46,409 bases of DNA from an uncultured Nitrosomonadales bacterium. GTDB lineage: Bacteria; Pseudomonadota; Gammaproteobacteria; Burkholderiales; Gallionellaceae. Below are positions 1 through 46,409 of the stretch, in pieces; within the stretch, counting starts at the first letter, position 1; each line of letters begins with the position of its first letter. The notes under the pieces were generated by a model, which saw only the letters and a program-made list of their open reading frames with translations, was not told where the DNA came from and did not search any database. Position numbers and translations under genes: made by a program. Location of the stretch: contig CAIWRI010000075.1 in the NCBI GenBank assembly GCA_903915035.1, positions 1 through 46,409 of the forward strand, given 5' to 3'.

Positions 1-3
1 GTC

Positions 4-139
4 AGTAGTAAGTAGTAAGTAGTAAGTAGTAAGTAGTAAGTAGTAAGTAGTAAGTAGTAAGTAGTAAGTAGTAAGTAGTAAGTAGTAAGTAGTAAGTAGT
101 AAGTAGTAAGTAGTAAGTAGTAAGTAGTAAGTAGTAAGT
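4..139. repeat. 7-bp tandem repeat array (AGTAGTA, 19 copies)
   Basis: The heptamer AGTAGTA is repeated 19 times without a mismatch from 4 to 136, followed by a partial unit (AGT). It ends about 70 bases upstream of yicC. There are no unique spacers, so this is a simple tandem repeat and not a CRISPR. Related AGT-containing heptamers, more degenerate, occur in spacers of the nuo operon (see 6673, 10726 and 11439). Because it sits at the very edge of the window, the true copy number is unknown and may be larger. Confidence 0.95.
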
Positions 140-209
140 GAACGATCGTATTATAATGCGCGGCTTGCGCGCAGCCAGCTTCGGCTGTTAATTTTGAAAG
201 CTTTATACC

Positions 210-1073
210 ATGATTTTAAGCATGACCGGTTATGCCAATACCAGCGCAAACTTTGCGACAGGCTCCCTGACACTGGAATTGCGCTCGGTAAACCATCGCT
301 ACCTTGATATTCAATTGCGCATGGCAGATGAATTGCGCAGCTTTGAAGGTGCATTGCGCGAATTAATCAGTGCTCAATTACAGCGCGGCAAGGTCGAATG
401 CAGGATAAACTATGCAGCCCGCGATACCCGCAATGCCACAACCCTCAACCTGGAATTACTGCAGCAACTCTCAACCTGGAACAGGGAAGTTCAAGCGGCC
501 ATGCCGGACGCGGCAAGCCTGAGCGTCGCCGATGTGCTACGCTGGAACGGCATGCTTACCACGCCTACTGTTTCTAATGATGAATTGAGCACGACCTTAA
601 CCAGCCTGATGCAAAGTGCTTTACAGGAATTTAAGTCTTCACGCGCCCGTGAAGGCGAAAAGCTCAAGGATTTTTTATCTGTGCGTCTGGAAAAAATTGA
701 AAACCTGCGCCTAGAGGTGATGCCGCATGTCCCTGAAGCGATTGCCGCTTACGAAGCGCGACTGATCAACCGACTAAGGGATGCATTGCAAACGTCGGAA
801 GACGAGCGCATTCGTCAGGAGATCACGCTGTTTGCCAGCAAGATAGACGTGGATGAAGAACTCTCACGACTGGGCAGCCATTTATCAGAAATGCGTCGCA
901 TTCTCAAACTGGGCGGCGCTGTGGGCAAAAGGCTGGACTTTTTGATGCAGGAACTTAATCGCGAAGCCAATACACTGGGTTCAAAGTCAGTGGATGCCGA
1001 AGTATCCCGTAGCGCTATGGAAATGAAAATCCTCATAGAACAAATGCGCGAGCAAATACAGAACCTGGAGTGA
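210..1073 (+). CDS. yicC: YicC family endoribonuclease
   Basis: The 287-residue product begins MILSMTGYA, the signature start of the YicC family, and continues with the conserved LRSVNHRYLD segment near residues 25-34. The N-terminal YicC domain covers roughly residues 1-155 and the C-terminal DUF1732 domain roughly 205-287, including a DVDEELSRL helix and the HLSEMR stretch. Length is normal for the family. E. coli YicC is a cytosolic endoribonuclease implicated in small-RNA turnover, and in many proteobacteria the gene is near gmk and rph; neither is in the window, since the gene starts only 209 bases from the edge. The start at 210 is chosen from the family N-terminus; the ribosome binding site is weak (GAAAG at 196-200). 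A strong terminator follows at 1112, so it appears to be the end of its transcription unit. Confidence 0.93.
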   Translation: MILSMTGYANTSANFATGSLTLELRSVNHRYLDIQLRMADELRSFEGALRELISAQLQRGKVECRINYAARDTRNATTLNLELLQQLSTWNREVQAAMPDAASLSVADVLRWNGMLTTPTVSNDELSTTLTSLMQSALQEFKSSRAREGEKLKDFLSVRLEKIENLRLEVMPHVPEAIAAYEARLINRLRDALQTSEDERIRQEITLFASKIDVDEELSRLGSHLSEMRRILKLGGAVGKRLDFLMQELNREANTLGSKSVDAEVSRSAMEMKILIEQMREQIQNLE

Positions 1074-1111
1074 AGTTTTAGACCATCTCACCACAACGCA
1101 CAAACCCACCT

Positions 1112-1143
1112 AAAGCCGCTATCCATGCGGCTTTGTTGTTTCT
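1112..1143 (+). terminator. Rho-independent terminator after yicC
   Basis: A perfect 8-bp stem (AAAGCCGC at 1112-1119 with GCGGCTTT at 1127-1134) with a 7-base loop is followed by a T-rich tail. It lies 38 bases after the yicC stop codon. Confidence 0.85.
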
Positions 1144-1653
1144 TGCTATTGCATAGCGTCTCATAAAAGCGCACTATTCCCGCGTACCAGGGCGTGTACC
1201 CAAGACAATTACGGGATCAGTTTACGCGTACTCACACAGGAAGCTCCCGCAGGAAAACGATCTGCTATTCAAATTTTCAATTGGGTAAAGGCTTTGATAT
1301 ATGGTCGAGGGTGAAGGCCGCAGCTTGCCTTCAAAAATGAATTTCCATATTCGCATTTCCGGTAAGTGCATCGCTGGAAGACTAAGTGTAATATACACCG
1401 GCGGCCATAACCGGTGATATTTTCTGTTGTTCAAAACCTCAATTCAATTCCAGCAACGCGGTTAATAAACTGGCTAAATAGATTATAAAATTCTGATTTA
1501 AAAGAATAATTTTCTAAAACGGGCAGTGATCCGTATTATCCTCATTACCCGCACTTTCGACACTATTACGATTGCGGTGTAACATGACAGCCTGTAAAAT
1601 GTCTCTCAATACTACAAATTGATAGTTATCACATTTTTTACGGGATGCGCTCC
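1144..1653. other. 510-bp intergenic region, no gene recognised
   Basis: No convincing coding frame was found on either strand. The 3' part (from about 1450) is AT-rich and probably carries the promoter for the secreted protein gene at 1654, but no clean -35/-10 pair stands out. The 5' half has unremarkable mixed composition. Confidence 0.5.
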
Positions 1654-2622
1654 ATGATTAAATTATGTATTGTTTGCTTTGTTGTGTGTGTTTGCTTCGT
1701 GAACTCTTCCGCTCAGGCCAGAGTGAGATTTAACGATAGTCAATGGACCATGATGGATAGATATGACAAAATACAGGAAGGACCTAATACGGCCATCATT
1801 TGCGACGACGCGAATAACACAATATTTGCTCCCGGCGAAGAGTTTGCTTGTGGATTGTACAGCAGTAAAGGGTTTGTTGCGGACCTGACCAAAAGAGAAA
1901 TCTTCCCCATAAAGGAATACTTCGATGAGCACGATTTCGAGTCACGCAGGGAACACCTTGCCAGAAATTTATATTTCAAAGATGGCTATGCACGGTTGGA
2001 AATTTTAAGAGCCGCACACGAAAAACTGCGGAATGAAGATCGCATAACATACGACTCCGAGAATTCCCGAAACAAGTATTTGCGTGGAAACCAGGCTAAT
2101 GAATCAACTGGACTTACCAGAGAATTTGAAACTCGTAACGCGGCCAAAGACCCGGACAGTTTCAACCCGAAAATGGCAATACTCAAATCTCAGCGTGAGC
2201 ATCCAGAATATAATGACACTCATGCTCAAGCCGATACAGACGACAAACTTGCGAATCTCATTGCAAAATATGAGAATAACGATTCAGACAAGCTCGTATC
2301 AAAGTATCAACCACCTTTGCCCCAGATACAAAAACGGGAACAGGTCGAGCGCAATCATCTTGACCGTGACACGATTACAGAACAAAAACGCAAAGAGCTA
2401 AATAGCATCGCTTCCAGAATTATTTTGTGCAATCGCCAAACCGTAAGCGCATATCAAGCAATCGATAGAGAGCGAGAAATAACGCAGGTTTCCGGATACG
2501 AAAATAAATTGTTTATGCGACAAGCAGAAGAAATAATCGCCAACTGCCAAAATTCGATAAAACGTGATTTTGATGATTACCGCAGGAAAGGCGGATCGAG
2601 AAGTCTTGCCAATTTGAAATAA
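1654..2622 (+). CDS. Secreted protein of unknown function
   Basis: I do not recognise this protein. It encodes 322 residues from the ATG at 1654 (325 from the ATG at 1645). The later start is preferred because GGGA at 1642-1645 sits about 8 bases upstream; both give the same signal peptide. The N-terminus has a hydrophobic core rich in C and V (MIKLCIVCFVVCVCF) ending in an AQA signal peptidase I-like site near residue 23, so export to the periplasm is likely. The mature part is very hydrophilic, rich in N, D, E, K and R, with few hydrophobic stretches and scattered Cys (near IICDD and EFACGLY, then ILCNR and IANCQ close to the C-terminus) that could form disulfides in the periplasm. The middle (about 130-245) is charged and low in complexity. 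It stands alone between two terminators. Confidence 0.7.
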   Translation: MIKLCIVCFVVCVCFVNSSAQARVRFNDSQWTMMDRYDKIQEGPNTAIICDDANNTIFAPGEEFACGLYSSKGFVADLTKREIFPIKEYFDEHDFESRREHLARNLYFKDGYARLEILRAAHEKLRNEDRITYDSENSRNKYLRGNQANESTGLTREFETRNAAKDPDSFNPKMAILKSQREHPEYNDTHAQADTDDKLANLIAKYENNDSDKLVSKYQPPLPQIQKREQVERNHLDRDTITEQKRKELNSIASRIILCNRQTVSAYQAIDREREITQVSGYENKLFMRQAEEIIANCQNSIKRDFDDYRRKGGSRSLANLK

Positions 2623-2648
2623 TTAAATGCAACAGTAATGTCAATACG

Positions 2649-2676
2649 ACCCGACTGTACGTCGGGTTTTCTTTTA
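2649..2676 (+). terminator. Rho-independent terminator
   Basis: ACCCGAC (2649-2655) pairs perfectly with GTCGGGT (2661-2667) around a 5-base loop, followed by TTTCTTTT. It lies 26 bases after the stop of the secreted protein gene. Confidence 0.85.
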
Positions 2677-2689
2677 TTAAACGGGATGT

Positions 2690-2915
2690 TCAGTAACAGA
2701 CAGGCGGAAAAAGCAATCGCGCTTGCCCGGGCTTCAGGCTAAAAGTGACTTTATCAATTGCCACGGTTGTGAAAACCCCTCTTTTCAAGGGGGGATGAAA
2801 CGGCAAGTTTCTGAATGCCCTCGATGGGCATGAAGAAACGGGGTTGCTGTGTGGAAGCCCCTTCCTTTCCGCGTAGCGGCAGTGGTTCATAGCTGAGGTG
2901 GAGGACACGAATCTT
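2690..2915 (+). mobile_element. Probable relic of an IS200/IS605-type element end
   Basis: No intact transposase or tnpB frame is present. From memory, the stretch around 2838-2912 (beginning GGGTTGCTGTGTGGAAGCC, then a pyrimidine run, a GCGTAGCGGC motif and AGGTGGAGGA) resembles the region downstream of tnpB that holds the right end and guide-RNA scaffold of IS200/IS605 elements. An internal hairpin (CCCCTC with AAGGGG) at about 2777-2795 fits such structured ends. This is pattern recognition, not an alignment; the alternative is an unrelated intergenic sequence. Small open frames here look spurious. Confidence 0.4.
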
Positions 2916-3204
2916 CACGCTGGAGGCAGGCTAACTGCCGGATTTAGGTTTATTCGCACTTGAGATAACTTTGTGCACCTTCTTTCTCAGATTAATCTTC
3001 CATATATTTCAAATAGAAATTAATCTGGAATCGATTCAAGATTACATCTGACTGAAGCTGACGCAAAAAATGCCGACAGGGCTATCGAGACCCGATCGCC
3101 ATTTTTAATTTATAGCTCACTCAAATACTGTCTTGTTCAAAACTATTTTGATCATTCCCACTATTCAAGAATGTTCTGTTCAAGACAGTCACGAAACAAC
3201 ATAA
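2916..3204. other. AT-rich intergenic region with inverted repeats
   Basis: No gene was found. Two perfect 9-bp inverted repeats are visible: CAGATTAAT (2988-2996) with ATTAATCTG (3019-3027), and ACTGTCTTG (3127-3135) with CAAGACAGT (3181-3189). The second lies just after the amt stop codon and may form a long-loop structure in the amt 3' UTR; it has no U-tract, so it is not a classical terminator. Confidence 0.6.
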
Positions 3205-4407
3205 TTACCAGCCAGACTCACGTTCAGGACTCGCACTGATCTTATGTATACTCAAATCAGCGCCAATAAATTCATCTTCCGGATCAAGACGGATGCCGAC
3301 AAGTTTCTTGATCATGCCGTAAACCAGAAAACCACCAGAAAAAGCAATTCCAACCCCCAGCAACGTACCTAGCAACTGTGACATAAAACTTACCCCACCC
3401 ACGCCACCCCAAGCCTTCAAACCAAATATCCCGGCAGCAATCCCACCCCAGGCACCGCATAAACCGTGTAACGGCCACACACCCAGCACATCATCAATTT
3501 TCCAGCGATTCTGCGTCAGAGTAAACATCATCACAAACAAACCACCCGCAACACCACCAACCACCAATGCACCAATCGGGTGCATCAAATCCGAACCTGC
3601 ACAGACAGCAACCAATCCTGCCAGAGGACCGTTATAAACGAAGCCTGGATCGTTCTTGCCCACCCACAAGGCGACCAACGTACCTCCAACCATAGCCATC
3701 AGCGAATTTACAGCAACCAGGCCGCTGATATTACTGATAGTTTGGGCGGACATTACGTTAAAACCAAACCAGCCTACCGTCAAAATCCATGAACCCAAGG
3801 CAAGAAAAGGAATACTGGATGGAGGGTGAGATGCAATACGTCCTTCCTTACTATAACGTCCGCGTCGCGCACCCAGCAAAAGCACTGCAGCCAGCCCGAT
3901 CCAGCCACCGACAGCATGAACCACCACTGAGCCGGCAAAATCATGAAACTCGGCACCAAACACAGCATGCAGCCAGTTCTGAACACCAAAACGATGATTC
4001 CAGGCAATACCTTCGAAGAAGGGATAAACAAATCCGACCAGCATAAATGTCGCGGCCAGTTGCGGATTAAACTTCGCACGTTCAGCGATACCGCCTGAGA
4101 CAATCGCCGGAATCGCCGCAGCAAAAGTCAATAAAAAGAAGAATTTAACCAGTTCATAGCCACTTTTTTGCGCAAGCTCCCCTGCCCCGCTGAAAAAACT
4201 CACGCCATAGGCAATCAGATAACCAATAAAAAAATACGCCAGCGTCGATATTGCAAAGTCTGTCAAAATTTTAACCAGCGCATTCACCTGATTTTTCTTA
4301 CGTACCGTACCCAACTCAAGAAAGGCAAAACCCGCATGCATTGCCAGCACCATAATTGCACCCAACAATATAAATAAAGCATCACTACCTGTTTGCAAAT
4401 TCCCCAT
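3205..4407 (-). CDS. amt: Ammonium transporter (Amt family)
   Basis: A 400-residue multi-span membrane protein of the Amt/MEP/Rh family, which conducts NH3/NH4+ across the inner membrane. The twin pore histidines are visible as H164 (in VVVHAVGG) and H314 (in GVWPLHGLCGAW), the conserved Asp as D157 (HDFAGS), and the selectivity Trp as W136 (EGIAWNH). Eleven membrane segments are expected for the family. There is no obvious signal peptide and no C-terminal extension. AGGAG sits about 9 bases upstream of the ATG. No glnK or glnB gene is adjacent, unlike the usual amtB-glnK pair, so PII control would have to act in trans. Upstream lie a candidate sigma-54 promoter and NtrC-like sites (see 4457 and 4535), which suggest induction under nitrogen limitation. 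Confidence 0.95.
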   Translation of the reverse strand: MGNLQTGSDALFILLGAIMVLAMHAGFAFLELGTVRKKNQVNALVKILTDFAISTLAYFFIGYLIAYGVSFFSGAGELAQKSGYELVKFFFLLTFAAAIPAIVSGGIAERAKFNPQLAATFMLVGFVYPFFEGIAWNHRFGVQNWLHAVFGAEFHDFAGSVVVHAVGGWIGLAAVLLLGARRGRYSKEGRIASHPPSSIPFLALGSWILTVGWFGFNVMSAQTISNISGLVAVNSLMAMVGGTLVALWVGKNDPGFVYNGPLAGLVAVCAGSDLMHPIGALVVGGVAGGLFVMMFTLTQNRWKIDDVLGVWPLHGLCGAWGGIAAGIFGLKAWGGVGGVSFMSQLLGTLLGVGIAFSGGFLVYGMIKKLVGIRLDPEDEFIGADLSIHKISASPERESGW

Positions 4408-4456
4408 ACCCGCTTCTCCTGCTTTATATAATTATTTAAAATAACCCGTATAACAA

Positions 4457-4471
4457 GCAAAAATCATGCTA
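4457..4471 (-). promoter_or_regulatory. Candidate sigma-54 promoter for amt
   Basis: Read on the minus strand this is TAGCAT-N5-TTGC, matching TGGCAC-N5-TTGC at 8 of 10 positions, with a perfect -12 element and correct spacing but AG instead of GG at -24. It would start transcription near 4445, giving a leader of about 38 bases before the amt ATG. Confidence 0.4.
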
Positions 4472-4534
4472 AAAATACAACACAATGATTTAAAAGAATA
4501 AAAAAATATTTTTTCCAGTAAAATCAGATCATTA

Positions 4535-4593
4535 TGCACCATAATAGAGCGTAATTATAGAATTATCGACTAGTGCGCATCTAATCGGTGCAT
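4535..4593. promoter_or_regulatory. NtrC-like binding half-sites upstream of amt
   Basis: A perfect half-site TGCACC at 4535-4540 and a second dyad, TGCGCA-N7-GGTGCA at about 4575-4593, resemble the NtrC operator TGCACC-N5-GGTGCA. The partner half of the first site is poor and the second has 2 bases of extra spacing. They lie about 90-150 bases upstream of the predicted start, a normal distance for an NtrC enhancer. Confidence 0.35.
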
Positions 4594-4597
4594 AAAA

Positions 4598-5143
4598 TCA
4601 AACCTTCCAGTCCCTAAGATATTTCTCCAGCCAAAATAGCCCCACAATGGACTTACTGTCATTGATTTTCCCCCGATGTATCATTTCAATTGCTTCAGCT
4701 AACGGCAATTCGAACACTTCCAGAAACTCGCCGTTATCCAGCGCCTGCTTCTGCAGAGTCAATCCACGTGCCAGAAAATAGTAAATACGCTCATCACTAT
4801 AGCCTATGCACGCCCAACTGGTGGTCAAGTAAATCCATTCGCTTGCAACATACCCCGTCTCTTCGAGCAATTCACGCTGACCCGTTGCAAGAACTTCTTC
4901 ATTAAGATCAATTTTGCCGGCAGGAATCTCAATAAATTCGCACTGCGGAGGATAGCGAAACTGACGTTCCATGATCAGATTGCCATTATCCAATAAGGCA
5001 AGCACAGCAACGGCACCGGGATGGGTGATGTATTCACGCACTGCAGATTGACCATCAGGCAGCAGAACGCTATCGCAATGCACATGCAAAAACCCACCTT
5101 GATACACACTCTTTGATTCTATGCAGGTTTCCTCTAAATCCAT
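4598..5143 (-). CDS. Nudix hydrolase, ADP-ribose pyrophosphatase type
   Basis: A 181-residue Nudix protein. The full Nudix box GX5EX7REUXEEXGU is present at about residues 76-98 (G at KIDLNEE, then RELLEETGY). The following SWACIGYSDE segment and the N-terminal layout match the ADP-ribose/ADP-sugar pyrophosphatase (NudF/TrgB-like) branch, which hydrolyses ADP-ribose to AMP and ribose 5-phosphate in the cytosol; substrate is inferred from family only. The frame is open to 5188, but the ATG at 5143 is preferred: GGAG lies 5 bases upstream, and the extended N-terminus would be encoded by the nuo operon terminator hairpin at 5154-5183. The gene lies 65 bases after nuoN and probably has its own promoter or depends on read-through. 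Confidence 0.9.
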   Translation of the reverse strand: MDLEETCIESKSVYQGGFLHVHCDSVLLPDGQSAVREYITHPGAVAVLALLDNGNLIMERQFRYPPQCEFIEIPAGKIDLNEEVLATGQRELLEETGYVASEWIYLTTSWACIGYSDERIYYFLARGLTLQKQALDNGEFLEVFELPLAEAIEMIHRGKINDSKSIVGLFWLEKYLRDWKV

Positions 5144-5153
5144 TTCAATCTCC

Positions 5154-5183
5154 GAAAAAAAACTCCCGCACCAGGCGGGAGTT
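5154..5183 (-). terminator. Rho-independent terminator of the nuo operon
   Basis: A perfect 9-bp stem (AACTCCCGC with GCGGGAGTT, 5161-5183) and 5-base loop, followed on the minus strand by a run of T (A-tract at 5155-5162 on the plus strand). It lies 25 bases after the nuoN stop codon. Confidence 0.9.
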
Positions 5184-5208
5184 ATCATTTATAAACCTTA
5201 ATCCGTGA

Positions 5209-6660
5209 TTAGTGCAGCAGTAAGGATTGTTGAACCGATACAGCACAAATTGACATCAGTGTGCTGGGTGCCAAGCCCAGGAACAACACACCCAATCCGT
5301 TGATACTGATCAACAAACCGGTATCAGAACCCATACTGATCGGCGCATGACTTTCAGGCGCATCAAAATACATCAGTTTAATCACACGTAAGTAATAAAA
5401 TGCACCGATCAAAGAGAACAACACAGCAATAATCGCAAGCGGAGTATGGCCGGTCTGTATGATTGCATTGAGCACCGAAAACTTGGCGTAAAAACCGACA
5501 GTTGGCGGAATTCCTGCCATAGACAGCATCAGCAGCATCATCATGAAGGCAAGCCATGGACTACGCTGATTCAGCCCCTTGAAATCATTCAGCGTATCCG
5601 CTTCAAAGCCGGCACGTGACAACAACATGATCATACCAAAGGCCCCCAGCGACATCATCATGTAGACCACGGTATAGAACATCGCTGAACCATAACCTTC
5701 AATTCCTCCGCTAATCAAACCCAGCAGCATAAACCCCATATGAGTTATGGTCGAATAGGCGAACATGCGCTTGATATTGGTTTGCGCAATCGCAGACAAA
5801 TTACCCAGCGCCATGGAAGCAACTGCGAGAATGATCAGCATACCGGACCAGTCATGCACCAGTGACTGCATTCCTTCAACAAGAATTCGCACGGTGAAGG
5901 CGAAGGCGGCAAGTTTAGGCACAGAACCGATCAGCATGGTCACAGCGGTGGGTGAACCGTGATAAACGTCCGGCACCCACATATGAAAAGGCACTACACC
6001 CAGTTTGAAGGCAAGGCCGGAGAGGATAAACACCAGACCGAAGGTCAACAGCAATTTATTATGCACACCCGCTGCAATAGCGTTTGAAATTACACCCAAT
6101 TCAAGCGAACCGGTTGCACCGTACAGCATGGACATACCGTATAACAGCAAACCGGATGCAAGCGCGCCAAGCACAAAGTATTTCATCGCAGCTTCAGTTG
6201 CAACGGCAGAGTCGCGTTGCAACGCAACCATGGCATAAAGACTTAAAGAGAGCAGTTCCAACCCAAGATACAGCGTCAGGAAGTGATTTGCAGATATCAT
6301 CACATTCATGCCGAGCAGGGAGAACAGTGCCAGAACCATGAATTCACCAGTAAACAAGCCGCGTAACATCAGATATTGACGGGAATAGACCAGCACCATA
6401 GACATACCCAGATAACTGATCATTTTCAACACATCCGACATCAGATCATCTACATACATTCCGTTGAAAGCATGAACAACCTGACTCGTGTGCGTACCCA
6501 CAGTAATCAAGGAACATCCCAGCAAGGTGAATTGAACCAGCATATAGGTGAATATTTTGCTGCGACTCGTCACCATCAAATCAACGATCAAAATGGCACA
6601 GACCATTACCAGCAAAAATACTTCAGCAGCCGCGGGGAGCAGATTAGCCAACAAATTCAT
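5209..6660 (-). CDS. nuoN: NADH-quinone oxidoreductase subunit N
   Basis: A 483-residue antiporter-like membrane subunit of complex I, which pumps protons in the membrane arm. The core proton_antipo_M domain covers about residues 125-420, with the conserved [15 protein letters not shown] segment and the Lys in [21 protein letters not shown]. About 14 membrane segments are expected. Length is normal for beta/gammaproteobacterial NuoN. GAGG is 5 bases before the ATG. It is the last gene of nuoA-N; a strong terminator follows. The 104-base spacer separating it from nuoM is unusually long for this operon and contains AGT-type heptamer repeats. Confidence 0.97.
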
Positions 6661-6672
6661 ATAAACCTCAAA

Positions 6673-6749
6673 GTTAAGTCATTAGTTACTAGTCGTTAGA
6701 AGTTAGTTAACCGTGCGAAGCTGAATTCACTAGCGACTGGCAACTAACG
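6673..6749. repeat. Degenerate AGT-heptamer inverted array (nuoM-nuoN spacer)
   Basis: Five plus-strand heptamers in register (6673-6707, four ending in AGT) face three minus-strand heptamers in register (6729-6749, each ending in AGT when read on the minus strand). The opposing arrays could pair imperfectly in the mRNA. The same heptamer style recurs at 1, 10726 and 11439. Confidence 0.65.
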
Positions 6750-6764
6750 TTCTACATCTACTGT

Positions 6765-8255
6765 TTATATCGGCAACTTGGAATGAGCAACATGCAACAA
6801 TAAATCATTCACAGATACATGCAGTATTTCTGCAAATGGTAACGGGTAAATACCCATGCCCAGCACAAAAACAGCCAGCATAGCCATAATCAGTATTTCG
6901 CGTGCATTGATATCAGTCAATTCTTCCACATGATGATTGGCGACAGCACCGAAGATCACACGTTTATACATCCACAAGGTATATGCGGCACCGAAGATCA
7001 GGGTTGTTGCAGCCGCAAAAGCAAACCAGAAGTTAATCTTTATCGTGCCCATCAGTACCATGAATTCACCGACGAAGGCACTGGTTCCCGGCAAGCCGCT
7101 GTTAGCCATCGCGAACAACATGAAAAAGGCAGCAAACACAGGCATTTTGTTAGCCACACCGCCGTAATCCGCAATTTTTCTGGAATGTACCCGGTCATAC
7201 AGCACGCCGATACACAAAAACAAAGCACCTGCGACAAAAGCGTGCGAGATCATTTGCAATATCGCACCCTCCATACCGTAGGCATTGAAAATAAACAGAC
7301 CCAGCGTAACAAAACCCATGTGCGATATGGATGAGTAAGCAACCAACTTCTTCATGTCAGCCTGCATCAGCGCTACCAGGCCAATGTAGACGATAGCAAT
7401 CAGGGATAACGCGATCATCACGCCTGCCAGTTTATGACTCGCATCCGGTGTAATCGGCATCGAGAAGCGCAGGAAACCGTAAGCGCCCACTTTCAGCATG
7501 ATGGCCGCCAGCACGACAGAACCACCGGTTGGTGCCTCAACGTGTGCATCCGGCAACCAGGTATGTACCGGGAACATCGGCACTTTAACCGCAAAAGCAA
7601 AGAAAAAAGCGATGAAAATCAGCAACTGAGCACTCATCGGAATCATCATGTGCTGAAAGTCGATAATTTCAAAACTGCCACCCGATATATTGTACATATA
7701 GATCAGTGCAACCAGCATGAGCAACGAACCTAACAAGGTGTACAAAAAGAATTTCATCGTGGCGTAGATGCGGTTAGGGCCGCCCCAGATACCGATAATA
7801 ATAAACATCGGTATCAGCATTGCCTCCCAGAACACGTAAAACAGGATGGAATCCAACGCTGCAAATACACCATTTACGATGCCTGACATTACCAGAAATG
7901 CAGCCATATATTGGGCAACACGTTTCTCAATAACTTTCCAACCCGCAAGCACAACAATAACGGTAAAGAAACTGTTGAGCAGAATGAACAGCATGGAAAT
8001 GCCATCGACACCGAGATGGTAGTGAATATTAAAACGCGCGATCCAGTCATGCATTTCAACGAACTGCATGTTGCTGGTTGTTTTGTCGAAACCGATGTAA
8101 AGCGGAAGCGTAACCAGCAAACCCAGCACACTACCAACTAACGCCAGTATACGAGCCAGCCGCGCATTTTTATCATCGCCGGTTGCAAGCACCAGAATGC
8201 CGAAAACAATCGGCAACCAGATGGTCACGCTAATAACAGGTAATCCAAAAATCAT
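6765..8255 (-). CDS. nuoM: NADH-quinone oxidoreductase subunit M
   Basis: A 496-residue antiporter-like proton-pumping subunit of complex I. The conserved Glu in the FYVFWEAMLIPMFI segment (near residue 143) and the Lys in FAVKVPMFPVHTWLPDAH mark the functional half-channels. About 14 membrane segments are expected. Length matches the family. An AGGAAA ribosome binding site lies about 8 bases upstream of the ATG. It sits between nuoL (79-base spacer) and nuoN (104-base spacer). Confidence 0.97.
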   Translation of the reverse strand: MIFGLPVISVTIWLPIVFGILVLATGDDKNARLARILALVGSVLGLLVTLPLYIGFDKTTSNMQFVEMHDWIARFNIHYHLGVDGISMLFILLNSFFTVIVVLAGWKVIEKRVAQYMAAFLVMSGIVNGVFAALDSILFYVFWEAMLIPMFIIIGIWGGPNRIYATMKFFLYTLLGSLLMLVALIYMYNISGGSFEIIDFQHMMIPMSAQLLIFIAFFFAFAVKVPMFPVHTWLPDAHVEAPTGGSVVLAAIMLKVGAYGFLRFSMPITPDASHKLAGVMIALSLIAIVYIGLVALMQADMKKLVAYSSISHMGFVTLGLFIFNAYGMEGAILQMISHAFVAGALFLCIGVLYDRVHSRKIADYGGVANKMPVFAAFFMLFAMANSGLPGTSAFVGEFMVLMGTIKINFWFAFAAATTLIFGAAYTLWMYKRVIFGAVANHHVEELTDINAREILIMAMLAVFVLGMGIYPLPFAEILHVSVNDLLLHVAHSKLPI

Positions 8256-8334
8256 GCTGTATTTCCTTTAATCCTGAAGCAGAAAGTTAAAAGCAGGCTG
8301 TAGAAAAGTGTAAATCACTGACCACTTGCTACAA

Positions 8335-10386
8335 TTAAAACCAGTTGCGTATCGTCAACAAAATAAACACGCCGACAATCATGGTAAACGCATAATGATA
8401 AATATAACCGGTTTGTAAACGTCTGACCACACCGGAAATACGACCTACCAGACCTGCCGTACCATTCACCATTAATCCATCTATCAGCAGCGTATCACCG
8501 AACTTGCCCAGCAGCAGACTCAAACCACGTGCACCGCCTGCATAAAACCAGTCATTAAAACGATCAAAATAGTATTTATTCTCAAGCAGGGTGTATACCC
8601 ACTGAAAACGCTGCTGTATCGCCGCCGGAATATCCGGACGCTTGAGATAGAAGAAGGCAGAACTCGCCACACCCGCGATCGCCAGCCACAAAGGCAGACT
8701 GGTCAGGGAATGCAGTGCCATGGCAAACGCACCGTGGAACTCTTCATGCAACTCTTTCATCACTTCATGATTGGCACCAATATGAATTGCATCCTTGAAA
8801 TAGTCACCGAACAACATAGGCTCAATTGCAATGTAGCCGATAACCACTGACGGAATAGCCAGCAAGACTAAAGGCAGCCACACCACCCAGGGCGTTTCAT
8901 GAGGTTTCTGACCGACAGCCAGACCGTGATGATGATCCGCAGACACTTCTTCATCGTCGTGATCACCAACATGCTCATCGTGAGCCGCGTCAGCATGGAC
9001 GGCAGCAACATGATGAACGGCCTTACCGAAGCGTTCCTTTCCGTGAAACACCAGAAAATACATACGGAAGCTATAGAAGGCCGTGATAAATACGCCCGCG
9101 ACAACGGCGAAATAAGCAAAACCGGAACCTGCCAGATGCGACATTCCAACCGCCTCGATAATGCTGTCCTTGGAATAAAAACCTGAAAAGAATGGTGTTC
9201 CTATCAGTGCCAGAGAACCGATTAAAGAGGTAATCCAGGTAATCGGCATATATTTGCGTAAGCCACCCATATTGCGGATGTCCTGATCATGATGCATACC
9301 GATAATCACACTACCTGCAGCAAGGAACAGCAAGGCCTTGAAAAATGCATGCGTCATCAGATGGAAAATCGCAACCGGATACGCTGAAGCGCCCAAGGCA
9401 ACGGTCATGTAGCCCAATTGTGAAAGGGTCGAATAGGCAATGACCCGCTTGATGTCGTTCTGAATGATGCCTAGCAAGCCCATGAACAGCGCAGTAATCG
9501 AACCGATGATCATCACAAAGGATAACGCTGTATCGGACAATTCAAACATCGGTGACATGCGCGCTACCATGAAGATACCGGCAGTAACCATGGTCGCCGC
9601 GTGAATCAGCGCGGAAATCGGTGTCGGACCTTCCATCGAGTCGGGTAGCCAGACATGCAACGGAAATTGTGCAGATTTACCCATCGCACCGATAAACAAC
9701 AGGATACAAATGGCAGTGAGCAAGTTAACCGACATTCCGGCTATCGGCGCCATATCATTTGCATGACTGGCGACAGTGGCAAATACCGTGGCGTAATCGA
9801 GCGTACCGAAAACCATTAACACCAACCCTATCCCTAACAGGAAGCCGAAGTCACCAACACGATTGACTAAAAATGCTTTCAGGTTGGCATAAATCGCCGT
9901 TGGTCTCGTATACCAGAATCCAATTAGCAGATATGACACCAGACCCACAGCTTCCCAACCGAAAAACAGTTGCATAAAATTGTTGGCCATTACCAGCATC
10001 AGCATGGAGAAAGTAAACAGCGAAATATAGCTGAAGAAACGCTGATATCCGGCGTCTTCTGACATGTAGCCTATCGTGTAGATATGCACCATCAGCGAGA
10101 CAAAGGTAACAACCAGCATCATCGTCACGGTAAGCCGGTCAATCAGGAAACCAATATGAAAGCTGGTGTCTCCCGAAGTCAGCCAGGTGTAAACCGCACC
10201 ATTAAAGGTGTGGCCTGCCATGACATCCTGAAAAATGTGCATAGAAGCGAACAGCGAAACACCCACCATCGCGATGGTGATACGGTGCGTCAGGGTACGG
10301 CCCAGCAATTTACCAAACAATCCAGCCGCAAGTGCGCCGAACAAAGGTGCCAGCGGCACTAACAGATAATAAGTTTGAATATCCAT
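8335..10386 (-). CDS. nuoL: NADH-quinone oxidoreductase subunit L
   Basis: A 683-residue largest antiporter-like subunit, at the distal end of the membrane arm with the long lateral helix. The N-terminal domain, the FFGWEAVGLVSYLLIGFW motif and the SAQFPLHVWLPDSMEGPTPISALIHAATMV core are all intact. Around residues 458-487 there is a hydrophilic loop rich in His and Asp (nine His in about 31 residues), a kind of insertion seen in many betaproteobacterial NuoL proteins. The C-terminus carries the expected final membrane helix. It starts 4 bases after nuoK, so the two are probably translationally coupled. Confidence 0.97.
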   Translation of the reverse strand: MDIQTYYLLVPLAPLFGALAAGLFGKLLGRTLTHRITIAMVGVSLFASMHIFQDVMAGHTFNGAVYTWLTSGDTSFHIGFLIDRLTVTMMLVVTFVSLMVHIYTIGYMSEDAGYQRFFSYISLFTFSMLMLVMANNFMQLFFGWEAVGLVSYLLIGFWYTRPTAIYANLKAFLVNRVGDFGFLLGIGLVLMVFGTLDYATVFATVASHANDMAPIAGMSVNLLTAICILLFIGAMGKSAQFPLHVWLPDSMEGPTPISALIHAATMVTAGIFMVARMSPMFELSDTALSFVMIIGSITALFMGLLGIIQNDIKRVIAYSTLSQLGYMTVALGASAYPVAIFHLMTHAFFKALLFLAAGSVIIGMHHDQDIRNMGGLRKYMPITWITSLIGSLALIGTPFFSGFYSKDSIIEAVGMSHLAGSGFAYFAVVAGVFITAFYSFRMYFLVFHGKERFGKAVHHVAAVHADAAHDEHVGDHDDEEVSADHHHGLAVGQKPHETPWVVWLPLVLLAIPSVVIGYIAIEPMLFGDYFKDAIHIGANHEVMKELHEEFHGAFAMALHSLTSLPLWLAIAGVASSAFFYLKRPDIPAAIQQRFQWVYTLLENKYYFDRFNDWFYAGGARGLSLLLGKFGDTLLIDGLMVNGTAGLVGRISGVVRRLQTGYIYHYAFTMIVGVFILLTIRNWF

Positions 10387-10390
10387 ACCA

Positions 10391-10696
10391 TCAGCCTTTC
10401 AAACTACCTAAATCATCAACGTTAATGGTGTTCAAATTGCGGAACAACACCACCAGAATAGCCAAGCCGATTGCCGCTTCAGCAGCAGCGACAGTCAGAA
10501 TGAAGAATACGAACACCTGACCTGCAGTGTCGTTGAGGTAATGCGAGAACGCAACAAAGTTTGTATTCACCGCCAGCAGCATCAACTCAATGCACATCAA
10601 CAATACGATGACATTTTTTCGGTTTAGAAAAATTCCAACGATGCTGATGGCAAATAACACCGCGCTGAACACCAGATAATGTGAGAGGGTTACCAT
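10391..10696 (-). CDS. nuoK: NADH-quinone oxidoreductase subunit K
   Basis: A 101-residue subunit with three membrane helices. The two conserved membrane glutamates of the NuoK/ND4L family are visible in [13 protein letters not shown] and in [14 protein letters not shown]. Length is exactly typical. It follows nuoJ after an unusually long 119-base spacer filled with AGT-type heptamers, and is 4 bases from nuoL. Confidence 0.97.
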
Positions 10697-10725
10697 GTTT
10701 TAATTCTCGCTCCCTTGATTTAATT

Positions 10726-10820
10726 GGTGAGTAGTGAGTGGCGAGTGACAAGTGGGACTATCCACTCTGCGCTCCACACTCCCTGACTCACTCCTATACA
10801 CTGACTAATTACTACTTACT
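10726..10820. repeat. Degenerate AGT-heptamer inverted array (nuoJ-nuoK spacer)
   Basis: Four plus-strand heptamers (10726-10753) each end in AGT. Facing them, five minus-strand-oriented heptamers lie in perfect 7-base register from 10786 to 10820 (each contains ACT on the plus strand, except one degenerate unit). The array reaches into the nuoJ stop codon at 10816-10818. It could fold into an imperfect hairpin in the nuo transcript. Confidence 0.65.
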
Positions 10821-11418
10821 GATTTTTTGGTTCAGATTTCATGCTGACGATACGCAATCTATCCGCTTTTTTAACTTTAACCTGCTTGGAAATATTTTGT
10901 GACTTGACGCCTGCACGTCGACGTAACGTAAGTGCTATGGCTGCCACCATCGCGACCAGCAAAATCACCGCAGCGAGCTCAAACGGATATACATAATGCG
11001 TGTACAGCAGTCGACCCAGTTCTTTCGTATTACTGTAATCAGGTGCATGAGCAACGGCTTTGGACAGTTCTGAAGTTTGCGATGAACCCAATACCCAGAT
11101 CATTTCAAACACCATCAATCCTGCCAGCAGGGCACCGAAGGGAAACCAGCGCCAGAAACCTTCACGCAACTGAACCAGATTAACATCCAGCATCATCACC
11201 ACGAACAGGAACAACACCATTACAGCGCCGACATAGACGAGTATCAGTGCAATCGCCAGAAACTCCGCCTCAAGCAACATCCAGATACCGGCTCCGCTGC
11301 AGAATGCCAGCACCAGAAATAACGCCGCATGCACCGGATTGCGTGCAACCACCACGCCAACTCCTGCCAGGAGGGTAATCGTAGCAAAAAGATAAAACAC
11401 CACATCAACAAAATTCAT
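10816..11418 (-). CDS. nuoJ: NADH-quinone oxidoreductase subunit J
   Basis: A 200-residue five-helix membrane subunit of complex I. The ND6-type motif LILVYVGAVMVLFLFVVMML is at about residues 58-77, including the pi-bulge region next to the conserved Tyr. The last 30 or so residues form a positively charged tail (RRRAGVKSQ and following) that is longer and more basic than in many homologues; its final codons run into the repeat array that follows. The gene is separated from nuoI by 71 bases carrying heptamer repeats. Confidence 0.96.
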   Translation of the reverse strand: MNFVDVVFYLFATITLLAGVGVVVARNPVHAALFLVLAFCSGAGIWMLLEAEFLAIALILVYVGAVMVLFLFVVMMLDVNLVQLREGFWRWFPFGALLAGLMVFEMIWVLGSSQTSELSKAVAHAPDYSNTKELGRLLYTHYVYPFELAAVILLVAMVAAIALTLRRRAGVKSQNISKQVKVKKADRLRIVSMKSEPKNQ

Positions 11419-11438
11419 GAATTCATCCCTATAAAGCG

Positions 11439-11491
11439 GTAAGTTGTAAGTAGTCAGCAGTAAGTAAACGCCTAACTCACTACTCCCGACT
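11439..11491. repeat. Degenerate AGT-heptamer inverted array (nuoI-nuoJ spacer)
   Basis: Four heptamers of the GTAAGTA type run in register from 11439 to 11466, and three minus-strand AGT-heptamers run from 11471 to 11491, ending inside the nuoI stop codon (11490-11492). This is the closest in sequence to the 19-copy array at 1-139. Confidence 0.7.
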
Positions 11492-11978
11492 ATCTATATT
11501 TACTGTCTGCTAAACGATCTTTTGAAATCTGAGCTTCGTACTTATCACCTACCGCAAGCAGCATCGGTTTGGTGTAGTACAAATCGCCGCGTTTTTCACC
11601 GTGATATTCTAAAATCCGCGTTTCAACGATGGCGTCTACAGGACACGACTCTTCACAAAATCCGCAAAAGATACATTTTGTCAGGTCAATATCATATTGC
11701 GTGGTACGTCTCGTGCCATCGGCGCGTTCAGCCACTTCAATTTTGATCGCAAGCGCAGGACAAACCGCTTCACATAATTTACAGCCTATACAACGCTCCT
11801 CACCATTTTCATAGCGACGCTGTGCATGCAGACCGCGAAAACGATAACTCTGCGGTGTCTTCTCTTCCGGAAATTGTACGGTAATTTTGCGAGCGAACAT
11901 GTATCGTCCGGTCAGCGCCATCCCTTTTAGCAATTCAACCAGCAAAAAAGTTTTAAAGAAATCCTTAATTTTTTCCAT
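11490..11978 (-). CDS. nuoI: NADH-quinone oxidoreductase subunit I
   Basis: A 162-residue peripheral-arm subunit carrying clusters N6a and N6b. Two CxxCxxCxxxCP motifs are intact at C63/C66/C69/C73 ([12 protein letters not shown]) and C102/C105/C108/C112 ([12 protein letters not shown]). An amphipathic N-terminal helix anchors it to the membrane domain. The frame is open to 12041, but the ATG at 11978 gives the canonical 162-residue length, has GAGGAAA just upstream and avoids overlap with nuoH. Confidence 0.97.
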
Positions 11979-12006
11979 TTTATTTCCTCGTGCAGGCCTG
12001 ATTAGC

Positions 12007-13035
12007 CTACCACAACCAATAGGGAGTTTGCATCCAGGCACCCACCACTACTACCCAGACCAACGTGACCGGAATAAATACTTTCCAGCCCAGGCGCATC
12101 AACTGATCGTAGCGATATCGCGGGAAGGTGGCACGAAACCACAGGAACAGGAACAAGACAAAAGCTACTTTGGCTAACATCCATACGATACTGTCCGGTA
12201 AAAATGGCACAGGTGATAACCAGCCACCCAGAAACATGATTGAGGTCAAAAATGCAATCAGAATCATATTGGCATATTCACCGAGAAAAAACAGCGCAAA
12301 TCCCATGCCTGAATATTCTACGTGAAAACCGGCCACAATTTCCGATTCGCCTTCCGCCACGTCAAACGGTGCACGATTGGTTTCTGCCACCCCTGAAATC
12401 AAGTAGACAATAAACATCGGAAACAAAGGAATGATGTACCAGTTGAGCATACCATACTGACCATGCTGCCCGCGGACGATATCACCCAGATTAAGACTTT
12501 GCGCAGCCATCAACACCGTAACCAGCGCAAAACCCATGGCAATTTCATAGGATACGATTTGCGCTGCAGAGCGTAGACAGCCCAGAAATGCGTATTTTGA
12601 GTTCGACGCCCAACCCGCGATGATCACCCCGTAAACGCCCAGTGAAGTCATCGCCAGGATATACAGCAAACCTGCATTGACGTTGGTTAAGACCAGCTCC
12701 GCACTAAATGGGATCACCGCCCATGCAGCCAGCGCCGGCATCAAAACCATAATCGGCGCAATCACGAACAGCAATTTATTCGAGCCGCTAGGAATGATAA
12801 TTTCCTTCATCAGCAGCTTCAGTCCGTCCGCCAGTGGTTGCAGCAAACCGAAATAGCCAACGCGATTAGGGCCAATACGGCTTTGCATCCAGCCGATAAC
12901 TTTGCGCTCAGCCAATGTCAGATAGGCAACCCCTATCATCAGAGGGCCGACGATCAGCATAATTTTTACAACGGTCCAGATCGGCAACCATGCGGATCCA
13001 AGCAGATTTTGTATGGGTAATAACCATTCCATCAT
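12007..13035 (-). CDS. nuoH: NADH-quinone oxidoreductase subunit H
   Basis: A 342-residue membrane subunit that forms the quinone entry and the link between the two arms. The hallmark loops are present: [21 protein letters not shown] near residues 43-63, the acidic [26 protein letters not shown] loop near residues 217-242, and the [17 protein letters not shown] segment near the C-terminus. Eight membrane helices are expected. Its ATG overlaps the nuoG stop codon by 4 bases (ATGA), indicating translational coupling. Confidence 0.97.
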
Positions 13036-15386
13036 GCACGCTCCACAGTGATTGTTCCAAACATCGCACCCAGCAAAGCGGTGGCCGGATGACCTGCAGC
13101 GATACGCACCGCACCTGCCGGCACGCCCTCATCGGCCTGCACCGTCAATTGGGCACTTGCATTACCCTGTGTCACTTTGATGGCATCGCCTGCTTGCAAT
13201 CCCAGTTTTTGCAATTCGCTGTTATTCAATTTTACGCAAGGTACAGCGCTGTCATTGGTCTTTTGCAGGGAATCGGCACGACGAACCAACGCATCAGAGA
13301 AGTAAATCGGCACATCAGTCACACGTTGCAGAGCAGCGGGTGAGCTAGTGACAACTTCAAATTTCACACCTGAAGTAAGGTTGCCTAACTTGTCGGAAAT
13401 GGTGATTCCCTTGAGTGCTTCATCGCGAACCGCTTCACTCGAATCGTAATCAAAGCCCGTCACATTCAACAAATTACCCAATACGCGCAGCACTTTCCAG
13501 GCAGGACGCGCCTCAGCCAACGGCTTGACTGCCCCCTTGAAACTTTGTGCTATACCAGCTGTATTGATGAAAGTACCGGATGTTTCAGTGAAAGGCGCAA
13601 TGGGCAACATCACATCTGCATATTCAAGCCCCTGATGCTTGAAGGCTGACATACATACCACCATATCGGCGTCCTTCATCGCCTTCATCGCCAGTTGCGG
13701 GTTGTGCATATCCAATTCCGGCTCAACATTCAGCAATAAGTAAGCTTTGCGAGGATTTTCCAGCACCTCAGCGGCATTCATGCCATGCACTGAACCTGCA
13801 AAAGGAACAGCTTCTGCCAAATACCCGCCGACACTGTTTGCCGCTTCGCCGAGAAAACCAAATTTAGCACCACACAGTTGCGCAATTTGCTCGGCAAACG
13901 AAGCTATCTGCACCGCCTGAGGATGTTGCTGTGCAAAATTACCCAGCAATACGGCAACTTGTTTACCACCTGCCAGACTTGCTGCAATTTTTGCTGCCGC
14001 GTCAGAGACAGTCAACGAAACAAGCAATGCCTGTATTTCGTCTGACAATTTAACCTGCTTTGTACTGGCCAGTGCTTTTAAAACCTGTGCCAGCGTGCTA
14101 ACGAGCTCGGCAGGCGTTACGATAGCCTGGTTGGCAACCGGCATCAGCAAATCATCAGCGGCTGAATGAACGATACTCACCTGGGCACCGTGTTTCACAG
14201 CCTGACGGATACGCTGTGCCAGCAAAGGATGATCCTTGCGCAAAAAACTACCTGCGATAAGAAAACGGTCGCAGCCATTGATTTCGCTAACTGGCATCCC
14301 TAACCAGGGCGTACCGCTTTGTTTACCGTCTGCACTGAAATCAGACTGGCGTAAGCGGAAGTCCACATTGCCACTGCCTATGCCGCGCATCAGTTTTTGC
14401 AACAGGTACAGCTCTTCAAAAGTAGCGTGCGGCGTAGCCAGCGCGGCGATATTCTCAGCTCCTGCACTCTGGGTGATCTGGCGCAAGCCATTGGCAACAT
14501 ATTCAAGCGCGGCGACCCATTCAACTTCAATCCAATTCCCGCCTTGCTTGATCATCGGACGGGTCAGGCGTTCAGCAGAGTTCAATGCTTCATAACTGAA
14601 GCGGTCTTTATCTGAAATCCAGCATTCATTGATCGCGTCATTTTCGACAGGAACCACACGAACGACTTTATTGTCTTTGACATGCACTGCAAGATTCGAT
14701 CCCAAGCCATCATGCGAACTAACCGATTTGCGACGCGATAATTCCCAGCTGCGAGCTTTGTAACGGAAAGGTTTGCTGGTCAAGGCACCAACCGGGCACA
14801 GATCAATCATGTTGCCGGACAATTCGGAATCAACAGAGCTGTTTACAAAGCTCATAATTTCTGCATGTTCGGAACGATTGGCCATACCCAATTCCATGAT
14901 ACCTGCAATTTCCTGGCCGAAACGCACGCAACGGGTGCACTGAATGCAGCGGCTCATTTCATGCGTTGAAATCAATTCACCGATTTCTTTTGGATGTATC
15001 ACGCGTTTTTCTTCGTTGTAGCGCGATGCGCCGCCACCGTAACCTACTGCAAGATCCTGCAACTGACATTCACCGCCCTGATCGCAAATCGGGCAATCCA
15101 ACGGATGATTTATCAGCAGAAATTCCATTATGCCCTTCTGGGCTTTGACTGCCATGTCGGAATGGGTGTGCACCTTCATGCCCTCGGCTGCAGGGGTCGC
15201 ACAGGCAGGTAAGGGTTTGGGCGCTTTTTCCACTTCGACAAGACACATCCGGCAATTAGCCGCGATGGACAATTTCTTGTGGTAACAAAAATGCGGAATA
15301 TATACGTCGGCTTTATGAGCCGCGTCCATTATTGTTGAACCTTTTGCAGTTTCAACCAATTTACCATCAATTTCAATGTTGATCAT
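13032..15386 (-). CDS. nuoG: NADH-quinone oxidoreductase subunit G
   Basis: A 784-residue peripheral-arm subunit that carries the electron wire. The N-terminal 2Fe-2S ferredoxin domain has C34, C45, C48 and C62. Next come the His-ligated 4Fe-4S site H94/C98/C101/C107 (in [14 protein letters not shown]) and a second 4Fe-4S site C147/C150/C153/C197 (CIQCTRC ... DLCPVG). The rest is a molybdopterin-oxidoreductase-like domain without an obvious molybdenum ligand, as usual for NuoG. The stop codon overlaps nuoH. Confidence 0.96.
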
Positions 15387-15405
15387 TACGCACCTAACCC
15401 GTCAG

Positions 15406-16671
15406 CTAAACCAAGCACCGCTTGTGTTCGATGTGATATTCAAATTCTGCTCTGAAATTCTTGAGCATGCCTTGTACCGGCCAAACAGCAGCTTCGCCCA
15501 AGGCGCATATACTACGGCCGGCAATATTTTCACCGACACTAAGCAATAAATCCAGATCCTCAGGCTTACCCAGACCGTGTTCAATCCGATGCACGATACG
15601 ATACAGCCAGCCGGTACCTTCACGACAGGGAGTACACTGACCGCAAGATTCTTCATGATAGAAGTAGGACAAGCGCTGCAGTGCACGCACCATGCAGACT
15701 GTTTCATCCATCACGATGACCGCACCGCTGCCCAGACCCGATCCCGCTTTCAGGATAGAGTCATAGTCCATGGTCAGATCCATCATGATATGCCCGGGCA
15801 ATACCGGCATGGAAGAGCCGCCGGGGATCACCGCTTTTAACTTATGTCCGTTACGCACCCCGCCTGCCATTTCCAGCAAAGTCGCGAACGGGGTACCCAT
15901 AGGCACTTCGAAGTTACCCGGATTATTAACATGCCCGGTTACAGAAAACAACTTGGTGCCGCCATTATTTGGCTTACCCAATTCCAGAAATGTCTTGCCA
16001 CTGTTATTGATGATGTACGGAATGCTGGCAAAAGTTTCAGTGTTATTAATGGTAGTAGGTTTACCATATAATCCAAAACTGGCAGGGAAAGGCGGCTTGA
16101 AGCGCGGTTGTCCCTTTTTGCCTTCGATGGATTCGAGCAAAGCTGTTTCTTCACCACAAACGTAAGCACCATAACCCAGATGATTGTGCAGATCGAAACT
16201 AAAATCCGAACCTAAAATTTTGTCGCCCAAAAATCCGTTGGCACGTGCAATTTCACACGCTTCCTCCATTCGTTCGTAAGCCTGAAAAATCTCACCGTGT
16301 ATATAGTTATAACCCGTTTTGACATTCATGGTGTAAGCCGCAATTGCCATGCCTTCGATCAAAAGATGCGGGTTATACAATAAAATATCCCAATCATTGC
16401 AAGTGCCTGGCTCACCTTCGTCAGAGTTACAGACGATATATTTATCGCCGTCATAATTACGCGGCATGAAACTCCACTTAAGACCGGTTGGAAAACCAGC
16501 GCCGCCACGTCCGCGCAAGCCGGACAACTTGACTTCAGCAATAATTGCATCCGGAGACATTTTTTCGGTAAGCACTTTACGCAATGCCTGATAACCGCCC
16601 ACTTTGAGATAACTCTCCAGTGTCCACGGCTTATCAAAACCCATGGTGGTTTGAGTGACCGGACCGTTCAT
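15406..16671 (-). CDS. nuoF: NADH-quinone oxidoreductase subunit F
   Basis: The 421-residue NADH- and FMN-binding subunit. The glycine-rich [15 protein letters not shown] motif (residues 52-66) and the [12 protein letters not shown] motif with C343, C346, C349 and the fourth N3-cluster ligand C389 are intact. It is the site of hydride transfer from NADH to FMN in the cytosolic arm. The ATG overlaps the nuoE stop codon by 4 bases; nuoG follows after 19 bases. Confidence 0.97.
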
Positions 16672-17147
16672 GATTTATCCAATTCTGCCAAAATCTGATC
16701 AATTTTTTCAGGTGTCAGCTTACCGCAAAGGCGTTTGTTATTAATAGTCATCAGCGGTGCGTCTTTGCAAGCCCCCATACACTCCCCTTCACGCATGCCG
16801 TACTTGCCGTCTGCAGTAACCTCACCAAAACCGATACCCAATTTGGCTGTCAGATAAGCGACGGTATCTTCAGCACCGCACAGCGTACAGGACAAATTTG
16901 TACAGACGGTCAGCGTTGATTTCCCCATAGGCTTGAGGTTGTACATATGGTAGAAAGTTGCAACTTCGTATACCGCCATTTGCGGCATTCCCAGATAGGA
17001 GGCTATTTCGCTCATATCTTCTGTCGAAATCCAGCCCTTTTCATCTTGCACGAACCGCAATGCCGACATTACAGCCGATTGCTTTTGATCAAGCGGATAT
17101 TTTTTCAATTCCCGGTTGATTTGATCTTGTATATGAGTGGATAACAT
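16668..17147 (-). CDS. nuoE: NADH-quinone oxidoreductase subunit E
   Basis: A 159-residue thioredoxin-fold subunit holding the 2Fe-2S cluster N1a. The four ligands are C82 and C87 (CTNLSC) and C123 and C127 (CMGAC). The N-terminal helical part ends in the EVATFYHMY motif. Its start overlaps the nuoD stop by one base (TAATG) and its stop overlaps the nuoF start by four. Confidence 0.97.
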
Positions 17148-18400
17148 TATCGGTCTATCTCTCCAAAAACAATGTCCTGCGTACCAATGATGGTCACCAC
17201 ATCGGCGATCATATGACCGCGCACCATTTCATCGAGTGCTGCAAGATGTGGAAAACCCGGTGCGCGTATCTTTAAACGGTAAGGTTTGTTAGCACCATCT
17301 GAAACCAGGTAAATACCCAACTCACCCTTGGGATGCTCAACTGCGGCATAGGCTTCGCCTGCAGGCACATGCATACCTTCGGTAAACAATTTAAAGTGAT
17401 GAATTAATTCTTCCATGTTTTGTTTCATGGACTCGCGAGCAGGCGGTGCAAATTTGTGATTTGTTGTCATCACAGCACCGGGGTTGGCGCGCAACCAGGT
17501 GATGCATTGCTTGACGATGCGATTACTTTGGCGCATTTCTTCGACGCGCACCAAATAACGATCATAAGAATCGCCGTTTTTACCTACCGGAATATCGAAG
17601 TCCAGTTGATCATAAGCAGCGTAAGGTCGTTTCTTGCGCAAATCCCATTCAACTCCCGAACCACGCAACATCGGACCTGTCATACCCAGCGCAACTGCGC
17701 GTTCCGGCGTGACAATACCAATGTCAACTGTACGCTGTTTCCAGATACGGTTGTCGGTCAGCAGCGTTTCATATTCATCGACACAAGTCGGGAAGCGACG
17801 CGTAAAATCTTCCAGAAAATCAAGCAGGGAACCCTGACGATTTTCGTTCATCTTTTTCACTGCTGCCGCGTTGTGTATCTTCGATGCCTCATATTGCGGC
17901 ATGGTATCCGGCATATCTCGGTACACACCACCCGGACGATAATAAGCAGCGTGCATGCGCGCACCGGAGACGGCCTCGTAGGCATCCATCAGGTCTTCGC
18001 GTTCGCGGAAACAATACAAAAACACCGTCATTGCACCGATATCCAGACCGTGCGCACCCAACCACATCAGATGATTTAATATCCGGGTAATTTCATCAAA
18101 CATAACGCGGATATATTGTGCGCGTACCGGCACATCTATTCCGGCCAGCTTCTCAATAGCCTGAACATAAGCGTGTTCATTACACAACATGGAGACATAA
18201 TCCAGCCTGTCCATATACGGAACAGATTGCAAAAAAGTCTTATGTTCAGCCAGTTTCTCAGTCGCGCGATGCAGCAAACCGATATGCGGATCTGCACGCT
18301 GTATCACCTCACCATCGAGCTCCAGCACCAAACGCAACACACCATGTGCCGCCGGATGCTGCGGCCCGAAATTCATCGTGTAATTCTTGATTTCAGGCAT
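17147..18400 (-). CDS. nuoD: NADH-quinone oxidoreductase subunit D
   Basis: A 417-residue 49-kDa-type subunit that forms the quinone-reduction site with NuoB. The N-terminus [20 protein letters not shown] is canonical, with HPAAHG lining the quinone pocket. The C-terminus ends in VFGEIDR as expected. The frame is open up to 18451, but the ATG at 18400 with GAGG 5 bases upstream gives the normal length. The 32-base 5' end of this gene is duplicated just upstream (see 18393-18506), an unusual feature. Confidence 0.97.
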
Positions 18401-18506
18401 GATTACCTCGCACAAGATTAATTTTCGCGCTTGGCAGCTTGGACAAATCAACTACCGCATTGCGGTCACAGCTAAAATTCATCGTGTAATACTTGATTTC
18501 AGGCAT
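18393..18506 (-). CDS. Short leader ORF made by duplication of the nuoD 5' end
   Basis: A 37-codon frame lies between nuoC and nuoD. Its first 11 codons ([11 protein letters not shown]) match the first 11 of nuoD with one base change; it then diverges into unrelated sequence and stops at a TGA that overlaps the nuoD ATG region. It has its own AAGGA ribosome binding site 7 bases upstream and starts 10 bases after the nuoC stop. Whether the peptide matters is unknown. The frame is best seen as the scar of a local duplication, and it may couple nuoC and nuoD translation. Confidence 0.5.
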
Positions 18507-18516
18507 AAGCATGTCC

Positions 18517-19113
18517 TTATTTGCTAGCGTAGTTTGCTTCGCGAATGATGCGCGGAGTTACTTCTCTTGGCTCTACCGTAACAGGCTGATAGACCACACG
18601 CTGCTGCTCCGGGTCATAACGCATTTCAACATGACCTGATAGCGGGAAGTCTTTTCGGAAGGGATTGCCGACAAAACCATAGTCAGTCAGGATACGGCGC
18701 AAATCAGGATGGCCGGTAAAGATAATCCCGTACAAGTCGAAGGCTTCACGTTCGTACCAGTTAGCTGATGGCCATACTGACGCTACGGATACCACAACAG
18801 GAAAATCGTCATCTTCTGCAAAGATTCTTACACGCAAGCGCTGGTTATGCACAAGCGACAGCAAATGATAAACCACTGCAAATCGTTTTCCCTGCCACTC
18901 ACCGTCACCGTATTCTGAATAATCCATGCCGCACAGATCACTCATTTGTGAAAAATTAAGACCATCTGCATCGCGCAGCAAAGTCAGCACAGGAATCATA
19001 CCTTCAGCCTTGATGACTATGGTTGTTTCACCCAATTCCTGCTTCACAGCCACCAGATGCTCCGGTAATTGATTTCTCAGTTCCTCAAGCAGGGTTTTTT
19101 TAGCTATCGTCAT
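18517..19113 (-). CDS. nuoC: NADH-quinone oxidoreductase subunit C
   Basis: A 198-residue 30-kDa-type subunit of the connecting arm. The signature block [30 protein letters not shown](VG)NPFRKDFP is intact, and the C-terminal [11 protein letters not shown] extension toward NuoD is present. The start at ATG 19113 is favoured over an in-frame TTG at 19134, because AGGA lies 8 bases upstream and the earlier start would overlap nuoB. It is a separate gene, not a NuoCD fusion as in E. coli. Confidence 0.96.
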
Positions 19114-19117
19114 AAAC

Positions 19118-19600
19118 TTAGTCCTGGCGTGCAATCGTATTAGTACGCTTGATCTTATTCTGCAATTGAATCAGACCGAACAACAAGGCCTCGGCAGTAG
19201 GAGGGCAACCCGGAACGTAAATATCAACAGGAACGATACGATCGCAACCTCGCACTACCGAATACGAGTAGTGATAATAGCCACCGCCGTTTGCACAGGA
19301 GCCCATGGAAATGACCCATCGCGGTTCTGACATCTGGTCATACACTTTACGCAAGGCCGGTGCCATTTTATTACATAGCGTACCCGCTACAATCATCACA
19401 TCGGACTGACGCGGACTTGGCCGGAACACGATACCAAAACGATCCAGATCGTAACGTGAGGCGCCCGCCTGCATCATTTCAACCGCACAACACGCCAGGC
19501 CAAAAGTCATCGGCCAGAGCGAACCCGTACGCGTGTAATTGATAATGGTATCGAGCGTCGTGGTAACAACACCCTTCTCCAGCAAACCTTCTATTCCCAT
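19118..19600 (-). CDS. nuoB: NADH-quinone oxidoreductase subunit B
   Basis: A 160-residue subunit carrying terminal cluster N2. The ligands are the tandem cysteines C37/C38 (LACCAVEMM), C102 (SMGSCANGG) and C132 (VPGCPP). The ATG at 19600 is chosen because AGGAG precedes it by about 7 bases and it gives the usual length; it overlaps the nuoA stop by 10 bases. An in-frame start at 19621 would add 7 residues. Confidence 0.97.
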
Positions 19601-19947
19601 TCCAAGGCTCCTTTCATCCACTCATAGATAAAGCCGACTACCAGTATAGCCAGGAAGATCATCATGGAAACATAGCCGAACATGCCAATTTCCTTAAGCA
19701 CAATTGCCCAGGGAAAAAGAAAAGCAATTTCGAGATCAAACAGAATAAACAAAATCGCAACAAGGTAATAACGCACGTCAAACTTCATGCGCGCATCTTC
19801 AAATGCCTCAAAGCCACATTCATAAGGAGAAAGTTTCTTGTCATTAGGACGATGCGGAGCGGCTAACCTGCCCAGCAGCATTGGAACAACGCCAATCGCT
19901 AACCCGATACAGATAAACAGCAGCACCGGAAAATAGTTTTCCAACAT
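19591..19947 (-). CDS. nuoA: NADH-quinone oxidoreductase subunit A
   Basis: A 118-residue three-helix membrane subunit, first gene of the complex I operon. The conserved [34 protein letters not shown] block, containing the Cys and acidic residues near the quinone channel, is intact at about residues 40-75. GGGGG about 7 bases upstream of the ATG serves as the ribosome binding site. A long leader region separates it from the upstream tRNA-Leu terminator. Confidence 0.97.
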
Positions 19948-20508
19948 TGGGAGCCCCCTTTAAAACAATATTTATTACTAACACGTAAAACTCAATCAAC
20001 AGCGAATCGTAATCGAATTCACATTACAAAGAAAACAGGCATTAAATTCACTTTACCGCTTATTACTTTTAAAACTGGCGCACGAGGAAGTACTGAATAT
20101 TTTCTCAGTCGATTGCTTTATTTAATATTTTCACATCAGAATCAATTTATGAGGAAAATCACAGCCACAACTCAGCAGCAAGTCAGCATTGTATAGTAAA
20201 AACAGCCCCAGTAAAACGTATTTGCAACATAAAATACCTGAGAAAAACGCTCTACATTGACAATCGCTATCTTAGCAGCAGAAAAACTTCCACAGACTAA
20301 TTCCCGCCTCTTTAAATGCAACTAGTGCAATTATTCGCTCTGTTTAATTCCGCCTTACTCACGAAATACCGCCTTCACTTTCTCAACGAATGCCCGCTTT
20401 TACCATCAGACGTAACGGGCAGCATGGCCGGATATCATAGCAGATTAGCCGGACACGCCCGAGTATTCATCAGGTAGCGCCTGACGTGCGAGACACCCAT
20501 ACAGGCGT
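19948..20508. other. 560-bp intergenic region upstream of nuoA
   Basis: No gene was found on either strand. It must contain the nuo operon promoter. One candidate is an extended -10 box, TGCTATGAT on the minus strand at 20434-20442, without a clear -35; this would give a leader of nearly 480 bases. The 19950-20250 part is AT-rich. No riboswitch or tRNA was recognised. Confidence 0.5.
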
Positions 20509-20533
20509 AAAAAAGCCATCGTTTAAGATGGCT
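20509..20533 (-). terminator. Rho-independent terminator after tRNA-Leu
   Basis: AGCCATC (20514-20520) pairs with GATGGCT (20527-20533) around a 6-base loop, with a T-run on the minus strand. It lies 12 bases after the tRNA 3' end and separates the tpiA-secG-tRNA unit from nuoA. Confidence 0.88.
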
Positions 20534-20545
20534 GATTTACTTTAC

Positions 20546-20632
<87 letters not shown>

Positions 20633-20637
20633 ATGTA

Positions 20638-20964
20638 TTACTTAGGTATTTCCTTGGATTTAGAGTTATCTACAGAAGTCGGGGCAACAACTTTTACTGC
20701 ACTTACTTTATCCATAACACCCTGCTGTTCAACCGGGTGAGAATACAGATAAGTTAAAGTTAGACTGGTTGTAAAAAACACAGCTGCTGCCACAGCAGTA
20801 CTGCGACTCAGAAAATTTGCAGAGCCGCCTGAACCGAACAGACTTCCTGCAGAGCCTGTGCCAAATGCAGCGCCCATATCAGCGCCTTTACCATGCTGCA
20901 CCAACACCAGACCGCACAACACGACCGCTGTCACCAAATGAAATGCCCAAACTATTGTTTCCAC
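20638..20964 (-). CDS. secG: Protein translocase subunit SecG
   Basis: A 108-residue inner-membrane protein of the SecYEG channel. Two membrane segments flank the conserved LVLVQHGKGADMGAAFG motif and the glycine-rich SLFGSGGSANFLSR loop. The C-terminal tail is hydrophilic and variable, as is normal. The gene follows tpiA by 23 bases and ends 5 bases before the tRNA-Leu, so all three are probably cotranscribed. Confidence 0.96.
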   Translation of the reverse strand: METIVWAFHLVTAVVLCGLVLVQHGKGADMGAAFGTGSAGSLFGSGGSANFLSRSTAVAAAVFFTTSLTLTYLYSHPVEQQGVMDKVSAVKVVAPTSVDNSKSKEIPK

Positions 20965-20987
20965 ACCGGACTCCAGAATTTTATTTA

Positions 20988-21740
20988 TTATTGTGCTGCT
21001 TTACAAATTGCCACAAAATCATTCGCCACCAATGACGCACCACCAATCAGCCCGCCATCAATATCCGGCATACTGAACAATTCAACCGCATTACCCGGCT
21101 TCACGCTACCTCCGTACAAAATACATAAATTTTGTGCTACACCCGCATCATAGCCCGCTACACGCTGACGAATAAAAGCATGCACAGCTTGCGCCTGATC
21201 CGCGCTTGCGGTCTTACCTGTGCCAATTGCCCAAACCGGCTCATAGGCAACCACGGCATTTTTGAGCACCGTTGCGCCAAAGCGTACCAGCACTGCATCA
21301 AGCTGACCGGCAACAACCTGTTCAGTAACGCCGGACTCGCGTTCAGCCAGTGTTTCACCGACACAAAAAATCGGTTTCAAACCGGCTTTTTGTGCGGCTT
21401 CAAATTTTTCAGCCGTGATTTCATTACTTTCATGAAACAGCCCGCGACGCTCCGAGTGACCGATAATAACAACAGTGCAACCAAAATCGGTCAACATACC
21501 AGCAGCAACCTCACCGGTATAGGCGCCTTCCTGTTGAGTACTCAGATTCTGAGCACCCCATGCAAGATTGCTACCTGCCAGCAAAGTTTGCGCTTGAGAC
21601 AAATAAGGGAATGGAACACAAACAGCATAATCAGCCTTGACCAATTCACTGACACCATTCAATACATCCTGCAATAGCGCCTGATTAGCAACCAGACCAC
21701 CATACATTTTCCAATTCCCAACGACCAGTTTGCGACGCAT
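20988..21740 (-). CDS. tpiA: Triosephosphate isomerase
   Basis: A 250-residue TIM-barrel enzyme that interconverts dihydroxyacetone phosphate and glyceraldehyde 3-phosphate in glycolysis, gluconeogenesis and the Calvin cycle. Catalytic residues are visible: K11 (GNWKM), H95 (IIGHSERR) and E167 (VAYEPVWAIGTG, followed by loop 6). The phosphate-binding LYGGSVKPGN and DIDGGLIGGASL motifs are near the C-terminus. A good sigma-70 promoter lies immediately upstream, and secG follows. Confidence 0.97.
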   Translation of the reverse strand: MRRKLVVGNWKMYGGLVANQALLQDVLNGVSELVKADYAVCVPFPYLSQAQTLLAGSNLAWGAQNLSTQQEGAYTGEVAAGMLTDFGCTVVIIGHSERRGLFHESNEITAEKFEAAQKAGLKPIFCVGETLAERESGVTEQVVAGQLDAVLVRFGATVLKNAVVAYEPVWAIGTGKTASADQAQAVHAFIRQRVAGYDAGVAQNLCILYGGSVKPGNAVELFSMPDIDGGLIGGASLVANDFVAICKAAQ

Positions 21741-21774
21741 CGTAATCTATCCAATGAGACATTAAAGAAGAGCA

Positions 21775-21803
21775 ATCGTACCAGCTAATGGCCTTCAGGT
21801 CAA
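21775..21803 (-). promoter_or_regulatory. Sigma-70 promoter for tpiA-secG-tRNA-Leu
   Basis: On the minus strand, TTGACC (21798-21803) is followed by exactly 17 bases and TACGAT (21775-21780). Transcription would begin near 21768, about 28 bases before the tpiA start codon. Confidence 0.65.
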
Positions 21804-22113
21804 TGCAACAATATTACCCTGACAGGCAAACCATTGCTTGCCAATTCAATTTACTTACTGAAAAACTTAACAACAGAAAATTAATTCGATACAGCTCAGG
21901 TGGTTATCAATTTTTCCGCTGCCAGCGACTGACCATAACGCTTGGCGCCAGCCTTATTGCGATTTCCACAGCGAGCCGCCCGCCCCCTCTGCATGCTGCC
22001 GAAAATAGAGCGCAAACAGAATTACCGCCGGACGCGCATTGTTTGAACACCTAGCAAAAGTTTAAGCGCCTTTTATCAACTTTTCAGTGGCCCCGGCAAA
22101 CTTTACAGAGGGC

Positions 22114-22206
22114 TCCATATTCCAGCCAGATGGTTTCAAACGCCTTGCCGATGGTTTGAAACGTTAGTCAGACTGCTTGAAACGCTAGTTGCATTCCTGC
22201 AAACTC
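22114..22206. repeat. Degenerate 21-bp periodic repeat, block A
   Basis: The core TTTCAA/TTTGAA/CTTGAA/CTGCAA recurs at 22134, 22155, 22176 and 22197, exactly 21 bases apart. Surrounding bases are also partly conserved (ATGGTTT, AAACG). Confidence 0.6.
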
Positions 22207-22301
22207 GTCCAAGGGCGTGTCGCTATTTCCCCGCGTGCCCGGCAGAAACCGGCGAGTGCTCCACCGTGTTCGCAACAGATCTGGCTGGACCGACGTCCCC
22301 T

Positions 22302-22385
22302 GCAACTAGCCTGCCAAACGCTCTGCCTAGTCTTTCAATAAATCTGCCTGGCATTTCAACCACTCTGCCTTGAGTTTCAAGGAAT
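22302..22385. repeat. Degenerate 21-bp periodic repeat, block B
   Basis: Three clear 21-base units begin CTGCCT at 22323, 22344 and 22365, each with TTTCAA at the same place (22333, 22354, 22375). A poorer unit precedes them (TGCCAA at 22312). Block B is not in 21-base phase with block A. Confidence 0.65.
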
Positions 22386-22657
22386 CCGGCTTGCGTGGCT
22401 ATCCCTCAAACTTGCCTGCCCCTCTGAACAAAATTTGCAGTGCGCTGCAAGACTTACAAAACCTTCTGCAAAAAATATCGTGTGCGCCAATTTCTTTGCC
22501 GGGCGCTGTCCACTGCCTATTGCGTAAAACGGATTTTTTTAAAACAATCAAGCGGCCAGCTGCACGCATTCTGCGCGTGGTTACGGGCGAAAATAACAGA
22601 CCAAATGGCTTGGGTTCTGTTGACGTTTTACCAAACGAAGAGGATTGTTGATTTTTA

Positions 22658-22837
22658 ATGGCATGGAGAGAAAAATTTTACGTGAGTAATTGCGGCTGTA
22701 TATATTGCCCCGGTTTAAGAAATTGCCAGAAATTTATAACGGCCTGCCGTAGGTTAGCCGACGCTTCGTGCGTGTTTTTTACGGATATGATCGTCGGAGG
22801 CGAAGTATGGCCACCCGGCATGAAATATCATTCATGA
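22658..22837 (+). CDS. Possible small Cys-rich protein (low confidence)
   Basis: A 59-codon frame from ATG at 22658. The product contains six cysteines, clustered as C12, C14, C17, C23 and C30 (SNCGCIYCPGLRNC), plus C38, a spacing that could bind metal. Against it, there is no ribosome binding site at a proper distance, no promoter was recognised, and it lies convergent to the rnf operon in an otherwise non-coding stretch. I do not recognise any family. It may be a chance frame. Confidence 0.25.
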   Translation: MAWREKFYVSNCGCIYCPGLRNCQKFITACRRLADASCVFFTDMIVGGEVWPPGMKYHS

Positions 22838-22942
22838 CAAGGGGATACTGTGATCGTCTGCAGGTTCTGCAGGATGGCGATGAAACATCCACAGCGATTG
22901 CATGACATGCTTGTGTAATGTTGAATAGCGGAATATCGTGGA

Positions 22943-23119
22943 CTAATCATGCTCAGTCTTGCAATGCCCTTCACAGTGCTTGCCGCAGCCACCACACCCC
23001 AGCTTGCGTGCAGGGCCGAATTCAGGGTGGCGACGGGCAAAATGCTGCGCCAGTCGTTCAACCGCCAGCCAACCCAGCAGCATAGCCAGCAACAAACTTA
23101 TCGTAACAAGATAAATCAT
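22943..23119 (-). CDS. Small Cys-rich membrane protein coupled to rnfA (NqrM-like layout)
   Basis: A 58-residue protein. Residues 1-20 form one membrane helix (MIYLVTISLLLAMLLGWLAV), followed by a basic amphipathic stretch and a C-terminal cysteine cluster CGGCGKHCEGHC (C43, C46, C50, C54) with two His. Its ATG overlaps the rnfA TGA (ATGA), so it is translationally coupled as the last gene of the rnf operon. The layout, one helix followed by CGG and further cysteines, recalls NqrM, a factor needed to build the Fe centre between NqrD and NqrE, which are homologues of RnfA and RnfE. A role in loading Fe or 2Fe-2S into RnfA/RnfE is my inference; sequence similarity to NqrM is limited to this layout. 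That the frame is a real gene seems likely from the coupling. Confidence 0.75.
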   Translation of the reverse strand: MIYLVTISLLLAMLLGWLAVERLAQHFARRHPEFGPARKLGCGGCGKHCEGHCKTEHD

Positions 23120-23703
23120 TCTCCGCCGCCAATGCCGGCGAAGCCCATGAAGGACAGTGAAAGCAGACCACCCAGAATTACGCTGATCGCAGCGCCCTGT
23201 ACCAGCGTTGGCACATTGGATAACTGCATGCGCTCACGCAAGCCGGCCATCAAAATTAAAGCCAGCGTAAAACCGGCGCCACCGCCAATGCTGTAGGCGA
23301 GCGATTGTGCGAAGGAGTAATTTCGCGCCGTTTGAAACAGGGCAACTCCCAGCACCGCACAGTTGGTGGTAATCAGCGGCAGGTAAATACCCAACTGCCG
23401 GAACAGCACGGGAAAGGTCTTTTTTACGAACATTTCAACGAGTTGTACAGTGCAAGCGATCACCGTAATAAAGGTAATCACGCTCAAAAATTCCAGATGA
23501 AAATGCACCAGCAGCATGTTCAGAAAATACGCCGAAACTGAAGCGACCAGAATCACGAAGGCGGTGGCAATCCCCATAGGGACTGCGGTGCTAAGCTTTT
23601 GCGATACACCCAGGAAAGGGCACATGCCCAGAAACATCGCCAGCACAAAATTGCCGGGCAATATCGTGGTCAGCAGAATATTCGCGACAGTGTCGTTATT
23701 CAT
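23116..23703 (-). CDS. rnfA: Ion-translocating electron transport complex subunit RnfA
   Basis: A 195-residue six-helix membrane protein, homologous to NqrE. RnfA and RnfE form an inverted pair in the membrane that coordinates a 2Fe-2S cluster between them; candidate ligand regions are MCPFLGVS near residue 28 and TNCAVLGV near residue 112. Start overlaps the rnfE stop by 4 bases and the stop overlaps the small Cys-rich gene. Here rnfA is at the end of the operon, unlike E. coli rsxABCDGE where it is first. Confidence 0.95.
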   Translation of the reverse strand: MNNDTVANILLTTILPGNFVLAMFLGMCPFLGVSQKLSTAVPMGIATAFVILVASVSAYFLNMLLVHFHLEFLSVITFITVIACTVQLVEMFVKKTFPVLFRQLGIYLPLITTNCAVLGVALFQTARNYSFAQSLAYSIGGGAGFTLALILMAGLRERMQLSNVPTLVQGAAISVILGGLLSLSFMGFAGIGGGE

Positions 23704-24326
23704 GATGGCACTCCCTGAATGCGTTTGCTTTTATACTGCTCGAAGGCGGCAAAGACGATCAGCCATCCGGCCAGCACGAAAAAACCGCCGGGCGGCAACA
23801 CCATTACCACCCAGGGCTGGAAGTGTTCTCCGAACAGGGAAATGCCGAACAATTTGCCGGCGCCCAGAATTTCTCGCACGCAACCGATGGCGAATAATCC
23901 CAGCGTAAATCCAAAGCCCATGCCGATGGCGTTGAATGTAGCAGGCAAGGGCGGATTTTTGGCAGCATGCGCCTCGGCACGCCCAAGCAAGATGCAATTA
24001 GCGACGATCAGTTTGATGTAGGCACCCAGCGCTTCATAAAGGTCAAGACTGATCGCTTGAATCGCATAGTCCACCACCGTGACGAAGGTGGCGATGATAA
24101 GGATATAACTGGCGATGCGCACCTGCTTAGGGATGGCATGACGCAGCAGCGATACCAGCAGACAGGAGGCACCCAGCACAAAGGTGGTAGCCAGCCCCAT
24201 CGAAATGGCGTTGACTGCGGATACCGTTACGGCGAGGGTGGGGCACATGCCCAGCACCATCACGAAGATGGGATTCTGTTTCCAGATACCGTCCAGAAAT
24301 TCATCAAAATTTGAAGGTACACTCAT
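23700..24326 (-). CDS. rnfE: Ion-translocating electron transport complex subunit RnfE
   Basis: A 208-residue six-helix membrane protein, homologous to NqrD and partner of RnfA. The two Cys-containing loops MCPTLAVT (near residue 27) and ANCILLGR (near residue 109) are present. Starts within the rnfG stop codon (4-base overlap) and overlaps rnfA by 4 bases. Confidence 0.95.
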   Translation of the reverse strand: MSVPSNFDEFLDGIWKQNPIFVMVLGMCPTLAVTVSAVNAISMGLATTFVLGASCLLVSLLRHAIPKQVRIASYILIIATFVTVVDYAIQAISLDLYEALGAYIKLIVANCILLGRAEAHAAKNPPLPATFNAIGMGFGFTLGLFAIGCVREILGAGKLFGISLFGEHFQPWVVMVLPPGGFFVLAGWLIVFAAFEQYKSKRIQGVPS

Positions 24327-25003
24327 GATGCTTTCCTCAGTTTATCAAGTTGCGGCAGCAGTCTGGGCAACAGGGCCTGTGCTGACTCATTGATACCCCG
24401 TCCGACAGCCTTGGACGTGACGGTCGCGCCTGAAATCGCGTCGATCTGCCAGAGACCCGACCTGGTGCCGTGTTTAACCGTCTTCACCGCGTTGGCAAGA
24501 CTTTGCAGGTCGGCGGATAAATGCACATCCAGTGCTGCAAAATTTTCCAGGAATGCCTTATCAGTCAGTATTCTGTCACCAATACCCGGTGTTTCGCGCA
24601 TGGAAATCACACCTATGCCGGTAATGACTTGCTTTTCAGGATCATACGCATACAACACGCGCACCTGATCGGCATATCCGGCGGAAGACGCTTCTGCAGC
24701 AATTCCCATCAATTTCTTTGCTGAATCATACACAGCATAAAAAACAACGGCGTCCGAAGGTGGTTTGTCGTGACCTTGGGCTGCGATAATGCCTTTGCCG
24801 GTTGCGTAGTAAGTAACTACGTTTTTGGCATCGGGCAGTATCTTGAACACTTGTCGCTCAAGCGCGAGTTTCCGGTTTGCATCTGCTGCCGGCAAGGTGA
24901 ACTGATAGATGCCAACGATGATAATGCCGCAGATGACCGATACCAGTCCCAGCGCGCGCACCATCTCAAAACTGGAAGTCTGTTTTTCCTTAGTATCGCT
25001 CAT
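24323..25003 (-). CDS. rnfG: Ion-translocating electron transport complex subunit RnfG
   Basis: A 226-residue protein with an N-terminal membrane anchor (about residues 16-36) and a periplasmic FMN-binding domain. The flavinylation motif DAISGATVTS is at 188-197, with T194 as the expected attachment site of covalent FMN. The flavin transferase ApbE, which makes this bond, is not encoded in the window. Overlaps both neighbours by 4 bases. Confidence 0.95.
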   Translation of the reverse strand: MSDTKEKQTSSFEMVRALGLVSVICGIIIVGIYQFTLPAADANRKLALERQVFKILPDAKNVVTYYATGKGIIAAQGHDKPPSDAVVFYAVYDSAKKLMGIAAEASSAGYADQVRVLYAYDPEKQVITGIGVISMRETPGIGDRILTDKAFLENFAALDVHLSADLQSLANAVKTVKHGTRSGLWQIDAISGATVTSKAVGRGINESAQALLPRLLPQLDKLRKAS

Positions 25004-26037
25004 GACTTACTTCCTTTGGCACCGAGGACGCGGGGCTGGTTGAACTGATCGAGCAATGGCGCCGTCGCGTTGGCTATCAAAATAGCATACATCACACCTT
25101 CGGTGAGCCCGCCAAAATAGCGGATCATCACAGTCAGAATACCGATCAGCGCGCCGTACAGCCAGATGCCACGCGGCGTAATCGGCGAACTCGCCATATC
25201 GGTTGCCATGAACCACGCGCCCAGCATCAACCCGCCGGACAGCAACATAAAAGAAGGACTGGGATAGCGTGCAGGCTGAGCAAGATGAAAAAGCCATGAA
25301 AGCAGCGTCACACTACCCATCACCGCGACGGGAATGCGCCAGTCGAGAAACTTTCTGACTGCCAGATACAGGCCGCATAGCAGAATCAGGATGGCTGATG
25401 TCTCCCCCGCACAGGCGGTCACTTGTCCGGTCAGAAATTCCATGGCAGAGGCCGCGACATTTTCGAACTTCCAGCGCGCCAGCGGCGTCGCACCGGTAAA
25501 AGCATCCAGGCCCTGCAATTTTATCCAGTGTTTGATGTCAGGCGGCAACATGAACGGTGCGGTCAGCGTTGTCGGGATGAAGCCGGCAAAGCGATTTAGT
25601 GAGAAAGCAGGCACCCAGGTGCTGATCGCGGTCGGAAAAGCCGCCTGAACAAAAGCACGCCCGATCAGCGCAGGGTTGAACGGGTTTTGCCCCAAACCAC
25701 CGAACAGCGACTTGCCCAGCCAGATTGCCGACAAACCGGCCACCGCCCCCATCCATAACGGAAAAGAAGGCGGCAATGTCAGCGCCAGCAGAATGCCTGT
25801 GATGACGGCACTCCAGTCAGACAGCGTACTTGCTGTGCCAGACACGAAGTTGTTGATGCGTTCAGCCAGAAGACAGGCCAGCGTGACCACCAGGATCAGG
25901 GCGGCGGCTGACAAGCCATATTGCCAGACTGAAAAAACGCAGATTGGCAGCAGGGCATACACCACATTACGCATAATGACGGGCACATCGTTGCCACTGT
26001 GCTGGTGGGGAGCTGCACGTAACTCGGTATGGCTCAT
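25000..26037 (-). CDS. rnfD: Ion-translocating electron transport complex subunit RnfD
   Basis: A 345-residue multi-helix membrane subunit, homologous to NqrB. The covalent FMN motif DAFTGATPLA is at about 178-187, with T184 as the likely attachment residue. The conserved FGGLGQNPFNPALIGRAF segment (about 112-129) is intact. It carries a short hydrophilic N-terminus before the first helix. Overlaps rnfC and rnfG by 4 bases each. Confidence 0.95.
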   Translation of the reverse strand: MSHTELRAAPHQHSGNDVPVIMRNVVYALLPICVFSVWQYGLSAAALILVVTLACLLAERINNFVSGTASTLSDWSAVITGILLALTLPPSFPLWMGAVAGLSAIWLGKSLFGGLGQNPFNPALIGRAFVQAAFPTAISTWVPAFSLNRFAGFIPTTLTAPFMLPPDIKHWIKLQGLDAFTGATPLARWKFENVAASAMEFLTGQVTACAGETSAILILLCGLYLAVRKFLDWRIPVAVMGSVTLLSWLFHLAQPARYPSPSFMLLSGGLMLGAWFMATDMASSPITPRGIWLYGALIGILTVMIRYFGGLTEGVMYAILIANATAPLLDQFNQPRVLGAKGSKS

Positions 26038-27371
26038 GCTGCGGTTTTCCTATCTTTAAGAAAAGACTTGGCTACGCGAAATTGTTGCACAAGAGGGATG
26101 TGCGAGGGGCACACATAGCTACAGCAACCGCATTCGAAGCATTCAGCAAGGAAAAATTGATCTGCCATCAATTCATACTCGCGCTTGGCAGCCAGCATGC
26201 CCATCTGCGTAGGATTAAGCTTTTTAGGGCAAGCCTTGACACACTTACCGCAGTGGATGCAAGGGTAAGTACGTTGCTCAGTGTCATCCTTCTTGCCGAA
26301 AGCCAGCACCCCGCATACGCCTTTGGTAACGGGAGTATCCAGTGAAGCTATCGCGATCCCCATCATCGGTCCGCCTAAAATCACTTCTTTGGCACGGCTC
26401 TTTGCACCCACAGAGTCAAGCAAAAAGTGCAATGGTGTACCCAGCGGTACGATGTAGTTGCCCGGCCTGTCGACTGCGGGACCTGCGACAGTCACGACGC
26501 GCTCGGTCATGCCTTCACCCAGCGGCAGCAGTTTGCCGACATAGGCCATGGTCATCACATTGTTCATCACCACACCGATCGAGGAACTGCGTTTGCCGAC
26601 GGGCACTTCGCGCCCCAGCAGGGTATACGTCAACGTCTCAGCCGCGCCCTGAGGATATTTTGTTTCCACCACTTTGACCGTGACACTGCCGTCGCCGGGC
26701 AATGCGGCGGTCAGTGCGGCAATGGCATCGGGCTTGTTATCTTCCACGCCGATGATGGCGCGCGGCGCACCACACACCCGGCGTGCAAAGTCTATTCCCG
26801 TCATGATGTGCTGGGCACGCTCCACCATGATGCGGTGATCACAAGTCAGAAAAGGCTCGCATTCAGAGCCATTCACAATCAGCGTGTCGATCACGCAGCC
26901 GTTAGGGGGTATCAGTTTGGCATGGGTCGGAAAGACTGCGCCGCCTTTGCCAGCCACACCGATCTGCTGCATGATCATCGCCAACGCTACGCCCGTCAAT
27001 CCGTCCAGATTTTGCGGGTTACGCACCCGGATTTCCTGACCGTCCGCTTGATACACGCGAATGATAATCGCCATTTCCATTGCGCCACTGTCGGACGGGA
27101 CGGGCAAGATAGCTTCGACGATACCCGTTGCAGGCGCATGTATCGGCAGGGAGAACATCCCGTCCGCCTTTGCAATGACCTCGCCGCGCAGTACTTCCTG
27201 GCCCACCCGGACGATCGCAATCGCGGGTTTCCCGACATGTTGAGACAAAGGCACGTACAGCTTTGGCGCGAACGGTAATCTTTGAATCGGCAAGCTTCCG
27301 GTCTCCTTGTGATAGTCCGGATGGATGCCGTGTTCAAAAGTCGCCACGCGTTTTTTAAAAAAAGAGCTCAT
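26034..27371 (-). CDS. rnfC: Ion-translocating electron transport complex subunit RnfC
   Basis: A 445-residue peripheral subunit that exchanges electrons with NAD(H), homologous in part to NuoF and NqrA. The nucleotide-site motif GVAGKGGAVFPTH is at about 139-151, and two CxxCxxCxxxCP motifs are at C371/C374/C377/C381 (CIHCGKCVKACP) and C411/C414/C417/C421 (CFECGCCSYVCP). The ATG at 27371 is preferred because it lies one base after the nifJ stop and gives the family N-terminus; the frame is open 17 codons further into nifJ. The long gammaproteobacterial C-terminal repeat tail is absent, as in the compact clostridial form. Confidence 0.95.
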   Translation of the reverse strand: MSSFFKKRVATFEHGIHPDYHKETGSLPIQRLPFAPKLYVPLSQHVGKPAIAIVRVGQEVLRGEVIAKADGMFSLPIHAPATGIVEAILPVPSDSGAMEMAIIIRVYQADGQEIRVRNPQNLDGLTGVALAMIMQQIGVAGKGGAVFPTHAKLIPPNGCVIDTLIVNGSECEPFLTCDHRIMVERAQHIMTGIDFARRVCGAPRAIIGVEDNKPDAIAALTAALPGDGSVTVKVVETKYPQGAAETLTYTLLGREVPVGKRSSSIGVVMNNVMTMAYVGKLLPLGEGMTERVVTVAGPAVDRPGNYIVPLGTPLHFLLDSVGAKSRAKEVILGGPMMGIAIASLDTPVTKGVCGVLAFGKKDDTEQRTYPCIHCGKCVKACPKKLNPTQMGMLAAKREYELMADQFFLAECFECGCCSYVCPSHIPLVQQFRVAKSFLKDRKTAA

Positions 27372-27372
27372 A

Positions 27373-30300
27373 TCAATGGAACTTTGCAGCCCGCAGTTCA
27401 AGTTTTCCGAGATTGGCCTCATTCATATTCCACGGTGTTCCGGGATGAATGATGCCCGCAGTGCATTTTTCTGCCGCCTTGACGATATCGAGGAAACTGC
27501 CCGCCTTTGGATTGATGACGACGGCTTTCTTTGAGGTATCATAAGCAAATATTTTCGGGTTGATATTGATGCATTCGTCGCATGCGGTGCATTCGGGTGT
27601 ATCGACGTAAGCCTGTTCATAATCTGCTGCGGCAGCCGTTTCGGGTGTTGCCTGGGGCTTTGCAGTCGAAACCGTGCCGGTTATACCTGCCGAGAGCTGC
27701 TGTATCAATTCCTGACGTACCCGGTTAGCAATGGCCGTTTCGTCTACTTCAGGACGACCGATACCCGCTATGCCCTTGAGTTGCTGCCAGAAATTTTGGC
27801 GTTCCTCGCAGGATAAAACCATTTCAACCGAGACCAGTACGCGTAGCAGGCGGTTCTTCTTGTCCACAGACCAGATGAACGGAAACTTGCCCTCGCGTTC
27901 AGCGTCAGAAAGATCGAGGAAATCGCCCAGCAACACCATGTCGCCATTCCAGGTTTCCGGTGGTGCCTTCTTGAATTGTTTAGCAAAACGTCCTTCCGAG
28001 AGTGCGAAATCCGCGAAGGTCAGCGGCAGTGTAAATGTCTTCTTATCCCCGGACTCATCAATATAATCCAGATTATAGGTTACCCAGTCAGCTTCAAGTT
28101 CAGGATTACCTTCAAGGCTTACGCATTCGGAGAAGGTCACCCCCAGATCCGGGTTGTAGCGGAACAGTGGAAAGGCGCGCGATTCCACCGCGATTTTACT
28201 TTGAACGACTGCACTGTTGTCACCTACGCCGTGTTCCGGAGGACAGACCGCATATATGTTAAACATGGCAGGACGACGACTGTTCAGACCATCAATAAAG
28301 CTCTCCAGCAGATGTGTGGTGCTGGACAAGGAGCCCTGCATCACATAGGAGGTGCGGTGTGCCATGCCAATCACACTGATTTCCTTGCGATTTTCGGTCT
28401 TACCATGCCGACTGGCACCGTAAGGTGACATATCTGCCACCTGCCCGATAAAGCCGGAAGTACAGGCCTGGCCACCGGTGTTGGAATACGCCTGCGTGTC
28501 GACGATCAGAATCTTGATCGGTTTGCCTGACATCAGCGCGCGCGACAGATTCTGGAAGCCGATATCAAACATCGCACCGTCGCCGCCGATCGCTACGACC
28601 GGTGGACACAGTTGCCATTCTTCGTCGCTTAATTGTTCCCAGTTAAAGTGTGCAAAGTCCGAATCACTTTGTTCAGCATCATAGCCGCCATCCAGTTCCA
28701 TCTCGACCATGCGCACGGCCTTGAAGCCTTCCGCCATCCTGGCCATATGACCTTCGAACACACCCATCGCCACAGAAGGTGAATCCTGGAACAGATTTGA
28801 TGTCCACGGAAAAGGATAGGGATTGAACGGGAAGGTGGAAGCCCACACTGATGAGCAACCGGTGGAATTGATGACCCCCATCTCCGCGCGACCGTTTTTG
28901 CTCGGCCCTTCCAGGTAACGCCAGCGTAAATCCTTCAATTTTTCAAGCAGTTGTGTAACACGTCGTAACCATTGCGGATCAATGGGTTGACCTGTTTGTG
29001 ATTGCAACAGACTGGCAGATAGATTCGCCAGCGTCAGATCACGTCCGGCGTGAGCCGCAATCGCCAGCTTTAATCCGTCAATATCGGTCAGATTGACGCT
29101 CGCGCTGAGCTTCATTGTTACATGCGTTTCCAGATTCGCGATCAGCGTATCGAGCTTGCCCAGAAACTTTTTCACGCGTGGTTGCATCAGCGCCGTCACT
29201 GTGCTGGTGAACAGATGAATAGTCGATTTTTCGCCACAACCCAGACACGCGCCGTCACCACTGACCAGGGAATTGTAGTTTTTCTTGTCAAGCAACAATG
29301 TTTCCAGCGCGCCTATTTTTTCGTCCAGATCATCAATGCGACTGTACTGTGGCGGCGTGGTGGGCAAGTTCAACCAGAAATTCCAGTCTGAACGTAACGT
29401 TTCAATACTTTCAGGTGTTTGCGTGACCATGGTCAGCGCGTTATCGCTACAAACGTCCACGCAAATTGCACAGCCCTTACAAGTGTAAGGATTAATGGTA
29501 ATCGAGTACAGTCCGCCGCTGCCTTTTTCCTTCTTTTCCTTTAAATTCCAGTATGGTTTGGTGGTAGCAAACTTAAAACTGCCCAGGCCATCGCGCAATA
29601 AGTCTAGTTCTGCCTCAAGACGTGTACGGTCATCACCCTGAACCGGATCTTCAGTAAAGGCTTCAGTGATAGCGTTAGCCAGCAGTGCGCGGGCATCAAG
29701 CCCCTCACGATCCAGCGCATTGCGCAATTTTTTCTCAATCACTCGGCTGAACTTGCGCAGAAAACGGGTGGGGCGTCCGCTGGTTTCGATTTTCTGCACG
29801 ACACTGTTCAGCACATCGGAAACAGTCGATACCAGCCCCGGGATGGCGCTATCAGGACACTGGGTGTAACACTCGCCACAGGCGGTGCATTTCTCGGCAA
29901 TCCACTGGGGATGCTCGAAGCGAACCCCTGTCATGTCACGGTATACACCCGTGACAGCCGGAATCACCGAAAGCCCCATGAACGGATCGACCAGATTATC
30001 CGAGCCTTGTCCTTTCATGTAAAAACTGCCGGTCGCCTCCCAGAAACGGTGGATGTCGGAGATGCCGCCGTCCCCCTCGGGCAAATGCTTCAACATGATA
30101 GGCAATGTGGCTGCTGGCTTTGCAGTGACTTTAGCGCGCTGACCGACTTTCATCTGATCCACGGCGATTTCGAAAAGGTCTTCATAGCCGCGACGTACCA
30201 CGCGCAGATTGTCCGCGACGATGCGCTTGCCCTTATTGCCGAACTTGGCTTCCAACTGGTTTTCGATCGCGGTGAATAACATGTCTTCGCTAAGCCCTGC

Positions 30301-32289
30301 GCGCTCCTTGACATCTGAAGCCCTGAAAAATGCCCCCTGAAAGGCGTTGCCCTGCATACGCAGTTGCAGTTCGACATTGGAAGATTCTTCGCGCGCGATC
30401 TTGAACGCATCAAGGAAGAAGACACGGATCCTGTTATCCGCGATGTATTTCTGGATATACACGGGGAAGGTCTCCCAAAGCGCATCGCAGCTGCCCAGAT
30501 TGCTCTGAATGATAAATACGCCGCCGCTTTTCAGGCCGTCCAGTGCATTGGTATGCAGGAAAACTTGCGGATCAGGCGATAACACGACATCGACGTGGGT
30601 ATATTCGCAGTTGATGCGGATGGGTTCGGGTGCGGCTGACAGATAGTAGGTTGTCGGCTGTCCCTTCTTTTCCGAGCCGTATTTAGGATTGGCCTTGATA
30701 TCCCAGCCCAGCAATTCAAACAGCGTCATCGCCAGATTTTTACCGGTGGTCACCGCCCCCCAGCCGCCGATTGAGTGCATACGCACGGCGATCGCACCCT
30801 TGGGCAACAGATTCGGATTTTCTGAGCCGCGCAGCGCCATTGCCTTGATATCAGGGTAACCGGCCTGCAAGGTCTGCTGGCGAATCTCCTGTTTAGGCGT
30901 AACGGATTCGTCGCGAACGAAATCGACTGACAGATAATAAAATTTTCGGTGGGCCGCATCAGGCAGCATGTTTTCCACCGCTGCAATCAGGCCTTCCGGT
31001 TGCAAGTCGCGTGAACCCAGGCCGTAGCAGCCGGAATACAGGATCGGCATGTCTTTGACGTTGTTGTAAGAAGCATAGCCGGTATAGCAATCTTCACGAC
31101 CATTTTCCAGACACTTGGATACCGTGGAGCGCACTTCACGCATCAGCGGCAAGTCTTCCGACAAAGGCTGATCGGTACGTTCCAGTACCGCCACGCACTT
31201 CTTGCCTTTTAGTACATGCCCCAGCAGATCGCCCGGAAAGGGGCGGAACATGGTCATATTGACCACACCGACTTTAATCTTGCGGTTTTCACGCAGCCAG
31301 TCGGCAACCGCTGCAGCCTGTACCGTCATGCTGCCTTGCCCTAAAATCACATAGTCTGCGTCATCGCAGCGGTAAGCATCGATACGATGATAACGGCGTC
31401 CTGTAAGGGCATAAAATTCATCCATACAACGGTCGGCAAGTTCCGGAATATGTTCGAAGAAATACGGGCGTTGTGCTGCTACCGCTTGCATGTAGGCATC
31501 CTGGTTCGCAACTCCGCCGGTCATCATCGGGTTGTCGACGTCCCAATTCGATGGCACACGGCGTCGTTTGGGGCCGTAGAGCATTTTTTGCGCTGGCGTG
31601 GGGGTATCAATGATGTCATCTGCGGCCCCCAGGAACTCAGCAATTAACGCGCGTTCCGGCACTTGCATTGGTTCGATAAGATGCGTAGTCAGAAAACCAT
31701 CCTGCGCCACCATGGCGGGGGTGAGTGAGAGCTCGGCAGTCTTGCGACCGATCATGTTAAGATCGGCCGCTTCTTGAGCATTTTTTGCCATAATCTGAAT
31801 GAAGCCCGTGTCGTCGGCACAGTGATAGTCATCGTGCGCGCAATGCACATTCAACGTCACCTTGGTGATGGCGCGACAGCCCAGATTCAGTACATAAGGC
31901 AGGCGTTTTCCAACGGCGGCATAGAGCGATTCGTGCATGAAGGCTAAGCCCTGCGACGAAGTGAAGTTGACCGCGCGCAAGCCTGTCATGGCAAGTCCTG
32001 CCGTCACCCCGGCGGCGGCATGTTCGGATTCAGGTTCAACAAAAATCAACGGCTTTCCGGCGGCATTCAAATGTCCCCTAGCGACTTCTTCAGCCCAGTA
32101 TTCACCCATCTGTGTGGAAGGTGTAATCGGGTATGCGCCCGCACCTTGCGAGGCTTCGCGCTCCACCATGATCACGGCGGTATTGCCGTCGATCGCATCA
32201 CGCGTACCGGGGTACTTGAATTGAATTGCGCCGGCTTCAGAGTCAGCCCTTGCTCCGAAAAGTTTGAATTGTTTAAGTTTGCTAATCAT
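27373..32289 (-). CDS. nifJ: Pyruvate:ferredoxin oxidoreductase, long form with C-terminal ferredoxin domain
   Basis: A 1638-residue 2-oxoacid:ferredoxin oxidoreductase, much longer than the usual 1170-1200. It links pyruvate and CoA to acetyl-CoA, CO2 and reduced ferredoxin. Visible in order: the alpha domain with YPITPSTQMGEYW (about 53-65), the gamma domain (GGWGAVTTGKNLA, about 530), a two-cluster ferredoxin domain with C801/C804/C807/C811 and C937/C940/C943/C947, the proximal cluster start at C1015/C1018, the thiamine diphosphate site G1236-D1237-G1238 with NTGGQ downstream, and a C-terminal ferredoxin-like CTACDEC at C1567/C1570/C1573 plus a Cys near 1609. About 100 extra residues separate the two ferredoxin motifs, and another 100 follow C1018. 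It lies 8 bases after rnfB and one base before rnfC, so it is an internal gene of the rnf operon. The gene symbol is used in the broad sense; specificity for pyruvate is inferred. Confidence 0.93.
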   Translation of the reverse strand: MISKLKQFKLFGARADSEAGAIQFKYPGTRDAIDGNTAVIMVEREASQGAGAYPITPSTQMGEYWAEEVARGHLNAAGKPLIFVEPESEHAAAGVTAGLAMTGLRAVNFTSSQGLAFMHESLYAAVGKRLPYVLNLGCRAITKVTLNVHCAHDDYHCADDTGFIQIMAKNAQEAADLNMIGRKTAELSLTPAMVAQDGFLTTHLIEPMQVPERALIAEFLGAADDIIDTPTPAQKMLYGPKRRRVPSNWDVDNPMMTGGVANQDAYMQAVAAQRPYFFEHIPELADRCMDEFYALTGRRYHRIDAYRCDDADYVILGQGSMTVQAAAVADWLRENRKIKVGVVNMTMFRPFPGDLLGHVLKGKKCVAVLERTDQPLSEDLPLMREVRSTVSKCLENGREDCYTGYASYNNVKDMPILYSGCYGLGSRDLQPEGLIAAVENMLPDAAHRKFYYLSVDFVRDESVTPKQEIRQQTLQAGYPDIKAMALRGSENPNLLPKGAIAVRMHSIGGWGAVTTGKNLAMTLFELLGWDIKANPKYGSEKKGQPTTYYLSAAPEPIRINCEYTHVDVVLSPDPQVFLHTNALDGLKSGGVFIIQSNLGSCDALWETFPVYIQKYIADNRIRVFFLDAFKIAREESSNVELQLRMQGNAFQGAFFRASDVKERAGLSEDMLFTAIENQLEAKFGNKGKRIVADNLRVVRRGYEDLFEIAVDQMKVGQRAKVTAKPAATLPIMLKHLPEGDGGISDIHRFWEATGSFYMKGQGSDNLVDPFMGLSVIPAVTGVYRDMTGVRFEHPQWIAEKCTACGECYTQCPDSAIPGLVSTVSDVLNSVVQKIETSGRPTRFLRKFSRVIEKKLRNALDREGLDARALLANAITEAFTEDPVQGDDRTRLEAELDLLRDGLGSFKFATTKPYWNLKEKKEKGSGGLYSITINPYTCKGCAICVDVCSDNALTMVTQTPESIETLRSDWNFWLNLPTTPPQYSRIDDLDEKIGALETLLLDKKNYNSLVSGDGACLGCGEKSTIHLFTSTVTALMQPRVKKFLGKLDTLIANLETHVTMKLSASVNLTDIDGLKLAIAAHAGRDLTLANLSASLLQSQTGQPIDPQWLRRVTQLLEKLKDLRWRYLEGPSKNGRAEMGVINSTGCSSVWASTFPFNPYPFPWTSNLFQDSPSVAMGVFEGHMARMAEGFKAVRMVEMELDGGYDAEQSDSDFAHFNWEQLSDEEWQLCPPVVAIGGDGAMFDIGFQNLSRALMSGKPIKILIVDTQAYSNTGGQACTSGFIGQVADMSPYGASRHGKTENRKEISVIGMAHRTSYVMQGSLSSTTHLLESFIDGLNSRRPAMFNIYAVCPPEHGVGDNSAVVQSKIAVESRAFPLFRYNPDLGVTFSECVSLEGNPELEADWVTYNLDYIDESGDKKTFTLPLTFADFALSEGRFAKQFKKAPPETWNGDMVLLGDFLDLSDAEREGKFPFIWSVDKKNRLLRVLVSVEMVLSCEERQNFWQQLKGIAGIGRPEVDETAIANRVRQELIQQLSAGITGTVSTAKPQATPETAAAADYEQAYVDTPECTACDECININPKIFAYDTSKKAVVINPKAGSFLDIVKAAEKCTAGIIHPGTPWNMNEANLGKLELRAAKFH

Positions 32290-32297
32290 GATTTTTC

Positions 32298-33179
32298 CTA
32301 GACTTCAAGCGGGGCTGGTAATGACTCGATACGGATGATTTTTTTGGCAGATTTACCTTTGAAGGTGAGTCCGCCCTCAAACCAGACGATAGCACCGGTA
32401 GGACAGCGCTCAATGGCGACACGATTGTCCAGCGCATTTTTTTCGTAATCAATGACGGCGAGATTCTTTTCCAGACGGATTAGTTCAGGTGTGCCATCGA
32501 CCACACAGCGACCGCACGCAGTACAGGCGACTTCACAGGCGGCCTCCGCTGCATCAGGTTCATCCTCATTGCGGCATGCTATCCATAGTTTTTTTGTAAC
32601 ACCATGAATAAAAAAAAGATTTTTAGGACAAATGTCGACGCAGTCACCGCAAGCCGTACACTTTGCCAGATCGACGACAGGTAAACCGTGACGGTCAATC
32701 ACAATCGCGTCAAAATTGCACACATCGGCACAATCGCCCAGCCCCAGACATCCCCAACTGCAATTTTTCCCGCCCCCGCCTGCCACAGACGCGGCACGAC
32801 AGGAAGTCAATCCCCTGTAACGGGCGCGCATTTTGGCAACGTGATGACCACCTGCGCAAGCCAGACGGGCAACGCGTTTTTCCACATTACCCATTGCAAC
32901 ACCCAGCAGGGCGGCGATGTGTTTATTTTGTTCGGCGGTATTAACGGTGCAAGAAGCGGGTTCGATTTGGCCTGCGACCGTCTGTTCAGCGAAATTACGA
33001 CATCCTGCGGTGCCGCAAGCCCCGCAATTGGCGTGCGGAAGCAATTCTTCGACCAGATCAATACGGGGATCTTCGTACACATAGAGCCGCTTACTTGCGA
33101 TAGACAGGAAAAATGCGAGCAATCCCCCGAGACAGGCCATAAACGCTGCCGTGACAAGCATGCTGTAAGCTGTTCCCAT
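32298..33179 (-). CDS. rnfB: Ion-translocating electron transport complex subunit RnfB, long (clostridial-type)
   Basis: A 293-residue subunit thought to take electrons from ferredoxin. An N-terminal membrane helix (about 5-27) is followed by the 4Fe-4S domain with C52, C55, C60 and C77 (NCGACGTAGC). Then come a ferredoxin pair, C140/C144/C150/C154 and C174/C177/C180/C184, and a second pair, of which only C219/C222/C225 and C259 remain. The long layout with SWGCLGLGDC resembles clostridial and deltaproteobacterial RnfB and not the short E. coli RsxB. In the last pair, the motif-2 triplet is replaced (YEKNALDNRV) and the motif-1 fourth Cys is missing, so one cluster there is predicted lost. 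It is the first gene of the operon, divergent from a LysR gene. Confidence 0.93.
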   Translation of the reverse strand: MGTAYSMLVTAAFMACLGGLLAFFLSIASKRLYVYEDPRIDLVEELLPHANCGACGTAGCRNFAEQTVAGQIEPASCTVNTAEQNKHIAALLGVAMGNVEKRVARLACAGGHHVAKMRARYRGLTSCRAASVAGGGGKNCSWGCLGLGDCADVCNFDAIVIDRHGLPVVDLAKCTACGDCVDICPKNLFFIHGVTKKLWIACRNEDEPDAAEAACEVACTACGRCVVDGTPELIRLEKNLAVIDYEKNALDNRVAIERCPTGAIVWFEGGLTFKGKSAKKIIRIESLPAPLEV

Positions 33180-33236
33180 AACGCTCTCATTCCTGATAAG
33201 ACCGTAAAGAGAACTGATGTATTATTCTCATTTGCT

Positions 33237-33251
33237 GCGATTTTTAATCGC
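33237..33251. promoter_or_regulatory. Perfect palindrome in the rnfB upstream region
   Basis: GCGATT-TTT-AATCGC is a perfect 6-bp inverted repeat 58 bases upstream of the rnfB ATG. It could be an operator or form a small hairpin in the rnfB leader. Function unknown. Confidence 0.4.
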
Positions 33252-33315
33252 ACCACGCACGGCCGGATAAAACCATGAGACTGATAATTGTATTTTCTGC
33301 AGAATAAACCAGACT

Positions 33316-33370
33316 ATAATCATTCGGTAAATCAATTATTTCAATTATGATTATTAATATTTCAAATATT
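33316..33370. promoter_or_regulatory. Candidate LysR operator region between rnfB and the regulator
   Basis: Two dyads lie in the AT-rich divergent spacer: ATAATCAT-N23-ATGATTAT (33316-33354), and the perfect palindrome AATATTT-C-AAATATT (33356-33370). They sit 24-78 bases upstream of the LysR start codon, typical for autoregulation and for control of the divergent target. That this LysR protein binds them is inference from position. Confidence 0.5.
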
Positions 33371-33393
33371 AAGTTTTTTGCGGATAGACTGGG

Positions 33394-34347
33394 ATGAATA
33401 CAGGCAAGCAGAGTTATTACAAGAACAATCGCCTGAAACAAATGCGTGCATTTTGTGAAGTGGTTCGCTCAGGCAGTGTGACATTGGCCGCACAGAAACT
33501 TTTTCTGAGTCAACCTTCGGTATCCTTGCAGATACAGGCCATGGAACGTGAACTAGGTGTAAAGGTGTTCGAACGGCGCGGACCGGTTCTCAAACTAACG
33601 CCTGACGGCGGCGTGCTATATGCGCTGGCCAAACCGCTGCTGGAAGGTATAGATAGCCTGCAGGAAAACTTCACCGCGCAGCATGGCAAACTGGAGTCTG
33701 GCGAACTGAATATCGGTGCGGGTGAATCTACTATTTTGTACATATTGCCGGAAGCTGTGCGCAGGTTTGTCACTGCTCATCCACGAATTCAACTCAAAAT
33801 CCACAATAAAACAGGGCGCGACGGACTGAAGATGTTGCGTGCCGACGAAATTGATTTTGCTGTTGGCTCGCTACTGGACATTTCCAAGGACATTTTCTAC
33901 CAGCCTGTAGTGACATTTGATCCTGTGCTAATCACGCCACCGGATCATCCACTGGCAAAATTGAAAAATGTCACGCTTGAAGATATCAGTCATTACGGAT
34001 TGATTCTGCCGCCGCGTCACCTTTCGACGTGGCTTATGGTCAAGTACGTGTTCCAGCAGCACAACCTGACTGCCACTGTAACGCTGGAAGCAGGCGGTTG
34101 GGAGGTGATCAAAAAGTATGTGGAGCTCGGTATGGGCATCTCCATCGTGACCGACATCTGCTTGACCGGAGCCGAGAAGCTGGCGCGCATTCCGCTTAAA
34201 CAATATTTTCCTCAGCGAGACTACGGTCTGGTCTTGCGCAAAGGTAAATTTCTGTCACCTCAGGCGAGACGGTTTGTCGCGATACTTAAGGAAATTTATG
34301 GTATTGAAGATGCCCCAACGGAAATCACTATTTCAAATCAGCACTAA
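33394..34347 (+). CDS. LysR-family regulator, CysB-like
   Basis: A 317-residue LysR-type regulator. The winged helix-turn-helix covers about residues 14-73 (QMRAFCEVVRSGSVTLAAQKL, then SQPSVSLQIQAMERELG and VFERRGP). The effector-binding domain (about 100-310) has the style of the CysB/Cbl group, including GAGESTILYILPEAVRRF and GMGISIVTDICLTG. It is transcribed away from rnfB with 214 bases between the start codons, so by the usual LysR rule it probably controls the rnf-nifJ operon and itself. The effector is unknown. The start at 33394 has only a weak ribosome binding site; a terminator follows at 34409. Confidence 0.9.
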   Translation: MNTGKQSYYKNNRLKQMRAFCEVVRSGSVTLAAQKLFLSQPSVSLQIQAMERELGVKVFERRGPVLKLTPDGGVLYALAKPLLEGIDSLQENFTAQHGKLESGELNIGAGESTILYILPEAVRRFVTAHPRIQLKIHNKTGRDGLKMLRADEIDFAVGSLLDISKDIFYQPVVTFDPVLITPPDHPLAKLKNVTLEDISHYGLILPPRHLSTWLMVKYVFQQHNLTATVTLEAGGWEVIKKYVELGMGISIVTDICLTGAEKLARIPLKQYFPQRDYGLVLRKGKFLSPQARRFVAILKEIYGIEDAPTEITISNQH

Positions 34348-34408
34348 AGGCGGACAACTTTTCTGATTCGGACGCGGGCAATGCCGCACTTGATGAATTC
34401 AGTACCAC

Positions 34409-34429
34409 AGCGGTACGTTCCGCTTTTTT
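34409..34429 (+). terminator. Rho-independent terminator after the LysR gene
   Basis: AGCGG (34409-34413) pairs with CCGCT (34420-34424), 6-base loop, followed by TTTTT. It lies 62 bases after the LysR stop codon. The remaining bases up to panD (34430-34572) show no gene. Confidence 0.7.
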
Positions 34430-34572
34430 GTAAAATTCGACCGCCGTAGCGCGCTCATGCACAATTTAGTGCGGCCACCCCCCGCCAAAGTGGTGCTTTA
34501 TCTGATTCATCAGTGTCAAGCCGCAGCCTTTGTGCTGATACTTATGTATTACGGACAACTGACGAATTTTTA

Positions 34573-34953
34573 CTAACTGGCCTGCACAGGTATATTATCG
34601 CGTTTGTCGATCATTTCATTGCGTTCATTCACATAGATGAGCTGAGGATGAAAGGTTTCCAGTTCAGCCTCATCATACATCGCATAGGTCGCAATAATCA
34701 GCAGATCCCCGGGATTCGCCTTGTGCGCTGCGGCTCCGTTTACTGATATGATTCCCGAGCCGCGTTGTGCGCGAATCGCATAAGTTGTAAATCGTTCACC
34801 GTTAGTAACATTATAAATATCAATCTGCTGATACTCCTTAATATCGGCAAGTTCCAGCAAATTGTCATCAATCGCGCATGAGCCTTCGTAGTGCAACTCT
34901 GAGTGCGTAACGTGCACCCGGTGCAACTTGGCTTTCAGCATAGTTCTCTGCAT
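34573..34953 (-). CDS. panD: Aspartate 1-decarboxylase proenzyme
   Basis: A 126-residue pyruvoyl enzyme that converts L-aspartate to beta-alanine for pantothenate and CoA synthesis. The self-cleavage site G24-S25 (HYEGSCAID) is intact; S25 becomes the pyruvoyl group. The conserved [10 protein letters not shown] and [19 protein letters not shown] blocks are present. AAAGG lies 6 bases upstream of the ATG. No other pan genes are in the window. It lies downstream of rluC by 163 bases and could be cotranscribed with it or independent. Confidence 0.97.
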
Positions 34954-35116
34954 ACATTACCTTTCAAATAAGGATCCGGATTATATATCGTATACCCTGT
35001 ATATCAAAACCAAAACGATTAAACCTTAAGCGATTTTCTGATTATTGCGATGCTTAACCGCCATCTCCGCCAGCACGCCACCCGAAATTGGCCTCAGCAA
35101 TACTTTCAACAATCGC

Positions 35117-36079
35117 CTAGGCAAAAGCAACTGCATCCAATTTAGCGACAAAACCTTCCAATTCCGCCGGCAGCGGTGCACTGATCTGCATAGCTTCACC
35201 AGTAAGAGGATGATTGAAGGCAATGCTATGCGCATGCAGAAACATTCTTTTCAAACCGGCTTTCATTAACTCGCGGTTGCGTGCGAAATCGCCGTATTTA
35301 TCATCACCTGCGATAGGATATCCCAGATGCGACAGATGCACCCGAATCTGATGGGTACGCCCGGTTTTTAACTGTGCTTGCAATAGACTGAAGGCCGGCA
35401 GACTGGATGCCGGCCAGTTTTTTTGCAAACTAAAAATCGTATGTGCGGCTTGTCCTCCCTCGCGAACGGTCACACGTTTTTCCCCTTGCGGCGTGTCGAA
35501 TTTATGCAGCGGTAATTTGACGTGCTGCTTGACATTATTCCATTGCCCCAGCACAAGCGTCAGATAACGCTTGTCGCTATTGCCTTCCCTCATGATTTCA
35601 TGCATGGCTGTCAACGCCGAACGTTTTTTTGCCAACAGCAATACACCCGAGGTTTCCCTATCCAGCCTGTGCACCAACTCCAGAAACTTTGCTTGAGGAC
35701 GCGCACGGCGCATTTGTTCTATTACGCCGAAACTCACCCCGCTGCCACCATGTACGGCCAGGCCAGAAGGCTTGTTAATCACCAGCAGCGCATCATCTTC
35801 ATAGATGATCGGCAACTCCAGTGCAGGAATATAAACTTCAGGCAGTTCCTGCTTTTGCGCAACACGAACCGGTGGAATACGCAGCAGATCACCCAATTTC
35901 AGCCGATAAGTTTGATCAACCCGTTTTTTATTTACCCGCACCTCTCCACGTAAAATGCGATAGACGTGGCTTTTCGGCACCCCTTTTAAATGCCGGAACA
36001 AGAAATTATCGATGCGCTGCTCTTCTCCGCTCTCATCGATTGTCAGGAATGTTACAGATTCTTTGCTTAAACTATTCAT
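35117..36079 (-). CDS. rluC: Ribosomal large subunit pseudouridine synthase C
   Basis: A 320-residue pseudouridine synthase of the RluA family. An N-terminal S4 RNA-binding domain (about 22-85) precedes the catalytic domain with the HRLDRETSGVLL motif near residue 140, which contains the catalytic Asp, and the RTHQIRVHLSHLGYPIAGDDKYGD block near 245. RluC modifies three uridines of 23S rRNA (955, 2504, 2580 in E. coli). Assignment to RluC, not RluD, rests on the divergent rne gene next door, a conserved arrangement in proteobacteria, and on N-terminal style. Confidence 0.92.
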   Translation of the reverse strand: MNSLSKESVTFLTIDESGEEQRIDNFLFRHLKGVPKSHVYRILRGEVRVNKKRVDQTYRLKLGDLLRIPPVRVAQKQELPEVYIPALELPIIYEDDALLVINKPSGLAVHGGSGVSFGVIEQMRRARPQAKFLELVHRLDRETSGVLLLAKKRSALTAMHEIMREGNSDKRYLTLVLGQWNNVKQHVKLPLHKFDTPQGEKRVTVREGGQAAHTIFSLQKNWPASSLPAFSLLQAQLKTGRTHQIRVHLSHLGYPIAGDDKYGDFARNRELMKAGLKRMFLHAHSIAFNHPLTGEAMQISAPLPAELEGFVAKLDAVAFA

Positions 36080-36619
36080 TATGCTTATACTTGACCGTTC
36101 GCGCGTTTTGGATCGGGTAAGTTTGGATATATTCCCGCCGATTATGCCTGAAATTTCCTTAAGAAAACTATTCAGCTAGTTGGCAAAGGCGCCTCGCGCC
36201 CCCCACCGACCGCAACCCGGTTAATATCACTCACCGGAACCAGCAGTGATAGTAATTGATTTACGCGCTCAAAGCACCTGTGAATTCCGTGACGGGGTAG
36301 ACGAGTTTGCAATACCCGACCGGTTGAGCCGGACGAAGCAAGTGCCGATTTCGCACTGCATGAGTCCAGGAATTCTCCCTCGGGGCTAGCGACCGATGCC
36401 GCATCACCCAAAACTTTTTTGACCAAACTATAAAGAAACGATTTGACAACCCATTAACGTAAGTCTCGCCCGGCATTGCCCCTTGTTGCAGCAGCGGCAG
36501 ATGGCGGAATTTATCATCAGACAGATATACTGTCGGTTTAATGCGTGCTGTTAGCAGCGCTTCTTGCGCACTTTGCGCATAGTCTGTGTCTTGCCCGTGT
36601 TAGAGCGCGGGAGAAAAAA
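36080..36619. other. 540-bp divergent region between rluC and rne
   Basis: No gene I can support. It should hold promoters for rluC and rne and a long rne leader; E. coli rne has a structured leader used for autoregulation, and a similar function is plausible here. TTGACA occurs at 36443 without a matching -10, and a small dyad GACAG-ATATA-CTGTC lies at 36521-36535. Two overlapping short minus-strand frames (about 36172-36476) look like chance. Confidence 0.45.
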
Positions 36620-39223
36620 ATGAAACGCATGTTATTCAATGCGACACAACCGGAAGAACTCCGTGTCGCCATTGTTGACGGTCAAAAACTAATTGACCTT
36701 GACATTGAAATTGCCGGCAAAGAACAACGCAAAAGTAACATTTATCAGGCCGTCATTACCCGTATTGAGCCCAGTTTAGAGGCCTGCTTCGTCGAATATG
36801 GCGGTAATCGTCACGGTTTTCTGCCTTTCAAGGAAGTTGCGCCGCAATTTCATCAACCCGGCTGTGGTCCCCGCCCCTCAATCAAGGAAGCCTTGCGTGA
36901 AGGTCAGGAATTACTGGTCCAGGTAGAAAAAGACGAGCGCGGCAACAAAGGGGCAGCCCTGACAACGTATATCAGCCTGGCAGGTCGCTACATCGTATTG
37001 ATGCCGAACAACCCGAATGGTGGTGGTGTTTCACGTCGCATCGAGGGCGATGAGCGTGCGGAATTGCGCGAAGTTCTCTCTAATCTTGACGTACCTGAAG
37101 GCATGAGCATCATCGCTCGTACCGCCGGCATCGGACGCAATGAAGAGGAATTGCAATGGGACTTGAACTACCTGAATCAGCTATGGACAGCGATTGCAGA
37201 TGCTGCCAAGTCAGAAAAAGCACCATCGCTGATCTACCTCGAAAGCAGTCTGGTGGTACGTGCCATCCGTGACTATTTCAATCCTGAAATCGGCGAAATT
37301 CTGATCGACACTGACGAAGTCTATCAGCAGGCACATGCCTTCATGAGCACCGTCATGCCGGACAATGTCAACCGTATCAAGCGTTATGTGGATGATGTTC
37401 CGTTGTTCTCGCGCTTCCAGATTGAACACCAGATTGAATCTGCGCATTCACGCGAAGTACGTTTACCTTCCGGCGGCGCCATCGTCATCGATCATACCGA
37501 AGCGCTAACCGCAATCGACATCAACTCGGCGAGAGCGACCAAGGGTTCGGACATTGAAGCTACTGCCTTCAATACCAACCTGGAAGCGGCTGAAGAAATT
37601 GCCCGGCAGATGCGCTTGCGCGATCTGGGTGGACTGATCGTAATCGACTTCATCGACATGGAAAACAGCAAAAACCAGCGCGATGTGGAAAATCGTCTGC
37701 GCGATTCGCTGCGTTATGACCGTGCTCGCGTACAGACCGCCAAAATTTCACGCTTCGGCCTGCTGGAACTTTCCCGTCAACGCTTGCAGCCTTCCCTGGG
37801 CGAAAGTAACTACATCACCTGTCCACGTTGCAGCGGCATCGGCCATATCCGCGGCACGGAATCTTCAGCCTTGCATATTCTACGCATCATTCAGGAAGAG
37901 GCGATGAAAGACAGCAGTGCGGTGATCCATGCACAAGTACCGGTTGATGTTGCCACTTTCCTGCTAAATGAAAAGCGTGGCGATTTGCACCGCATCGAAT
38001 CACGCCTGAATGTGCCGATTACGCTGATTCCCAACCCGCATCTGGAAACACCAAACTACACCATCAATCGCCTGCGCCAGGATGAATTGAGCGGTGAAGC
38101 TCCCCAGCCCAGTTATACCCTGGTTGAAAAACCGGAAGAAAACAAATCGGAACAGGAACCGCAAAAAGGCGTACGCAGCATTGCCGCTGTCAAGGGCATC
38201 ACGCCTGTTGCACCTGCACCGATGAAGGCCGAACAGCTTGCAACCACTGCCCCGGGTTTGTTAAGTCAGGTTAGCGGCTGGTTTAAAGCATTGTTTGCGC
38301 CAGAAGTACCTGTAGAAGCACCGGCAACCAGCCGTCCAACTCGTGCGCGCACCGATCGTCCTGAACGGGCAGAGCGGACTGAAGGGGGCAACCGCAAACG
38401 ACGTGACCGCAATGACAAACCGGAACGCGCGTTAGCAGTTGAAAAATTACCTGAAAAAACAACGGAAAAATCAACTGAAAAAGCAATAGACAAGGCCGCA
38501 GAAATCAAACGCACGCCACGTCCGCCTAAAAAGCCAGCTGAACCGCGCACTATTGAAGAAAAACCGGTTATCGAAGCTATTGTCGCACCCGTCGATAACG
38601 ATGCAGAAACTGAAGCTGAAAAGACTGAGAAGGGTAGCGCGCGCCGACGTGGACGCCGTGGTGGTCGCCGTGAACGCGAAAAACGTGAAGTGATACCAGG
38701 CAGCGAAGAAACTGCGGGCACTGAAGAAATGGCTGACAACATCGAAAGCCAGCTCACTATTCTTCCGACAGAATATGTTGCGATGCCAACGCTTAGCTTC
38801 GCCGCAGTTGAACCAGCAGTCGTGAACGAATCTGTCCCGGCAGTCATAACAGAAACGGCCGTCACACCATTGCCAGAGATCGTTATCACTGAGCCGGTCA
38901 TAACCACTGCTGCAGAAGCTGTAATTCCGATGGCAGAAACTGTGATGGCAGAGGCTGTGATTGCTGAACCTGCACCAGTTATTACCGAGACTGCCGTTGC
39001 GACTCCTGTTATTGAGGAGACTTTCGTAGCTCCCCTGGTTGCAACTAAAAGCGCTGCAACCTCTGAGTTGAGCGAATTGGTGCAAATCGAAACAGCACCC
39101 GGGAAAATCGCACCGGATGTACCTGCCGAGCGACCTCAACCAGTCATTCGTCGTCGTACACGTCAACTTGAAGTATATGTAGAGAGCGAACCGCTGGTGC
39201 AAATTGAAACACAACAGCACTAG
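36620..39223 (+). CDS. rne: Ribonuclease E
   Basis: An 867-residue RNase E, the endonuclease that starts most mRNA decay and processes rRNA and tRNA precursors. The N-terminal catalytic half starts [10 protein letters not shown], carries the S1 domain near residues 35-125, the 5' sensor and the DNase I-like domain with catalytic D300 (AIDINSA) and D343 (IVIDFIDM), and the Zn-link C401/C404 (CPRCSG). The C-terminal half (from about 510) is disordered and rich in E, K, P, A and V, with an Arg-rich RNA-binding stretch ([13 protein letters not shown], about 675-690) and imperfect repeats of PVITETAV-like units near 740-810, as in other degradosome scaffolds. The ATG at 36620 with GGGAG upstream is preferred over the open extension to 36545. 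A bidirectional terminator follows. Confidence 0.96.
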
Positions 39224-39235
39224 CTTTTATCTGTG

Positions 39236-39272
39236 AAAAAAGCCGCACGACTGTCAGTCGGGCGGCTTTTTT
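39236..39272. terminator. Bidirectional terminator between rne and the phosphatase gene
   Basis: AAAAAAGCCGC ... GCGGCTTTTTT with an inner CGACT/AGTCG pairing gives a long stem flanked by A- and T-runs on both sides, so it can end both the rne (+) and phosphatase (-) transcripts. Confidence 0.9.
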
Positions 39273-39284
39273 CATTACTACTAA

Positions 39285-39773
39285 CTATTCGGTCAAATTT
39301 GTCTGCCGGATGTGCTGCAACAAACCCTGCGCGGCATCCTCTATCATATCCAACACCTGCTCAAAGCCGTGCGCACCACCATAATACGGGTCAGGCACTT
39401 CACGCTTGCTGTGATGACTTGCAAAATCGAGCAATAGCCCCACCTGTTTTTTACATTCGCGCGGTGCCAAAGATTGCAAGATGGCCAAATTAGCCTTGTC
39501 CATCGCCAGCAAATAATCAAAATATTCAAAATCCCGGCTTTCAACCTGTCTGCCTCGCAAATTGCGCATATCATAGCCACGCTGCGCTGCCGCCTGTTGC
39601 GCCCGAAGGTCAGGCGCATCACCGATGTGATAATCATGCGTACCTGCCGAATCGATTAAAATGGATTCAGACAAGCCAGCACGCTCAACATAATGGTGAA
39701 ACACTACGTCTGCAGTCGGAGACCTGCAAATATTGCCCATACAGACAAACAAAACTGAAATTTGGTTTTTCAC
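39285..39773 (-). CDS. Low molecular weight protein tyrosine phosphatase
   Basis: A 162-residue LMW-PTP. The P-loop CX5R is C11-MGNIC-R17, followed by S18, and the general acid is D128 in the DPYY loop (residues 128-131). It removes phosphate from protein tyrosines in the cytosol; in bacteria this often controls exopolysaccharide export, but no polysaccharide genes or tyrosine kinase are nearby, so the target is unknown. The start codon is GTG with a strong GGAGGTGA site 4 bases upstream. Normal length. Confidence 0.95.
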   Translation of the reverse strand: MKNQISVLFVCMGNICRSPTADVVFHHYVERAGLSESILIDSAGTHDYHIGDAPDLRAQQAAAQRGYDMRNLRGRQVESRDFEYFDYLLAMDKANLAILQSLAPRECKKQVGLLLDFASHHSKREVPDPYYGGAHGFEQVLDMIEDAAQGLLQHIRQTNLTE

Positions 39774-40037
39774 AGGCTCACCTCCATTGACAGGCTACCA
39801 GGCCGACAAATCAAGTTTGACCGGTTGGATCCTTGAAACAGCCCTGATTCATACATGGCCGCCCGCTTTTAGCCAGGCCTTCAATTGCTGTAACGGTAAA
39901 AAAGACTAGCTCTTATCGTGACCAAAATGCTGCTGGCCTGACGCTATGACGAAATGATTGATGATAGCGCGCACCGGAGCAAGAACCTCAAGAAACAGGG
40001 TGCAACCTACACCAAAAATAACTATCCGTCAAAAAAA

Positions 40038-40613
40038 TTACGCATTACTTTCCTTATCCAGCAAGACGCCCAGTGCCTGCAAGGATGGTAACTCCTGCAA
40101 GGTTCGCAAATTCAAGTCATCCAACAATTGACGCGTGGTGACAAACAACTCGGGACGACCTGGCGTGTCGCGCTGACCTGCAACTTCAATCCATGCGCGC
40201 GCCTCCAGCGTTTTGAGTATCTGCGCCGACACGGTGACACCGCGAATTTCCTCAATATCGCCGCGCGTGACTGGCTGGTGATAAGCTATGATTGTCAATG
40301 TTTCAAGCACTGCACGTGAATAACGCGGTGCTTTTGGCGGGTTGAGCCTATCCAGATAGTGCTGCATATAAGCCCTGCTGCGAAAACGCCAGCCACCGGC
40401 AACCTCGGTTAATTCTACACCGCGTCCCTGCCAGTCCTGCGCCAACTCCGCCAGCAAGGATTCAAGCTGGCGATTACTCAGCGGCTCATCGCTTAACTGC
40501 TTCAATTCGTTGAGCGACAACGGCTCAGAGCAGGTTAACAGCGCCGTTTCCAGAATGATCTTGAGCGCCGGTACTGAGACAGACTTACTCTGCCGCCCTG
40601 TTGCTTCTGACAT
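40038..40613 (-). CDS. scpB: Segregation and condensation protein B
   Basis: A 191-residue ScpB with tandem winged-helix domains (about 17-95 and 100-180). The conserved [30 protein letters not shown] block is intact. It binds ScpA and SMC to form the condensin-like complex that compacts the chromosome. The gene overlaps scpA by 29 bases, so the two are translationally coupled. Downstream there are 264 bases without a gene or clear terminator. Confidence 0.95.
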
Positions 40614-41379
40614 AAATTACCCCAAATATTTCACCTTGCTGAATCTCCAGCAGATATTCCTTAGCCAGTTCCAGCATCGCGATAAAGGTCACCACCAGTT
40701 TGGCGACCCCCTCATCCTTTTCAAATAAACTATCGAACGTCACATAGTCTCCGCCTCTCAGACGAAGCAAAATATATGCCATCTGCTCGCGCACCGACAA
40801 CTGCTCGTGACGCACTGTATGGTGGGTGTTGAGCTTTGCTCGGGTCAACAGCCCCAACCAGGCCAGCTTGAGATCTTCCACACTGATAAGCGGTAATCTG
40901 ACTTCGCAAGTTTGTTCTATCAGCACCTGCACAATTTCAAAATCACGTCCTGCTTGCGGTAGTTCATTTAGCTTTTGAGCTGCCAGTTTTATTTGCTCAT
41001 ATTCCAGTAGTCGGCGCATCAGTTCCACCCGGGGATCTTCTCCGTCATCCTCCGCAACCTTGACTGTTTTAGGCAACAACAGTCTGGACTTAATCTCGAT
41101 CAGCACCGCCGCCATCAGCAGATATTCCGCGGCCAACTCCAGCTTACGCTGCTTCAACAACTCGATATAAGTCAGATATTGCCGGGTCAGTTCTGCCATC
41201 GGAATGTCCAACACATCCAGATTATGCTTGCGAATGAGATAAAGCAGCAGATCAAGCGGCCCGGAAAAAGTATCCAACACCAACTCCAGCGCATCCGGCG
41301 GAATATATAAATCCAGCGGCATCTCCAGCATCGGCTCGCCATGCAGCGTGGCTACAGGGTGGCTTGTCACTTCAGACAT
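40585..41379 (-). CDS. scpA: Segregation and condensation protein A
   Basis: A 264-residue kleisin. The N-terminal [32 protein letters not shown] block (about 38-70) and the [21 protein letters not shown] segment are diagnostic. It bridges the SMC heads and binds ScpB. It begins 61 bases after trpS and overlaps scpB. Confidence 0.95.
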
Positions 41380-41440
41380 AGATTATCTGCATGTCTGGCC
41401 GCGCTATAACAAAAACAGACACACAGACGATGATTTAAAC

Positions 41441-42643
41441 TCAGGAATAACTCAACCCCATCGCCTCGCGCACATCGCGCATGGTCTCAATTGCCATTTT
41501 GCGGGCTTTTTCGTTGCCGTCAGCGATAATGTTGCGCACCAAACTCGGATCATCCAGATACAACTGTGCTCGTTCACGCATCGGGCGTTGTTCCAGGAGT
41601 ACCGCGTCGATCACCGGTTGCTTGCATTCGATACAGCCGATACCCGCAGTCTTGCAACCGTGAATCACGCCTTGTTTGACTTGCTCGTTTGAATAGACCT
41701 GATGCAGTTGCCACACCGGACATTTGTCAGGATCACCCGGATCGGTGCGACGAACTCGCGCCGGGTCCGTTGGCATAGTGCGGATTTTTTTAGCCACGCT
41801 AGCCTCATCTTCGCGCAACGTGATGGTATTGTTATAGGACTTGGACATTTTCTGTCCGTCCAGTCCGGGCATTTTTGAGGCGGCAGTGAGCATAGCCTGA
41901 GGTTCGGCCAGAATGATCTTGCCACCACCTTCCAGATAGCCGAACAGTCGCTCCCGGTCGCCGAAACTCAAGCTTTGCTGTTCATCGAGCAGTGCCTTGG
42001 CAGATTCAAGCGCGTCACTGTCGCCCTGCTCCTGAAAACGGTTGCGCAGTTCATTATAAAGTCGGGCCTTTTTGCTGCCGAGCTTCTTGATTGCCGCTTC
42101 AGCTTTTTCCACGAAGCCGGGGTCGCGCCCATACAAATGATTGAAGCGGCGCGCAAGCTCGCGGGTAAATTCGACATGCGGCACCTGGTCCTCGCCAACA
42201 GGCACTTGAGTAGCACGGTAAATCAGCACATCCGCGCTCATCAACAGCGGATAGCCCAGAAAACCATAGGTGGACAGATCCTTATCAGCAAGTTTTGCCT
42301 GCTGATCCTTGTAAGTTGGCATGCGTTCCAGCCAACCTAACGGGGTGATCATCGACAACAGCAAATGCAACTCGGCATGTTCAGGTACTTTGGACTGGAT
42401 AAACAAGGTCGCATGAGCGGGATCAACCCCTGCTGCCAACCAGTCTACAACCATATCCCAGACACTTTGTTCGATTTCCTGTACCGATTCATAATGCGTG
42501 GTCAGCGCGTGCCAGTCGGCCACAAAAAACAGGCATTCGAACTCATGCTGCATCTTGATCCAGTTTTTCAACACCCCGTGATAATGCCCCAGGTGTAAAC
42601 TACCCGTAGGACGCATGCCCGATAATACGCGTTCAGCAAACAT
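41441..42643 (-). CDS. trpS: Tryptophanyl-tRNA synthetase
   Basis: A 400-residue class I synthetase that charges tRNA-Trp. The HIGH motif is HLGH at 17-20 and the KMSKS motif is intact near residue 265 (GQKMSKSYNN). It is about 65 residues longer than the E. coli enzyme because of an insertion around residues 185-250 (KKARLYNELRNRFQEQG and following), a common feature of betaproteobacterial TrpRS. Its ATG directly follows the TGA of the upstream protease gene. Confidence 0.96.
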   Translation of the reverse strand: MFAERVLSGMRPTGSLHLGHYHGVLKNWIKMQHEFECLFFVADWHALTTHYESVQEIEQSVWDMVVDWLAAGVDPAHATLFIQSKVPEHAELHLLLSMITPLGWLERMPTYKDQQAKLADKDLSTYGFLGYPLLMSADVLIYRATQVPVGEDQVPHVEFTRELARRFNHLYGRDPGFVEKAEAAIKKLGSKKARLYNELRNRFQEQGDSDALESAKALLDEQQSLSFGDRERLFGYLEGGGKIILAEPQAMLTAASKMPGLDGQKMSKSYNNTITLREDEASVAKKIRTMPTDPARVRRTDPGDPDKCPVWQLHQVYSNEQVKQGVIHGCKTAGIGCIECKQPVIDAVLLEQRPMRERAQLYLDDPSLVRNIIADGNEKARKMAIETMRDVREAMGLSYS

Positions 42644-43291
42644 TCAGATTCCAACCATAATAAAAAGTAAACTTTCAGCTAACTTGACCAGGGGATACAA
42701 CACGGCCCCCAGCACTGGCGTCATTGCCATTGCAATCAAAATAAACATACCATAAGGCTCAATTTTGCTCAACTGATATGCCTGACGATGCGGTAGCAGG
42801 CTGACGGCAACCCGCCCGCCATCAAGCGGAGGCAAGGGAATGAGATTTAACACCATCAGCACCATGTTAATCTGAATACCTATTTTTGACATATCGATCA
42901 GCGGTTCAGAAAAATAGTTATCAGGATAACTGTAGGCCATCTTGAACAGCAAGGCCCATATTATCGCCATAATTAAATTCGAAGCGGGGCCTGCGATTGC
43001 GACCCAGAACATATCTTTTTTCGGATTGCGCAACGCACCAAAATTGACAGGCACAGGTTTGGCCCAGCCGAACAACACCCCGCCCAGGGCAAGCGTCACT
43101 AACGGCAACAACACAGTACCGACCGGATCAATGTGGCGCAGCGGGTTCAGACTGATGCGCCCCTCCAGATAGGCCGTATTGTCGCCAAACATCCTCGCAG
43201 CATAACCGTGCGCAGCTTCATGCAAGGTGATGGCGAATAAAATTGGAATCGCAGCAACGCTAATGGTTTGAATCAGATGATCAGTTTGCAT
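42644..43291 (-). CDS. Site-2 protease family membrane metalloprotease (M50)
   Basis: A 215-residue membrane protein with the zinc-binding HEAAH motif near residue 24 (HExxH) and the second metal-site motif NLIPLPPLDGGR near residue 148, which supplies the third ligand Asp. No PDZ domain is present, so it belongs to the short group of S2P proteases, whose substrates are generally unknown. About five membrane helices. It overlaps the YrdC-like gene by 11 bases and abuts trpS, a conserved neighbourhood in betaproteobacteria. Confidence 0.93.
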   Translation of the reverse strand: MQTDHLIQTISVAAIPILFAITLHEAAHGYAARMFGDNTAYLEGRISLNPLRHIDPVGTVLLPLVTLALGGVLFGWAKPVPVNFGALRNPKKDMFWVAIAGPASNLIMAIIWALLFKMAYSYPDNYFSEPLIDMSKIGIQINMVLMVLNLIPLPPLDGGRVAVSLLPHRQAYQLSKIEPYGMFILIAMAMTPVLGAVLYPLVKLAESLLFIMVGI

Positions 43292-43919
43292 GTGTCATAA
43301 TCCCAAAGGGTGCAATATCGCCCATTCCCTGCCTGAGCAGCACCGGCAAAGTTCCGGTCAAATCAATTACCGTCGTGAAGTCAGTGCCAGCTGCGCCCCC
43401 GTCAATCACCGCATCAACTTTCTTTTCCAGTAATTCACGTATCAGTTCGGCATCATCCAACGGCCACGGCTGCTCGGGTAAAATGAGTGTGGAACTGGAC
43501 ATCGGCTCCCCCAATGCTTCGAGTAAGGCCAGCGCCACCGGATGATCCGGTATGCGTATGCCGATCGTACTGCGCTTCGGATGCTGCAGTCGCTTGGGCA
43601 CTTCACGGGTTGCCTCCAGAATAAAGGTATAACTACCCGGTGTATTCGCCTTGAGCAGTCTGAACTGAGTATTGTCCACCCGCGCATAATTTGAAATTTC
43701 GGACAAGTCGCGACACATCAGCGTCAGGTAATGTTCCTCGTCCAGCTGACGGATCTCACGTATGCGTGTCACCGCATGCTTGTTATCAAGCAGACAACCC
43801 AGCGCGTAGCAGGAATCAGTCGGATATACCACGATACCGCCGTCCTTGAGTATCGCCACGGCCTGATAAATCAGCCGCATGTTGACGTTATTCGGATAAA
43901 TCGTAAAAAATTGTGCCAT
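43281..43919 (-). CDS. YrdC/Sua5 superfamily protein, YciO type
   Basis: A 212-residue YrdC-domain protein. The motifs YPTDSCYALGC, IREIRQLDEEHYLTLMCRDLSEI and STIGIRIPDHP match YciO more than the threonylcarbamoyl-AMP synthases TsaC/Sua5, because YciO proteins keep the binding fold but are poor in t6A synthesis. Its cellular role is not settled. ATG 43919 with AGGA 7 bases upstream is preferred over an in-frame TTG at 43925. It lies next to the PHP exonuclease gene, as yciO and yciV do in E. coli. Confidence 0.9.
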   Translation of the reverse strand: MAQFFTIYPNNVNMRLIYQAVAILKDGGIVVYPTDSCYALGCLLDNKHAVTRIREIRQLDEEHYLTLMCRDLSEISNYARVDNTQFRLLKANTPGSYTFILEATREVPKRLQHPKRSTIGIRIPDHPVALALLEALGEPMSSSTLILPEQPWPLDDAELIRELLEKKVDAVIDGGAAGTDFTTVIDLTGTLPVLLRQGMGDIAPFGIMTHAN

Positions 43920-44021
43920 TAGCAATCCTGAAAGTTCAGCATTTCACGTGAGGAAAATGCGAAAAAACAATGTATTGAATATAAAATAACTATTGCAGCG
44001 TAGTCGATTTTTGTATGTTTT

Positions 44022-44909
44022 TCAGCCACGGAATGTTTGCCCGGATTCCCCTGCTATCGTTTTATCCCACAATTCCCAGACAGGACGGCAGATCAGCGGC
44101 AGATCAGGCAAGCGTCCCAGATCACGGTAACTCTCGTTCGGCCCGTGAAAATCCGAACCGCAAGAACACAACAAATTAAATTCTTCAGCATAACGGGCAA
44201 ACTCGGCATATTGCTCAGCGGTATGACTACCTGTGACGACTTCCAGCGCCTGACCGCCCATATTGGCAAATTCGCACAGCAGCTGGTGCATGGTTTGTTT
44301 ACCCATGCCGTGACGTCCGACCATATAGCGCCCCGGATGCGCCAGCACCACCACCCCGCCGCTACCCTTGATCCAGCTGATCGCACCCGACAAGTCAGCC
44401 CACTGATGCGGCACATAGCCTGGCTTCCCCATAGCCAGATAACGGTTAAACACGCTTTTCACATCCTTGCAATAGCCCGCTTCCACCAGATAACGGGCAA
44501 AATGCGTTCGGCCTATCATATTAGGATTGCTGGCAAGTTTAAGCGCCCCCTGAAAGACGCCACCGATACCGATCTTTGCCAGCTCATCCGCCATTTTTTG
44601 CGCGCGGATGCCGCGCCCGCTACGTACTTTTTCCAAGCCGGCCTGTAGCGCAGGAAATGCAGGGTCAATATTCAGTCCGACAATATGCAGAGTATGTTTA
44701 CGCCAGGTAACAGAGATTTCCACGCCATTAATAAAACGCATGCCATATTGCAATGCTGCGCTGCGCGCTTCATCCAGGCCATGCATATCATCGTGATCGG
44801 TCAGCGCCAGCATTTTCACGCCGCGCAAAGCCGCACGTTCAACCAGCGCAGTTGGCGTCAATATACCGTCTGAAATATTGGAATGGCAATGCAGGTCATA
44901 ATCTAACAT
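44022..44909 (-). CDS. PHP-domain exonuclease/phosphatase (YciV/RNase AM type)
   Basis: A 295-residue PHP phosphoesterase. Metal-site motifs are all present: DLHCHSNISDG (residues 5-15), LTDHDD (about 36-41), NGVEIS, the conserved RTHFAR, AHPGRY (about 204-209) and GSDFHGP near residue 251. The E. coli homologue (YciV, also called TrpH or RNase AM) is a 5'-3' exoribonuclease and 3',5'-nucleotide phosphatase that trims the 5' ends of rRNAs. Co-location with yciO-like and trpS genes supports the assignment. Only 102 bases separate its end from the next gene. Confidence 0.93.
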   Translation of the reverse strand: MLDYDLHCHSNISDGILTPTALVERAALRGVKMLALTDHDDMHGLDEARSAALQYGMRFINGVEISVTWRKHTLHIVGLNIDPAFPALQAGLEKVRSGRGIRAQKMADELAKIGIGGVFQGALKLASNPNMIGRTHFARYLVEAGYCKDVKSVFNRYLAMGKPGYVPHQWADLSGAISWIKGSGGVVVLAHPGRYMVGRHGMGKQTMHQLLCEFANMGGQALEVVTGSHTAEQYAEFARYAEEFNLLCSCGSDFHGPNESYRDLGRLPDLPLICRPVWELWDKTIAGESGQTFRG

Positions 44910-45003
44910 GTGATTTTTAATTCATTCGCCAGCAGGCGCACAAAGTTGAAAAGCCGCGCACGCGTTTTTGCACGCAAGTCAGCGGGCATTAAAGTTTCAG
45001 TCA

Positions 45004-45315
45004 TCACGCGTCGCCACCGCCCTTTTTCATGACTTTACCTTCTTCTGCGCGACGACGGCGTACTTCCTTCGGATCTGCGATCAACGGACGATAAATCTCG
45101 ATGCGATCCTTGTCGCGTAAGACGGTGTCAGCTTTGGTCAGCTTGCCAAAAATACCCAGTTTGTGCGCAGACAAATCGAGTTCAGGAAACTTATCCAACA
45201 GTCCACAGGCCTGTATGCCTTCCATCACGGTGCAACCCGCAGGCACTACTTTTTTGAGCAAAGTTTGCTCGTCGCGCAATGCATACACCACTTCAATGTT
45301 TATTTGATCAGTCAT
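45004..45315 (-). CDS. ratB: RnfH/RatB family ubiquitin-like protein
   Basis: A 103-residue UPF0125 protein with a beta-grasp fold (IEVVYALRDEQ, then LSAHKLGIFGKLTKADTVLRDKDRIEIYRPLIADPKEVRRRRA). In E. coli it is the partner gene of ratA. It is sometimes called RnfH, but it is not part of the rnf operon 12 kb away. Function is not established. It overlaps ratA by 4 bases. Confidence 0.93.
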   Translation of the reverse strand: MTDQINIEVVYALRDEQTLLKKVVPAGCTVMEGIQACGLLDKFPELDLSAHKLGIFGKLTKADTVLRDKDRIEIYRPLIADPKEVRRRRAEEGKVMKKGGGDA

Positions 45316-45749
45316 GTGTTCGGATATACCTTCTCTGCCCGGTGAATGAACGCATCCACGAAACTGTTGGCAATGTAGTGAAACACCGGGCCGACCAGTT
45401 TTTCCAGCAACTTACTGGAAAATTCGTAATGCAAACGGAATTCTATTTTACAGGCAGAATCGCTAAGCGGAATAAATCTCCAACAACCATCAAGGCTGCG
45501 AAACGGTCCATCCTGCAAAGTCATCTCGATCCGATGGGGCGGAATACGCACATTCTCAGTCGTAAAACTTTGTTTAATATGTAAATAATTTATATGCACG
45601 GTAGCATGGACTTTATTTCCCTCCACATCCACAACACTCGCCCCACCGCACCAGGGCAAAAATATCGGGTAATCCGCAACGCAATCCACCAGTCGAAACA
45701 TCTGTTCCGCGCTGTGTGCAACCAATACTGTTTTCTCAACCGTCGCCAT
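45312..45749 (-). CDS. ratA: RatA/COQ10-type START-domain protein
   Basis: A 145-residue SRPBCC (START-like) protein with the family motif AEQMFRLVDCVADYPIFLPWCGGA and C-terminal VDAFIHRAEKVY. Homologous to mitochondrial COQ10, a ubiquinone-binding helper of respiration; the E. coli protein is reported to block 70S ribosome formation. With complex I also encoded here a quinone role is attractive but unproven. It is divergent from smpB, a highly conserved layout. Confidence 0.93.
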   Translation of the reverse strand: MATVEKTVLVAHSAEQMFRLVDCVADYPIFLPWCGGASVVDVEGNKVHATVHINYLHIKQSFTTENVRIPPHRIEMTLQDGPFRSLDGCWRFIPLSDSACKIEFRLHYEFSSKLLEKLVGPVFHYIANSFVDAFIHRAEKVYPNT

Positions 45750-45814
45750 TAGCTACCTAGATACCATTCCAAAGACTGGTAGAATAGCCGAACACACAGT
45801 AAAATTCATCTCCC

Positions 45815-46264
45815 ATGAGCATTATCCAGAATAAAAAAGCATTTCACGAATATTTCGTTGAAGATAAATACGAAGCAGGTCTGATGCTGGAAGGCTGGGA
45901 AGTCAAAGCCATCCGCGCCGGACGCGCGCAACTCAAGGAAGCCTATGTCACGGCAAAAGACGGGGCCTTATACCTTTTTGGCTCGCACATCAGCCCCTTG
46001 TTGAACGCTTCCACGCATATTCATCCCGATCCGGTTCGTACGCGAAAATTATTACTGCACGCGGCGGAAATATCCAAAATTCTCATCAAGGTGCAAAGAG
46101 CCGGCTATACAGTGATGCCGCTGGATATGCATTACAAGGGCGGGCGCGTCAAGCTGACCATCGGCCTTGCCAAAGGCAAAAAACTCCATGACAAGCGAGC
46201 CACGGAAAAAGAAAAGGACTCCAAACGAGAGGCCGCCCAGGCAATGAAGAAAGCGCGTCGTTAG
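45815..46264 (+). CDS. smpB: SsrA-binding protein SmpB
   Basis: A 149-residue tmRNA-binding protein needed to rescue stalled ribosomes. The core oligonucleotide-binding fold is intact ([49 protein letters not shown]), as is the basic C-terminal tail with [25 protein letters not shown] that enters the mRNA channel. The last 74 bases of the gene and the 25 that follow are repeated exactly 120 bases downstream. The tmRNA gene ssrA is not visible within the 145 bases that remain. Confidence 0.97.
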
Positions 46265-46409
46265 TGGCTCTCTTTCGGCGAAACATATAAATTATTTAAA
46301 AAAATGAGCCACAAGCGAGCCACGGAAAAAGAAAAGGACTCCAAACGAGAGGCCGCCCAGGCAATGAAGAAAGCGCGTCGTTAGTGGCTCTCTTTCGGCG
46401 AAACATATA
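46191..46409. repeat. 99-bp direct repeat of the smpB 3' end at the window edge
   Basis: 46191-46289 and 46311-46409 are identical over 99 bases with a 120-base period. The second copy holds a 26-codon in-frame fragment beginning at ATG 46304 ([12 protein letters not shown]...) and ends exactly at the window edge. This may be a real tandem duplication or an assembly loop. Confidence 0.97.

Follow-up and report, generated by a model that had tools for sequence, protein, structure and literature searches.

When pyruvate and 2-oxoglutarate are decarboxylated, the electrons normally go to soluble NADH or to free ferredoxin. The single-chain pyruvate:ferredoxin oxidoreductases (PFOR) with solved structures, such as those of D. 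africanus (1b0p and 7plm) and Moorella (6cin), are 1,171-1,232 residues long, and for D. africanus the PDB holds ferredoxin I (1fxr and 1dax) as well as the PFOR. For the membrane-bound Rnf complex the gene order rnfBCDGEA is given for Bacteroidetes and Chlorobi in the excerpted text of PMC3534657. In print we found a PFOR gene within an rnf operon only as a single sentence of a 2014 genome paper, which places it between rnfB2 and rnfC2 in the rnf2 operon of the Solemya velum symbiont (PMC4287430); the available passages of that paper name neither a ferredoxin fusion nor the spread of the arrangement. In the Riftia symbiont Endoriftia, a PFOR-like gene and a dimeric OGOR are both expressed less when H2S is limiting, and Rnf is described as clustered with rTCA genes; the passages available from this account describe neither a dead PFOR nor its position in an rnf operon (PMC11636981).

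The PFOR-containing rnf operon of the window

The window analyzed here, a whole stretch of 46,409 nucleotides, comes from a member of the Gallionellaceae, a family of iron oxidizers. It carries the operon rnfB-nifJ-rnfC-D-G-E-A followed by a 58-residue Cys-rich gene, all on the minus strand. The same six subunits occur in the same order as in rnfBCDGEA operons, with a PFOR gene added after rnfB and the small gene after rnfA. As the preliminary description had reported, the eight genes are joined by 4-base overlaps or gaps of at most 8 bases and nifJ lies between rnfB and rnfC. The spacing between rnfB (32298..33179) and nifJ (27373..32289) is 8 bases; rnfC, whose longest open reading frame starts at 27422, leaves a gap of 1 base after nifJ when the ATG at 27371 is used (26034..27371), and 4-base overlaps are found at the C/D, D/G, G/E, E/A and A/small gene junctions. 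Pfam and NCBIfam together identify all six Rnf subunits. The NCBIfam scores are above cut-off for RnfC (TIGR01945, 465 bits), RnfD (25000..26037; TIGR01946, 294 bits) and RnfE (23700..24326; TIGR01948, 223 bits), and below it for RnfA (23116..23703; TIGR01943, 225 bits against 229), RnfB (63 against 69) and RnfG (24323..25003; TIGR01947, 82 bits against 102), though the Pfam domains of these three are above cut-off, including FMN_bind in RnfG. RnfB is of the long type (293 residues), with an N-terminal FeS domain (PF04060) and 4Fe-4S domains. The small gene (22943..23119) encodes one N-terminal hydrophobic stretch and a Cys-rich tail; its product had no match at E 0.001 in Pfam or NCBIfam and no Pfam family above cut-off.

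Divergent from the operon is a LysR-type gene on the plus strand (33394..34347), which is probably its regulator. Homologues with 57-92% identity are encoded close to 20 related operons. Scans for promoter-like sites (8, shuffled mean 8.8) and terminator-like sites (22, shuffled 12.4, scattered in coding sequence on both strands) give no transcript borders. The genome of the window has a second rnf locus on a different contig, with the canonical order rnfABCDGE.

At 1,638 residues the window PFOR is about 400 residues longer than the solved single-chain enzymes, and its score of 421 bits with the NifJ equivalog TIGR02176 (cut-off 911) places it outside that equivalog. All four of POR_N, PFOR_II, POR and TPP_enzyme_C are above gathering score, and two 4Fe-4S motifs lie among them. 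The protein retains the thiamine motif, the Glu and Arg of the substrate site, the four Cys of the proximal cluster and the two domain V clusters, residues whose roles we take to be those of the D. africanus structure, and the catalytic and Fe-S residues are likewise complete in the 8 further proteins of this kind (type I) that were compared. From the conserved YPITP motif and Arg 139 we infer that pyruvate is the substrate. The PFOR domains, YPITP, the thiamine motif, the proximal cluster and both domain V clusters are thus common to the window protein and to 1b0p, 7plm, 6cin and the TIGR02176 family, whereas extra stretches, a linker and a C-terminal ferredoxin are found only in the former.

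The linker (27625..27675, minus strand, residues about 1539-1555) is predicted to be flexible: it is a variable Ala/Pro/Gly-rich stretch in alignment A1 and one of the four segments with pLDDT below 50 (fragment residues 755-771). The fold model covers PFOR residues 785-1638, half of the protein, and was built with 49 of 75 homologues; the modelled PFOR body aligns with known PFORs with an E value of 1.5e-15 and a TM score of only about 0.4. The tail (27376..27624, minus strand, residues about 1556-1638) is above cut-off for Pfam Fer4_13 and matches D. africanus ferredoxin I both by sequence (1dax, E 2e-4) and by fold (1fxr, E 0.008, TM 0.85 on the target, rmsd 0.8 over 58 columns). With its CxxCxxC...C motif (Cys 1567, 1570, 1573 and 1609) and this fold it is a ferredoxin I-type domain with a single [4Fe-4S] cluster, which in the window is part of the enzyme chain and in D. 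africanus is a free protein.

We consider it probable that the operon encodes one functional unit, in which a single-chain PFOR, flexibly tethered to a ferredoxin of its own, passes electrons to RnfB of a dedicated Rnf pump. Electrons would pass from TPP to the proximal cluster, the two domain V clusters, the tethered ferredoxin, RnfB and the remainder of Rnf to NAD(H). This flow would be coupled to ion transport and depend hardly or not at all on free ferredoxin, with the PFOR body located on or near Rnf. The system is most likely an ion-coupled pyruvate:NAD+ oxidoreductase/pyruvate synthase with a tethered ferredoxin. The reaction should be reversible: in the oxidative direction it would replace pyruvate dehydrogenase (PDH) while pumping ions, and in the reductive direction NADH and the ion gradient would power it as a pyruvate synthase. 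A physical PFOR-Rnf supercomplex is plausible.

Spread of the arrangement and a second operon type

The operon was compared with 82 related loci from several phyla, namely the best 80 matches and two plasmids; because these are the best matches, weaker relatives may be less uniform. Among these 82 closest loci, the ferredoxin is fused to the PFOR in 77 of the 78 that show both parts, which led us to reject a chance fusion, lies in a different frame in 1 of the 78, and has a complete four-Cys motif in 76 of them. Upstream of nifJ, rnfB is present in 72 of the 75 loci with room (3 of the 75 have no whole rnfB directly upstream), and rnfC is downstream in 67 out of 67. The rnfB-nifJ-rnfC order is far beyond chance. 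An open reading frame with a TM stretch and Cys residues follows rnfA in 55 of 56 related loci in the same set, against 37 of 1,120 random positions. The small gene resembles NqrM in layout only. Five of the small proteins were compared with what we take to be the NqrM Pfam family, PF04400; none matched at a limit of E 10, although HMMER filters drop most weak matches, and this assignment was rejected. The record of the S. velum gill symbiont is among the loci (L098) and has its ferredoxin part in another reading frame.

The long PFOR is present in 41 of 150 sampled Gallionellaceae genomes, that of the window included, and by record title many other carriers are Rhodocyclales and purple sulfur bacteria, with further ones in Acidobacteria, Verrucomicrobia and Myxococcota. 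Marichromatium gracile, Thiocapsa roseopersicina and Rubrivivax gelatinosus are among the culturable carriers. The arrangement is therefore not unusual for a betaproteobacterium, contrary to what had first been supposed. The order B-C-D-G-E-A had also been called closest to the clostridial one; it is indeed a rotation of the latter, but it equals the Bacteroidetes/Chlorobi variant (excerpts of PMC3534657). Measured against the refuting criterion of the preliminary description, the gene order is common across genomes, but the system is little described in the literature, with the one sentence cited above. Its recurrence in several phyla suggests a direct link between pyruvate chemistry and an energy converter in the membrane. 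In the locus DNA examined, four close catalytic cousins (L117-L120) show no ferredoxin domain and no convincing rnf gene. In G218 the match contains an internal stop, at residue 2 of the match, and G196 holds a distant fragment (L125).

A sister arrangement, type II, was found in nine genomes. Here a PFOR body again lies between rnfB and rnfC (7 of the 7 loci where rnfC is visible), but it has lost YPITP and the thiamine motif in all nine cases and the proximal cysteines also in nine of nine (the L156 alignment being poor), with all eight domain V cysteines retained in 8 of 9. The neighboring genes carry KorB motifs (8/8), YPITP in KorA (6/6 examined) and a ferredoxin motif (8/8), so that the 2-oxoacid oxidoreductase KorAB is apparently intact; in L115 the korA match is in three pieces. 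The korAB genes are frequently accompanied by those for succinyl-CoA synthetase and in some cases by a malate dehydrogenase-like gene. At L156 the gene after rnfC is on the minus strand, and the 6 kb that follow showed none of rnfD, G, E and A. In a tree of 53 chosen rows, from which L156 was left out by the score cut, types I and II form one clade each, the long type II branches calling for a warning of long-branch joining. A search of 398 genomes drawn across the phylum for further type II cases added none: at E 1e-40, 20 matched the protein, of which three are type I (G000, the genome of the window, G313 and G718) and 17 match in the N-terminal part only, with open frames of 679-709 residues. 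By its description in the available text (PMC11636981), the PFOR-like gene with korAB of Endoriftia may be a comparable type II operon.

The type II body has been kept between rnfB and rnfC, beside KorAB, despite the loss of its catalytic residues, which suggests that the PFOR body may serve as an Rnf adaptor. We tentatively propose, at a little under even chances, a family of membrane supercomplexes built on this adaptor, in which type I is catalytic with a tethered ferredoxin and type II is a pseudoenzyme that links KorAB to the pump without free ferredoxin. The pseudoenzyme would keep the relay clusters for this link (in L156 perhaps only the shape), and the oxidative decarboxylation of 2-oxoacids, or their formation by reductive carboxylation, would be directly ion-coupled with no need for free ferredoxin. 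In the type II pseudo-PFOR, nature would have set the adaptor role apart from catalysis, as an experiment might. Together, the ferredoxin fusion, the conservation of gene order and the existence of type II operons strengthen the case for the dedicated PFOR-Rnf electron circuit put forward in the preliminary description.

Direction of the reaction and competing explanations

That the system works mainly in the reductive direction, with Rnf in reverse giving low-potential electrons to pyruvate synthase for acetate or CO2 assimilation, has very nearly an even chance of being right. This would be useful to lithotrophs and purple bacteria unable to reduce ferredoxin directly, and many carriers are by record title organisms that we take to be Fe/S oxidizers or purple sulfur bacteria. 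A ferredoxin-dependent pyruvate synthase was reportedly detected in Chromatium extracts in the 1960s. PEP synthase adjoins the operon in L033, L034, L035 and L038 (Gallionellales) and in L061, L087 and L129, but of the 49 loci with room only 6 have it, and it is absent at the operon of the window. Against a mainly reductive role stand the Acidobacteria, Verrucomicrobia and Myxococcota records and ATP-citrate lyase, which was above cut-off in 0 of 24 genomes; an rTCA role through this enzyme is unsupported, though this is weak evidence, as lyases of other types may escape the model. An FNR-like gene lies downstream at 23 of 51 loci and suits both directions. For the genome of the window we slightly favor the reductive direction, since PDH and ODH genes are present as well (aceE and sucA) and because its Gallionellales relatives with long enough contigs have the adjoining PEP synthase.

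A mainly oxidative, energy-conserving module, in which the conversion of pyruvate to acetyl-CoA reduces NAD+ and pumps ions during anoxia or reserve fermentation, is a serious contender that we hold somewhat short of even. This direction is energetically downhill, and pyruvate was proposed as the donor to such an Rnf in the available text of PMC4287430. The aceE gene is above cut-off in 43 of the 58 genomes with either operon type, that of the window included, which together with the PEP synthase genes beside Gallionellales operons argues against it. It is below cut-off in 15 of the 58 in a search that does not cover the two-subunit form of PDH (13 with type I only; G034 and G102 with type II only, G102 having a partial match), which fits an oxidative role in those genomes. 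Similarly, sucA is absent at E 1e-50 from four of the nine type II genomes (G102, G219, G288 and G306), where KorAB-Rnf could replace ODH.

We regard it as unlikely that PFOR and Rnf are only co-regulated, both being needed in anoxia, with a soluble ferredoxin pool carrying the electrons and the tail merely speeding its reduction. Tight spacing can be explained by co-transcription alone, conserved gene order could also reflect co-regulation alone, and the ferredoxin fusion hints at contact but does not prove it; the PFOR of Aquifex exchanges electrons with soluble ferredoxins (available text of PMC10052474). Loose co-regulation should however tolerate other positions of nifJ, and the fixed position among the closest loci of several phyla (rnfB before it in 72/75, rnfC after it in 67/67) therefore counts against it, as does the dead PFOR body held at the same place in type II. 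Electron supply to nitrogenase, which the names nifJ and rnf suggest, is highly improbable: nifH is above cut-off in 25 of 54 type I genomes but not in the other 29, the PFOR is far under the nifJ equivalog cut-off, and for the genome of the window (listed as 100% complete) it was rejected, no nifH being found there at E 1e-60.

Implications for Rnf in Gallionellaceae and other carriers

If the coupling of PFOR and KorAB to Rnf is true, cells would pump ions directly by decarboxylating pyruvate and 2-oxoglutarate, as a primary pump, and, in reverse, a membrane gradient would directly drive CO2 fixation. More speculatively, the tethered ferredoxin might shield low-potential electrons from O2 in microaerophiles. 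The function of Rnf in Gallionellaceae was called unknown in the available text of a 2023 pangenome paper (PMC10734462). The proposed coupling would, if true, provide a role that can be tested for Rnf in this family, in purple sulfur bacteria and in sulfur-oxidizing symbionts.

The rnf operon and its long PFOR

The eight-gene operon proposed in the preliminary description was confirmed on the minus strand at 22943-33179, where rnfB, nifJ, rnfC, rnfD, rnfG, rnfE, rnfA and a 58-aa Cys-rich gene are joined by one 8-base gap, one 1-base gap (at rnfC, if its start is the ATG at 27371) and five 4-base overlaps. Subunit identities were backed by Pfam and NCBIfam profile searches; RnfC, RnfD and RnfE reached the NCBIfam cut-offs and RnfA, RnfB and RnfG missed them. 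The window corresponds to contig C75 in a genome of 3.16 Mb (G000). Its closest named relatives, among the matches listed, comprise MAGs of Gallionellaceae/Gallionellales and two whose title says no more than 'Proteobacteria', with nifJ identities of up to 91%.

The nifJ product is 1,638 aa long, versus 1,171-1,232 aa for single-chain PFORs retrieved from the PDB, and judged by its NifJ model score (421 bits versus a cut-off of 911) it is not a standard NifJ. Pfam places PFOR domains first and then Fer4_13, of the ferredoxin I family, at residues 1562-1615; in a sequence search this tail matches D. africanus ferredoxin I (PDB 1dax, E 2e-4). The four ferredoxin Cys, both domain V cluster motifs, the proximal Cys and the thiamine motif are all present. 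We modelled residues 785-1638 with AlphaFold2 from 50 sequences (mean pLDDT 81.6). The modelled body matches PFOR structures with a best E of 1.5e-15 and a TM of about 0.4, and therefore superposes only roughly on known PFORs, while the tail matches 1fxr at E 0.008 (TM 0.85 on target, rmsd 0.8 over 58 columns). Residues about 1539-1555, ahead of the tail, have pLDDT below 50, as expected of a flexible tether in such a prediction; three other short segments are equally low.

Spread and conservation

The long PFOR was matched at E 1e-100 in 41 of 150 genomes from the window's family, its own included, which contradicts the claim that the arrangement is unusual for a betaproteobacterium; the core of that interpretation, a PFOR wired into Rnf, stands. 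Matches of at least 55% identity occur in 15 of 274 genomes of the class (again including the window's), with contig ends breaking up four of these. Named genomes were scanned as well: at least 597 stretches fitted the peptide pattern, and at least 580 of them code for some relative at E 1e-3, which need not share the window's type (type I). The best 80 of these at least 580 relatives and two plasmid loci (Persicobacter and Gemmatirosa) made a set of 82. By record title the best 80 belong to Gallionellaceae, Rhodocyclaceae, purple sulfur bacteria, Sedimenticola, Shewanella, Acidobacteria, Verrucomicrobia, Kiritimatiellae, Myxococcota, Calditrichaeota, Bacteroidetes and others.

The genome search for nifJ between rnfB and rnfC, suggested in the preliminary description, bore out this order within the 82-locus set: rnfB lies directly upstream of the PFOR gene in 72 of 75 loci and rnfC downstream in 67 of 67. 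The exceptions are L068 (rnfB in two pieces), L088 (none found) and L113, the Persicobacter psychrovividus plasmid pPP1, with rnfB at the operon's end. Four of the 82 loci are cut before the ferredoxin; in 77 of the remaining 78 it shares the PFOR's reading frame. Its full four-Cys motif is found in 76 of 78, missing in L085 (cut) and L108. The single exception to the frame is L098, from the Solemya velum symbiont, where the ferredoxin part (L098:14578-14658) lies in another frame and rnfB matches as two overlapping pieces; both features may reflect decay, separate genes or sequencing error. A small ORF with a TM segment and Cys follows rnfA in 55 of 56 loci, versus 37 of 1,120 random positions.

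A LysR homologue lies near 20 related operons (16/62 in the subset with room). Downstream, at least 23 of 51 loci carry an FNR-like gene and at least 6 of 49 a PEP synthase, both counts being lower bounds, as ORFs were called from ATG starts only. The former, a PetH-like ferredoxin-NADP reductase gene downstream of rnfA, might link the same ferredoxin to NADPH. PEP synthase stands near the operon end, downstream of rnfA, in the Gallionellales loci L033, L034, L035 and L038; the window has triosephosphate isomerase there (20988-21740). Gallionellales nifJ genes are about equally close to the window's (77-83%; L035 and L038 versus L033, L034 and L037), and the identities of their rnfC-A fall into two ranges, 76-96% and 52-73%; in the Methylotenera locus L064 nifJ is distant and rnfE and rnfA are close. 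Recombination may have occurred at the nifJ/rnfC junction. About 750-900 bases separate the rnfC and rnfD matches in L040, L041 and L044, an interval that perhaps holds an additional gene.

A sister operon with an altered PFOR body

Distant relatives were found in six of the 274 class genomes (G034, G098, G102, G167, G218 and G219), G167 and G218 carrying type I as well. When the G167 protein (1,464 aa) was searched against 39 of the 80 genomes with named loci, the same cluster (type II) turned up in two Sedimenticola MAGs, G286 (whose contig shows rnfB and nj2 only, then ends) and G288, and the Calditrichaeota MAG G306 showed a divergent version. As far as contigs reach, the type II loci (L115, L116, L121-L124 and L154-L156) have the order korA-korB-nj3-rnfB-nj2-rnfC. 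Where rnfC is visible, sucCD lies between nj2 and rnfC in 4/7 loci and rnfD, G, E and A follow in 5/7, L123 ending within rnfG; two loci have an mdh-like gene after rnfA. In the Calditrichaeota locus L156 none of rnfD, G, E and A was found in the 6 kb past rnfC. Within L156:12887-14272 a 380-aa minus-strand ORF comes after rnfC, and a 20-residue match to the RnfC end recurs past it, at 14213-14272, as if an insertion had occurred.

The nj2 product (open frames 1,264-1,603 aa long) is homologous to the long PFOR and lacks YPITP, the thiamine motif and the four proximal Cys in all nine loci (L156 aligns poorly). All eight domain V Cys are retained in 8/9; L156 nj2 has no CxxCxxCxxxC motif at all. 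The nj3 product, of about 800 aa, looks like a degenerate C-terminal PFOR half similar to that of the long enzyme, and the same ferredoxin motif accompanies it in 8/8, in L115 as a separate 98-residue frame. KorB motifs are present in 8/8 loci and KorA YPITP in the six examined; L115 korA, outside these six, matches in three pieces. The PFOR body of the sister family appears to have become a pseudoenzyme. Seventeen genomes have open frames of 679-709 aa matching only the N-terminal part of this body.

In a PFOR tree of 53 chosen rows, types I and II each form one clade and are joined at 98/91, standing apart from split cousins and classical PFORs, a placement that carries a long-branch warning. 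The split cousins (L117-L120) should still be catalytic; in the 11-18 kb fetched around them we found no ferredoxin domain and no rnf but one weak RnfB-like match (E 0.002, L120).

Proposed electron route and likely role of the window's Rnf

The full-text passages retrieved gave one statement of the rnfB-PFOR-rnfC order, a sentence placing PFOR genes between rnfB2 and rnfC2 of the S. velum symbiont, with pyruvate proposed as a possible donor (PMC4287430); those of a 2025 Rnf review do not mention it (PMC12174285). The ferredoxin fusion and the dead PFOR were not found described in the full texts searched. As far as the retrieved passages go, a Gallionellaceae pangenome paper describes Rnf as of unknown function in that family (PMC10734462), a Sideroxydans paper connects Rnf with nitrogenase (PMC5178258), a 'PFOR-like' gene and a dimeric OGOR fall together in expression in Endoriftia (PMC11636981), and korAB and Rnf are given separately for Thiomargarita (PMC4914600). 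Desulfovibrio alaskensis rnf mutants gave lower yields on pyruvate in one study (PMC4841214) and no effect in another cited there.

G000 has a second Rnf locus on contig C125 (L159:4457-9520), in the canonical order A-B-C-D-G-E whose subunits share 24-50% identity with those of the window. A search of this genome for nifH found none. The window's Rnf therefore seems to be a second, specialised copy with a task other than supplying nitrogenase. Contig C112 (L133:3715-8235) holds another POR cluster, gamma, alpha and beta with a 563-aa protein resembling, by eye, a GltD-type reductase with a 4Fe-4S tail.

By the simplest route, electrons would pass from pyruvate via the PFOR's own ferredoxin to RnfB: the enzyme carries this ferredoxin itself, and the PFOR gene lies between those of RnfB, which accepts from ferredoxin, and RnfC, the NADH subunit. 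The system may run oxidatively, as the 15 of 58 genomes without aceE over the cut-off and the four of nine type II genomes without sucA suggest. It may also run reductively, a direction favoured by aceE, sucA and a second POR cluster in the window's genome, by the PEP synthase genes of Gallionellales relatives, and by the many carriers that, judged by name, are lithotrophs or purple bacteria. Because type II keeps an apparently dead PFOR there, we infer that the PFOR body would be wanted at Rnf even when non-catalytic. The observations on L156 and L115 and the rough superposition of the modelled body weigh against this picture. The proposed system, a ferredoxin-tethered PFOR wired into Rnf, combines known parts and has a sister family beside it.
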